From: Gemmatimonadota bacterium
GTDB lineage: Bacteria; JBHIER01; G020348925
Reading direction: 5' to 3'
NCBI GenBank assembly: GCA_020348925.1
Contig: CP070758.1
Span: forward strand, 1,251,317 to 1,294,164
DNA: 42,848 nucleotides
The notes beneath the pieces are model-generated. The model had not been told where the DNA came from, did no database searches, and saw only the letters and a list, made by a program, of their open reading frames with translations. This document shows, piece by piece, positions 1 through 42,848 of the stretch. Made by a program: the position numbers and the translations under genes. The stretch's first letter is position 1. The number at the start of each line of letters is the position of its first letter.

Positions 1-1
1 A

Positions 2-829
2 ACATGCATTTCCTCGTGTGAGGAACTGGATTGTGACGATGGAAACCCGTGCACTGAGGACTCCTGTGATCCTTCATTCATTCAGTGTGTGCACGATACG
101 TTGTCCTCGGGAGTTTCTTGCGATGATGGTGATCCCTGTACTGAGAATGACATCTGCCAGAATGGGATCTGTGCAGGGACGCCCAGGGAATGCATCGATA
201 GAGACGGGAACACCTATCAGACGGTAAAGATTGGCGATCAATGTTGGATGGCCGAAAATCTGAGGGTGACACACTACCGTAACGGCGATCCCATACACAA
301 TGTCACCGATAGTACAGCGTGGATCAATCTGACAGGTGGGGCCTACTGCGAGTATGACAATGATGATGATAACGTGCCTGTGTATGGGCGATTGTACAAC
401 TGGTACGCAGTGAGCGACAGCCGCAATATCGCCCCTGAGGGCTGGCATGTTCCAAGTGATGAAGAGTGGAAGCAACTGGAGATGTACCTTGGGATGAGCC
501 AGTCGGAGGCTGATGATACAAGGTATCGTGGGACAGACCAGGGCGGCAAATTAAAAGCGACGGGTACAATTGAAGAGGGGACAGGGTTATGGTATGCTCC
601 AAACGTTGGAGCCACAAATGAAAGCGGGTTTTCCGCGGTGCCTGGTGGGGCTCGCGACGGTGACGATGGGAACTTCATTAATTTTAGTTATCAATCCCCC
701 CTCTGGTCTTCAACAGAAGGCGGGAGTAGCACCGCCTGGAGCCGAGGCTTGAGTTGCCTCAGTGCACGGGTTTGCCGCAACCACATCATTAAGAAGCATG
801 GTTTTTCCGTGCGTTGTGTGAGGGATTGA
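2..829 (+). CDS. FISUMP-domain secreted protein with Cys-rich repeats (5' end cut off by the window)
   Basis: The frame is open from the first bases, so the start, and probably a signal peptide and dockerin, lie outside the window. The first ~65 visible residues are a Cys/Asp-rich module (DDGNPCTED, DDGDPCTENDIC) almost identical to the one in the amidohydrolase at 6582. The rest is a FISUMP domain (Fibrobacter succinogenes major paralogous domain): DGNTYQTVKIG, CWMAENLR, YGRLYNWYAV, GWHVPSDEEW, NESGFSAVPGG and a terminal GFSVRCVRD. FISUMP proteins are secreted or surface proteins of unsettled function. Two further FISUMP genes lie at 26618 and 32826. The domain call is secure; the biochemical role is unknown. 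Confidence 0.9.
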   Translation, partial: TCISSCEELDCDDGNPCTEDSCDPSFIQCVHDTLSSGVSCDDGDPCTENDICQNGICAGTPRECIDRDGNTYQTVKIGDQCWMAENLRVTHYRNGDPIHNVTDSTAWINLTGGAYCEYDNDDDNVPVYGRLYNWYAVSDSRNIAPEGWHVPSDEEWKQLEMYLGMSQSEADDTRYRGTDQGGKLKATGTIEEGTGLWYAPNVGATNESGFSAVPGGARDGDDGNFINFSYQSPLWSSTEGGSSTAWSRGLSCLSARVCRNHIIKKHGFSVRCVRD

Positions 830-846
830 CTATTGGACTATTCTAT

Positions 847-859
847 CCCGCGAAGCGGG
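847..859. terminator. Short GC hairpin after the FISUMP gene
   Basis: A perfect 5-bp stem CCCGC/GCGGG with a GAA loop lies 17 bases after the stop codon and immediately before the MITE-like element. No T-tract follows, so it may be a weak terminator or a small REP-like palindrome rather than a classical intrinsic terminator. Confidence 0.3.
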
Positions 860-860
860 T

Positions 861-1070
861 GGGACACTCTTTACAATGCATTTTCCCATATAAGGTTATG
901 TGTCTATTTTTACGATAAAGATATCGACCTTTTCTCCAGATATGGGTGATTCAATAATAATCACAACTGATCTTTGTGTTTGGAATCATTATTTTTATCT
1001 TATTCTCACGATGATTAGCGAAGATAAATGCATTATTAATTGTGCTGTAATCGTTTGCAAGGAGTGTCCG
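861..1070. mobile_element. MITE-like element, copy 1 (non-coding, terminal inverted repeats)
   Basis: About 210 bp that align over their whole length with 9877-10085, by eye at roughly 80% identity. The ends are imperfect inverted repeats: GGGACACTCTTTACAA on the left and, read on the other strand, GGACACTCCTTGCAA on the right. No credible protein is encoded. Size, end structure and dispersal fit a miniature inverted-repeat element moved in trans; a conserved structured RNA is the alternative. It sits between the FISUMP gene and the decayed CTD gene, so its arrival may be linked to the loss of that gene's upstream part. No target-site duplication was recognised. Confidence 0.65.
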
Positions 1071-1080
1071 CGAGTGACTC

Positions 1081-1421
1081 ATGATTCTTGTGAAAGAATA
1101 CAGATTCCGGCTGAATACAGTCTTTCACAAAACTATCCGAATCCTTTCAATTCCACTATCACCATCAACTCTACGCTTCCAGACGCAGGATGCAAAACGC
1201 AAGATGCAAGGTAAGAAGTTTCTCTCAAAATTTGCATTAGCCTGGGACAAGAGGTTCGAGCCCTGGTTATTGATACTCAAAACCCTGATTCTTATGCAGT
1301 GACCTGGGATGGGAAGAATGCAATGGGAAATGCTGTGCTGAGTGGTGTCTATTTTTATCTCCTTGCAGAGGGTGATTTCAAAGAGACGAAAAGAATGCTG
1401 TTACTCAGATCGCAGAAATAG
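1081..1421 (+). pseudogene. Decayed Por/FlgD-like C-terminal domain of a lost secreted protein
   Basis: Fragments of a CTD survive in different frames: EYSLSQNYPNPFN near 1107-1150, then after frame loss VTWDGKNAMGN and GVYFYLL near 1300-1365, ending KRMLLLRSQK and a stop at 1419. The DNA aligns with the end of the alkaline phosphatase gene (6185-6505), including a 7-bp tandem array at 1183-1210 matching the one at 6276. One base is missing relative to that gene near 1094 and frame is lost again after 1210. There is no start or upstream domain; the MITE-like element abuts it. The gene is broken unless programmed frameshifting is invoked, which nothing suggests. Confidence 0.7.
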
Positions 1422-1492
1422 GTGTTTCTTCATCTTATTTGAAATTCTGTAAAAAAATCTAAAAAAAGTGAAACTTCTGATTGAAATGGACG

Positions 1493-1527
1493 TCTATATC
1501 TTATAGATATATATCATATTGATATAT
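1493..1527. promoter_or_regulatory. Two inverted repeats over the PadR promoter and ribosome-binding site
   Basis: TCTATA-TCT-TATAGA (1493-1507) and ATATATCA-TAT-TGATATAT (1509-1527) are both perfect inverted repeats. The second ends one base before the GGAGG of the padR-like gene. A TTGAAA at 1481 with TATAGA at 1502 could be a promoter, although the spacing is short. PadR regulators usually repress their own promoter through such dyads, so this is a plausible autoregulatory operator. Confidence 0.45.
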
Positions 1528-1537
1528 GGAGGTTCAA

Positions 1538-2101
1538 ATGGCTCGTATAAACAAAACTCAATTTGCCATCCTGGGTTGTCTCAGCATGAAGCCCATGTCG
1601 GGATATGATATACAGAATTTCACCAAGGCTTCTATTGGGTACTTCTGGCAAGAAGGGTTTGGCCAAATCTACCCGGTTCTAAAGCGGCTGCTCGCTGGAG
1701 GTCTGGTCTCCCGAAAAACAGAACCACAGGAAGGTAAACCCGATCGCCACGTTTACAGCCTTACTACCGCTGGCAAGGAAAAGCTTTTGGAATGGCTGAC
1801 GGAAGAAACAAATCCTCAGCCGGTGCGCAACGAATTTCTGCTCAAAATCTTCTTCAGCTCGAATGTGGGCCCGTCGAGTATAGGTAAGGCCCTGCAAAAG
1901 TACCTTGAACAACAGAAGAGTATCTTGAAGGTATATCAGCAGTTGCAGAAGCATCTTAGGGAGCATGAAGCTAACGAGCAGTTTCCATATTGGTTTACCA
2001 CACTGAAGTTCGGAATCTACCTTACCCGCGCAAGGATGCGGTGGTGCAAAGAGACACTGGATGTCTTCAGTCAACTTCAGGAGGAAAAAAATAATCTCTA
2101 G
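1538..2101 (+). CDS. PadR-family transcriptional regulator
   Basis: 187 residues. The N-terminal ~80 residues form the PadR winged helix (FAILGCLSMKPMSGYDIQ, GQIYPVLKRLLAGGLV, RHVYSLTTAGKEKL); the rest is the helical PadR C-terminal dimerisation region (Vir_C-like). The start at 1538 is chosen because an ATG at 1526 overlaps the ribosome-binding site GGAGG (1528-1532). PadR proteins sense small molecules and usually repress a neighbouring transporter or enzyme. The downstream hydrolase gene begins ~30 bp later on the same strand, so the two are probably co-transcribed and the hydrolase is the likely target. The ligand is unknown. Confidence 0.9.
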   Translation: MARINKTQFAILGCLSMKPMSGYDIQNFTKASIGYFWQEGFGQIYPVLKRLLAGGLVSRKTEPQEGKPDRHVYSLTTAGKEKLLEWLTEETNPQPVRNEFLLKIFFSSNVGPSSIGKALQKYLEQQKSILKVYQQLQKHLREHEANEQFPYWFTTLKFGIYLTRARMRWCKETLDVFSQLQEEKNNL

Positions 2102-2132
2102 CAACCAAAAAACTCTCGGCGAAATGGCGAGA

Positions 2133-3821
2133 ATGAAAAACGCAATCCTGAGAAGTCTGTATGGTCTGATCTTGATGATGGCGCTGCCTAGTGTATCGGC
2201 AGGCGACAACTCATCGGCTTCGGATTTCATCAAGACTAGTGCAATGGTATCTATGGCCGATGGTACACGATTATCCACGAACGTTTTTTTGCCATCCAGT
2301 TCCGGCTCTTATTCCGTAATATTGATTCGATCACCTTATTCGGGCTCGTGGCTTGACTCCGTGGCCAACAGGTTTACCAAAGAGGATTATGCCGTTGTGA
2401 TACAATATGTTCGTGGTTTGTACGAATCGGAAGGGCAGTTCTATCCTTTTGTATATGAAAAAACCGACGGATTGGCTACCCTGGATTGGATAAACAGGCA
2501 GCCTTGGTCAGACGGGCATGTCGGTGTTTGGGGGGTATCTTACCTCTCGTTTTGCGGTTTTGAAATCGCCTCGACCAGCCACCCATCGCTCAAAGCAATG
2601 ATCAATATCTCCGGGTGGGCCGATCTCGGCACACATTTAACACGTGGTGGGGCTTTTCGGTTGATGGATCACCTTCCATGGTTAATCATGAAAACATCCG
2701 GCAACGACCGGATTCCTTCAAAAGCGTGGAATGGTATTTTCAAGACTACTCCCCTATCTCAGTTTCTTGGTGGAGCTGAGGAGCAGGCGCACATCTCGGG
2801 TATCCTGGAAGAGCCGTACCCGTTCAATGATATCCGGATTCCAATCCTGCATGTCACCGGATGGAACGACTATATCTATCGCAGCACGCTGTTGGCGTAT
2901 GAATCAATCAACAAGAATGCCACTGCAGGCAACCATCAGAAAATCATCATCGGCCCGTGGGCGCACAATCAGGTTTTCTCCGCTGACAGTACCACCTATG
3001 GCGATGTCGAATTCGGCCACACCTCCAGCATGGGGCTCGATTCTATTCTAACATTGTCCGTGGCCTGGTTTGACCGCTATATCAAAGGTAAGAATAACAT
3101 GGTTGATTCTAAGCCGCGGGTGAGATTTTTTGTGATGGGTGAAAACCACTGGCACGATACTCATGAATGGCCTCCGGCAAATACAGTTGCAAAGAAGTGG
3201 TATCTCGCCGACACCGTGAAGACTGGTCGGCTGGATGTAAGTCCGCCTGCCTCCGAGTCAATCTTTTCATTTGAGTTTAATCCCCACAATCCGGTACCCA
3301 CCATTGGCGGTATTACCGGTTGGTTCCACCCATTCAATCTGGGAGTCAAGGACCAGAGTCCGTTGGCCAGTCGCCCGGATATTTTATTCTTCGATTCGGC
3401 CCCCTTGTCTGATGATCTTGTCCTGGCGGGGCCAATCAAGGTTGAAATCTACGCGTCAACCGACAGTATCGATACGGACTTTACCGCCAAGCTTGTGGAA
3501 GTGCGCCCGGATGGTTACGCTCGAATGATTGAGGACGGCATCATTCGCACGCGGTATCGCAAGGGCCTCAATTCGTCGGTTTTTATAACGCCGAATGAAG
3601 TCTATCGCTATCAGGTCAACCTTGGTCAGACGGCGATACGTATTCCCAAGGGAAATGCATTGCGATTGGAAATTTCCAGCAGCAATTTCCCCAAATTTGA
3701 CAGGAATCCGAATACCGGAGTGGATCCAATTTCGGCTACGGAATTTCGCACAGCGAAGCAGAAAGTGTATATGTCTCCAAAGTATCCGTCACATATCGTT
3801 TTGACGGTTCTCTCCAAGTGA
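2133..3821 (+). CDS. Secreted CocE/NonD-family serine hydrolase (X-Pro dipeptidyl-peptidase S15 fold)
   Basis: 562 residues from the ATG at 2133 (2124 is a possible alternative). The start gives a signal peptide (basic MKNAILR, hydrophobic core, cleavage near SVSA/GD). The alpha/beta-hydrolase part carries the nucleophile motif GVSYLSF (Ser near residue 136), the acid region HVTGWNDYIY and the histidine motif IGPWAH. The C-terminal ~200 residues match the PepX_C jelly roll (DDLVLAGPIKVEIYAST, DGYARMIEDGIIR). Family members cleave X-Pro dipeptides, cephalosporin esters, cocaine or other acyl esters and amides. The substrate cannot be read from sequence. It follows the PadR gene closely and is probably co-regulated with it. 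Confidence 0.88.
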   Translation: MKNAILRSLYGLILMMALPSVSAGDNSSASDFIKTSAMVSMADGTRLSTNVFLPSSSGSYSVILIRSPYSGSWLDSVANRFTKEDYAVVIQYVRGLYESEGQFYPFVYEKTDGLATLDWINRQPWSDGHVGVWGVSYLSFCGFEIASTSHPSLKAMINISGWADLGTHLTRGGAFRLMDHLPWLIMKTSGNDRIPSKAWNGIFKTTPLSQFLGGAEEQAHISGILEEPYPFNDIRIPILHVTGWNDYIYRSTLLAYESINKNATAGNHQKIIIGPWAHNQVFSADSTTYGDVEFGHTSSMGLDSILTLSVAWFDRYIKGKNNMVDSKPRVRFFVMGENHWHDTHEWPPANTVAKKWYLADTVKTGRLDVSPPASESIFSFEFNPHNPVPTIGGITGWFHPFNLGVKDQSPLASRPDILFFDSAPLSDDLVLAGPIKVEIYASTDSIDTDFTAKLVEVRPDGYARMIEDGIIRTRYRKGLNSSVFITPNEVYRYQVNLGQTAIRIPKGNALRLEISSSNFPKFDRNPNTGVDPISATEFRTAKQKVYMSPKYPSHIVLTVLSK

Positions 3822-3828
3822 AAGCCAG

Positions 3829-3975
3829 CTTAATCATGTCAAGACTGAGGAGATTAAACAGTATAATTCATTTGAAACATTCGATCCTTTTAGAGAGATC
3901 GAGAGTGGCCACGGTCATGATTATGGATTGTACGATGTCAGAAACAGTATGTGGACAGAGTTGATCAAGCCTTGA
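3829..3975 (+). pseudogene. Coding-like fragment, unrecognised
   Basis: An in-frame stretch without a start codon reads SFETFDPFREIESGHGHDYG and then LYDVRNSMWTELIKP before a stop at 3973. Its composition looks like real protein, not intergenic noise. It lies in a ~290-bp gap that also holds a CTD relic. It may be the remnant of a lost gene; no family was recognised. Confidence 0.25.
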
Positions 3976-4018
3976 GTGATTTCTACTTTTTGGCTGGAGG
4001 AAAACAGTGAGGAGCAAT

Positions 4019-4078
4019 TTTTATAACCTAACTGTGGGAAATTTCACAGCGACCAGAAGAATGGTCCTGATGAAATAG
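4019..4078 (+). pseudogene. Relic of a Por/FlgD-like CTD (last ~20 codons)
   Basis: The frame reads FYNLTVGNFTATRRMVLMK followed by TAG. This matches the very end of the alkaline phosphatase (FYRLSTGEFTATKRMVLMK). Weaker similarity extends ~20 bases upstream (GGKTVRSN). Nothing else of the domain remains. It lies just before the alkaline phosphatase start and indicates that a previous CTD-bearing gene here was deleted. Confidence 0.6.
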
Positions 4079-4114
4079 GATAGGATCATTATTTCTAATC
4101 TGGAGGTGAGATCT

Positions 4115-6505
4115 ATGTTCATGAGAAGAAAATCCTTTCTGAGGAGATCGTGTGTATTGAGTTTTATTGTTACTCTTCTTTTCCATGGCATTATCCATGC
4201 CGGAGTCAAGCATGTTATCGTTTTGATTTCCGACGGATGGGGTTACAATCAGATTGCGGCCACTCGGTACTGGACCGGAATAGCAAGAGAGTATGAATCC
4301 TGGGATGTTGTTTACCCAATGAGTACATACATGTGGTTGGGGAATTATGACACGAATCAAGCCTGGAGCGACTTCAACTATGTTCTTTCCCGTTACACGG
4401 ACTCCGCAGCGGCTGCTACGGCTATGTCGACGGGTGTAAAGACGTATCAAGGTGCGATCTGTTTCGATTCGAGAATGCAGCCATTGGAGAACCTTATTGA
4501 GCGGGCGGAGATGCTTGGTCTGGCAACGGGTGTGATCACCAGTGTGGAATGGTCTCATGCAACTCCGGCAGGCTTTGTTGCCCATAATCGTTCCCGGAAT
4601 AACTATGATCAGATTGCCAGGGAAATGGTGTACGAGAGCGCTGTCGATGTGATTATGGGAGCAGGTCATCCGATGTATGGGAATGAGGGTGAGCCTGTAC
4701 CAAGTCCCCAGAGCGGGGGAATCAACTACGGCTATGTCGGAGGTGAAGCGACGTGGGATGAACTTGTTGCAGGAACAGCCGGCGGTGATGCCGATGGCGA
4801 CGGAATCGATGATCCCTGGACCCTGATCCAGACGCGGGAGGAGTTCCAGGCTCTGGCACACGGTGATACACCGGACCGTGTTCTTGGCACGGCCCAGACA
4901 CGTTTGACATTGCAGCAGGCACGACCGGGCGGTCCGGGCCGAAACGATCCCCAGCCTCCGTATACTGAAGCCTTCATCTCGACCGTTCCAACCCTGGAAG
5001 AGATGACGAGAGCTGCTTTAAATGTGCTTGATAACGATCCTGACGGTTTTTTCCTGATGATCGAGGGTGGCGCCGTCGATTGGGCCAACCATGCCAACCA
5101 GCTCGGTCGTATGATCGAGGAGCAGGTCGATTTTGACAATGCCTTCGAGGTGGTGATTGAATGGGTGGAGGCGAACAGTGATTGGGAGGAGACGTTGGTG
5201 ATAGTCACCGGAGACCACGAATGTGGCTACCTCTGGGGACCAAACTCAGGTTCGCCAGCAACCTTCAATCCTATCGTAGATAACGGTACCGGCGTTATGC
5301 CGGGCTACAGATATTACTCAGGATACCACACAAATTCCCTGATTCCACTGTTTGCCCAAGGTTTCGGCAGCGAGCGCTTCGAGGCGTATGCGATAAATGA
5401 TGATATTCAACGAGGCCCTTACATCGATAACACCAATATCGCCCATGTCATCTTTGGTCTGTACGATGAATCTGCTGTTGTATACACATCGCAATCCTGC
5501 GCTGCACCGGGGAGTATCACCACGGTTTTCGTCAATGTTGATAATCAAACCCGAATAGAAGTTCCAATAGATAGTGTCTCGATTGAATTGGGATTTGATG
5601 AGGACCTTTTGACTCCCATCGAGGTCGAGGCAACAGCAAGGACAATCAATTTCAGTGAATTCGGTTGGGATGTCCCGAATCCTGGTTTATTGACCCTTCG
5701 TATTTCCGGGAACAGGATTGAATGTGGGGTCGGACCCGTAGCCGAGGTGCAGTTCGCTGTGGATGATGAGGCACCTTCTGGTGAAAGTACTCAGCTTTTT
5801 TTTCGGGAAGTTGACTTTATGAGTGCTCAGGATGGGGAACTTCTGGTGTTGAGTGAAGATGGAACGATCTTCTTCGGGGAATTTGGGAGAGGGGATGTCA
5901 GCTCCGATTGTGCCGTTGATATTTTGGATGTATTGGGTGTTGTGAATATTATCCTGGGAGTGGGAGATCCACCGACTGAGGATCAATTATGGGCTGGGGA
6001 TTGTAACGGAGATGGGAATGTCGACGTCTTGGATGCTCTCGGTATTGTGAATGTTATTCTGGGGAGTGGTCAGTGCGAACCCGGCGCCGGTCGATCCGGG
6101 ATTACCCCGGAAGTGATTGCGTTCCTGAATTCGCTGAAGCCTTATCTGCCTGTTGAAGACTTTGTCAGGTTTATGGCTCTGGTCAAGGAAGTACAGATGC
6201 CGATCGAGTACAGGCTCAATCAGAATTATCCCAATCCCTTCAATCCCGCTACCACCATCCACTACACTCTTCCAGACGCAGGACACAGGACACAAGACGC
6301 AGGACAAGAAATTTCACTCAAAATTTACAATATATTGGGACAAGAAGTGAGAACACTGGTCAATGGTATTCAGAACCCTGGTTCTTGTGAGGTGTCCTGG
6401 GACGGGAGGGATGCGTTGGGCAAGAGTGCACCCAGTGGGGTCTATTTCTATCGACTTTCAACGGGTGAATTCACAGCAACGAAACGGATGGTATTGATGA
6501 AATAG
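4115..6505 (+). CDS. Secreted alkaline phosphatase with cohesin-like, dockerin and C-terminal sorting modules
   Basis: 796 residues. The ATG at 4115 follows GGAGGTGAG at 4102; a GTG further upstream lies inside that site. A signal peptide ends near IHA/GVK. Residues ~35-450 are an alkaline phosphatase: metal motif LISDG (Asp ~40), TDSAAAATAMSTG with the phosphorylated Ser ~97, FFLMIEGGAVDWANHAN ~312 and VTGDHECG ~364. Residues ~458-590 look like a cohesin-type beta sandwich, ~592-654 are a dockerin pair (ILDVLGVVNIILG, DCNGDGNVDVLDALGIVNVI), then a linker EDFVRFMALV and a CTD (NYPNPFNP, YNILGQEVRTL, TKRMVLMK). It should hydrolyse phosphomonoesters outside the cell and be held on the surface or released through the CTD. 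Confidence 0.93.
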   Translation: MFMRRKSFLRRSCVLSFIVTLLFHGIIHAGVKHVIVLISDGWGYNQIAATRYWTGIAREYESWDVVYPMSTYMWLGNYDTNQAWSDFNYVLSRYTDSAAAATAMSTGVKTYQGAICFDSRMQPLENLIERAEMLGLATGVITSVEWSHATPAGFVAHNRSRNNYDQIAREMVYESAVDVIMGAGHPMYGNEGEPVPSPQSGGINYGYVGGEATWDELVAGTAGGDADGDGIDDPWTLIQTREEFQALAHGDTPDRVLGTAQTRLTLQQARPGGPGRNDPQPPYTEAFISTVPTLEEMTRAALNVLDNDPDGFFLMIEGGAVDWANHANQLGRMIEEQVDFDNAFEVVIEWVEANSDWEETLVIVTGDHECGYLWGPNSGSPATFNPIVDNGTGVMPGYRYYSGYHTNSLIPLFAQGFGSERFEAYAINDDIQRGPYIDNTNIAHVIFGLYDESAVVYTSQSCAAPGSITTVFVNVDNQTRIEVPIDSVSIELGFDEDLLTPIEVEATARTINFSEFGWDVPNPGLLTLRISGNRIECGVGPVAEVQFAVDDEAPSGESTQLFFREVDFMSAQDGELLVLSEDGTIFFGEFGRGDVSSDCAVDILDVLGVVNIILGVGDPPTEDQLWAGDCNGDGNVDVLDALGIVNVILGSGQCEPGAGRSGITPEVIAFLNSLKPYLPVEDFVRFMALVKEVQMPIEYRLNQNYPNPFNPATTIHYTLPDAGHRTQDAGQEISLKIYNILGQEVRTLVNGIQNPGSCEVSWDGRDALGKSAPSGVYFYRLSTGEFTATKRMVLMK
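6276..6303 (+). repeat. 7-bp tandem array inside the CTD of the alkaline phosphatase gene
   Basis: Four consecutive 7-bp units: ACGCAGG, ACACAGG, ACACAAG, ACGCAGG. They encode the extra loop after HYTLPD and before SLKIYNILGQ. The relic at 1183-1210 holds the same family (ACGCAGG, ATGCAAA, ACGCAAG, ATGCAAG) at the same place. Confidence 0.75.
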
Positions 6506-6581
6506 ACTTCGATATATTAGGAAGAAATGTCCGGGAGGTTTCTCGAAACTGAAGTATGAAGGTTCTAATCGAGGAGGTCTC

Positions 6582-8303
6582 ATGAAAAAGCGAGTTTTCC
6601 ATACAGGCTTGGTAGTTCTACTCATTGGCTTCGCGGTCTCCGTGTCGGCCCAAATAGTGAGTGCCCAAACAGAAAGAGGGGATGTAAATGGTGATGGAGC
6701 AATCAATGTTCTGGACGCTATCCAGACAGTGAATATTGTTCTGGGAACGTCACCACCACCGAGTAACGAGGAACTCTGGGCAGCAGATTGCAATGGTGAC
6801 GGATTGGCGAATGTACTTGACGTTCTGGGTATAGTCAATGTTGTTCTGGAGACCAGCACGTGTGTTTCCTCATGTGAGGAGTTGGACTGCGACGACGGGA
6901 ATCCGTGTACTGAGGATTACTGTGATTCATTACTCGTTCAGTGTCAACATGACCCACATGATCCTGGAACACCATGCGATGATGATGATCCTTGTACCGA
7001 AAACGATGTGTGCGATAATGGAATCTGTCGGGGGATACCGAAAGACTGCGAAGAGGGTGACCTGTGCACGGAAGATTTTTGTGAATCGAATACCGGTGAA
7101 TGCAGACACACTCCGAGAGACTGCAATGACGGCGACCCGTGTACGGATGATTCCTGTAATCCTTTAACTGGTGGGTGTGAGCACATCAATACCTTCGATC
7201 CATGTGAAGAGGGCGATGCCTGTATTGCCATAACGAATGGTTTTTTAATCGACGGTACAGGTGCAGGGCCGATAGCAAATGCGATCATTATCATTGAGGG
7301 TGAGTATATTAAGTACGTAGGAACAGGATCGAGCTTGGAGATACCTGCCGGGACAGAGATAATTGACGTTCAGGGATCGTATATATTGCCGGGATTCATG
7401 AATACTCACGTCCATAGAGGATATGTTGAAAATAACCTCAGGGAGTGGGCGAGATCCGGAGTCACAACAGTGCGCGATGTGGGTAATTCCGTCAATACTC
7501 CTGAAGAAGCTTTTACCATACGAGATGCGCTTCTCGAAGACAATAGAAATGCCCGGCTTGTCGCCGCAGGACCGATTGTAACGACTGTGGGCGGCTATGG
7601 AAGTTATCCGGTTACATCACCGGATGATGCCGAAGAAGTAATAAATTGGCTGATAGATGTCGGAGCTGATATCATTAAGATTGCCATCGAGGATAATCTC
7701 CAGGGTCGGACATGGCCTATGCTCTCTATGGAGGAAATTACGAGGGTCGTTGATACCGCACATAGCAGAGGGAAACTGGTCACTGCTCATATAAGCCGAT
7801 CTCATCAACTTGATATGGCCATTCAAGGCGGAGTGGACGATGTCAATCACATGGTTATCAATTACGTGCCTGATGAGCTCATTACGTCTATGATTGAGGA
7901 TGATATGTATTGGGTACCGACGCTTGAACTCTGGGACGGCGTGAGCCAGATGTACAACTTGAATTGGGATACCGTAGCGAAGAATAATCTTCGGCGTTTT
8001 GTTCAGGCAGGAGGTAAAGTCGCTTTGGGTACTGACTATGATGGATATACAACTCCGTTTGATTTGGGTATGCCGATTACCGAAATTCAATTGATGACTG
8101 AAGCGGGAATGACACCCATTCAGATCATTGTTGCTGGGACGAAGCATGCTGCTCATGTTTGTGATCTTGAAGATGAATTGGGAACCATTGGGCCGTGCAA
8201 GATTGCCGATATACTTATAGTGAACGGTAATCCTCTTGAGGACCTGGAATATCTGTTGGATGTCCGAATAGTAATTCACAATGGGGAGATTATTAGAAAT
8301 TAG
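6582..8303 (+). CDS. Secreted amidohydrolase with N-terminal dockerin and Cys-rich module
   Basis: 573 residues after GAGGAGGTCTC. A signal peptide (to ~28) is followed by a dockerin pair (~33-85: GDVNGDGAINVLDAIQTVNI, DCNGDGLANVLDVLGIVNVV), a Cys/Asp-rich module (~86-205, repeats of DDGNPCTED type) and an amidohydrolase (~210-573). The latter shows the metal motif THVH (His276, His278), a lysine in IIKIAIED (~365), His in VTAHISRSH, His in DVNHMV and the catalytic Asp in GTDYDG (~484). This matches the imidazolonepropionase/Xaa-Pro dipeptidase-like branch of metal-dependent hydrolases. The substrate is unknown. The Cys-rich module is shared with the FISUMP gene at the start of the window. 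No C-terminal CTD is present. Confidence 0.9.
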   Translation: MKKRVFHTGLVVLLIGFAVSVSAQIVSAQTERGDVNGDGAINVLDAIQTVNIVLGTSPPPSNEELWAADCNGDGLANVLDVLGIVNVVLETSTCVSSCEELDCDDGNPCTEDYCDSLLVQCQHDPHDPGTPCDDDDPCTENDVCDNGICRGIPKDCEEGDLCTEDFCESNTGECRHTPRDCNDGDPCTDDSCNPLTGGCEHINTFDPCEEGDACIAITNGFLIDGTGAGPIANAIIIIEGEYIKYVGTGSSLEIPAGTEIIDVQGSYILPGFMNTHVHRGYVENNLREWARSGVTTVRDVGNSVNTPEEAFTIRDALLEDNRNARLVAAGPIVTTVGGYGSYPVTSPDDAEEVINWLIDVGADIIKIAIEDNLQGRTWPMLSMEEITRVVDTAHSRGKLVTAHISRSHQLDMAIQGGVDDVNHMVINYVPDELITSMIEDDMYWVPTLELWDGVSQMYNLNWDTVAKNNLRRFVQAGGKVALGTDYDGYTTPFDLGMPITEIQLMTEAGMTPIQIIVAGTKHAAHVCDLEDELGTIGPCKIADILIVNGNPLEDLEYLLDVRIVIHNGEIIRN

Positions 8304-8416
8304 AGAATAATACAATTGGTTGGACAATTACGAATGGTTGCGGTTACTTGAAAATATCCAGAGATATGCCTGTTGTGAGATGCTCTGGGTGCAACTTCGA
8401 CATCTGGAGAATGGAG

Positions 8417-8545
8417 ATGAATCAGAAAAAAGGTGCTACGATTCTCAATCCCACCGTTTTTCTTTTAGCCGGAACGTTGGTTGTTTTGACGATATTCCTG
8501 TCTTTGGAAGCAGTGGCCCAGAGTATTCAGTCATCAACCGAGTAA
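8417..8545 (+). pseudogene. Signal-peptide stub of a lost secreted protein
   Basis: An ATG behind GGAGAATGGAG opens a 42-residue frame. It begins with polar MNQKKGATILN, continues as a hydrophobic stretch (VFLLAGTLVVLTIFLSLEA) and a cleavage-like AVAQ, and stops 7 residues later. This is what remains when a secreted gene loses its mature part. A genuine small membrane peptide is possible but less likely. No continuation was found in any frame downstream. Confidence 0.4.
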
Positions 8546-8863
8546 CCGAGGGGGCTTATAGATAAGGAAATTTCCAAAAGAGCGCTGACTTTTATGCGCT
8601 TACCATTCAGTCGGTTGTCGATATCCTAACACCCACTATAATGCAGTTTGAAGCTTTGCGTTTTCTGGTTAAAAGAGAATCTAATTGGGATTACTCCAAA
8701 ACAGACTGAGGTTGTGAGGAAGTTAAAGAGGAAACGAAATAAGTATGGTGTCCATCTATTCCACGCTATTACCTGATAGACGGTAATATGGCTGAACTGA
8801 GAAGACACCAAGCAGACAGTCCGGTTCTGTGAGGTCCATTAGCGACCAAAGGAGGCTGAAAAA
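8546..8863. other. Intergenic, no gene seen
   Basis: About 320 bases without a credible frame. A short inverted repeat ATTACC...GGTAAT lies near 8767-8786. The ribosome-binding site AAAGGAGGCTG of the next gene is at the right end. Nothing else was recognised. Confidence 0.5.
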
Positions 8864-9787
8864 ATGTTTACTCGACACAAACGTATTTTACTGTTATGCG
8901 GCGTCCTTCTTCTTGTGGGAGGTTTCATCCAAATCGTTTGGAATTCTGTCTCAACTCCTGGTGTGCACTCCTCACCCTTTGCCTGCACGAGCTTTGCTGT
9001 TTACGCCGAAAGAACACTCTACGGGATGAATTTCGATTATTCCGATGTTGCAGTTAGATTTACAATTCGTTCAAAAGGAGACCTGAAGGTTTTTCAGATG
9101 GAGTTCCAGCAGGAAGATATTTTTCTACCGACCGTTGGCATGAACAGTGAAGGATTTTTCGCTTCCCTTCAGATGTTGTTTCCCGAGATGGAGTACACTG
9201 AAAGCTCAGGCGAAGATGAGGTTTACACTGGGCAACTGTTCGGAGAATCGCTGTTTCGTTTTAACACCGTTGGAGAGGTGAATGAGTTCATCCGGGATAA
9301 AAGAGTTATTCACTGGTATATGACATTGCATTCCTTGTTTGCCGACACGCTGGGTGATGCCATGATCGTGGAGCCAGGAGACAGGGAGAACGACATTACG
9401 AGAATCGAAAATAATTTCATCGTCATGACGAACTTTCCTGTCGGGCAATTTAGGGGAAGAAGTTATACGGAAGTGGAAGGATCGGGTGCGAAAAGGTATA
9501 AGACCGCATATCAGCACATTCTGGACCACTTCGAGACATTCGATCTGAATCGAGCATTGGAGACCCTGGAAAAGAGCGTTTTGACGACAGAGAATTTTTC
9601 TACGCAGTGCTCAATGGTGTTCGATCCTGAGGGGGGAGAAGTATTCATTGCTTTGAAGAGGGATTTCAAGAGAATATGGAAAGTGTCTTTAGGAGGTGGA
9701 ACGATAAAAACCTATTCAGGATTTGATGAAGTCAGAAAATTGCCTCTGGATTCCTTAGGAGTCTTGGCGTCTGAGATAGTGGAATAG
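8864..9787 (+). CDS. Ntn-type linear amide C-N hydrolase (choloylglycine hydrolase/C45 superfamily-like), exported
   Basis: 307 residues behind AAAGGAGGCTG. A basic start and one hydrophobic segment (ILLLCGVLLLVGGFIQIV) form a signal peptide or anchor. Right after it comes ACTSFAVYAERTLYGMNFDY: Cys41 is the expected N-terminal nucleophile exposed by processing, and the following LYGMNFDY matches the conserved 'GRN-D' element of penicillin V acylase, bile-salt hydrolase and C45 acyltransferase proteins. Later GMNSEGFFASLQ and NNFIVMTNF also fit. Such enzymes cleave linear amides, for example N-acyl amino acids or acyl-homoserine lactones. The exact subfamily and substrate are not determined. 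It appears to stand alone between two intergenic regions. Confidence 0.72.
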   Translation: MFTRHKRILLLCGVLLLVGGFIQIVWNSVSTPGVHSSPFACTSFAVYAERTLYGMNFDYSDVAVRFTIRSKGDLKVFQMEFQQEDIFLPTVGMNSEGFFASLQMLFPEMEYTESSGEDEVYTGQLFGESLFRFNTVGEVNEFIRDKRVIHWYMTLHSLFADTLGDAMIVEPGDRENDITRIENNFIVMTNFPVGQFRGRSYTEVEGSGAKRYKTAYQHILDHFETFDLNRALETLEKSVLTTENFSTQCSMVFDPEGGEVFIALKRDFKRIWKVSLGGGTIKTYSGFDEVRKLPLDSLGVLASEIVE

Positions 9788-9876
9788 GCCGGGCATTTCG
9801 CAGTGTACAACAAAGGATCAGCGCAGAAGTGTGGGGACAGATTCTATACCATAGGAGCATAAAAGGAGAATAAGGA

Positions 9877-10085
9877 GGGACATTCCTTACAATGCATTTT
9901 TCCATATAAGGTTATGTATCTATTTTTCATTAAAGATATCGACATTCTCTCCACATATGCGTGGTTCAAGGATAATCATAACTGATCTTAGAGTCTGGAA
10001 TCATTAGTTTTTATCTTGGTCTCATGATGATACGAAAAATGAACACATTATTTATTGTGTCGTAATCGGTTGCAAGGAGTGTCCC
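9877..10085. mobile_element. MITE-like element, copy 2
   Basis: About 209 bp aligned end to end with 861-1070. The terminal inverted repeats are better preserved here: GGGACATTCCTTACAA on the left against GGGACACTCCTTGCAA read from the right (14 of 16 positions). It lies between the Ntn hydrolase and the convergent DUF362 gene. The ~90 bp on its left and ~75 bp on its right hold no gene. Confidence 0.68.
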
Positions 10086-10162
10086 CGAGGGATTTGTGAC
10101 ACAGGGACATTGTGGCTACGACTCAATCCCCCTCGGTTCCCTTTGAAAAAAAGAGATGTCAG

Positions 10163-11089
10163 TTAATCGACTGGAAATTCTTTGATATTCAACTTCTTCA
10201 AATTTGCCTCACCCACACCAAGCTCATAGGCCATTTGGATATGGGGCACGTCCCGCGGTGTCAAATTGAACAGTGTTGCAGTATAGGTATCGACAGCGAC
10301 CTGGTCGGTGCCGGCGATGACGGTTTTGTCCTCTCTCGTTTGACCGGGCCCTCCCGGACCGTTCGTCAGTAAAATACGATTGGCATCCATAATAATGAGA
10401 TCAGGTTTGACAACAGTGCTCAGGTCGGCAATACCCTGGTCCAACCCGTTCTGATGAAAGTATCCCCGGTTCCAGTTGATGCCCATCAGGTTTTTCATGC
10501 CGAGAGTCAACCGCGATCCTGCATGGTCCTTGGCGATGGGCATGTTGATGAAGACATCCGCATCCAGGACATCTTTGATAATTTCTTCATTACGTAGTAA
10601 TCGGCCCCGCAGAACGGGCACGGCCTGATAGAGATCTCTGCTGGTTGCGGCCACGACGCTGGCTCCGGCTCTGGAGGCGGCATCCACGGTACCATTGCCC
10701 TGAAAGCTTGATAAAGGGTCGTGGCTGACGACAACCACTTCACGAGCCCCGACTCGCAGACACAACCTGGCCACGGTTTCCACGACATCGGGGTGCGTGT
10801 TGATGGCGGCTTCGGGTGGATTCGTCCCGACGGGATTGGGCTTGAGCACCACCTTGTCACCTTTTTTCACGAATCGCTCGATGCCGCCGAGGGCCTCAAT
10901 GGCTTTTATGGTATTACCGGCCGGGTCGCCTCCCACGGCTACGGCCAGATCCAATGGGCCCGATACTGTAGGACCGATCATGGCTTTCAATGCTTGAGGT
11001 GTTGAGAGCAGACTCATACCTGCACAGGCCAAGCCGAGACCAGCCCCCTGTTTCAAAAAGTCTCTACGCGATACGTTTTTCTTTTTCAT
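10163..11089 (-). CDS. Tat-exported DUF362-domain protein
   Basis: 308 residues. The start at 11089 follows AGAGGAGCAATC and gives a twin-arginine signal (NVSRRDFLKQGAGLGLACAG). The mature part is a DUF362 domain: VKKGDKVVLKPNPVGTNPPE, DVVETVARLCLRVGAREVVV, DADVFINMPIAKDHAGSRLT, LGMKNLMGINWNRGYFHQ and TVIAGTDQVAVDTYTATLF. DUF362 proteins occur in anaerobes and are of unknown biochemistry; some carry ferredoxin modules, but this one has no Cys-rich cluster. Tat export suggests a cofactor or folding before export. The TPR gene starts upstream on the same strand, with a gap of ~125 bp, so they may be co-expressed. Confidence 0.88.
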   Translation of the reverse strand: MKKKNVSRRDFLKQGAGLGLACAGMSLLSTPQALKAMIGPTVSGPLDLAVAVGGDPAGNTIKAIEALGGIERFVKKGDKVVLKPNPVGTNPPEAAINTHPDVVETVARLCLRVGAREVVVVSHDPLSSFQGNGTVDAASRAGASVVAATSRDLYQAVPVLRGRLLRNEEIIKDVLDADVFINMPIAKDHAGSRLTLGMKNLMGINWNRGYFHQNGLDQGIADLSTVVKPDLIIMDANRILLTNGPGGPGQTREDKTVIAGTDQVAVDTYTATLFNLTPRDVPHIQMAYELGVGEANLKKLNIKEFPVD

Positions 11090-11215
11090 GATTGCTCCTC
11101 TCTTCATGAGAATGTTGATCTCAAAACGAAAAGTTACTTATTATTGTTTGAAGTTGCTTTCCCCGAATCAAGTCCGGTATCGCAACGGCATTTTACAGTT
11201 CGCATTTTTTCCTTA

Positions 11216-12730
11216 CTATTGTTCACTTGGAGTTGCAGAGGTTGGCTTCAATTGCACCAATCGCATCTGAGCATTCGGAGCCCAGAAGCCACCGGGATCG
11301 AGCTCGAGATATTTCTCCAAGTGTTCCACAGCTTTTTCTTTGTTGTCCAGCTCGTGAAAAATTCTTCCCAACATGAAGTACGGGTTCGTGAAGCTGGAGT
11401 CCGTGGCCAGAGATTTCTGATAAAAATGAATAGCCATGGTCGTGTCCCCTTTTTGATAACATCCCTCGGCCATACTGTCGTACGAATTGGGATTTTTGGG
11501 GTTGATTTCAATGAGTTTTTGAAAGGCGGACAGAGCCTCGTCGTATTCCTGGGCACCGAGATAACAATATCCCAGCATATTACATGCGTTCGGTGTGTTC
11601 GGGGCAATCTCAATGGCCTTTTTGAGAACTTCAACTCCAGGCTTGAATGCTTGGGTTTGATAGTAGAACTGGCTCAGGCGCACGTAGAGGCCGACATCAT
11701 CTGGGGTGGATTGCAGGGCTTCCTGTGTACTCACAATGCCTCCCAGAAAAGAGTTGAGTCGATCCTGAGGGACACCTGCGAGGCCGTAAGGGTACTTCTC
11801 TCGGTCAGGCGTCAGTTTCTCCATGAGAGCAGCGGCATCGCCGGTTTTCCGATATTCGATGAGATGTTTCTGGATTGTAGCACCTGTGGCCATTGGGGTA
11901 TTCGGTTTGATTTTGATAACCTCATCGAATCTGGCGAGGGCCTCCTCGTACTGCCCTGTCTGACCGAGCACCATGGCCGACTGAAAGGTGGTATATGATG
12001 TCCAGTCGTAACTCAGCTCAGAAGTCAGGAGGTCGGCCTGTTGTGATTGAACTTGCTGCGCGTAATTTGAAGCGGGATACCGCTCCACTAAGAGGCTGAA
12101 ATTTTCTGCGGCATTCTTGGAATTGTCCACAACCAGATACGCTTGAGCCAATTGGAATTGATCCTCGGCGGTAGAGGGGGCAGCGGGATTTTCTGTCAAT
12201 ATATCCTGGTACATATGAATGATGCTGTTATAATCGTTCATATTTTGATAGCACGCAAGGGTTCTTCTCCTGAAACCATTGATCCTGCCCTGTGTCTCGG
12301 CATCGGTATCGGCGGCAGACATTTTCTGTGTCGCGGTTTGGAAGACCTTCACGGCTTTTCCCCAGTCCTCCTGTTCCTCAAAGACGCTGCCCAACCGGTC
12401 GTACCCATAGAACTCCCAATCCGTATCAGGATTTTCAATGACTATTCCCTGGAAAAGCCTGGCGGCCTTTTCATAATCTTTATCGATGTCCATGAGAATA
12501 TTGGCCATGGTCCATTTCGCTGCGGGTGTCAGGCGATGTTCGGGATTCTCCTTCACAAAGGTCTCGAAGGCAGTCAATGCTCCTGAGTACTTCTGTTCTA
12601 ATAGGAGATCGTTCCCTCGCTTGAACATGGCGCTATCGTCCGCCCACAGAGCGCAAACGTAAAAATGGCTCAGAAGCATGATAAGAATAATGGATATCCT
12701 ATTGCATCGAACAATCATCGCTTTTTTCAT
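11216..12730 (-). CDS. Secreted tetratricopeptide-repeat protein
   Basis: 504 residues from the ATG at 12730, preceded by GGGGAGGTCG. A signal peptide runs to about CALWA/DDS. The whole mature protein is helical repeats of TPR type: GNDLLLEQKYSGALTAFETF, YDRLGSVFEEQEDWGKAVKV, QTGQYEEALARFDEVIKIKP, NACNMLGYCYLGAQEYDEAL, YDSMAEGCYQKGDTTMAIHF and LGRIFHELDNKEKAVEHLEK. TPRs are protein-protein scaffolds; no enzymatic domain is present. It probably acts in the periplasm or at the outer membrane as an adaptor. It precedes the DUF362 gene on the same strand. Confidence 0.9.
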   Translation of the reverse strand: MKKAMIVRCNRISIILIMLLSHFYVCALWADDSAMFKRGNDLLLEQKYSGALTAFETFVKENPEHRLTPAAKWTMANILMDIDKDYEKAARLFQGIVIENPDTDWEFYGYDRLGSVFEEQEDWGKAVKVFQTATQKMSAADTDAETQGRINGFRRRTLACYQNMNDYNSIIHMYQDILTENPAAPSTAEDQFQLAQAYLVVDNSKNAAENFSLLVERYPASNYAQQVQSQQADLLTSELSYDWTSYTTFQSAMVLGQTGQYEEALARFDEVIKIKPNTPMATGATIQKHLIEYRKTGDAAALMEKLTPDREKYPYGLAGVPQDRLNSFLGGIVSTQEALQSTPDDVGLYVRLSQFYYQTQAFKPGVEVLKKAIEIAPNTPNACNMLGYCYLGAQEYDEALSAFQKLIEINPKNPNSYDSMAEGCYQKGDTTMAIHFYQKSLATDSSFTNPYFMLGRIFHELDNKEKAVEHLEKYLELDPGGFWAPNAQMRLVQLKPTSATPSEQ

Positions 12731-12994
12731 AATTCGACCTCCCCTCAAAAGAAGATAAAAAAATCCGCTTCTCGATTATTTCTATTAGAGCAGAATTCCT
12801 TCGAGAATGTTTCGCGATTTGTGAGGATTAAGAATCACTCTCCCAGAGATTCTCCGTTTCAATGTTGTCAGAGACATCTATATGTAATATAATGACTTCT
12901 CATTGAGAAACAAATAAAAAATGGAGAGACTCAAGGAAGCTTGCTCCAACACTGGTGCAATTGTGATGTGATTCAAATGCTATGATTATTCCTC

Positions 12995-13023
12995 TTGACT
13001 CTCTTGGGAGAGAGTGTTATTTT
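12995..13023 (+). promoter_or_regulatory. Candidate promoter of the nikR operon
   Basis: TTGACT at 12995-13000 and TATTTT at 13018-13023 are separated by 17 bases. The -10 lies over the left half of the NikR-type dyad, so a bound repressor would block it. To the left, 12731-12994 shows no gene or other signal. Confidence 0.4.
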
Positions 13024-13040
13024 TTTGGAAAAGGTAACAC
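13014..13040. promoter_or_regulatory. NikR operator (GTGTTAT-N13-GTAACAC)
   Basis: GTGTTAT at 13014-13020 and GTAACAC at 13034-13040 form an inverted repeat with a 13-base spacer and a single mismatch. From memory, comparative genomics gives GTGTTAC-N13/14-GTAACAC as the NikR site of deltaproteobacteria and other groups, which this matches in sequence and spacing. It lies ~77 bp before the nikR start and overlaps the likely promoter. The prediction is autoregulated repression of the three-gene operon when nickel is sufficient. Confidence 0.75.
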
Positions 13041-13116
13041 TATATGGCGGAGTGAAAAGTGGACGGAGAGGAACGTTTCGTTGGAAAACATACATTGTGT
13101 GAACGTGGAGGCTACT

Positions 13117-13536
13117 ATGGGTCAGGTGACGAGATTCGGCGTTTCGATGGATGCGACTCTTTTGAAGAAGTTCGACGCGTTTATTCATCGGCGAGAGTAT
13201 GCTAAGCGTTCCGAGGCTATTCGGGATCTTGTACGTAGTGCGCTTATTCGAGAAGAATGGAATACAAAAGATTCAGAGGTCGTCGGAACAATTACCATCA
13301 TCTACGATCACCACGTCCGGGGATTGCAGGAAACGCTCACTGAGCTCCAGCACGGGAGCCAGAAGTCGGTTCTTTCGACCATGCATATTCATTTGGATGC
13401 GCACAATTGCCTCGAAGTGTTGGCCGTCCGAGGGAAGGTCGGAGATATTCAAAACATTGCGGATCGATTGATCAGTCTGAAAGGGGTGAAGCACGGTAAG
13501 CTCGTCGCAACATCCACGGGAAAGGATTTGGCCTAA
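13117..13536 (+). CDS. nikR: Nickel-responsive transcriptional regulator NikR
   Basis: 139 residues from the ATG at 13117, behind GTGGAGGCT. Residues 1-50 form the ribbon-helix-helix DNA-binding domain (TRFGVSMDATLLKKFDAFI, KRSEAIRDLVRSALI). The rest is the ACT-like nickel domain. His79, His90, His92 and Cys98 keep the spacing of the square-planar nickel site of E. coli NikR (His76, His87, His89, Cys95), with THIS signature visible as MHIHLDAHNCLEVL. The length equals the family norm. A matching operator lies upstream. Nickel-bound NikR should repress this operon, whose second and third genes follow within 3 and 10 bases. Confidence 0.95.
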   Translation: MGQVTRFGVSMDATLLKKFDAFIHRREYAKRSEAIRDLVRSALIREEWNTKDSEVVGTITIIYDHHVRGLQETLTELQHGSQKSVLSTMHIHLDAHNCLEVLAVRGKVGDIQNIADRLISLKGVKHGKLVATSTGKDLA

Positions 13537-13539
13537 AGT

Positions 13540-14046
13540 ATGATGTTCAGCACCCGACAGATTGTCCTGGCGGCACTTTTCTGTGCTTTCGGAATTCTTT
13601 TTCCGTTCCTTTTTCATTTCATCGCCCTGGGCTCAGTCTTTCTTCCCATGTTTCTTCCCATACTCATTGTTGGGTTTTTAGTAGATCTGCCATTGGCATT
13701 CGTGGTCGGAGTCATGACCCCGATCATATCCTCTGTAACTACAGGTATGCCGCCTTTCTCGCCACCCATCGCTCCCCTCATGGCGATTGAGGGCGCAGTG
13801 CTTGCAGGCACTGCATCGATCCTGTACAGAAAAATTCATCTCAATATATGGATGACGATGATTGTTGCCATTGCAGGTGAAAGGTTTGTACTTTTTGTTG
13901 CAGCTTTTTTCTTCGCTCCCGTGCTTGGCATTCCCGGGGAAGTTCTCTCACTTGTTTCGGTCGTCAAGGGTTTTCCAGGTGTTCTTATGCTCCTGATTGT
14001 CACGCCGATTGTTGTGAAAAAGGTTGAAAACATGTTGTCCATTTAA
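13540..14046 (+). CDS. ECF transporter S component (substrate-binding membrane subunit), predicted nickel-linked
   Basis: 168 residues with five to six membrane segments, starting 3 bases after nikR. The pattern TRQIVLAALFCAFGILFPFL, SVFLPMFLPILIVGFLVDLP, then GMPPFSPPIAPLMAIEGAVL is that of ECF-type S components (ECF_trnsprt fold), which capture a vitamin or metal and work with a shared EcfA/EcfT energising module. No EcfA or EcfT gene is in the window, so a general module elsewhere is assumed. It does not look like NikM/CbiM, which start with a conserved His-containing N-terminus. Position behind nikR and its operator suggests uptake of nickel or a nickel chelate; the substrate is inference. 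Confidence 0.82.
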   Translation: MMFSTRQIVLAALFCAFGILFPFLFHFIALGSVFLPMFLPILIVGFLVDLPLAFVVGVMTPIISSVTTGMPPFSPPIAPLMAIEGAVLAGTASILYRKIHLNIWMTMIVAIAGERFVLFVAAFFFAPVLGIPGEVLSLVSVVKGFPGVLMLLIVTPIVVKKVENMLSI

Positions 14047-14056
14047 AAAGAGAATA

Positions 14057-14650
14057 ATGACCTCAATTCAACACAGACAATACTTTAACGAACGCGCTGA
14101 GAGCTGGGATCGGACATCAGCGGGATCCGAGCGCCTTTCCGAAGTTGTTTCACGGTGCGGTTTGCAATCAGGGCAGCGGGTTATTGACATCGGCTGCGGG
14201 ACCGGGACCCTCATCCCTCATATCAAAAATTGTGTCGGAAAAGAAGGTACCGTGTACGCTCTTGATTTTGCCGAAGAGATGCTCAGAGTTTTAAAAACCG
14301 ATACGGAGTTGTCGTCTGTCATACTCATCTGTGCAGATATTGTAAAAATTCCTGTATGTGATCATTTCTTTGATCATGTTCTATGCTTCGCAACCTTCCC
14401 TCATTTCAATGACAAACGTGCGGCTCTGTCGGAGATGCGTAGAATCTTAAAAACGGGTGGCAAAATGACGATTGCCCACCTCATGGGCAGCCGGGAGATG
14501 AACCAATTTCATGGCCGCGCTGGGGGAGTGGTGCAGCATGATTATCTTCCACATGGGGAGGAGATGAAAGAGCTCTTGAGGCGATCACATTTCTCGGAAA
14601 TCAACGTTGTCGATGAGCCAAACCTCTATCTGGCACAGGGCGTGAAATAA
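14057..14650 (+). CDS. Class I SAM-dependent methyltransferase in the nikR operon
   Basis: 197 residues. The ATG at 14057 is chosen because it begins the family-like YFNERAESWD region; an upstream ATG at 14024 would overlap the S component gene. Motif I is VIDIGCGTGTLIPHI, followed by VYALDFAEEML, the acidic loop ICADIVKIPVCDHFFD and post-motif RRILKTGGKMTIAHLMG. The C-terminal part (NQFHGRAGGVVQHDYLP, His-rich) is shared with a UbiE-like subset. The acceptor is unknown. As the third gene of a nickel-regulated operon it might modify a metallophore or tetrapyrrole, but that is speculation. Confidence 0.85.
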   Translation: MTSIQHRQYFNERAESWDRTSAGSERLSEVVSRCGLQSGQRVIDIGCGTGTLIPHIKNCVGKEGTVYALDFAEEMLRVLKTDTELSSVILICADIVKIPVCDHFFDHVLCFATFPHFNDKRAALSEMRRILKTGGKMTIAHLMGSREMNQFHGRAGGVVQHDYLPHGEEMKELLRRSHFSEINVVDEPNLYLAQGVK

Positions 14651-14752
14651 TCTCTATTTCTTTTAATGTGCTTCTTCCTGTGGACCTTGATCGATCCCAT
14701 TATGTCTCATCCCGAAAAAACCCATATCTCTGTGAATTGCATCATGGATTGA

Positions 14753-15898
14753 TTAATAATCGTTTGACAGAAGATGCAGGTTGCCGATGTGGACCCTTTT
14801 CAGGCCGGCATCTATGGCTGCCTGCTGACATTCCTCGGCGTGTTTGAGCGAGGTCGTGGGAAGGTCAGGCATGTAGAAGTGAGGATAAAAGGCCAACAGG
14901 GAATAGGGAATTTCCGGATCACATGAAGCTATGAATTGCGCGATGCTTCTCACTTCTCTGGCATCGATATATCCCGGAACCAAAAGGGTGCTGGCGATCA
15001 AAAGGGGCGGATCCGGTCTCTGTGCCATCTGCTCCGCAACCCATCTGAAATTTTTTAGTGTCTGCTTATTCGAGACTCCACACAGGGCTTTGTTAAGGTT
15101 CTCGTTGTGAGCTTTCAGGTCGAATTTGATACATCCTCCAGAATGCAGTGACAGGTCGAGCATTTTTTGCAATAGCCCCGGATTCATGCTGCCGTTCGTC
15201 TCCCAACAGATTCTGAGAATGCGGTCACTATTTCGATTCAAGGCAGTCTTCGAGGCCTGTAAAGCATGGAAAAGTTGGGGTGTGGGATCGCCGCCGAAGT
15301 AGCATACACACGCGGTACGACGGTCCACCGAATTGGCTAGCTCCTGTGCAGTCCGATACCGCGGCGATGACCTTCGCTCCCGAAATTGCCAGTTTTGACA
15401 GTAGAGACAATCGAAGGTACAGGCTTCGTAAAAGACTGCAAGATTGAAATATCCTAACTCAGGCCCTTTCTCGTATGAGAAATCGGGATACCCGGCGTTG
15501 CTCCCGGCAGGGCATACCCAACTGGCCACGCAATTTGTGGGCAACGGATCGTGGTACCAGGAAACTTTGCCCTTGTCGTGGGTACCACCGAGATGGATCA
15601 GTTTTTCAGCTTGATTCGTGCGGAGGCCGCAGTAGCCTAAAGAACTTTCCTTCATTCGGCATCGATTCGCGCAGAGGGTACATTCGACACCACCCTCATC
15701 GCAGGGAGGTTCCGCCGGAAGATCAAATCCATGTCTGCTCTGGACATGGGCCTGCCGAATAAAGGCTTGAGTTGAACCTATATTATTTCGAAAGCAGTCC
15801 CCACAAACCTTGAGAACTTCTGAGATGAGTCGACTGTTTTGACCACAGAGGGCACACTGTACTTCGGGAAGATTTCCTCTATTACCGAAAAAAGTCAT
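14753..15898 (-). CDS. AmrS-like radical SAM protein (PflA-like) with N-terminal zinc ribbons
   Basis: 381 residues from the ATG at 15898, preceded by TAGGTGAT. Two Cys clusters open the protein (CALC...CGDC at 15-35 and CTLCANRC...C at 73-90), resembling metal-binding knuckles. The radical SAM motif is CTFDCLYC (Cys160, 164, 167) followed by QNW. Downstream are YFGGDPTP, RICWETNGSM, IKFDLKAHNE and TLLVPGYID, as in the AmrS/pyruvate formate-lyase-activase-like family. These enzymes reduce SAM with a 4Fe-4S cluster to make a radical; the substrate is not known. Its partner gene ends 11 bases upstream on the same strand. AmrA and AmrB are not nearby. Confidence 0.88.
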   Translation of the reverse strand: MTFFGNRGNLPEVQCALCGQNSRLISEVLKVCGDCFRNNIGSTQAFIRQAHVQSRHGFDLPAEPPCDEGGVECTLCANRCRMKESSLGYCGLRTNQAEKLIHLGGTHDKGKVSWYHDPLPTNCVASWVCPAGSNAGYPDFSYEKGPELGYFNLAVFYEACTFDCLYCQNWQFRERRSSPRYRTAQELANSVDRRTACVCYFGGDPTPQLFHALQASKTALNRNSDRILRICWETNGSMNPGLLQKMLDLSLHSGGCIKFDLKAHNENLNKALCGVSNKQTLKNFRWVAEQMAQRPDPPLLIASTLLVPGYIDAREVRSIAQFIASCDPEIPYSLLAFYPHFYMPDLPTTSLKHAEECQQAAIDAGLKRVHIGNLHLLSNDY

Positions 15899-15909
15899 GA
15901 ATGTATCAC

Positions 15910-16788
15910 CTACCGCAATGTTTGCTGATCGATAACACCGAAGAAATATTTCAAACAATCTGCAAGATTTTTCACTAAGTCGGGTTTGCTGTTGATGATC
16001 ATAATATTACCAGGTACGAGAAATATTCGGCCGTAGATTCTTTTCACCAGCTTTTTCCTCTTTTTAAATACCGGATATTTTGCCATCAGTCCCCAGCGGA
16101 ACATCTTGGTGATCTTATCCTCCATCCTCAGATGGGTATCGACCAGATAGATGGCCAAGTTGGGTTTGAGATCCTCCAGTCTCCCCAGAAACTCGTCAAT
16201 CGTCTCCTGATGAATGTTTTTGGGTGGCGACGACTTTGTCTCGAGGTAGACCAGTTTCTGCTCGACCCGGGCGATGACGTCATAGTCACCTCCCAGATGT
16301 GTATTTAACACTTTCACGCCCCAAGAAGCGATGGAGCAGAATTCCCGTCGAAAGATCTGAGCCACGAGCCACTCCAGAGTTCCTCCGAAGCTGTCAAGGT
16401 TTTTCTTTGATACGGTATATCGTTGAGCCGTTTTTTTTGTAATAATGCCACTCTTAATCAGAAACGTGAGATACTCTTCCACCTTCTCGGCACTGCAGTA
16501 ATGGAGCAAGTCGTCCTTCTCAAATCCGTCCTTGTACTTGATTATGTCACGCAGCACGATGCGGAAGGAGTATCTTTTCAGAAGCTCGTAATACTCGTCG
16601 ATTGTTTTTGACCTGGGTCGTGATGGATACAAAAGATTATCCGTGGGGCAGTCATTCCCAAAGGTGAAACCCCGCCGGCGCAATGTATCGCCTATGGTGA
16701 TCTCCCGAGCTTCTGCAAGAGCCTTTAGGCGTGTTACTTCCTTTTTCAATTTTTGAATTTCGCTCTGTGTATCTCTTGACGTGTCCAT
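15910..16788 (-). CDS. Coiled-coil, winged-helix and PD-(D/E)XK nuclease-like protein
   Basis: 292 residues from the ATG at 16788 (an in-frame TTG lies 15 bases upstream). Residues ~8-35 are a coiled coil (EIQKLKKEVTRLKALAEA). Around 60-135 a helical, winged-helix-like region is suggested (DLLHYCSAEKVEEYLTFLI, GIITKKTAQRYTVSKKN). Residues ~139-185 carry the order Glu (GTLEWLVAQIF), Asp (GGDYDVIARV) and Glu-x-Lys (YLETKSS), the layout of the PD-(D/E)XK nuclease fold. Catalysis is not proven. It overlaps nothing and is followed 11 bases later by the AmrS-like gene, so the pair is probably one operon. No exact family was recognised. Confidence 0.65.
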   Translation of the reverse strand: MDTSRDTQSEIQKLKKEVTRLKALAEAREITIGDTLRRRGFTFGNDCPTDNLLYPSRPRSKTIDEYYELLKRYSFRIVLRDIIKYKDGFEKDDLLHYCSAEKVEEYLTFLIKSGIITKKTAQRYTVSKKNLDSFGGTLEWLVAQIFRREFCSIASWGVKVLNTHLGGDYDVIARVEQKLVYLETKSSPPKNIHQETIDEFLGRLEDLKPNLAIYLVDTHLRMEDKITKMFRWGLMAKYPVFKKRKKLVKRIYGRIFLVPGNIMIINSKPDLVKNLADCLKYFFGVIDQQTLR

Positions 16789-16951
16789 TTCTTGCCCCAG
16801 CAATAGTATATACCATTTTTTTTCAGATGTCTAGGAAAAATGGGTTTGAGGGAACAAATTTCCTTGATTGTCGTTTTTCTTTCGGTTAAGTTATTTATCA
16901 TCATAAATATGTGAAGCTTTTATCTTTGACGTCTTGAGAGGTGATGTAAAA

Positions 16952-18229
16952 ATGAAAATGCGCATGTGGAATGTTATAGTCCTCTGTTGTATCATGCTTC
17001 TGACAACGGTCTCCCTTGTTGCCGCCGATCGAATTCTGATTTCCATGGATCTCCAGCAGACGGACCACCTGAAGGCGTACGGTGTCGCTTACTGGACATT
17101 GGAGCACGGCATTCATGTGGAATGGCTCCTCAACTACCGCGGTGGATCGTTCATGATGGATTACGACGATGCCATAGCCCGGGAGGCACGCATCAGGGGC
17201 GTTGCGTTCTCCGTGATTGGGGGGGCGGATGTGGCCAGGATCTCCCATGAGATCGAAGAAAATAATATGGAGATGGTTTTGCTGGAGAAAGCACCGGCTA
17301 TTGCCATCTATGCCCCATCCTTTCGGAACGCCGAGGCCTGGGATGATGCTGTCAGCCTGGCCCTGGACTATGCCGAGATTCCGTACACCGTTCTCTGGGA
17401 CGAAGAGGTCCTGAGGGGTGAACTGGAGGATTACGATTGGCTCCACCTCCATCACGAGGACTTCACCGGCCAGTACGGAAAATTCTACGGCTCGTACCGG
17501 AATGCAGCCTGGTATCAGCGGCAGGTTCTGGAGAACGAGGCCATGGCCCGAAAGCTGGGATTTGAGAAGGTTTCGAAGCTGAAACTGGCCGTGGCCAAGA
17601 TGATCAAAGAGTATGTGCTCAGAGGCGGGTTTGTCTTCGCCATGTGCTCGGCCACCGACAGCTATGACATCGCCCTGGCGGCCGAAAATACTGACATCGC
17701 CGAAAGCGTCTTTGACGGCGACCCCTCGGAGCCGGACTGTCAATCGAAGCTCGATTTCACGAAGACCTTCGCTTTCGAGGAGTTCACCTTAGTCAAGAAT
17801 CCAATGGTCTACGAATTTTCGAACATCGATACGACCCCGCTTCGCCAGGCCCTGGGACCGGAGGTGGACTATTTCACCCTCTTCGAATTTTCGGCAAAAT
17901 ATGATCCCGTACCGACCATGTTAACGCAATGTCATGTGCCGGTCATCAATGGTTTCATGGGTCAGACTACGGGATTCAACCGCGAGACCATAAAAAAATC
18001 GGTGGTCCTTCTGGGCGAGATGGAGGGGACGAACGAGGTCAAGTATCTTCACGGGAACGCAGGCCGCGGGACCTTTACATTTTTAGGTGGCCACGATCCT
18101 GAGGACTACACCCATCACGTTGGCGATCCGCCGACCAACCTGGCCCTGCATAAAAACTCTCCCGGCTATCGGCTTATTCTGAACAATATTCTCTTCCCCG
18201 CCGCCAGAAAGAAGGAGCGGAAGACGTAA
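16952..18229 (+). CDS. Conserved exported protein commonly annotated 'asparagine synthetase B'
   Basis: 425 residues from the ATG at 16952, behind GAGGTG. A signal peptide (MWNVIVLCCIMLLTTVSLVA) is followed by a strongly conserved body: DHLKAYGVAYWTLEHG, WLLNYRGGSFM, KAPAIAIYAP, YDWLHLHHEDFTGQYGKFYG, FVFAMCSATDSYDIALA, DFSAKYDPVPTML-like regions, GFMGQTTGF, TFLGGHDPEDYTHHVGDPP and the terminal ILFPAARKKERKT. From memory, near-identical signatures occur in many Bacteroidota and related phyla under the label 'asparagine synthetase B'. It has neither the N-terminal glutamine amidotransferase Cys2 nor an SGGxD ATP motif, so that label is unsupported. The conserved HLHHEDF and GGHDPEDY motifs could bind metal. 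Function unknown. Confidence 0.85.
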   Translation: MKMRMWNVIVLCCIMLLTTVSLVAADRILISMDLQQTDHLKAYGVAYWTLEHGIHVEWLLNYRGGSFMMDYDDAIAREARIRGVAFSVIGGADVARISHEIEENNMEMVLLEKAPAIAIYAPSFRNAEAWDDAVSLALDYAEIPYTVLWDEEVLRGELEDYDWLHLHHEDFTGQYGKFYGSYRNAAWYQRQVLENEAMARKLGFEKVSKLKLAVAKMIKEYVLRGGFVFAMCSATDSYDIALAAENTDIAESVFDGDPSEPDCQSKLDFTKTFAFEEFTLVKNPMVYEFSNIDTTPLRQALGPEVDYFTLFEFSAKYDPVPTMLTQCHVPVINGFMGQTTGFNRETIKKSVVLLGEMEGTNEVKYLHGNAGRGTFTFLGGHDPEDYTHHVGDPPTNLALHKNSPGYRLILNNILFPAARKKERKT

Positions 18230-18345
18230 AGAAATTACCAATTTCAAAACCCAAAGTACAGCGAATTTTCCAGTCTTGGTCAGGCCTTGTTAAGCAGTTG
18301 ATTTCAATTTCGAAAATTCTATCCTGAAAAGATTTTCTTATCAGT

Positions 18346-19110
18346 ATGTCTCAGGACAAAATCATATTCTTAGGCACGGCCGGGGCTCGCATGGTCGTTG
18401 CCAAACAGATTCGGGCCTCGGGTGGTATGTGGCTCTCCCTGGATAATACGAACCTCTACATCGATCCAGGTCCTGGAGCCCTTGTCAAATGCATGGCGCG
18501 AAAAGAGAAGCTTGATCCGAGGCAGTTAGACGGCATCCTTCTCTCCCACAAACATATCGACCATTCCAACGACGTCAATATCATGATCGAAGCCATGACC
18601 GAGGGTGGCTTCAAGCCAAAGGGAGTTGTTTTCGCTCCGGCTGATGCACTCAATGTGGATCCCGTCATTCTGAATTACGTGCGAGAGTTTGTGGACGACA
18701 TTCAAATAATAAAAGAGGGTCAAACGTACTCGATAGGAAATATCACATTCTCTTCACCCATTCACCACGACCACAGCGATGTGGAAACGTATGGGATCAA
18801 CTTTTTGAGCTCGAAGCATACTATTTCATACATCACCGATACAAAATATTTTCCCGAACTGAGCCAGCACTATCGGGGCGATGTGCTCATTATCAGCGTC
18901 GTTCGCCTCAAACACAGCCAGTACTATCATCTCTGCATTGACGAGGCACGCCGGATTATTGAGGACGTCAAACCCAAAGCGACCATTCTGACCCATTTCG
19001 GCATGACGATGATTCAGGCCAAGCCCTGGGAGGTGGCCGAAAGACTCTCCCAGGAGATCGGGATCAACATCATCGCTGCCAGGGACGGGATGACGTTTGA
19101 GTTGGACTAA
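18346..19110 (+). CDS. MBL-fold metallo-hydrolase
   Basis: 254 residues, cytoplasmic (no signal peptide). The metal motif is LLSHKHIDHSND (HxHxDH) near residue 66-71, with further ligands likely in SPIHHDHSD (~141), YITDTKYFP (~165) and THFGMT (~213). The layout, including an early GTAGARMV and DPGPGALV, resembles the RNase Z/UlaG-like branch of the metallo-beta-lactamase fold that acts on phosphoesters. The substrate is unknown. The ribosome-binding site is weak; the start is taken because it begins the first beta strand (IIFLGTAG). It follows the previous gene by ~115 bp. Confidence 0.85.
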   Translation: MSQDKIIFLGTAGARMVVAKQIRASGGMWLSLDNTNLYIDPGPGALVKCMARKEKLDPRQLDGILLSHKHIDHSNDVNIMIEAMTEGGFKPKGVVFAPADALNVDPVILNYVREFVDDIQIIKEGQTYSIGNITFSSPIHHDHSDVETYGINFLSSKHTISYITDTKYFPELSQHYRGDVLIISVVRLKHSQYYHLCIDEARRIIEDVKPKATILTHFGMTMIQAKPWEVAERLSQEIGINIIAARDGMTFELD

Positions 19111-19186
19111 GTTGAATAAAATTGTTAGAATTGAGCCGCATATAGCGTCCTTTCCTAAACTTGATCGTCTCGGATATCTTATTCGT

Positions 19187-19216
19187 AGGTCGAGAGTTCG
19201 AATCTCTTTGGGCGTA
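19187..19216 (+). pseudogene. tRNA 3' fragment (T arm and acceptor 3' strand), possible att-site relic
   Basis: AGGTC precedes GAGAG-TTCGAAT-CTCTT, a standard T arm, then TGGGCGT-A as acceptor 3' strand and discriminator base. No matching 5' acceptor (ACGCCCA or similar), D arm or anticodon stem is found upstream. Integrative elements commonly duplicate exactly this part of a tRNA gene at their border. The isoacceptor cannot be named. Confidence 0.6.
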
Positions 19217-19222
19217 CTTTTT

Positions 19223-19297
19223 TTATGGGTTATCAATCCCCAGAATTTCGTCAATTTCCTTTTGTGACCGATTTGTGACCACAATTTTCCTGCTCAT
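19223..19297 (-). other. Possible integrase tail relic containing a TGTGACC repeat
   Basis: A 24-codon minus-strand frame (ends VVTNRSQKEIDEILGIDNP) stops 7 bp from the tRNA fragment, facing it. Its DNA contains TTGTGACC-GA-TTTGTGACC, also seen at 34743-34762 and, reversed and degenerate, at 24385-24404. Tails of tyrosine integrases often end beside a tRNA border; the assignment is tentative. The rest of 19298-19504 shows nothing. Confidence 0.25.
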
Positions 19298-19504
19298 GTT
19301 GCGATAGCTTTTCTTTCAATCTCAGGGTAATGCGAACTTATTGACAAAAGACGGTTTCATACGTTTCTCAAAATTCCTATAGAATGGCCCGAGATATCAC
19401 TGTTTGGACCTTTCAGGATACGGATATATTTCTTGGATTATGTGAATTAGAAAATCTTGAAGTATTGGTGGAGAATGGCTGTCACAGCAAATTGAGGATT
19501 TTAC

Positions 19505-19532
19505 TTGACTTTCCAAAAAAAAGATGTATCTT
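19505..19532 (+). promoter_or_regulatory. Candidate promoter of the cold-shock cluster
   Basis: TTGACT at 19505-19510 and TATCTT at 19527-19532 with a 16-base spacer. Transcription would begin near 19539, leaving an untranslated leader of ~110 bases before the csp start, a length typical of cold-shock mRNAs. Confidence 0.45.
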
Positions 19533-19576
19533 TCTTTTGATTTTCGAAAAGAGTAATACCAGCGACATATAAAAGT

Positions 19577-19614
19577 GAGCGGTGATTAGTCCAATCGATC
19601 ATCGCTCTTTTTTT
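19577..19614 (+). terminator. Intrinsic-terminator-like hairpin in the csp leader
   Basis: GAGCGGTGAT (19577-19586) pairs with ATCATCGCTC (19598-19607), 9 Watson-Crick pairs plus one G-T, followed by seven T residues. It lies between the candidate promoter and the csp gene, where no upstream gene needs terminating. It could be an attenuator or temperature-responsive leader, or end a small RNA of ~75 bases. Confidence 0.65.
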
Positions 19615-19650
19615 ATATCGAAATTCCAAACGAAAGGAGGTGACATAGAA

Positions 19651-19851
19651 ATGCCTACAGGACACGTAAAATGGTTCAATGACCACAAGGGTTTTGGGTT
19701 TATTGGCCAGGAGTCTGGAGATGATGTCTTTGTCCACCATTCTGCTATTCAGATGGAGGGGTTCAAAACACTGTATGAAGGTGAAGCAGTGGAATTTGAG
19801 CTCATTGAAGACGCAAAGGGTCTGAAAGCGGATAAAGTGGTGAAGTTATAA
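19651..19851 (+). CDS. csp: Cold-shock protein (CspA family)
   Basis: 66 residues, one cold-shock (OB-fold) domain. The start at 19651 follows AAAGGAGGTGAC. It shows [17 protein letters not shown] with the RNP1 motif (KGFGFI), RNP2 as DVFVHHSAI, and the terminal [10 protein letters not shown]. Length equals the family norm. It binds single-stranded RNA/DNA and melts structure in mRNA. It leads a cluster with an RNA helicase and an RRM protein, three classical partners of cold-induced RNA remodelling. The long leader with its hairpin suggests post-transcriptional control. Confidence 0.95.
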
Positions 19852-19872
19852 ATCCAGCTTTTTAATGAACCA

Positions 19873-19909
19873 GGGCCTCTTTACCCTATCAAATGGGTAT
19901 TTGAGGCCC
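19873..19909 (+). promoter_or_regulatory. Strong hairpin between csp and the leader peptide
   Basis: GGGCCTC (19873-19879) pairs perfectly with GAGGCCC (19903-19909); inside it TACCC pairs with GGGTA, with an 8-base loop. No T-tract follows. It lies 12 bases before the AAGGAGGT of the leader peptide, so it more likely stabilises the csp mRNA end or controls read-through or translation than terminates on its own. Confidence 0.55.
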
Positions 19910-19931
19910 GTATCTGTACCAAGGAGGTTAA

Positions 19932-20024
19932 ATGAAGATGAAGTTACATTCAGTCATGTCGGTCAGAGTTGCTGATACTCGCTCTGGCAACCACGTGACT
20001 TTTTCAGATAAGGATTATTCATGA
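19932..20024 (+). CDS. 30-residue leader peptide overlapping the helicase start
   Basis: An ATG behind a near-perfect AAGGAGGTTAA opens a 30-codon frame (MKMKLHSVMSVRVADT..., ending DKDYS). Its TGA shares the ATGA of the helicase start (20021-20024), the classical layout of translational coupling. The helicase itself has no ribosome-binding site of its own: the bases before its ATG read AAGGATTATTC, which is weak. The peptide has no recognised domain. It probably exists to deliver ribosomes to the helicase start and may make its translation conditional. Confidence comes from the site strength and exact overlap; expression is not proven. Confidence 0.65.
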   Translation: MKMKLHSVMSVRVADTRSGNHVTFSDKDYS

Positions 20025-21259
20025 GTTTCAACACATTCAAATTAAATTCACGCTTACTACTGAACATCAACCGTGCGGGTTACATTACGCCGACTCCTAT
20101 TCAATCGGCGGCTATTCCTGCAGCTCTTGCTGGGCACGACATCATCGCTACGGCGCAGACCGGCACGGGCAAGACCGCCGTGTTCGTTCTACCTATTCTC
20201 CACTATTTGCTTACCGTTCCTCGCGGTCACCCTCGGGCACTCATTATCACACCAACCCGCGAGCTGGCTGAGCAAATTCACGAAACGATTCGTGTTCTCG
20301 GGGCAGGGACGAAGATCCGCAGCGTGACGATTTACGGAGGCATTAGCGCGACGCCGCAGTTAAAGGCACTGCATGATGGGGTCGAGATTCTTGTGGCCTG
20401 CCCCGGGCGATTGCTGGATCATATCGAACATCGTCATGTCAACCTCGCCGGATTGGAAGTGCTCGTGTTGGATGAAGCCGACCGCATGCTCGATATGGGA
20501 TTCCTGCCGGATGTGCGTCGAATTCTCAAGCATGTCCCGAAAGAGCGACAGACACTGCTGTTCGGTGCAACCCTCCCATTGGAAATTGAACAGCTTGCCA
20601 CCCAGACGCTCACATCTCCCCAGCGCATCGCTATCGGACTGAGCCGTCCGGCACATACCGTTACCCATGCATTCTTTCCAGTGGCACAACATTTGAAGAC
20701 GCGATTATTATTGGCGATGCTCAAGAAGACACAAGCAGATTCGGTGTTGATTTTTACCCGCACCAAGCACCGCGCCGAGCGTCTGGCGAAGCAGATCGGA
20801 CAAAAACGTTTCAAAGTCACCAGTTTGCACAGTAACCGTACGCAGAAACAGCGACAGTCGGCACTCAACGGATTCAAGGGCGGCACATATCAGGTCATGG
20901 TTGCCACTGACATCGCTTCGCGTGGTATTGATATTGATCGTGTCTCACACGTCATCAACTACGATATGCCCGATACAGCCGATACGTACATACATCGCAT
21001 CGGTCGCACCGGAAGAGCCGAGCGGACAGGTGAAGCGTTCACGCTGATGACACCGCAAGACGACGCGATGGTGCGGAGACTGGAGAAGATCATGGGGAAG
21101 CGCCTTCCGCGCGAGACGCTGCCGGATTTCGATTATGCCGCACGGCTCCCAACCAGGACCGACAGCAGGATCAGCCGACCGATACATTCGATGCAGACGG
21201 AATCCGGCGGACGGAGATCCAGGCTAACAAGTCGGCGATCAGTGCGCGGCTACAGGTAA
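20021..21259 (+). CDS. DEAD-box RNA helicase (RhlE-like)
   Basis: 412 residues. Q motif region GYITPTPIQSAAI, motif I ATAQTGTGKT, Ia PTRELA, Ib near ACPGRLLDHI, II VLDEADRMLD, motif III as FGATLP, IV LIFTRTKHRAERL, V VATDIASRGIDI and VI HRIGRTGRAERTGEA. The C-terminal ~40 residues are basic and Arg/Ser-rich, as in RhlE proteins. It unwinds short RNA duplexes with ATP. Motif III is GAT instead of the usual SAT. It is translationally coupled to the leader peptide and lies between a cold-shock protein and an RRM protein, supporting a role in cold-stress RNA or ribosome assembly. Confidence 0.93.
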   Translation: MSFNTFKLNSRLLLNINRAGYITPTPIQSAAIPAALAGHDIIATAQTGTGKTAVFVLPILHYLLTVPRGHPRALIITPTRELAEQIHETIRVLGAGTKIRSVTIYGGISATPQLKALHDGVEILVACPGRLLDHIEHRHVNLAGLEVLVLDEADRMLDMGFLPDVRRILKHVPKERQTLLFGATLPLEIEQLATQTLTSPQRIAIGLSRPAHTVTHAFFPVAQHLKTRLLLAMLKKTQADSVLIFTRTKHRAERLAKQIGQKRFKVTSLHSNRTQKQRQSALNGFKGGTYQVMVATDIASRGIDIDRVSHVINYDMPDTADTYIHRIGRTGRAERTGEAFTLMTPQDDAMVRRLEKIMGKRLPRETLPDFDYAARLPTRTDSRISRPIHSMQTESGGRRSRLTSRRSVRGYR

Positions 21260-21324
21260 ACGATGCAAAGCGAAAACAAGGTTCCGTCAACGTATTTTTA
21301 TTTCACTTCAAAAGGAGACTCAGA

Positions 21325-21615
21325 ATGAATATCTATGTGGGAAATTTGCCATATGAACTCACCGATGAGGACCTGCAGTTAGCTTTCGAATCATACGGAC
21401 AGGTTGAGTCCGCAAAAGTCATCAAAGACAAGTACAGTGGTGATTCAAAAGGATTTGGATTCGTGGAGATGCCTACAAAGGCTGAAGCGCAGTCTGCTAT
21501 CAACGGCCTGAATGGCAAAGAATTAAAGGGGAAAACGCTGACGGTGAATGAAGCGCGCCCCCGCTCCGATAGTCGCGGTGGTAGAGGAGGACGAGGGGGC
21601 GGCCGTCGTTTCTAA
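21325..21615 (+). CDS. RRM-type RNA-binding protein with Gly/Arg tail
   Basis: 96 residues behind AAAAGGAGACTC. A single RNA-recognition motif (1-80): RNP2 as IYVGNLP, RNP1 as KGFGFVEM, and LKGKTLTVNEARP. It ends in a glycine/arginine-rich tail (SRGGRGGRGGGRRF). This is the standard form of bacterial cold-inducible RRM proteins. It lies 65 bp after the helicase and is probably in the same transcription unit. It likely binds RNA and assists the helicase; no targets are known. Confidence 0.94.
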   Translation: MNIYVGNLPYELTDEDLQLAFESYGQVESAKVIKDKYSGDSKGFGFVEMPTKAEAQSAINGLNGKELKGKTLTVNEARPRSDSRGGRGGRGGGRRF

Positions 21616-21779
21616 TCGTCGGCAATTAGACAGAAAGAATACGATCGCAGACAAATACGCCCCCATTGGGCTTAAATTTGTTCGCTTTGTTCCGGGACCA
21701 TATCTTTCTGTGATAAAGAAATTCTCTGGCTGTAGGTAAAAGCAACAAGCCAGATGATTAGCCAAGGGAAGAAATCCTA

Positions 21780-23261
21780 TTGAACGTTCTCTTGATATCC
21801 CCTGAGTATCCAGATACATTCTGGAGTTTCAAACACGCACTTAAATTCATACACAAGAAGGCCTCTGCCCCGCCGCTCGGCTTACTCACCGTTGCCGCAA
21901 TGCTTCCTTCAGAGTGGAAAAAGCGTTTGGTCGATGTCAATGTGACAAAGCTCACCAGGAAATTGTTGAAGTGGGCTGACTGGGCATTTATCAGCAGCAT
22001 GACGGTTCAACGAGAGTCTGCACGTCAAATCATCAAGCAGTGTAAAGAGGCAGGTATCAAAATCGTGGCCGGGGGACCACTCTTCACAGGCGAACACGAA
22101 CGGTTTGAAGAAGTGGATCATTTTGTACTGAATGAAGCTGAAGTGACTCTGCCACCTTTTCTGGCGGATCTGGATCGGGGACACGCCAAAGACATCTACA
22201 CAACATCCGAGTTCCCTGATATCCGGGAATCTCCAATTCCTTTGTGGGAATTGGTCGATGTGGACCGGTATGCCTTGATGAGCATCCAATTCTCGCGAGG
22301 GTGCCCTTACAATTGCGAGTTCTGCAATGTGACGGCGCTCTTTGGGCATAGTGTACGAATAAAAACATCCGATCAGGTCATCGCCGAGTTAGACAGTCTG
22401 TATGGACTGGGCTGGCGGAAGCGCATCTTTTTTGTAGACGACAACTTTATTGGGAATAAAAAGTTTCTCAAGAAAGAGCTGTTGCCTGCGCTCATCCAAT
22501 GGCAAAAGGAAAAGGGAGGAATACCTTTCGAAACCGAAGTTTCAATTAATCTAACCGATGATGAGGAATTGATAGAAATGATGATGCAGGCAGGCTTTGA
22601 TAAGGTTTTTATTGGGATTGAGACGCCTGATACGAACAGCCTGGCTGAATGTAGTAAAGTGCAAAACAAAGATCGCAACTTAATCGCAGATGTAAAACGT
22701 ATGCAACGGAAAGGATTACAGGTTCAGGGCGGTTTTATTGTGGGCTTTGACAGTGATACACCCTCCATTTTTCAGCGGCAAATTGATTTTATACAGAAAA
22801 GTGGTATTGTGACGGCGATGGTAGGTCTGTTGCAAGCTCCTCCTGGTACGAAACTTTACGAACGGCTGAAAAGAGAAGGTCGCCTAATTGGTCGAATGTC
22901 AGGGGACAATGCAGACAGCACGACGAACATTCTCCCGACCATGAATCTGGAAACACTCCGTGAAGGATACAAAGATATATTGCGACATATCTATTCCCCT
23001 GAACACTACTATCAACGCGTAAAAACCTTCTTGCGAGAGTACAAGGCACCAAAGATCAAAGCTTCATATGACCTTGACGATATCATGGCGTTCTTTCGTT
23101 CCATCTACCACCTTGGCATCAGAGGTAAGGGGCGAGGCTATTATTGGAAGCTCTTTATATGGACTCTATTTCACCACCCCGAGTTTTTCCCACTGGCCAT
23201 AACATTTGCCATTTATGGTCAGCATTTCCGTAAAATCTGCGAAATGCATATAGGGGTTTAG
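21780..23261 (+). CDS. B12-binding-domain radical SAM protein (DUF4070 type)
   Basis: 493 residues from a TTG start at 21780, preceded by AAGGGAAG; no in-frame ATG precedes the first strand NVLLISPEYPDTFW. Residues 1-150 form a cobalamin-binding Rossmann-like domain (GLLTVAAMLP, IVAGGPLFT) without a clear DxHxxG. The radical SAM motif CPYNCEFC is near residue 178, followed by FFVDDNFIGN and FIGIETPD. The C-terminal ~150 residues resemble DUF4070 (ILPTMNLETLREGYKDIL, YSPEHYYQRV). Relatives methylate unactivated carbon or modify lipids and hopanoids. The substrate here is unknown and no pathway neighbours are present. Confidence 0.9.
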   Translation: MNVLLISPEYPDTFWSFKHALKFIHKKASAPPLGLLTVAAMLPSEWKKRLVDVNVTKLTRKLLKWADWAFISSMTVQRESARQIIKQCKEAGIKIVAGGPLFTGEHERFEEVDHFVLNEAEVTLPPFLADLDRGHAKDIYTTSEFPDIRESPIPLWELVDVDRYALMSIQFSRGCPYNCEFCNVTALFGHSVRIKTSDQVIAELDSLYGLGWRKRIFFVDDNFIGNKKFLKKELLPALIQWQKEKGGIPFETEVSINLTDDEELIEMMMQAGFDKVFIGIETPDTNSLAECSKVQNKDRNLIADVKRMQRKGLQVQGGFIVGFDSDTPSIFQRQIDFIQKSGIVTAMVGLLQAPPGTKLYERLKREGRLIGRMSGDNADSTTNILPTMNLETLREGYKDILRHIYSPEHYYQRVKTFLREYKAPKIKASYDLDDIMAFFRSIYHLGIRGKGRGYYWKLFIWTLFHHPEFFPLAITFAIYGQHFRKICEMHIGV

Positions 23262-23401
23262 GAGTGTTCCCTGTTGTTAGAGAAAAGGAGAGGATGAAAG
23301 AAAAAGGGAAATCCATTTCCTGTATTTTAAATTGAAATAAGGAGTGACAGTTGATATCATAAAAGTACGGATTCTCTTTGAAAAGAATGAGGAGATACGC
23401 A

Positions 23402-23512
23402 ATGGGAGATAAGGGCAAGAAGGATAAAGACAAGAGTCGGAAACAGAAGGCAAAAAAACAGGAACAAGAGGCAAGAAAGAAACGGGAGAAGGAGCCCAAA
23501 AGAACCTCTTGA
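23402..23512 (+). CDS. Small Lys/Glu-rich conserved-type protein (36 residues)
   Basis: An ATG behind GAGGAG encodes 36 residues, over half charged (MGDKGKKDKDKSRKQKAKKQ, then EARKKREKEPKRTS). Similar tiny 'MGDK..K' Lys-rich proteins are known from many bacterial genomes as hypothetical proteins. It is presumably disordered and could contact nucleic acid. The composition and ribosome-binding site argue for a real gene. It lies ~140 bp after the radical SAM gene. Confidence 0.6.
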   Translation: MGDKGKKDKDKSRKQKAKKQEQEARKKREKEPKRTS

Positions 23513-23900
23513 CAAAAAGTATGGTGAGGCGTCCGCCTCACCCGCACGGTCAACATCGTGATATCCCAGGGAACATCAAACCGGCTCTTCGAGTAATTGG
23601 TTGGGGGAGCTTTGGAGGTCTGTACTGAGTATAAACCAGAATCGTTTTCATGATCCACTTGTAGAAGGCGACTCTGAAACCCAAACAGTTGGATGCCGGA
23701 AATACAACTCAGAATCCTGTGGGAACAACGGTTTGTTTGGGAAGTGTGCCTTTACACGAGAGGATGGAATGTGCCTACTTCCACCAAGGTCATGGAAAAA
23801 ACAGTACGCCAAGCTTCGCCTTTCGGCATGAAGCTCCGGGAATCAGCGGTGATTATCTCCCTAATTTCCTCATCCAACATACTTACCATTTAATGGAACG

Positions 23901-24200
23901 ATGTCCCGGTCACATGCCTTTACTTGGGAAATTATGTATGTTCAAAGATGGTTTGCCTGTGATCGGAAAATCATCGAGATCGAAATCCCAGAAGCAGAGG
24001 TCGACAACCAATACCGCTTGGGACACCAAGAGCTGCACTACTGTATGTTGCCTTCTTCTGTTACCTTCCAGCGTAGCTCCACAGGTCCCGGAACCAGGCA
24101 AGGGGCGCGGGCTGGCTTCAATGGTGACAGTAACATCAACGTCCTGAATGCGTTGGGCATTGTGAACGTGATTCTGTGTTTTGGCGAGTGTGAACCCTGA
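23901..24200 (+). pseudogene. Decayed secreted protein ending in half a dockerin
   Basis: The last ~30 codons read GFNGDSNINVLNALGIVNVI and then LCFGECEP before TGA: the second calcium repeat of a dockerin, with the first repeat lost. Upstream (23540-24090) several short frames look weakly protein-like but none is continuous, and no domain was recognised. The tail matches the ends of the genes at 37238 and 38242 (GLGECEP). A 50-bp dispersed element begins at its stop codon. It is the remains of a dockerin gene broken by several frameshifts. Confidence 0.6.
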
Positions 24201-24247
24201 TTTCTGTGATTCTTGGGGAAATATATCGATATAGTTCAAGATCCGAC
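24198..24247 (+). repeat. 50-bp stop-codon-linked element, copy A
   Basis: Begins at the TGA of the dockerin relic: TGATTTCTGTGATTCTTGGG, then AAATATATCG and a right part GTTCAAGATCCGAC. Copies B to E are at 27732, 26380, 24609 and 32702 in the opposite orientation. To its right, 24248-24608 holds no gene, only a degenerate TGTGACC-type repeat at 24385-24404. Confidence 0.6.
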
Positions 24248-24608
24248 TGTATATATTTACTTTGATATTCCGCACATTGAGATTAGGAGTTTAGAGAGCC
24301 GATAGAAAGAACTCGTTTTTGTCAAAAAACTCGCATTAGCTCGGTATGAAAAAAGGGTCCGACCAATAAAGAAGTTGAAATTGATGGTCACAAATTAATC
24401 ACAAGAATATTGGCAGTTTTTTATCGTTTTTGTAACTCTTTGATAGACAAGTAAAAAAGTACACCTTCGTTGACTCATTTCGAACTCTTCTGATGGCTCC
24501 AAATGAGGAAATTGAGGCGACAATTGGGGCTTTTCATCAATTGGCCCTAATTTGAGAAAAGAATTTATACTCAGTCCAAAAGTGAAGAATATCAAAACAA
24601 AACTTGAC

Positions 24609-24659
24609 TTTTGATTTTGGTTGAAAAATCAATGTTATCTCCAAAACTCACAGAAATCA
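24609..24659 (-). repeat. 50-bp stop-codon-linked element, copy D
   Basis: Read on the minus strand it begins at the TGA of the VCBS/dockerin gene (24657): TGATTTCTGTGAGTTTTGGA, then GATAACATTG. The left half matches copy A closely; the right half (CAACCAAAATC) has diverged. Confidence 0.5.
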
Positions 24660-25979
24660 GGGTACACATTCACCAATTTCCAAAATCACGTTTACAATAC
24701 TCACTAAATCAAGAAGATTAATTTCTCCATCATCATTGCAATCGGCTGCTAATATCCCATCTCCTTCTAACGGCTGAGTTCCCAATATATGATTGACAGT
24801 GGTCAATACATCCAGAAGATTGATAGATCCATCGCCATTTACATCACCACGAATACCAGTTCCACTACCATATTTGTATAGTACAACAAAACCTGTGTCA
24901 GAAGTACTGGAATTAAGCGATGCTCCGGTTGCGAAATTGGAGCCCATGGAGAAACCTAAACCAGTAATTGTAATATACCTATAGCCATCATTAATGTCTG
25001 CGAAGGAAACACCTAGAGCACCATCAAGCGAATCATCAATGACATGTTTCGTCCACAAGGGTGATTCATACCACATTACTTCACTTCTTCTTTCATTAGT
25101 AGCAATTATATCAAGATCATTGTCGTTGTCCAAATCGGCAAGAGATAATCCCCAGGGATAATCAAATGTCGCAATTATATTTATTGTCCATGTTGGATTA
25201 ACATACCACCTAATCTGACCAGTGGTGGCATCACCAATGACAACATCTAAATCCCCGTCATCATCTATATCTCCAACGCACACACTGTTCGCGTCATATG
25301 GATTGTTCTCGATAACATGAAAAGTCCATGAGGGATTTTCATGCCACCCCAATGCATTTCCATTCATATAACTGAGTATGTCAATATCATTGTCGGAGTC
25401 CATGTCCGCAACTTGTGGGAATGCATAAGCGTTATTTGCTAAAGTATGTTCGATCCAAGAAGGTGCTTCATACCAAACAAGTCGTTGTGACCCCGCTGCA
25501 ACTATATCCAAATCACCATCTTTATCAAGATCCGCTACATCAACCGCCATAGCTCTTTTCAATGTATCAACAACATGTCGGGTCCAATTCGGGGCTTCAT
25601 ACCAGACGACTTCTCCCGCATTTATATTCCCTGCTACAATATCAACTTTGTTATCGTCGTTTACGTCGATAACTTTACTCGCCCAACTAAAATCATCATC
25701 TATGGTTTTTTTTGTCCAAGATGGACCTTCATATAGGATAATCTCGCCATCAACAGGATCTTGGAGGCCATTTATCAAATCCTGGTAACTAACTCTGGGA
25801 ACTAGTATGTCCAAATTTCCATTTCCTCCAATATCGGCAGGAATTGGTATGAAAGGAATGTGTCCTAAAGTATCAATATTTATCCTAGTCCACTGGGCAA
25901 AAGACACATTAGAACTTGAGAATGACAAAGTAATAATAAGAACCAGGCTCGGAACGAGATGCTTATTTAGAATAGTCAT
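24657..25979 (-). CDS. Secreted VCBS/FG-GAP repeat protein with C-terminal dockerin
   Basis: 440 residues behind GGAGGAATAGAA. Signal peptide to about SFAQ. The body is six to seven VCBS/FG-GAP blades with calcium-loop cores: DLDKDGDLDIVAAG, DMDSDNDIDILSY, DIDDDGDLDVVIGD, DLDNDNDLDIIATN, each followed by a WYE(A/S)P-W element (for example VVWYEAPNWTRHVVD). This is a beta-propeller with a distinctive 'WYEAPSW' spacer. It ends with a complete dockerin (GDVNGDGSINLLDVLTTVNH, DCNDDGEINLLDLVSIVNVI) and no CTD. It is probably a surface or secreted binding protein; ligand unknown. Confidence 0.92.
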   Translation of the reverse strand: MTILNKHLVPSLVLIITLSFSSSNVSFAQWTRINIDTLGHIPFIPIPADIGGNGNLDILVPRVSYQDLINGLQDPVDGEIILYEGPSWTKKTIDDDFSWASKVIDVNDDNKVDIVAGNINAGEVVWYEAPNWTRHVVDTLKRAMAVDVADLDKDGDLDIVAAGSQRLVWYEAPSWIEHTLANNAYAFPQVADMDSDNDIDILSYMNGNALGWHENPSWTFHVIENNPYDANSVCVGDIDDDGDLDVVIGDATTGQIRWYVNPTWTINIIATFDYPWGLSLADLDNDNDLDIIATNERRSEVMWYESPLWTKHVIDDSLDGALGVSFADINDGYRYITITGLGFSMGSNFATGASLNSSTSDTGFVVLYKYGSGTGIRGDVNGDGSINLLDVLTTVNHILGTQPLEGDGILAADCNDDGEINLLDLVSIVNVILEIGECVP

Positions 25980-26379
25980 TTCTATTCCTCCTTTCAGCTC
26001 GGGCTACGTTACAATATTGATGTGGTTCAGGTGGTGCCAGTGACTGACAGGTGAACCGTTGATATTAAGACGATTATACTGAGAAGTATGACAAAAGAGG
26101 TGTCGAGCAAAGTCTAGCACGGCTCGCCTGCATATTGCTATTCATAGATTGAAGGTATAAAGCTATTTGTAAATGTCAAGTATTATTTTGATGATTGATC
26201 TCAGGAGACTATCCGAAAAATAGATTTCCTGCACAATTCCTATTTCTCCAATTTATGACGGTAACATTGATTCTTCAATTGATAACCAGAGTGCATATTT
26301 GTTTTGAAAATATGCATTTTTCAGAGCTTTTTTTCAATCCATCTCCAAAAACTACATGTTAGCAAAGAAAAATGCAATT
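25980..26379. other. Intergenic, no gene seen
   Basis: About 400 AT-rich bases upstream of the VCBS gene. The divergent or upstream promoter should lie here but no convincing -35/-10 pair was singled out. No RNA gene or repeat was recognised apart from the element that begins at 26380. Confidence 0.5.
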
Positions 26380-26429
26380 CCGGATTTTGAACGATTGTAC
26401 TGTTTTTCTCCAAGATTCACAGTAATCTT
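26380..26429 (-). repeat. 50-bp stop-codon-linked element, copy C
   Basis: Minus strand: GATTACTGTGAATCTTGGAG, then AAAAACAGTA and CGTTCAAAATCCGG. It matches copy B over the right half and copy A over the left. It is not next to a living stop codon; the stop of the FISUMP gene is ~190 bp away, and a TGA lies just before it. Confidence 0.55.
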
Positions 26430-26579
26430 CAGCACCTCTATCGTTGGATAAAAGCACCGCAGGGCGGTTTGACAGGTACTCCTGATAGCCCCTATCGGTG
26501 GGCCAATTCTGTAAACACGAATGCGTCATGCTTACAGTCCACCATCTTCATTATAGTTGATACATTAGCTGTAATGAGC

Positions 26580-26617
26580 AGTGTGCCTCTACTCACTAAT
26601 GTATTCTTAGGGCGCAC
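26580..26617 (-). repeat. 3' flank shared by the two dockerin-FISUMP genes (copy 1)
   Basis: The 38 bases after the stop codon match the 38 bases after the second gene (32788-32825), for example AGTGTGCCTCT-n-CTCACTAATGTAT on the plus strand. The duplication that produced the two genes therefore included non-coding DNA. Confidence 0.65.
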
Positions 26618-27466
26618 TTAATCCCTGACACAGCGAACCGAAAACCCATCTTGCTTACTGAGGTGAAGACGGGAGACGCTTGAACTGTCGTAACGCAGGG
26701 CCCGGCTCCACGCGTTGTAATTATCGAGCTCCGTAGATGAGTTAAAGAGGGCGGTGTTGCCCATACCGCTGAAGTTGCCACCTCCGCCGCGGGTACCGCC
26801 AGGCAACGCGGTAAAACCGCTTTCGTTGGTGGCTCCAGTGTTAGGGCTTTGCCAGTGCAATGTTCCACTTTCTTTCATTTTACCACCGGCAACAGAATCA
26901 CCACCAAGATAGTCAATTAACGTTTGCCACTCATCATCACTAGGCATATGCCAGCCTTCAGGTGCCAAGCCTCTCGAATCATTTACTGCACTCCAGTTAT
27001 ACAGCAGTCCATAGGTGGCAATGTTATTCTCATCATTATCATAACTGGTGGCATAGCTTATATAATCGCCATTGCGGTAGTGGGTGACTTTCAGATTCTC
27101 AGCCATCCATACTTGTGTACCAATGGTTATGGTTTGGTACACATTTCCATCGATGTCGGTAACAGTCGTGCTGGGACAGGAATCAATACCCAGAGTAATA
27201 TTTGCGATTTTCACTATATCAAATAAGTCTACAGTACCATCACCATTGCAGTTTCCTACAGAGGCATTACAGTCAGCTCTCCAAAATTCATCATTATCAG
27301 GCGTTTGAGTGCCTAAAACAATATTAACCGTTTCTAAAATATCCAATAGGTCTACCGTTCCGTCATTATTAACATCACCTTTTTCACCTTCATACGGTTG
27401 AGCTAACAGAGTAATGGGAAGATAAACCAAAAGGGCTATCACTAATATAATTGATCTGTATATCAT
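26618..27466 (-). CDS. Dockerin-FISUMP secreted protein
   Basis: 282 residues. The ATG at 27466 follows GAGGTGCGCCA. Signal peptide MIYRSIILVIALLVYLPITL to about LLAQ. A dockerin at ~30-95 (GDVNNDGTVDLLDILETVNI, then NCNGDGTVDLFDIVKIANIT) contains an extra Cys-bearing loop ADCNASVGNC. A FISUMP domain fills ~100-282: TVTDIDGNVYQTITIG, QVWMAENLKV, YGLLYNWSAV, GWHMPSDDEWQTL, NESGFTALPGG and terminal GFSVRCVRD. Its sister at 32826 is the same protein with ~290 residues inserted between dockerin and FISUMP. Function unknown; the module order suggests surface display. Confidence 0.92.
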   Translation of the reverse strand: MIYRSIILVIALLVYLPITLLAQPYEGEKGDVNNDGTVDLLDILETVNIVLGTQTPDNDEFWRADCNASVGNCNGDGTVDLFDIVKIANITLGIDSCPSTTVTDIDGNVYQTITIGTQVWMAENLKVTHYRNGDYISYATSYDNDENNIATYGLLYNWSAVNDSRGLAPEGWHMPSDDEWQTLIDYLGGDSVAGGKMKESGTLHWQSPNTGATNESGFTALPGGTRGGGGNFSGMGNTALFNSSTELDNYNAWSRALRYDSSSVSRLHLSKQDGFSVRCVRD

Positions 27467-27731
27467 TGGCGCACCTCATGGTTCGAGTGTTATCATTATA
27501 TACCAACTGGATGATGAATCGAGGTGTGTTGCTCAACAAATCAATAATAGGAATTTCGGGGGTGATTGTCAAGGACTTTTAATGGTTTTAACAGGGTTTC
27601 CGAATATACGAATGACGCTTCGTGATGTCAAGGGTTTCATCAAACTTCAAGGTGGGATGTGGAGAGGACCACTACATGTATGACCGGGCTGGTAAAATCA
27701 AAAGTGAATACTATCAAAGATAACAAACGCT
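27467..27731. other. Intergenic, no gene seen
   Basis: About 265 bases between the FISUMP start and copy B of the stop-linked element. No frame, RNA gene or clear promoter was recognised. Confidence 0.5.
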
Positions 27732-27781
27732 GTCGGATTTTGAACGATGCAATTTGATTTCACCAAAAATGACGGAAATCA
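27732..27781 (-). repeat. 50-bp stop-codon-linked element, copy B
   Basis: Minus strand, starting at the TGA of the BNR-repeat gene (27779): TGATTTCCGTCATTTTTGGT, then GAAATCAAAT and CGTTCAAAATCCGAC. This gene ends in a CTD, not a dockerin, so the element is not tied to one domain. Confidence 0.6.
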
Positions 27782-30700
27782 CTTTAGCAGCAACATCCGT
27801 CTTGTCTCAAAAAATTCGGCAGCTTTCATTTGGCAAAAATAGATACCACTTGCTACATTACTACCATTCCAATTGACTACGTGGTAGCCTGCCTCGATAT
27901 CGGAGTCAATCAGCACGTTAATCATCTGACCTAAGATGTTATAGATGCTGATTGTTACTTTGGAGTTCCTGGGTAGGCTAAACTTAATTTCCGTCTCCGG
28001 ATTAAAGGGATTTGGATAGTTCTGATACAAGGCAAAAGTCCTCGGGACCTGAGATACAACGCCATCCTGAATTCCTGTTGGAAATGTTATAATAATATTC
28101 CATAGAATCCATATCGTTTGATGGGTGTCGGAAACTTCCAACTCAATGGAATGCGCTCCTACCGACAATTCCGTCGTCCCGATGCGGAGAATATGTTCTA
28201 ATGCTCCCTCTATCATGATGCCATCGAGGAACCATGTATACGATAGGACATCATCATTCAAGTCATACGCGCTCACTTCGAAAAGGAGGCTATCTCCCTG
28301 GACAAACGACAAGGTATCGCGTGTATCCGGAATGGTCAATAATATTTGAGGAGGCTGATTCTCTCCCAGAACCAGTCGGAATACTCCTTCCCCCCAGGTG
28401 GCAGCATAGATGACATTGCCGTCGGAAGAGATGGCCAGCTCGTTGATAGTTCGCATGGTGAGACCCTCATTGGCCATCAGCCAAGTGTTTCCTCCATCAC
28501 TGGAGACGTAAAATCCCGAATGGAAATCCGCCGCATACATTGTCTGAGAGTCTGTTGGATCAAAGACGATGTCCCGGATCGATGTCCAGGGTACGGAGGT
28601 GTATTCCCCTCCCAGGGGGATATCCGGTGCCGGTCCAAGAGACACTTTTAGATCAGTTCGACCAACGGGAAGCAAATACGACGGACACTCAATTTTCAAT
28701 CCCGTATTCATCACATTCCATTGGTTGCCGCCGTCCGTACTCTTGAAGATACCGGTACCGTCTCCCATACCGGCGAAAATCACCTGCGGATTGTCCGGAT
28801 TGATGGCCAGTGAGCGAACATCGAGAAGCGGAGAGGCAAGACCGTTGTTTTTCGGCACCCAGCTCCCTCCACCGTCCGTGGTCTTAAAAACACCGTCACG
28901 CCACGTACCGATGTAGACGATGTCAGGATTTGTCGGATGGATATCGATGGTGTTGATGTTGAGATAGGCTGTATTCAGACCAGTATTGATTTCAAACCAG
29001 TTATCCCCACCATCCGTTGACTTGTACATCCCGTAACTCTTTCTGAGCGTCGGGAAGGTACCGTCAATAATACCCCGTGATGCAGCCATCCCGGCATATA
29101 CGGTATCAGGATTGGAAGGGGCATAGGCGATTACTTTGAATCCATCATAGCACATTTGCTCACGGGGCTGAAGTATGCAACTGTAACCGGCATCCGGATG
29201 GTCAAAAACCTTTTTCCAGTTTCCTCCGCCATTTGTACTCTTAAGGATAACCCCTTCTTGTTCATCTGAAATGAGCAATTCCTGCGGCTCATTTGGGTTT
29301 ATTGCGACGGCATACCATTCAGGATAGGATGCAGGACTGTATGACATGCCTTCCCAGTTACTGCCTCCGTTGAAGCTCCGGAAAGGTCCACTCCGGCCGA
29401 TTGCATAAACGATGGCTGGATTAGAGGGATGGACCTCAATATCAATCATCTTGGCTCCCGTGTATCCCCTGCTGGCATCTACCCACGTTGAGCCGCCATC
29501 GACCGACTTGAAATTGCCACCCTGATAATTGTTGATGAAGATCGTCATCGGATCATTGGGGTGCACGACTGCACCGATGGGAACCCCGGCCCTTACTCCG
29601 GGCGGTCCCCAGTTGTTTTCGTTCTCCTTTCGGAACTTCTTCCAGGTATCGCCCCCATTATCGCTCCTGTATACAAAGGATGCACTTCCAGCATAGATAA
29701 CGTTCGGATTGGAAGGGCTGAACGTTACTATCGTAAAAATATCGTCCGCCAGTACTTTCGACCAGTTCTGACCGCCATTTGTGGTTCGAAAGACACCTCC
29801 GTTGCCCCACGTGTTGTTTCCGGAGGCAGCGAAGAGTATCTGGGGATTGGTGGGATGCATCTCCAAAAAGCCTGTGAACAGGTACCCCAAGCTATCCGGT
29901 ATACCATTATTTATCTGGAACCAGTTGTCACCCCCATCGGTTGACTTTAGAATACCTACACCGGCTCCTTTGTAAGATTGATCCTCCCAAGCCTCCCTGT
30001 CAAAGATACCGGTCGATGCGTACATGATCTGTGGATCCAAATAGTCAAAAAGGACGAATCTGACGAGACTCTCATCAAACCAGACGCTGGACCAATTTTC
30101 CCCCTTATCAGTTGTCTTATAGATTTTCCCCCGTACCTGGCCGAAGGCCTTTCCCCAGCGCCCTGTATTGATCTCTGCGCCAGCAAATACGATGTTTGAA
30201 TTTGATGGATGAACACCAAAGCCGCGGAAGGAAATTTCGTTTCCCTCGGTAACACCGTCATCCTTTTTTACCCAGCTTTCACCGCCATCAGTCGACCTGT
30301 AAATACCCTTGGCGTTTTGGGTTCCCGCCCAGATGTTGTTTGGATTGCTGGGATCGATGGTCAGGGAGAAGATGGGAATCTCATCCATTGAGGAGCCCGT
30401 TCGGGTTACGATGTCTGTGTTTCGTTGAATCCAGTTCTCACCACCATCGTAGCTCTTGTTGACACCGCTGGGATTATCCGTCACAAACATGATATCGCTG
30501 TCGGTTGGATGGATGCGGACGTCGTAGCCCAATCCTCCGCTCGGTCCTCCCGTACGATACCAGTGATACCCCAAGGCCGCCGGGGTGACCGGCCCGTACA
30601 CAGAGATGTCGTCGATGTAAACTTGAGAATCGTCCAGTGTTTCATAGGCAAAGCCACCGGATAGGATCGGTCTGCCCTCCGTGTCGACCACTTCCGCCTG

Positions 30701-31243
30701 GAGCTGCTCATCGATGTATACCTGAATGTTTGGTCCGACAACTTGGATGGCAATAGTGTACCACATTTCAGGACTGAACTCAATATCCATGGCGTAGAGA
30801 TCATAGAAATTCTGGTCCATTTGTTTTTTTACATATAACCGCCCGGCTTTCAAGCCGAGATAATACCTGAACATCACCCATTGGGTTTCCGAAACGTTCT
30901 GCATCGAATAGCGGAAATTGATATGAAGTGTTCCCTCGGTGATTTTAACATCCTGGACGATTTCATAGTCGGCCCAGCCTTCCACCATCGGTATGGCCCA
31001 AGTCCGGCTCATGCCGCTGAGAATACCTCCCCGACCCATCTCCTCGGTGACAAACCATCCCTCCCTCAAATCCCATCGGTCAAGAATCTGCTCTTCAAAA
31101 TTCTCCTGGAAGAGTAACTCCCATTCCCTCTGGGCTTCGACCGTCGAAGAAAGGAGAAATCCCCAAACAAGCACCCACACCAAGGGGAAAAGAACAAGAG
31201 AACAACCAAAAAATTTCCTGCCCTGCACATTTCGTGTTTTCAT
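27779..31243 (-). CDS. Large secreted BNR/sortilin-like repeat protein with C-terminal sorting domain
   Basis: 1154 residues. The ATG at 31243 follows GGAGGAGTCATC. The signal peptide ends near SSTVEA/Q. Residues ~30-205 look like a concanavalin-type jelly roll (WELLFQENFEEQILDRWDLR, DDSQVYIDDISVYGP). Then come about twelve BNR/Vps10-like blades with the Asp-box pattern STDGGxxW (KSYDGGENW, RSTDGGESW, KTTDKGENW, RTTNGGQNW, RSDNGGDTW and others) and spacers such as HPTNPDIVYIGTW. Residues ~970-1060 suggest an Ig/PKD-like domain. It ends in a CTD (NYPNPFNPETEI, YNILGQMINVL, TRRMLLLK). A propeller-type surface protein, possibly binding glycans or proteins; sialidase active-site residues were not identified. 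Confidence 0.9.
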   Translation of the reverse strand: MKTRNVQGRKFFGCSLVLFPLVWVLVWGFLLSSTVEAQREWELLFQENFEEQILDRWDLREGWFVTEEMGRGGILSGMSRTWAIPMVEGWADYEIVQDVKITEGTLHINFRYSMQNVSETQWVMFRYYLGLKAGRLYVKKQMDQNFYDLYAMDIEFSPEMWYTIAIQVVGPNIQVYIDEQLQAEVVDTEGRPILSGGFAYETLDDSQVYIDDISVYGPVTPAALGYHWYRTGGPSGGLGYDVRIHPTDSDIMFVTDNPSGVNKSYDGGENWIQRNTDIVTRTGSSMDEIPIFSLTIDPSNPNNIWAGTQNAKGIYRSTDGGESWVKKDDGVTEGNEISFRGFGVHPSNSNIVFAGAEINTGRWGKAFGQVRGKIYKTTDKGENWSSVWFDESLVRFVLFDYLDPQIMYASTGIFDREAWEDQSYKGAGVGILKSTDGGDNWFQINNGIPDSLGYLFTGFLEMHPTNPQILFAASGNNTWGNGGVFRTTNGGQNWSKVLADDIFTIVTFSPSNPNVIYAGSASFVYRSDNGGDTWKKFRKENENNWGPPGVRAGVPIGAVVHPNDPMTIFINNYQGGNFKSVDGGSTWVDASRGYTGAKMIDIEVHPSNPAIVYAIGRSGPFRSFNGGSNWEGMSYSPASYPEWYAVAINPNEPQELLISDEQEGVILKSTNGGGNWKKVFDHPDAGYSCILQPREQMCYDGFKVIAYAPSNPDTVYAGMAASRGIIDGTFPTLRKSYGMYKSTDGGDNWFEINTGLNTAYLNINTIDIHPTNPDIVYIGTWRDGVFKTTDGGGSWVPKNNGLASPLLDVRSLAINPDNPQVIFAGMGDGTGIFKSTDGGNQWNVMNTGLKIECPSYLLPVGRTDLKVSLGPAPDIPLGGEYTSVPWTSIRDIVFDPTDSQTMYAADFHSGFYVSSDGGNTWLMANEGLTMRTINELAISSDGNVIYAATWGEGVFRLVLGENQPPQILLTIPDTRDTLSFVQGDSLLFEVSAYDLNDDVLSYTWFLDGIMIEGALEHILRIGTTELSVGAHSIELEVSDTHQTIWILWNIIITFPTGIQDGVVSQVPRTFALYQNYPNPFNPETEIKFSLPRNSKVTISIYNILGQMINVLIDSDIEAGYHVVNWNGSNVASGIYFCQMKAAEFFETRRMLLLK

Positions 31244-31328
31244 GATGACTCCTCCAATCGATAGGGGTAAAAGGGAACAATCGGTGCATCGGTCACACCG
31301 CATCACAGCCGCCAAAGTGCAACGCAAG

Positions 31329-32597
31329 TTACCTCAGGAGCACCATTCTCCTGGTATCAGAATAGGGGCCGGATTCGATTCTATACAGATAGACACCGCT
31401 GACGACCTGACTCCCAGCACTATTCCTCCCATCCCATGTAACAGTGTAATATCCTGGCTGTTGAACCTCATCCACCAATGTCCGCACCTCCTGCCCGAGG
31501 ATGTTGTAGATTTTCAGGGTTGTGTGAACAGGGGATCCACTCTCCCCAATCCCGTCCCGGGATCGGGACGGGGCCGGAATCTGGTATCTGATATCTGTTT
31601 TTGGATTAAAGGGATTTGGATAGTTCTGCGACAATGAGTAAGAGCTGGGCATGAGGGAAGCGGCCACATCCTCTTCCTCCACCTTCACACCCTTTGTTAT
31701 TTTAAACCGAAAATCCCATCCGACCCCGGCAGTATAGGTTGTCATATAATAACCGACCAATTCAAAGTCTTTGTAGGCATACAGGCTGAATTCATAATGT
31801 TCATTGTCACTGCTTTCTTCAAGACTTGCGGAGTATGACGATGAGGAAACATCCGCCCCCAAGGCCAGCTCAATAAGCCCGTACCCGCTTGGATGATCCG
31901 AATCCCGGTATTTATAAATTGAGATCTGATACCTCGTCGCAGAGGGAATCGAATCCCACGAAAAGGTTACAGGACTCAAATACGCTGGATATGGCTCTCC
32001 CATTGAAAATTCCGTACTGTTGTTATCCCAGGGTTGCGTTACATGCATGATCTGTTGCAGCCTGATGTCATAATTTCTTCTCTCTGATTCTGAGAGAAGC
32101 GAAAGGTCTACTATTATCCAAGTGCGGTAGTTACCCGGGAGCGAATCTTCTGATCCTGTGGTATGAAAAGAAATTGATATACCAATTTCCTTTGAGGGCA
32201 GGTTACTGAATGTGTAGTTACCGTTTGCGGAATTATAGGTTGTTGTCGCATCAGGATATTCCATTCCGGTTACTTCATCCCTGAACCAAAAAGAGGGCTG
32301 AACACTCGTCAGAGTCGACATAGGCGTTCCGGCGAAATGGAGTTGGCCCTCCAGGGTCAACTGAGACTCACTTGAATTTCCCTTTCTAACGACTGTGAAT
32401 GTTGCGATTTTCATTGCATGTCTATCAGTCGAAGAATTGATTTCCCCCTTCGTCATTTCGGTTTCATAGCGGCCTAATTCTGTACCATCTCGAGTGCTAG
32501 CACTGGAACTCTCTGATTTTTTCTCCTGGGCATATAAAAAAGTCTGTACCAGAAGCAAAAGGACAATCCCTGCTATCCATAGTATCCTTCTTAACAT
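31329..32597 (-). CDS. Secreted protein of unknown fold with C-terminal sorting domain
   Basis: 422 residues behind AATAGGAGGTGG. Signal peptide to about LYAQ. Residues ~30-320 are not assigned: a beta-rich N-terminal part (FTVVRKGNSSESQLTLEGQL, YTFSNLPSKEIGISI) and a fibronectin-III-like segment around 200-300 (PVTFSWDSIPSATRYQISIY, EHYEFSLYAYKDFELVGYY). The CTD covers ~335-422 (SLSQNYPNPFNP, YNILGQEVRTLVDE, GVYLYRIES, TRRMVLLR). Between its first two strands an inserted stretch (PAPSRSRDGIGESGS) is encoded by a perfect palindrome and a 7-bp array. It lies 85 bp before the BNR gene on the same strand. Confidence 0.85.
   Translation of the reverse strand: MLRRILWIAGIVLLLLVQTFLYAQEKKSESSSASTRDGTELGRYETEMTKGEINSSTDRHAMKIATFTVVRKGNSSESQLTLEGQLHFAGTPMSTLTSVQPSFWFRDEVTGMEYPDATTTYNSANGNYTFSNLPSKEIGISISFHTTGSEDSLPGNYRTWIIVDLSLLSESERRNYDIRLQQIMHVTQPWDNNSTEFSMGEPYPAYLSPVTFSWDSIPSATRYQISIYKYRDSDHPSGYGLIELALGADVSSSSYSASLEESSDNEHYEFSLYAYKDFELVGYYMTTYTAGVGWDFRFKITKGVKVEEEDVAASLMPSSYSLSQNYPNPFNPKTDIRYQIPAPSRSRDGIGESGSPVHTTLKIYNILGQEVRTLVDEVQQPGYYTVTWDGRNSAGSQVVSGVYLYRIESGPYSDTRRMVLLR
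31551..31572. repeat. Perfect palindrome inside a coding sequence
   Basis: CCCGTCCCG (31551-31559) and CGGGACGGG (31564-31572) form a 9-bp perfect, fully G-C-rich stem except one T-A pair, with the loop GGAT. It is read in frame and encodes part of the extra CTD loop. Confidence 0.8.
31578..31598 (-). repeat. 7-bp tandem array inside the CTD of the 422-residue protein
   Basis: Three units on the plus strand: AATCTGG, TATCTGA, TATCTGT. It lies at the same CTD position as the arrays at 1183, 6276 and 41992 and resembles the GATATCA-type units of the last of these when read on the minus strand. Confidence 0.55.
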
Positions 32598-32701
32598 AGC
32601 CCACCTCCTATTTTATAGTAGCGAAAGAGGGAGTAATTGCACTTATAAAATATTATTGCAACGCTTTACTAAAGTGATGAAAATCAAAGATATTTTTAAG
32701 T

Positions 32702-32751
32702 GTCAGATTTTGAACAATATTGATAAAGTACCCCAAATATTTCAATAATCA
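32702..32751 (-). repeat. 50-bp stop-codon-linked element, copy E
   Basis: Minus strand, starting at the TGA of a dockerin-tail relic: TGATTATTGAAATATTTGGG, then GTACTTTATC and TTGTTCAAAATCTGAC. The right half is the best match to copy B. Confidence 0.5.
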
Positions 32752-32787
32752 AGGTTCATATTCACCAATTCCTAGATTGTATTGAAT
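32749..32787 (-). pseudogene. Dockerin-tail relic
   Basis: Minus strand reads IQYNLGIGEYEP then TGA, matching the dockerin ending VNVILGIGECEP of neighbouring genes. Only ~12 codons survive, between the 3' flank of the FISUMP gene and copy E of the stop-linked element. Confidence 0.45.
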
Positions 32788-32825
32788 AGTGTGCCTCTGC
32801 TCACTAATGTATACTCTGGGCATAA
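32788..32825 (-). repeat. 3' flank shared by the two dockerin-FISUMP genes (copy 2)
   Basis: Thirty-eight bases directly after the stop codon, matching 26580-26617. Beyond this point the two loci differ. Confidence 0.65.
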
Positions 32826-34631
32826 TCAATCCTTCACACACCGAACCGATAACCCAGTTCGCTTATCGCTGCTGCCACCGCGGAAGACCATTGAATTAAA
32901 GTAACCCAGGGACCGGGACCAACCTTGATAACTATTGCTATCTGTCGAACACCAGAAGGCGGCGAAGCTGCCCATAACAGCGAACTTCCCATCCCAGTGG
33001 CGGCTGCCACCAGGCAACGCGGAAAAACCGCTTTCGTTTGTGGCTCCGGTGTTAGGATCCTCCCAATGCGCTGTACCGGTTTCTTTCAGTTTGCCACCTT
33101 CATCTGTCCCACGCAATCCAGCAGCATCAGCTTCCTCCTGGCTCATACCCAAATACATTTCCAGTTGCTTCCACTCATCATCACTGGGTACATGCCAACC
33201 ACCGGGAGCAATATTTCCACTGTCGTTTACTGCATACCAGTTGTACAATCGCCCATATGTGGTTGCATTATTAGAATTGTTTTCATAATTGCAGTACGCC
33301 CCGGTTGACAGATTGCTCCAATCTGTGGAATCTGTGATTATGGGTATTGTCGCACCATTGCGGAAGCGGGTTACTTTCAGGTTCTCGGCCATCCATACTT
33401 GTGTACCAATAGTTACGGTTTGATATACATTTCCGTCTATGTCGGTTACGGTATTGCCGCCTGTTGATATGGTGAAAGTTGAAATATTTGACCAGTAACC
33501 CCAATTGCCATGGTGTCCCTTAGCACGGACCTTCCAGTGATAAGTGTCGTTTGAAAGTGAAATGGGAGACAGATATATCGATTCTTCGAGATCACTTTGG
33601 TGGATTTCTGGATTGCTGCTAAAATCGTTGGTGTTGTCTACAATTAGCTCGTACGCAATAGCGCCCACAATGTCATCCCATTCAAAGATGGGATTTATGT
33701 CACTTATTGTGCTCTCATTGGATGGTAAGATTAACTCAGGAGTTTTCGGTACTGGAAATGTGACTATAATGCTACCAACAAGATCTCCATCAGGGCTACT
33801 CATTATGTGATAAACATCATAGTGATCAGGTTCTTCCCAGCCTGAAATCTCTCCCCATACATCACTTATTGTGCCTGCATAGTCTGAGATAGCACTTCCG
33901 AATGTTCCAACTCCTGCTAATTCCATTATGAAGAGATATATTTCGCTCTGAGCGTCAATTTCTTCCTTGGTGAATCTTCCTATCTCTATCCAGTTCTCAC
34001 TATTTTCAGCATGTTCGATAAAATTTTGAATGGCTTGACCTTCATCAGACGAGTTTTCGATCACGCTAAATTCCGGTTCACAGGAAGTGTTCAATGAACA
34101 AACAGCAATATCGTGTGTGCTATTATGGGAATATATTTTTAAAGAGGCTTTGTAGTTAACGCTTTCATCTTCAACGATGAATACCTCGCAATCATCATAA
34201 TCCCAAAACCATACATGCAAATCAGGAACCGGATCACCGCCAAGGTTTCTAACGCGAACTTCAACTTGTTCGTCGGTAGAATTATCTGTAAAGTGTACTA
34301 TCCCATCTTGGTCTGTGGTTCCTTCTTTGATTAACTTGCGACACTCATCATTCCCAAGAATGATATTTGCAATTTTCACTATATCAAGCAAGTCAACATT
34401 TCCATCTCCATTACAATTGCCCATTGATGCATTACAATCAGCTCTCCAAAATTCATTGTTGTCAGGCGTTTTAGTTCCTAAAACAATGTTAACCGTTTCT
34501 AAAATATCCAAAAGGTCTACCGTTCCGTCATTATTAACATCACCTTTTTCGCCCTCGTACGGCTGAGCCAAGAGATTAATGGGGAGGCATACTAAAAGGG
34601 CAAATACGAGTACTATTGATTTGAAGATCAT
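32826..34631 (-). CDS. Dockerin-FISUMP secreted protein with a ~290-residue insertion
   Basis: 601 residues. The ATG at 34631 follows GAGGTGTGCCA, the same context as the sister at 27466; an upstream in-frame GTG lies within that site. Signal peptide to about LLAQ; dockerin ~30-95 (GDVNNDGTVDLLDILETVNI). Residues ~97-390 are an insertion absent from the sister: a beta-rich part (VEVRVRNLGGDPVPDLHVWF), a helical part, and a fibronectin-III-like domain (TPELILPSNESTISDINPIF, YHWKVRAKG). The FISUMP domain (~395-601) is closest to the one at the left window end: YGRLYNWYAV, EWKQLEMYLGMSQ, NESGFSALPGG, GLSVRCVKD. Function unknown. Confidence 0.92.
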   Translation of the reverse strand: MIFKSIVLVFALLVCLPINLLAQPYEGEKGDVNNDGTVDLLDILETVNIVLGTKTPDNNEFWRADCNASMGNCNGDGNVDLLDIVKIANIILGNDECRKLIKEGTTDQDGIVHFTDNSTDEQVEVRVRNLGGDPVPDLHVWFWDYDDCEVFIVEDESVNYKASLKIYSHNSTHDIAVCSLNTSCEPEFSVIENSSDEGQAIQNFIEHAENSENWIEIGRFTKEEIDAQSEIYLFIMELAGVGTFGSAISDYAGTISDVWGEISGWEEPDHYDVYHIMSSPDGDLVGSIIVTFPVPKTPELILPSNESTISDINPIFEWDDIVGAIAYELIVDNTNDFSSNPEIHQSDLEESIYLSPISLSNDTYHWKVRAKGHHGNWGYWSNISTFTISTGGNTVTDIDGNVYQTVTIGTQVWMAENLKVTRFRNGATIPIITDSTDWSNLSTGAYCNYENNSNNATTYGRLYNWYAVNDSGNIAPGGWHVPSDDEWKQLEMYLGMSQEEADAAGLRGTDEGGKLKETGTAHWEDPNTGATNESGFSALPGGSRHWDGKFAVMGSFAAFWCSTDSNSYQGWSRSLGYFNSMVFRGGSSDKRTGLSVRCVKD

Positions 34632-35345
34632 TGGCACACCTCAACAAGTAAGAAATTTAATATTAGACAAAGAAGCCTGTACACAATCAAGAATAGTATA
34701 ATTTCAGGAGTATGTCAAGGGGAAATAATAGCCCTACCAAAATTGTGACCAATTTGTGACCATAACGATGTGAAAACATCGGAAAAGATGGGAAAAGACA
34801 AGAAAAGCAAATCCAAATTAAATCATTATGATTCTCTGTAGTTACATGAATCACTTGGATTTATCGGAATCGTCTTTTTCGGATATCTTATCCGAGGCGA
34901 TTAATTCAAAAATTTTACTGCTTATAGAAATGATATATTTTGATCATCAGGCCAAAGAACCTCTTTATTCTGGGGCAGAGGCCCAATAAAATTCTGCATT
35001 GGGATGTGCATCCCAGGATTATCTCATGAGATATTGTTGACTTCCTCAAGTATTCTACTCGAGATGCGTTCTCGAGGTATACATGAATCCCCATCAATTT
35101 CAATGAATTCGCCTCAAGCCTCTTTTACAATATTTTCCTTGACAAACAATAATAATAGCGCTTATTTAGTAAAGATATAGAAAAATCACCTTTTATAAAT
35201 AGGGAGGTGATGTATATCCGATCTTTGTCAATGCTTACACCTTTTTTGTTCACTTTACAGGATTTATCTTTGGGATTGTGTGCAGAACAAAACAATCCGG
35301 GAGAATTTTATCGTCACAATAATTCCTTCAATCAGGAGGTGTCTC
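34632..35345. other. Long intergenic region with short repeats, no gene
   Basis: About 710 bases. It holds TTGTGACC-AA-TTTGTGACC at 34743-34762 (also at 19261) and a dyad TCGGATA-TCT-TATCCGA at 34879-34895, nearly repeated at 19170-19185. Near 35207 a GGGAGGTGATG opens a short frame with no recognisable domain that overruns the next gene start; it is not called. This is the divergent promoter region between the FISUMP gene and the VCBS gene. Confidence 0.5.
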
Positions 35346-37238
35346 ATGTTAAGAGTTTTTCTTATGTCTGCGGCAGTGGTCCTTTGCGCATCCGCTCTCG
35401 TTGCCCAGGATGCGATCTGGCAGCAGGAATATCAGGCCAGTCTTGAGGGGGAGATGACGTGTGCTTATTCCGGAGGATTCCAGTACGCCAAGCCGGTTTT
35501 GGTTGATATCGACGACGATGGTGATCTCGACCTCTTTGTCGGAGAGCGCTATATGGGTATCGATTTTATCCGTAATGACGGTGATGGGACGCATCCTCTG
35601 TGGACCTTTGTTGATAGGAGTTTTTTACCGCTTTACGGTGATTACTTTGCGCCGTCTTTTTGCGACATCGATGCGGACGGTGATCAGGATGCGTTCATCG
35701 GCAGCTGGGACGGCCAGATACGGTACTATCGGAACAACGGCAACAGCACTTCGCCGATCTGGACCCTGGAGACGGAAATGTTTGATTCCATAAAAGTGGA
35801 ATATCATTCGACACCCACTTTCTGCGACATTGATGCTGACAGCGATTACGATCTGTTTCTCGGAACGAACGAAGGAAATGTCCACTTCTACCGAAATGAT
35901 GGCACGCCCGCGGTTTACTCCTTCACTCTTGTGGACGAATTCTACGTTACAGCCGCGTCAGGACAATACGGTCCTCCGACATTTGCCGATATAGACAATG
36001 ATCTTGATTACGACCTGTTTGTCGGAACGAATCGGAATCTCTATTTCTTTCGAAATGAGGGCGATCCAATCAATAGCGCGATGACATTGGAGTCCACACG
36101 ATATGCCGATATCAGGACAATGCATAACTGTTACGCAACTTTTGGGGATATTGACAGCGATGGGGATCTGGACTTGCTCCTGGGTGATGCCTTTGTGGGG
36201 CTCACGTACTATAAAAATATTGGAAATGCGGATTCGGCCGCCTGGCAGCTGGCCGATGAATTCTACGCGACTATCGACGTGACCTACCCTGGCTATCCTG
36301 CCATTGCGGACATTGACGGGGACAGTGATTTCGACCTGTTCATGGGGAGATATTATGATGGCATTTACATGTTTACAAACGCGGGAACAAGGAGAGCCGA
36401 GGCCTGGGTCCTCCAACAGGACGTTATAGTGGAACAAGGGAGTCTCCCGGCATTGTGTGATATTGACGGCGATGATGATCTCGACCTTTTTTGCGGTCAC
36501 ATCAATGGAACGCTCCTTTTCTATGAAAACATCGGTACCGTCCAGGAGCCGCTTTGGGCAGACGCTGTGGAAAATTATAACAGTATTAATACCGGGGATT
36601 ATTGCTCGCCGGTATTCTGCGACATAAATGATGATGGTGATTTTGACCTCTTTGTCGGCAAAGGAGACGGCACGCTCAGTTATTACGAAAATACCGGAGA
36701 TGCCACCTCCCCACAGTGGGCGGTAGCTGATCCCTTTTACTTCCAGATCGATCCTGGGGCGAGAAGTAAACCCGAATTCTGTGATATCGATCGAGATGGA
36801 GACTTCGATCTTTTCATAGGAAAAAATGACGGAAGGATTTCCTTTTATAGAAATGAAGGGAACGTGAGCTCACCCTCATTCACACTGGAAACCGCATACT
36901 ATGATTCAATTCAATTTCAAGGACAACTGAAGCCGGTTTTCGCCGACATCGATGGAGACGGTGATCAGGATCTTTTCGCAGGTGACGAAGATGGTGGCCT
37001 GCACTTCTGGCGGAATTTGATTTTGGAGCCTCAGGCGATAGCACGCGGCGACTGCAACGGCGACGGGGATGTCGATCTTCTGGATATCATAACATCGGCC
37101 AACCACATTCTTGGATTCACGACCCTTGTGGGGGACGTCCTCTGGGCGGCCGATTGCAACGATGACGGTGAAATCGATCTTTTCGATCTCATCGGCATTG
37201 CCAACGTGATTCTGGGTCTGGGCGAATGCGAGCCGTGA
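35346..37238 (+). CDS. Secreted VCBS/FG-GAP repeat protein with C-terminal dockerin
   Basis: 630 residues. The ATG at 35346 follows CAGGAGGTGTCTC and yields a clean signal peptide (MLRVFLMSAAVVLCASALVA/Q). Ten VCBS/FG-GAP repeats follow with calcium-type cores: DIDDDGDLDLFVGE, DIDADGDQDAFIGS, DIDADSDYDLFLGT, DIDSDGDLDLLLGD, DIDGDDDLDLFCGH, DINDDGDFDLFVGK, DIDRDGDFDLFIGK, DIDGDGDQDLFAGD and two more, each followed by FYRNxG-type elements. A dockerin (GDCNGDGDVDLLDIITSANH, DCNDDGEIDLFDLIGIANVI) closes the protein. A propeller, probably extracellular and calcium-binding; ligand unknown. Confidence 0.93.
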   Translation: MLRVFLMSAAVVLCASALVAQDAIWQQEYQASLEGEMTCAYSGGFQYAKPVLVDIDDDGDLDLFVGERYMGIDFIRNDGDGTHPLWTFVDRSFLPLYGDYFAPSFCDIDADGDQDAFIGSWDGQIRYYRNNGNSTSPIWTLETEMFDSIKVEYHSTPTFCDIDADSDYDLFLGTNEGNVHFYRNDGTPAVYSFTLVDEFYVTAASGQYGPPTFADIDNDLDYDLFVGTNRNLYFFRNEGDPINSAMTLESTRYADIRTMHNCYATFGDIDSDGDLDLLLGDAFVGLTYYKNIGNADSAAWQLADEFYATIDVTYPGYPAIADIDGDSDFDLFMGRYYDGIYMFTNAGTRRAEAWVLQQDVIVEQGSLPALCDIDGDDDLDLFCGHINGTLLFYENIGTVQEPLWADAVENYNSINTGDYCSPVFCDINDDGDFDLFVGKGDGTLSYYENTGDATSPQWAVADPFYFQIDPGARSKPEFCDIDRDGDFDLFIGKNDGRISFYRNEGNVSSPSFTLETAYYDSIQFQGQLKPVFADIDGDGDQDLFAGDEDGGLHFWRNLILEPQAIARGDCNGDGDVDLLDIITSANHILGFTTLVGDVLWAADCNDDGEIDLFDLIGIANVILGLGECEP

Positions 37239-37324
37239 TATTCGGATTTCTTGTCGCGACAGAGTGTTTTCCGTACTAAGGTGAAACCATAAACCATGAG
37301 ATATTAAACGAAAGGGGGTTTGTC

Positions 37325-38242
37325 ATGAGGAAACAAATTCTTGTCGTATCTCTCCTCATAGGAGTTTTTCTGCTTCACACGGGATTGTGGGGGCAATTGT
37401 TTGAAGAAAACTTTGATTACCTTGCAGGAGATGCGCTGACCGATCATGGCTGGACACAAATTCGATCGGGCACTCCGATAACAGTTTCAACTCCGGGTCT
37501 AACATATCCGGGTTATTCACTCTCAAGCATAGGTAATGCTGCCTCGCTAGTTACGGGTAACGGACAAGAGGTAAAAAATACATTCACCGAGCAAACGAAT
37601 GACAGTCTTTATGTCTCATTTCTGATCAATGTCGGTGAGGCAACTACTGCGAACGATGGCATATACTTTTATTTAGGTCCAACAGATATAAGTATCTTTA
37701 GTCGGCGATTGACCGCTTACGTCAGAAAAGATACCTCGGACAACTTAGCCTTTGGTGTTGCAAAAAACAGTGGTATCGGCTTTACAGGTTTTTCGTATTC
37801 AATGAATACGACACATCTCATTGTGATGAAATACAAATTTAATCCCGATACAGATGATGACGAAGTAAGTTTGTGGGTGGATCCGTTATTATCAGGTTCA
37901 GAACCTCCTCCGGATCGAACGATATCAAGCGGGAGTGATGCATCGGAGCTTGCAGAGATTGTACTCTCTCAACTCACAGCGAGTAACACTGCCCCGACAG
38001 CAGAGGTAGATGGTATACGAATAACCACCAGCTGGTTTGAAGGCCAAAGAGGCGACTGCAACGGTGACGGGGATGTCGATCTCCTGGATATTATTACGGC
38101 GGTGAATCACATTCTGGGGGTTACGGTTCTTGAGGGGGTTGATCTCTGGGCGGCCGATTGCAACGGCGACGGTGACATCGACCTCCTGGATCTCATCGGC
38201 ATTGCCAACGTGATTCTGGGCCTGGGCGAATGCGAGCCGTGA
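37325..38242 (+). CDS. Secreted lectin-like (jelly-roll) protein with dockerin
   Basis: 305 residues behind GAAAGGGGGTTTGTC, 86 bp after the VCBS gene and probably co-transcribed. Signal peptide to about GLWGQ. Residues ~22-235 look like a concanavalin/LamG-type sandwich (LFEENFDYLAGDALTDHGW, SLYVSF-like strands, TAEVDGIRITTSW). The remainder is a dockerin (GDCNGDGDVDLLDIITAVNH, DCNGDGDIDLLDLIGIANVI) whose DNA is almost identical to that of the preceding gene, including the ending GLGECEP, pointing to recent duplication or gene conversion. The ligand is not known. Confidence 0.85.
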   Translation: MRKQILVVSLLIGVFLLHTGLWGQLFEENFDYLAGDALTDHGWTQIRSGTPITVSTPGLTYPGYSLSSIGNAASLVTGNGQEVKNTFTEQTNDSLYVSFLINVGEATTANDGIYFYLGPTDISIFSRRLTAYVRKDTSDNLAFGVAKNSGIGFTGFSYSMNTTHLIVMKYKFNPDTDDDEVSLWVDPLLSGSEPPPDRTISSGSDASELAEIVLSQLTASNTAPTAEVDGIRITTSWFEGQRGDCNGDGDVDLLDIITAVNHILGVTVLEGVDLWAADCNGDGDIDLLDLIGIANVILGLGECEP

Positions 38243-38329
38243 TTTTTTGTGATTTTCGAGTCGAACCTCAGAAGGGCTCAATATTGGGGGTGAAAATTCT
38301 GAAGAAGGTCTTGTAATGGAGGATCCCTT

Positions 38330-39121
38330 GTGAAACGGTTCTTTATCCCTTTCCAGATGGTCTTAGCTATCGTTGTGATTGTAACGTGCCCTGTACGGGA
38401 TGCTGGGGCCACCAATGCACTCTCTGTTGTGAGCAATACTTATCCTTCGGGGACGAGGGCAATTGAGGTCGCCGTAACCCTGACCAATGACGACGCCGTC
38501 TGGGGGGTTCAATTTTATCTCCGCGATACACCGGATGTATTTACTGGGGATTCGGTATTGTCATTACTGGAGGATGATGATTTTGTGGTTCAAGGGAATG
38601 ATGTTGGCGGTGTGTATCGTGTCATCTTCCTCAACATCTCGCTGAACGATATACCATCAGGATCTTTTCAGACGATTTGTACAGTACAATATACTGTGGA
38701 GCCGGAATTTCAAGGGGCCGTGGAGTTGGATCTTTCGAATATTGAATTGATAAACAGGCACGGTCAATATATGGATGTGGTGACTTCAAAGGGAGTGATC
38801 ACCATTGGTGGTAGTACGTATCTCACCGAGGACATAACCATCGGAGAACATTTCCCAGCATCCTTCTTGCTTATGCAGAATGCACCGAATCCATTCAATT
38901 CCGAAACAAGCATCACTTTCGGGTTGCCTGTGAGTACAAGGGTAACGCTCACGATATACAACCTCTTGGGTCAGGCGATGCAGACGTTGGTCGATTCAGA
39001 ATTGACCCCCGGTTATTTTACCATCCCTTGGAATGTCCAGGATACTCCAAGTGGTGTCTACCTGTACACGATGAAAGCAAACGGTTTTCAAGAGACAAAA
39101 AGAATGCTCCTGCTGAGATGA
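38330..39121 (+). CDS. Secreted cohesin-like protein with C-terminal sorting domain
   Basis: 263 residues from a GTG start behind ATGGAGGATCCC. Signal peptide to about DAGA/T. Residues ~28-165 have the strand pattern of a cohesin-type domain (AIEVAVTLTNDDAVWGVQFY, VYRVIFLNISLNDIPSGS, TICTVQYTVEPEFQGAVEL). The CTD occupies ~178-263 (LLMQNAPNPFNSETSI, YNLLGQAMQTLVD, TKRMLLLR). With a surface-sorting tail and a cohesin-like module it is a candidate surface docking protein for the dockerin proteins encoded beside it. That pairing is inference; cohesin assignment is by pattern only. Confidence 0.75.
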   Translation: MKRFFIPFQMVLAIVVIVTCPVRDAGATNALSVVSNTYPSGTRAIEVAVTLTNDDAVWGVQFYLRDTPDVFTGDSVLSLLEDDDFVVQGNDVGGVYRVIFLNISLNDIPSGSFQTICTVQYTVEPEFQGAVELDLSNIELINRHGQYMDVVTSKGVITIGGSTYLTEDITIGEHFPASFLLMQNAPNPFNSETSITFGLPVSTRVTLTIYNLLGQAMQTLVDSELTPGYFTIPWNVQDTPSGVYLYTMKANGFQETKRMLLLR

Positions 39122-39265
39122 TTCCTCCTCAATTTGGTTGAATCCGTAGAACTTTCCATGATGTTGTGAATACCTCAATACTCTTTGAAATCCTTCCCCT
39201 TTGACAACCATCGGTCTTTAAGTTCGCATTTTCGAATTCATAAAATTACCCGGACGTCAGGTTCC

Positions 39266-39292
39266 AAGTGAGTCGATTTGAACTCACTTTTT
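39266..39292 (+). terminator. Intrinsic terminator
   Basis: AAGTGAGT (39266-39273) and ACTCACTT (39282-39289) form a perfect 8-bp stem with an 8-base loop, followed by TTT before a C. It lies ~145 bp after the cohesin-like gene and before the LVIVD gene. The rest of 39122-39522 shows only the ribosome-binding site TAAGGAGGTCC at its right end. Confidence 0.6.
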
Positions 39293-39522
39293 CCGTTTGT
39301 GTGTCCAAAAGGATTCTCTATGATTCTTTTGAATGCCGTATTGTATGGTGGCCACGAGATGAGATGTTTCTTCTAATATGTTGCAATAGAGAGCATTCGG
39401 TTAATGATCTTAAATAGTGTTCTGACGAAAATGGACTGGCATGCTATTTGCAAATAGTTTTTCGTTACGACGCGGTTTTGAACAACAAGAGGGAAAAAAC
39501 GTGAAATGGTAAGGAGGTCCAC

Positions 39523-42261
39523 GTGAAAAGATGTGCTTATTTCGTCCTCAGTGTGGTGCTGATTTCGAACCTCAGTACAGTCTCTGTGGCGCAGGATAGC
39601 TTGAACGTCAAACTGCTCGGCGAAGTTCACCACTTTGTCGAGCAATCCTACAACGTCGCCGTGTCGGGTGACTACGCATACATTGCCTCAGGAACAGCCT
39701 CCGGTCTTCGCGTCCTGGATCTGTCCGATCCTGCCGTGCCTCTGGAAGTGGGGTATTCCATCAACAGCGATCCGTGCCCTGACGTTTACATGTGGATGGC
39801 CTATAAGGTCAAGGTATCAGGGAATTATGCCTACGTACTCTACTTCGACGGCACTTGGTCCTTTCTGAGTTTCAGGTTGTACGTGTACGACGTATCGGCT
39901 CCCAGTGCGCCTCAGCAGATGGGATATGTCTCTTTGCCGGACAACTGCACCGATCTGTTTGTCGAAGGGGATTATGTCTACGTTACTGCCTATAATTTCG
40001 GTGGCTTCGCCGGTGTTGTCGTGGTTGATGTGTCCGATCCCATGCAGCCGGTTGAAGCCGGTTCTTTCCAGACATGGGGAATGCCGGAAGAGGTGTATGT
40101 ACTCGACAATATCGCTTACGTTGCCCATAACGACGCGCTCCTCGTGTATGATGTGGCCGATCCCTGTTCACCAACAGAACTCGGCAGGTACTCTCCGGAT
40201 GCCGAGATAGTTTTTGTTCATCACGTCGCGGTGCAAGGTGAATATGTCTACATCCTCGACTCGGCCTTCGGCCTGCGTGTTTTAGATGCTTCCGATTTCT
40301 CCCGGATCGAAGAAGTGAGCTCGTTCCCTCACAACCAGGGGGATGCGTACTTTTCATCCATGGTCGTCTCCGGCGATCTTCTCTATTACCTGCAGAATGG
40401 TGATATTTCGGATAAACGACTGATCATACTCGATGTGTCCGACCCGACGGCCCCCGAGGAAGTGGGCTCGTACGATATGCCGGGATTCTGGTGGTTTTAC
40501 GGCTTTGATTGTGATTGTGAGCGTGGATACGCCTGCGTTGCTGGGGGGTCCCACGGGCTACGAGTGGTGGAGGTTTCGGATCCCGGTTCAATTGAGGAAG
40601 TCGGCTTCTACGATCCGCACAGCCCTACCCTCGGATTGGCGGTGTCCGGGGACTACGCTTTTCTCTCAACGAACAGTGACACTGAAAACCTGTTGGTCTA
40701 CGATGTGTTCGATCCCTCATGGCCGATAGAGGTGAATTCTTTGACTTTTGAGGGGCGGCCGAAATGGATTTCGATCTGGGAAGACTATCTTTACGTGCCC
40801 GGTGTGGATGTCGATCTGGTCTTCGGCGTGAGTGTGCTGGACATTTCGGATCCGCAGGACCCGGAGGAAATCGGATGCTGGCTCATTCCTGAGGGAAGCT
40901 TTGGAGTTCCCCTCAGCGTGGAGCGGTACGAAAATTACGCCTATGTCGCGACAGCGTACGGAGGCGTTCAGATCTACGAAGTCTCAGAGCCAGATCAGCC
41001 CATAACACTGGACAATTGGACGCTCTGGGATCCATTAATAAACCAGGACTTCGGGGTTCGCAATGTGGCGGTCTCGTGGCCGTACCTCTTCGCACCGGAC
41101 CAAGCCTATGGCCTCTATGTCCTCGATGTCTCGGATCCGACAGACATCGCTGAGGTGGCCAGCTACCAGACGCCGGGCGAGGCCTTTTGGGTCGATCTCT
41201 CCACTGACAATACCTGTCTGTATCTAGCGGATTTTTCCGGCGGTCTTCGCATCTTTGACGTGTCAGACCCATCAGCACCGGCGGAGGTCGGATGTGTCAC
41301 TGAGAATTTGGAAAGGGCCAATCATGTTCTGATCTCCGGGGATTCTCTTTACGTGACGGACGCCCTGGGCATTGGCCTCCATATCTTCGATGTGTCCGAT
41401 CCAACGGCACCCAAAGAAGTTGCCTATCACAAAACACCAGGGGTGAACGTCACCGATATCGCCTTGGCCAATGGCTTGATCTATATTTCCGATTGGACCC
41501 ATTTCGAGATCTTCGAAATGATCCCGGAGCCTTCACCTGTCGTGGATTCCGATGGGGATGGAGTCATCGACAGTGAGGACAACTGCCCGAATGTGTACAA
41601 TCCCGAGCAGGCTCCGGTTGACAGGGGCGACGTCGACTGCGAAGGCGGGATCAACGTACTCGATGTCGTGGCTGTCGTCAACCACATTTTGAACACGGAG
41701 CCCTTGATCGGTGAACCCCTTGACCGGGCAGACTGCAACGGTGACGGGTATACCGATGTCCTGGATGTGGTTGGCCTAGTGAACGTCATTCTGGGTATTG
41801 TTCCGGAATGTCAGGGGGGCGGTTACAGACCTGGGACCAGCTTTGAAATGATGGAATTCTTCACGGTACTGCAAGACTATCTCACGGCTGAAGATTTTGT
41901 TCGGTTCATGGCTCTCGTCAGATCCGAAGTGCAACTTCCGGCGGAGCACCGTCTCCTGCAGAATTATCCAAACCCCTTCAATCCGACGACGGATATTAGA
42001 TATCAGATATCGGATGTGAGATACAATAAGCAAGGAGAGGCAGGCAAGATGACTGCCCGTACGACGTTGAAGGTATACAACATACTAGGACAGGAGATAC
42101 GGGCGTTAGTCGATGAGCCGCAGGGACCGGGTTGTTACAGCATCGTTTGGGATGGTCGAAATGAAAGGGGGAACGAAGTTCCCGGCGGCGTTTACTTTTA
42201 TACGTTGTCGGTGAACAGTGGTCAGTGGTCGGAAACAAGACGCATGGTGCTATTAAAGTAA
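39523..42261 (+). CDS. Large secreted LVIVD-repeat protein with dockerin and C-terminal sorting domain
   Basis: 912 residues from a GTG start behind AAGGAGGTCC. Signal peptide to about VSVAQ. Residues ~40-665 contain about a dozen LVIVD-type blades: short strands ending in DVSDP or similar (GLRVLDLSDPAVPLEVGY, LIILDVSDPTAPEEVGSYD, LHIFDVSDPTAPKEVAYH), expected to fold as beta-propellers. A thrombospondin-3-like calcium loop follows (DSDGDGVIDSEDNCPNVYNP), then a dockerin (GDVDCEGGINVLDVVAVVNH, DCNGDGYTDVLDVVGLVNVI), a linker with EDFVRFMALV shared with the alkaline phosphatase, and a CTD (NYPNPFNPTTDI, YNILGQEIRALVDE, TRRMVLLK). An extracellular surface protein; ligand unknown. Confidence 0.93.
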   Translation: MKRCAYFVLSVVLISNLSTVSVAQDSLNVKLLGEVHHFVEQSYNVAVSGDYAYIASGTASGLRVLDLSDPAVPLEVGYSINSDPCPDVYMWMAYKVKVSGNYAYVLYFDGTWSFLSFRLYVYDVSAPSAPQQMGYVSLPDNCTDLFVEGDYVYVTAYNFGGFAGVVVVDVSDPMQPVEAGSFQTWGMPEEVYVLDNIAYVAHNDALLVYDVADPCSPTELGRYSPDAEIVFVHHVAVQGEYVYILDSAFGLRVLDASDFSRIEEVSSFPHNQGDAYFSSMVVSGDLLYYLQNGDISDKRLIILDVSDPTAPEEVGSYDMPGFWWFYGFDCDCERGYACVAGGSHGLRVVEVSDPGSIEEVGFYDPHSPTLGLAVSGDYAFLSTNSDTENLLVYDVFDPSWPIEVNSLTFEGRPKWISIWEDYLYVPGVDVDLVFGVSVLDISDPQDPEEIGCWLIPEGSFGVPLSVERYENYAYVATAYGGVQIYEVSEPDQPITLDNWTLWDPLINQDFGVRNVAVSWPYLFAPDQAYGLYVLDVSDPTDIAEVASYQTPGEAFWVDLSTDNTCLYLADFSGGLRIFDVSDPSAPAEVGCVTENLERANHVLISGDSLYVTDALGIGLHIFDVSDPTAPKEVAYHKTPGVNVTDIALANGLIYISDWTHFEIFEMIPEPSPVVDSDGDGVIDSEDNCPNVYNPEQAPVDRGDVDCEGGINVLDVVAVVNHILNTEPLIGEPLDRADCNGDGYTDVLDVVGLVNVILGIVPECQGGGYRPGTSFEMMEFFTVLQDYLTAEDFVRFMALVRSEVQLPAEHRLLQNYPNPFNPTTDIRYQISDVRYNKQGEAGKMTARTTLKVYNILGQEIRALVDEPQGPGCYSIVWDGRNERGNEVPGGVYFYTLSVNSGQWSETRRMVLLK
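41992..42026 (+). repeat. 7-bp tandem array inside the CTD of the LVIVD gene
   Basis: Five units: GATATTA, GATATCA, GATATCG, GATGTGA, GATACAA. They encode the stretch RYQISDVRY between the first CTD strands and LKVYNILGQ, the same position as the other arrays. Confidence 0.75.
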
Positions 42262-42848
42262 AGGTCTGTTATTTCCACTGAAAGAGCCCCCTGTGGTTTC
42301 ATCAGAGGCGGTCTCGTCTGTTGGTCCATGCAAGGAAGGGAGGTTTCTGTAAATATTTGATGATCATTTGTGTTCCCTTATATTACGAACAAAGTGACGG
42401 TTGTCAAAGAACTTCACTTCCACACCATCACGGAAAGCTGGATATTCTAACGAAAGGTGGAAGAATTCTTTTTAATTGAGTACGTTAACATGATTACTGG
42501 CAGTTCAGATCTTCTGGGTATCAAGAACACCCCGGCACTTCCAAGACAATGAAGCGATGAGATTATCTGATGGACAACTTCATACATGAAATCACAGGCA
42601 GGATCGATGAGGACAAATGTTCCATGCTCAGGGCCATACTCGATCCCATGCGGATGAAAGCATGCGGGTGTTCCCAATTCAAGGTAAACGAATCTCCGAA
42701 GCTCAATCCAGTGCCTTTACTGAACCATATACCATTGTTAGTATAAAGATTTTAAGAAACCTTAGTTTAAACATTACCTCCTCTTCGTGTTTTAAGATTC
42801 CAGCTGTCTCATATATTCTTTTAGTTCTTTTTGCCTACTCATTGCAAT
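42262..42848. other. Right-hand intergenic region, one coding-like minus-strand fragment
   Basis: No complete gene. On the minus strand a frame ending at 42447 and open to about 42710 reads TPACFHPHGIEYGPEHGTFV and then LIDPACDFMYEVVHQI, protein-like but without a proper start or ribosome-binding site. It may be a remnant of a lost gene. No family was recognised. The last ~130 bases are AT-rich and featureless. Confidence 0.35.

Follow-up and report, generated by a model that had tools for sequence, protein, structure and literature searches.

The window, by which we mean the whole 42,848-nucleotide stretch of DNA analysed, carries a compact operon of three genes preceded by a likely promoter and a predicted operator (Table 1). 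Its products are a nickel-responsive repressor (NikR), an ECF S component and a class I SAM methyltransferase. The genes are spaced as the earlier note had read them, with the S gene beginning 3 bp past nikR and the methyltransferase 10 bp after the S stop codon. Convergent with the operon is a gene (14753-15958, minus strand) for a radical SAM protein resembling an AmmeMemoRadiSam enzyme, which scores 70 bits against a cut-off of 220.

Table 1. Features of the nikR operon; positions are those of the window
Feature	Position	Strand	Remarks
Likely -35 box, TTGACT	12995-13000	+	Read from sequence; 17 bp from -10 box
Predicted NikR operator, GTGTTAT-N13-GTAACAC, GTGTTATTTTTTTGGAAAAGGTAACAC	13014-13040	.	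Dyad; motif recurs in relatives
Likely -10 box, TATTTT	13018-13023	+	Read from sequence; overlaps first operator half
nikR, nickel-responsive repressor, 139 aa	13117-13536	+	NF003381, 206 bits (cut-off 105); PF08753, 112 bits
ECF S component, 168 aa, proposed to confer specificity for nickel or a nickel chelate	13540-14046	+	PF12822, 37 bits (against 30.7)
Class I SAM methyltransferase, 197 aa	14057-14650	+	Methyltransf_11, 74 bits; H116, H141 and H152 invariant

The window protein matches both the NikR profile and the C-terminal nickel-binding domain. All four nickel ligands (H79, H90, H92 and C98) are present, as the earlier note had observed, at the canonical spacing, which we take to be that of E. 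coli H76/H87/H89/C95. The nikR frame can be extended upstream to 12982; because the operator and promoter lie 5′ of 13117, this latter start is the sensible one. The dyad overlaps the likely promoter as previously described, its first half-site sitting on the -10 box, and a similar overlap is seen 5′ of nikR in the related loci L007, L012 and L013.

The delta-proteobacterial NikR site was given by Rodionov et al. (2004) as GTGTTAC-N13/14-GTAACAC, and that of D. vulgaris nikMQO was listed as GTGTTAt-N13-GTAACAC (PMC545781); the window dyad is identical to the latter, letter for letter. An everted form of the site, GTAACAC-N13-GTGTTAC, is also described in that work. In a pattern scan the window dyad is the sole zero-mismatch match in the 5.04 Mb genome, and its half-site score of 14/14 was reached by none of 5973 shuffled 370-bp windows. 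Mismatch-tolerant scans for further NikR sites in this genome gave background counts, below those of the reversed-pattern control, and we therefore claim no additional regulon members from them.

The S component matches PF12822, as do all 12 relatives tested, one of which also gave a weak match to PF07155. Its AlphaFold2 model (pLDDT 89) has the S-component fold, with TM scores of 0.70 to TmRibU and 0.68 to ThiT; fold alignments with the solved vitamin S components show approximately 14-23% identity. The window protein matches no NCBIfam family and, at E 1, no PDB sequence, which leaves vitamin specificity (RibU, BioY, FolT, ThiT) unsupported by sequence; a place in a clade with an established non-metal ligand, which the earlier note had raised as a concern, is thus not indicated. 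Its statement that NikM/CbiM features are lacking also holds: none of 12 family members matches CbiM of Pfam at E 0.1, and the N-terminal metal-binding motif MHI is absent from the window protein, which starts MMFSTRQ. The protein is accordingly not assigned to the group I nickel S components. Within the family, His26 is conserved in all 48 relatives that cover the position, Met37 and Met70 in 50/50 and Glu84 in 49/50; a TGMP motif is also kept. The group II vitamin transporters (RibU, ThiT, BioY, FolT) share with this system the S-component fold, a separate common EcfAT module and the location of ecfT by truA; the present family differs in its control by NikR, its conserved His26 and LPM/TGMP motifs and its low identity to the vitamin proteins.

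The methyltransferase model (AlphaFold2, pLDDT 94) shows a standard class I fold. No NCBIfam cut-off for a known class I equivalog (BioC, UbiE, ArsM, DVU_1556) is passed, the best scores being 74/185 for BioC and 69/155 for DVU_1556. H116, H141 and H152 (127, 152 and 163 when numbered from an upstream start) are kept in 42 of 42 methyltransferases. The top profile matches among solved structures are phosphoethanolamine N-methyltransferases, and the fold matches include N-methyltransferases, a possible histamine N-methyltransferase among them, and the CysG(N-16)/BelI group, whose PDB titles mention histidine mutants and a metal-free form. The likeness to this last group lies in the overall fold, at approximately 17% identity, and not in an active-site superposition; CysG(N-16) and BelI also belong to a different setting, that of natural-product synthesis. 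In 15 genomes the intact methyltransferases adjoining an S gene scored above 210 bits and each unlinked match below 98 bits, with a profile that was built from the S-linked members, so that the scores indicate the absence of unlinked close relatives and are not independent.

When 84,980 species genomes were scanned for relatives of the S component, 15 loci were found. The window genome is the only one of its phylum in this set; a second survey used the phylum of L013 (n = 82 genomes). The gene order nikR-TonB-dependent receptor-S-methyltransferase is found in L004, L007 and L013, while the contig of L012 ends within the methyltransferase; in L004 (Aminicenantes) nikR, receptor, S, methyltransferase, ecfT and ecfA form one run. 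Since this order is conserved in the phylum of L013, Aminicenantes and other MAGs, we consider nikR-TonB receptor-S-methyltransferase to be the ancestral unit. The S family occurs in 44 of the 82 surveyed genomes. After correction for contig ends, the methyltransferase lies 3′ of S in 35/41 cases, the receptor 5′ in 34/37 and nikR in 25/37, all three being present in 21/34; these counts are partly non-independent, as profiles A1 and A2 include members of the surveyed phylum. An operator stands near the start of 24 of the 32 nikR genes (window and relatives) at a half-site score of at least 12/14, and of 20 at 13/14 or better, scores attained by 1.6% and 0.13% of shuffled windows, respectively. 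The association of S component and methyltransferase with nikR and its operator, on which the earlier note had made its reading depend, is thus strongly evident in other genomes.

The association has exceptions. The methyltransferase is missing beside S in L108, L117, L118, L120, L130 and L131, and the receptor at some S loci. Divergence of the S component correlates with that of the methyltransferase (r 0.76) and of the receptor (r 0.77), values as high being found in 0/2000 permutations; such a correlation is expected of genes that travel together, and would equally arise from a common species history. At loci without nikR, the operator often stands before the receptor gene instead (L110, L112, L119, L125). 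Upstream of the TonB receptors of L051, L004, L007, L092, L094, L095, L121, L122, L124 and others we observed NikR-type half-sites in inverted, direct and everted arrangement, at the common 13-base spacing in 15/40 receptor genes as against 0.85% of shuffled windows. Everted sites have been described before; for the direct repeats we found no description. The NikR proteins of L100, L101, L102, L108 and L116, which form one clade, and that of L120 have H92 and C98 replaced (Q/S or Y/S) and H79 mostly lost, with operator and operon kept. In these two lineages the nickel site appears to have been lost independently, and the repressors concerned may sense a different metal. Two of these loci, L108 and L120, are also among those that have no methyltransferase.

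The fourth core gene of the ancestral unit is present in the window genome, outside the earlier note's view. The TonB receptor ortholog lies at 1,093,194-1,095,050, 170 kb from the operon, and scores 806 bits, with the second-best protein at 144. Just 5′ of it (L051, 8983-9087) is a remnant of nikR of approximately 35 codons, which shares 54% identity with the beginning of the L094 NikR (E 4e-9) and is closer to the NikR of L094 and L007 than to that of the window. Two everted NikR sites, GTAATAT-N13-GTGTTAC and GTAGCAC-N13-GTGTTAC, also precede the receptor. From the distant receptor, the remnant and these sites, the ancestral operon appears to have been split in two, the live nikR being that of the window operon. 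Divergent from the receptor, on the minus strand (L051, 8172-8801), is a weakly methyltransferase-like ORF with no NCBIfam match, which we do not claim as part of the system. The nearest solved structure to the receptor is BtuB; among relatives, the L004 receptor scored 134 bits against the B12-receptor equivalog cut-off of 600, and the family is not identified as a BtuB B12 receptor.

Unlinked ecfT and ecfA genes, which the earlier note had suggested should be sought, are both present. The only EcfT of the genome (156 bits) is encoded beside truA. For EcfA, the top match is a fusion of two ATPases that exceeds the NCBIfam ECF_ATPase_1 and ECF_ATPase_2 cut-offs. This EcfA1-EcfA2 fusion lies end to end with larB and larC in one operon following a tRNA-dihydrouridine synthase gene (L145, 7537-11218, minus strand), an arrangement that would link the ECF motor to synthesis of the nickel-pincer cofactor. 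Of the nickel-related proteins searched for, LarC (488 bits) and two LarA-family proteins were found; no NiFe hydrogenase large subunit was detected at E 0.001, and we reject such an enzyme as the destination of the nickel here. The second LarA-family protein (L135, 8686-9966; 83 bits to Lar_N) is encoded inside a cluster of sugar-acid and TRAP-transporter genes, which suggests a nickel-pincer epimerase of sugar acids.

Nickel genes also adjoin the operon in relatives. In L110, L122, L125 and L126 larE and larB are found 3′ of the methyltransferase, with larC in three of these (the L122 contig ends first); in L008, L011 and L117 the S gene has hypA and hypB as neighbours, and a gene for a NiFe hydrogenase large subunit is present in L011 as well. 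These identities derive from NCBIfam for L125 and L011 and from sequence clustering for the others.

Taken together, we consider it likely that the operon specifies a NikR-repressed TonB-ECF importer of nickel or a nickel chelate whose S family is distinct from NikM/CbiM. The earlier note's proposal of a new importer of this kind is supported by the co-occurrence with nikR and the operator, the lack of a vitamin link and the lar and hyp neighbours. That nickel is the cargo we infer from the regulation and the neighbouring genes; the direction of transport, the repression and the role of the methyltransferase are inferred as well. Nickel, probably in chelated form, would cross the outer membrane through the TonB-dependent receptor, which is unlinked here; in the inner membrane the S component of PF12822 would bind this cargo and, together with the shared EcfT and EcfA, import it at the expense of ATP. 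NikR would sense nickel in the cytoplasm and switch the promoter off by occupying its -10 box, and the nickel-pincer cofactor (LarB, LarC, LarA family) would be at least one destination of the imported metal. Import of cobalt, cobalamin or another corrinoid, with nickel control being incidental, is improbable. The receptor family does match BtuB structures best, though far below the B12-receptor cut-off, and canonical nickel ligands are missing in two NikR lineages; against this stand the NikR operator, the lar and hyp neighbours, and the absence of a cobalamin riboswitch or any other Rfam match in eight loci.

The methyltransferase would be a cytoplasmic partner in uptake. Because its family occurs next to lar genes at some loci and hyp genes at others, we regard it as tied to the uptake operon, serving uptake and not one particular nickel enzyme, and action on a single nickel cofactor, one of two roles suggested in the earlier note, becomes less likely; the other, action on a metallophore, is plausible. 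As a receptor, an S component and an enzyme together recall systems in which a chelate is imported and its ligand then modified, we tentatively favour methylation of the imported ligand, by which nickel would be released and the ligand left unable to rebind it. The fuller picture, of an ECF system that imports a metal complex and not the free ion and whose three-histidine methyltransferase methylates the ligand to release the nickel, is possible and rather doubtful. It is somewhat unlikely that the enzyme instead makes the chelator, by methylating an ordinary metabolite, such as an amine or imidazole, to a nickel-binding product that is released and re-imported via the receptor and S component. 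The phosphoethanolamine N-methyltransferase, CysG(N-16)/BelI and possible histamine N-methyltransferase matches and the three invariant histidines fit such synthesis; however, several S loci have no methyltransferase, and the operon neighbourhoods show no recurrent gene for an exporter or for a further biosynthetic step. A role in maturing or modifying a nickel enzyme or cofactor such as the nickel-pincer nucleotide, linked to transport through shared regulation only, we hold to be unlikely. The lar genes directly 3′ of the methyltransferase in four loci are what this role would predict, but the family is also found by the hyp and NiFe hydrogenase genes of L011, most loci have neither, and in the 15 genomes tested close relatives stand solely beside the S gene.

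The system resembles NikMNQO/CbiMNQO in its ECF architecture and in NikR control through GTGTTAC-N13/14-GTAACAC, including the everted form (PMC545781). It differs in that S belongs to PF12822, no N, K or L subunit is seen, a TonB receptor and methyltransferase are coupled to it, and EcfT and EcfA are usually unlinked. FrpB4, FecA3 and CntO have been named as nickel transporters (PMC11247825) and are, like the present receptor, TonB-dependent and apparently under nickel control; the receptor described here is of BtuB-like size (~620 aa), forms its own sequence family and is paired with an ECF S component. We found no prior description of the operon in the open literature, which is no proof of novelty.

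Within the open literature searched, the only S components known for nickel ECF importers are of the NikM/CbiM type. The operon points to a second nickel S family in KSB1/Calditrichota-type and other little-studied bacteria, one that the NikM/CbiM profile does not match and that is linked with an outer-membrane receptor. Two uncharacterised protein families thereby gain a concrete, testable role in nickel uptake, in an operon type found in several phyla and split in its window copy. For the methyltransferase family with its three invariant histidines, the nickel context allows the substrate to be sought directly. The genome further suggests that a lineage with no detected NiFe hydrogenase could still supply the nickel-pincer cofactor with nickel.
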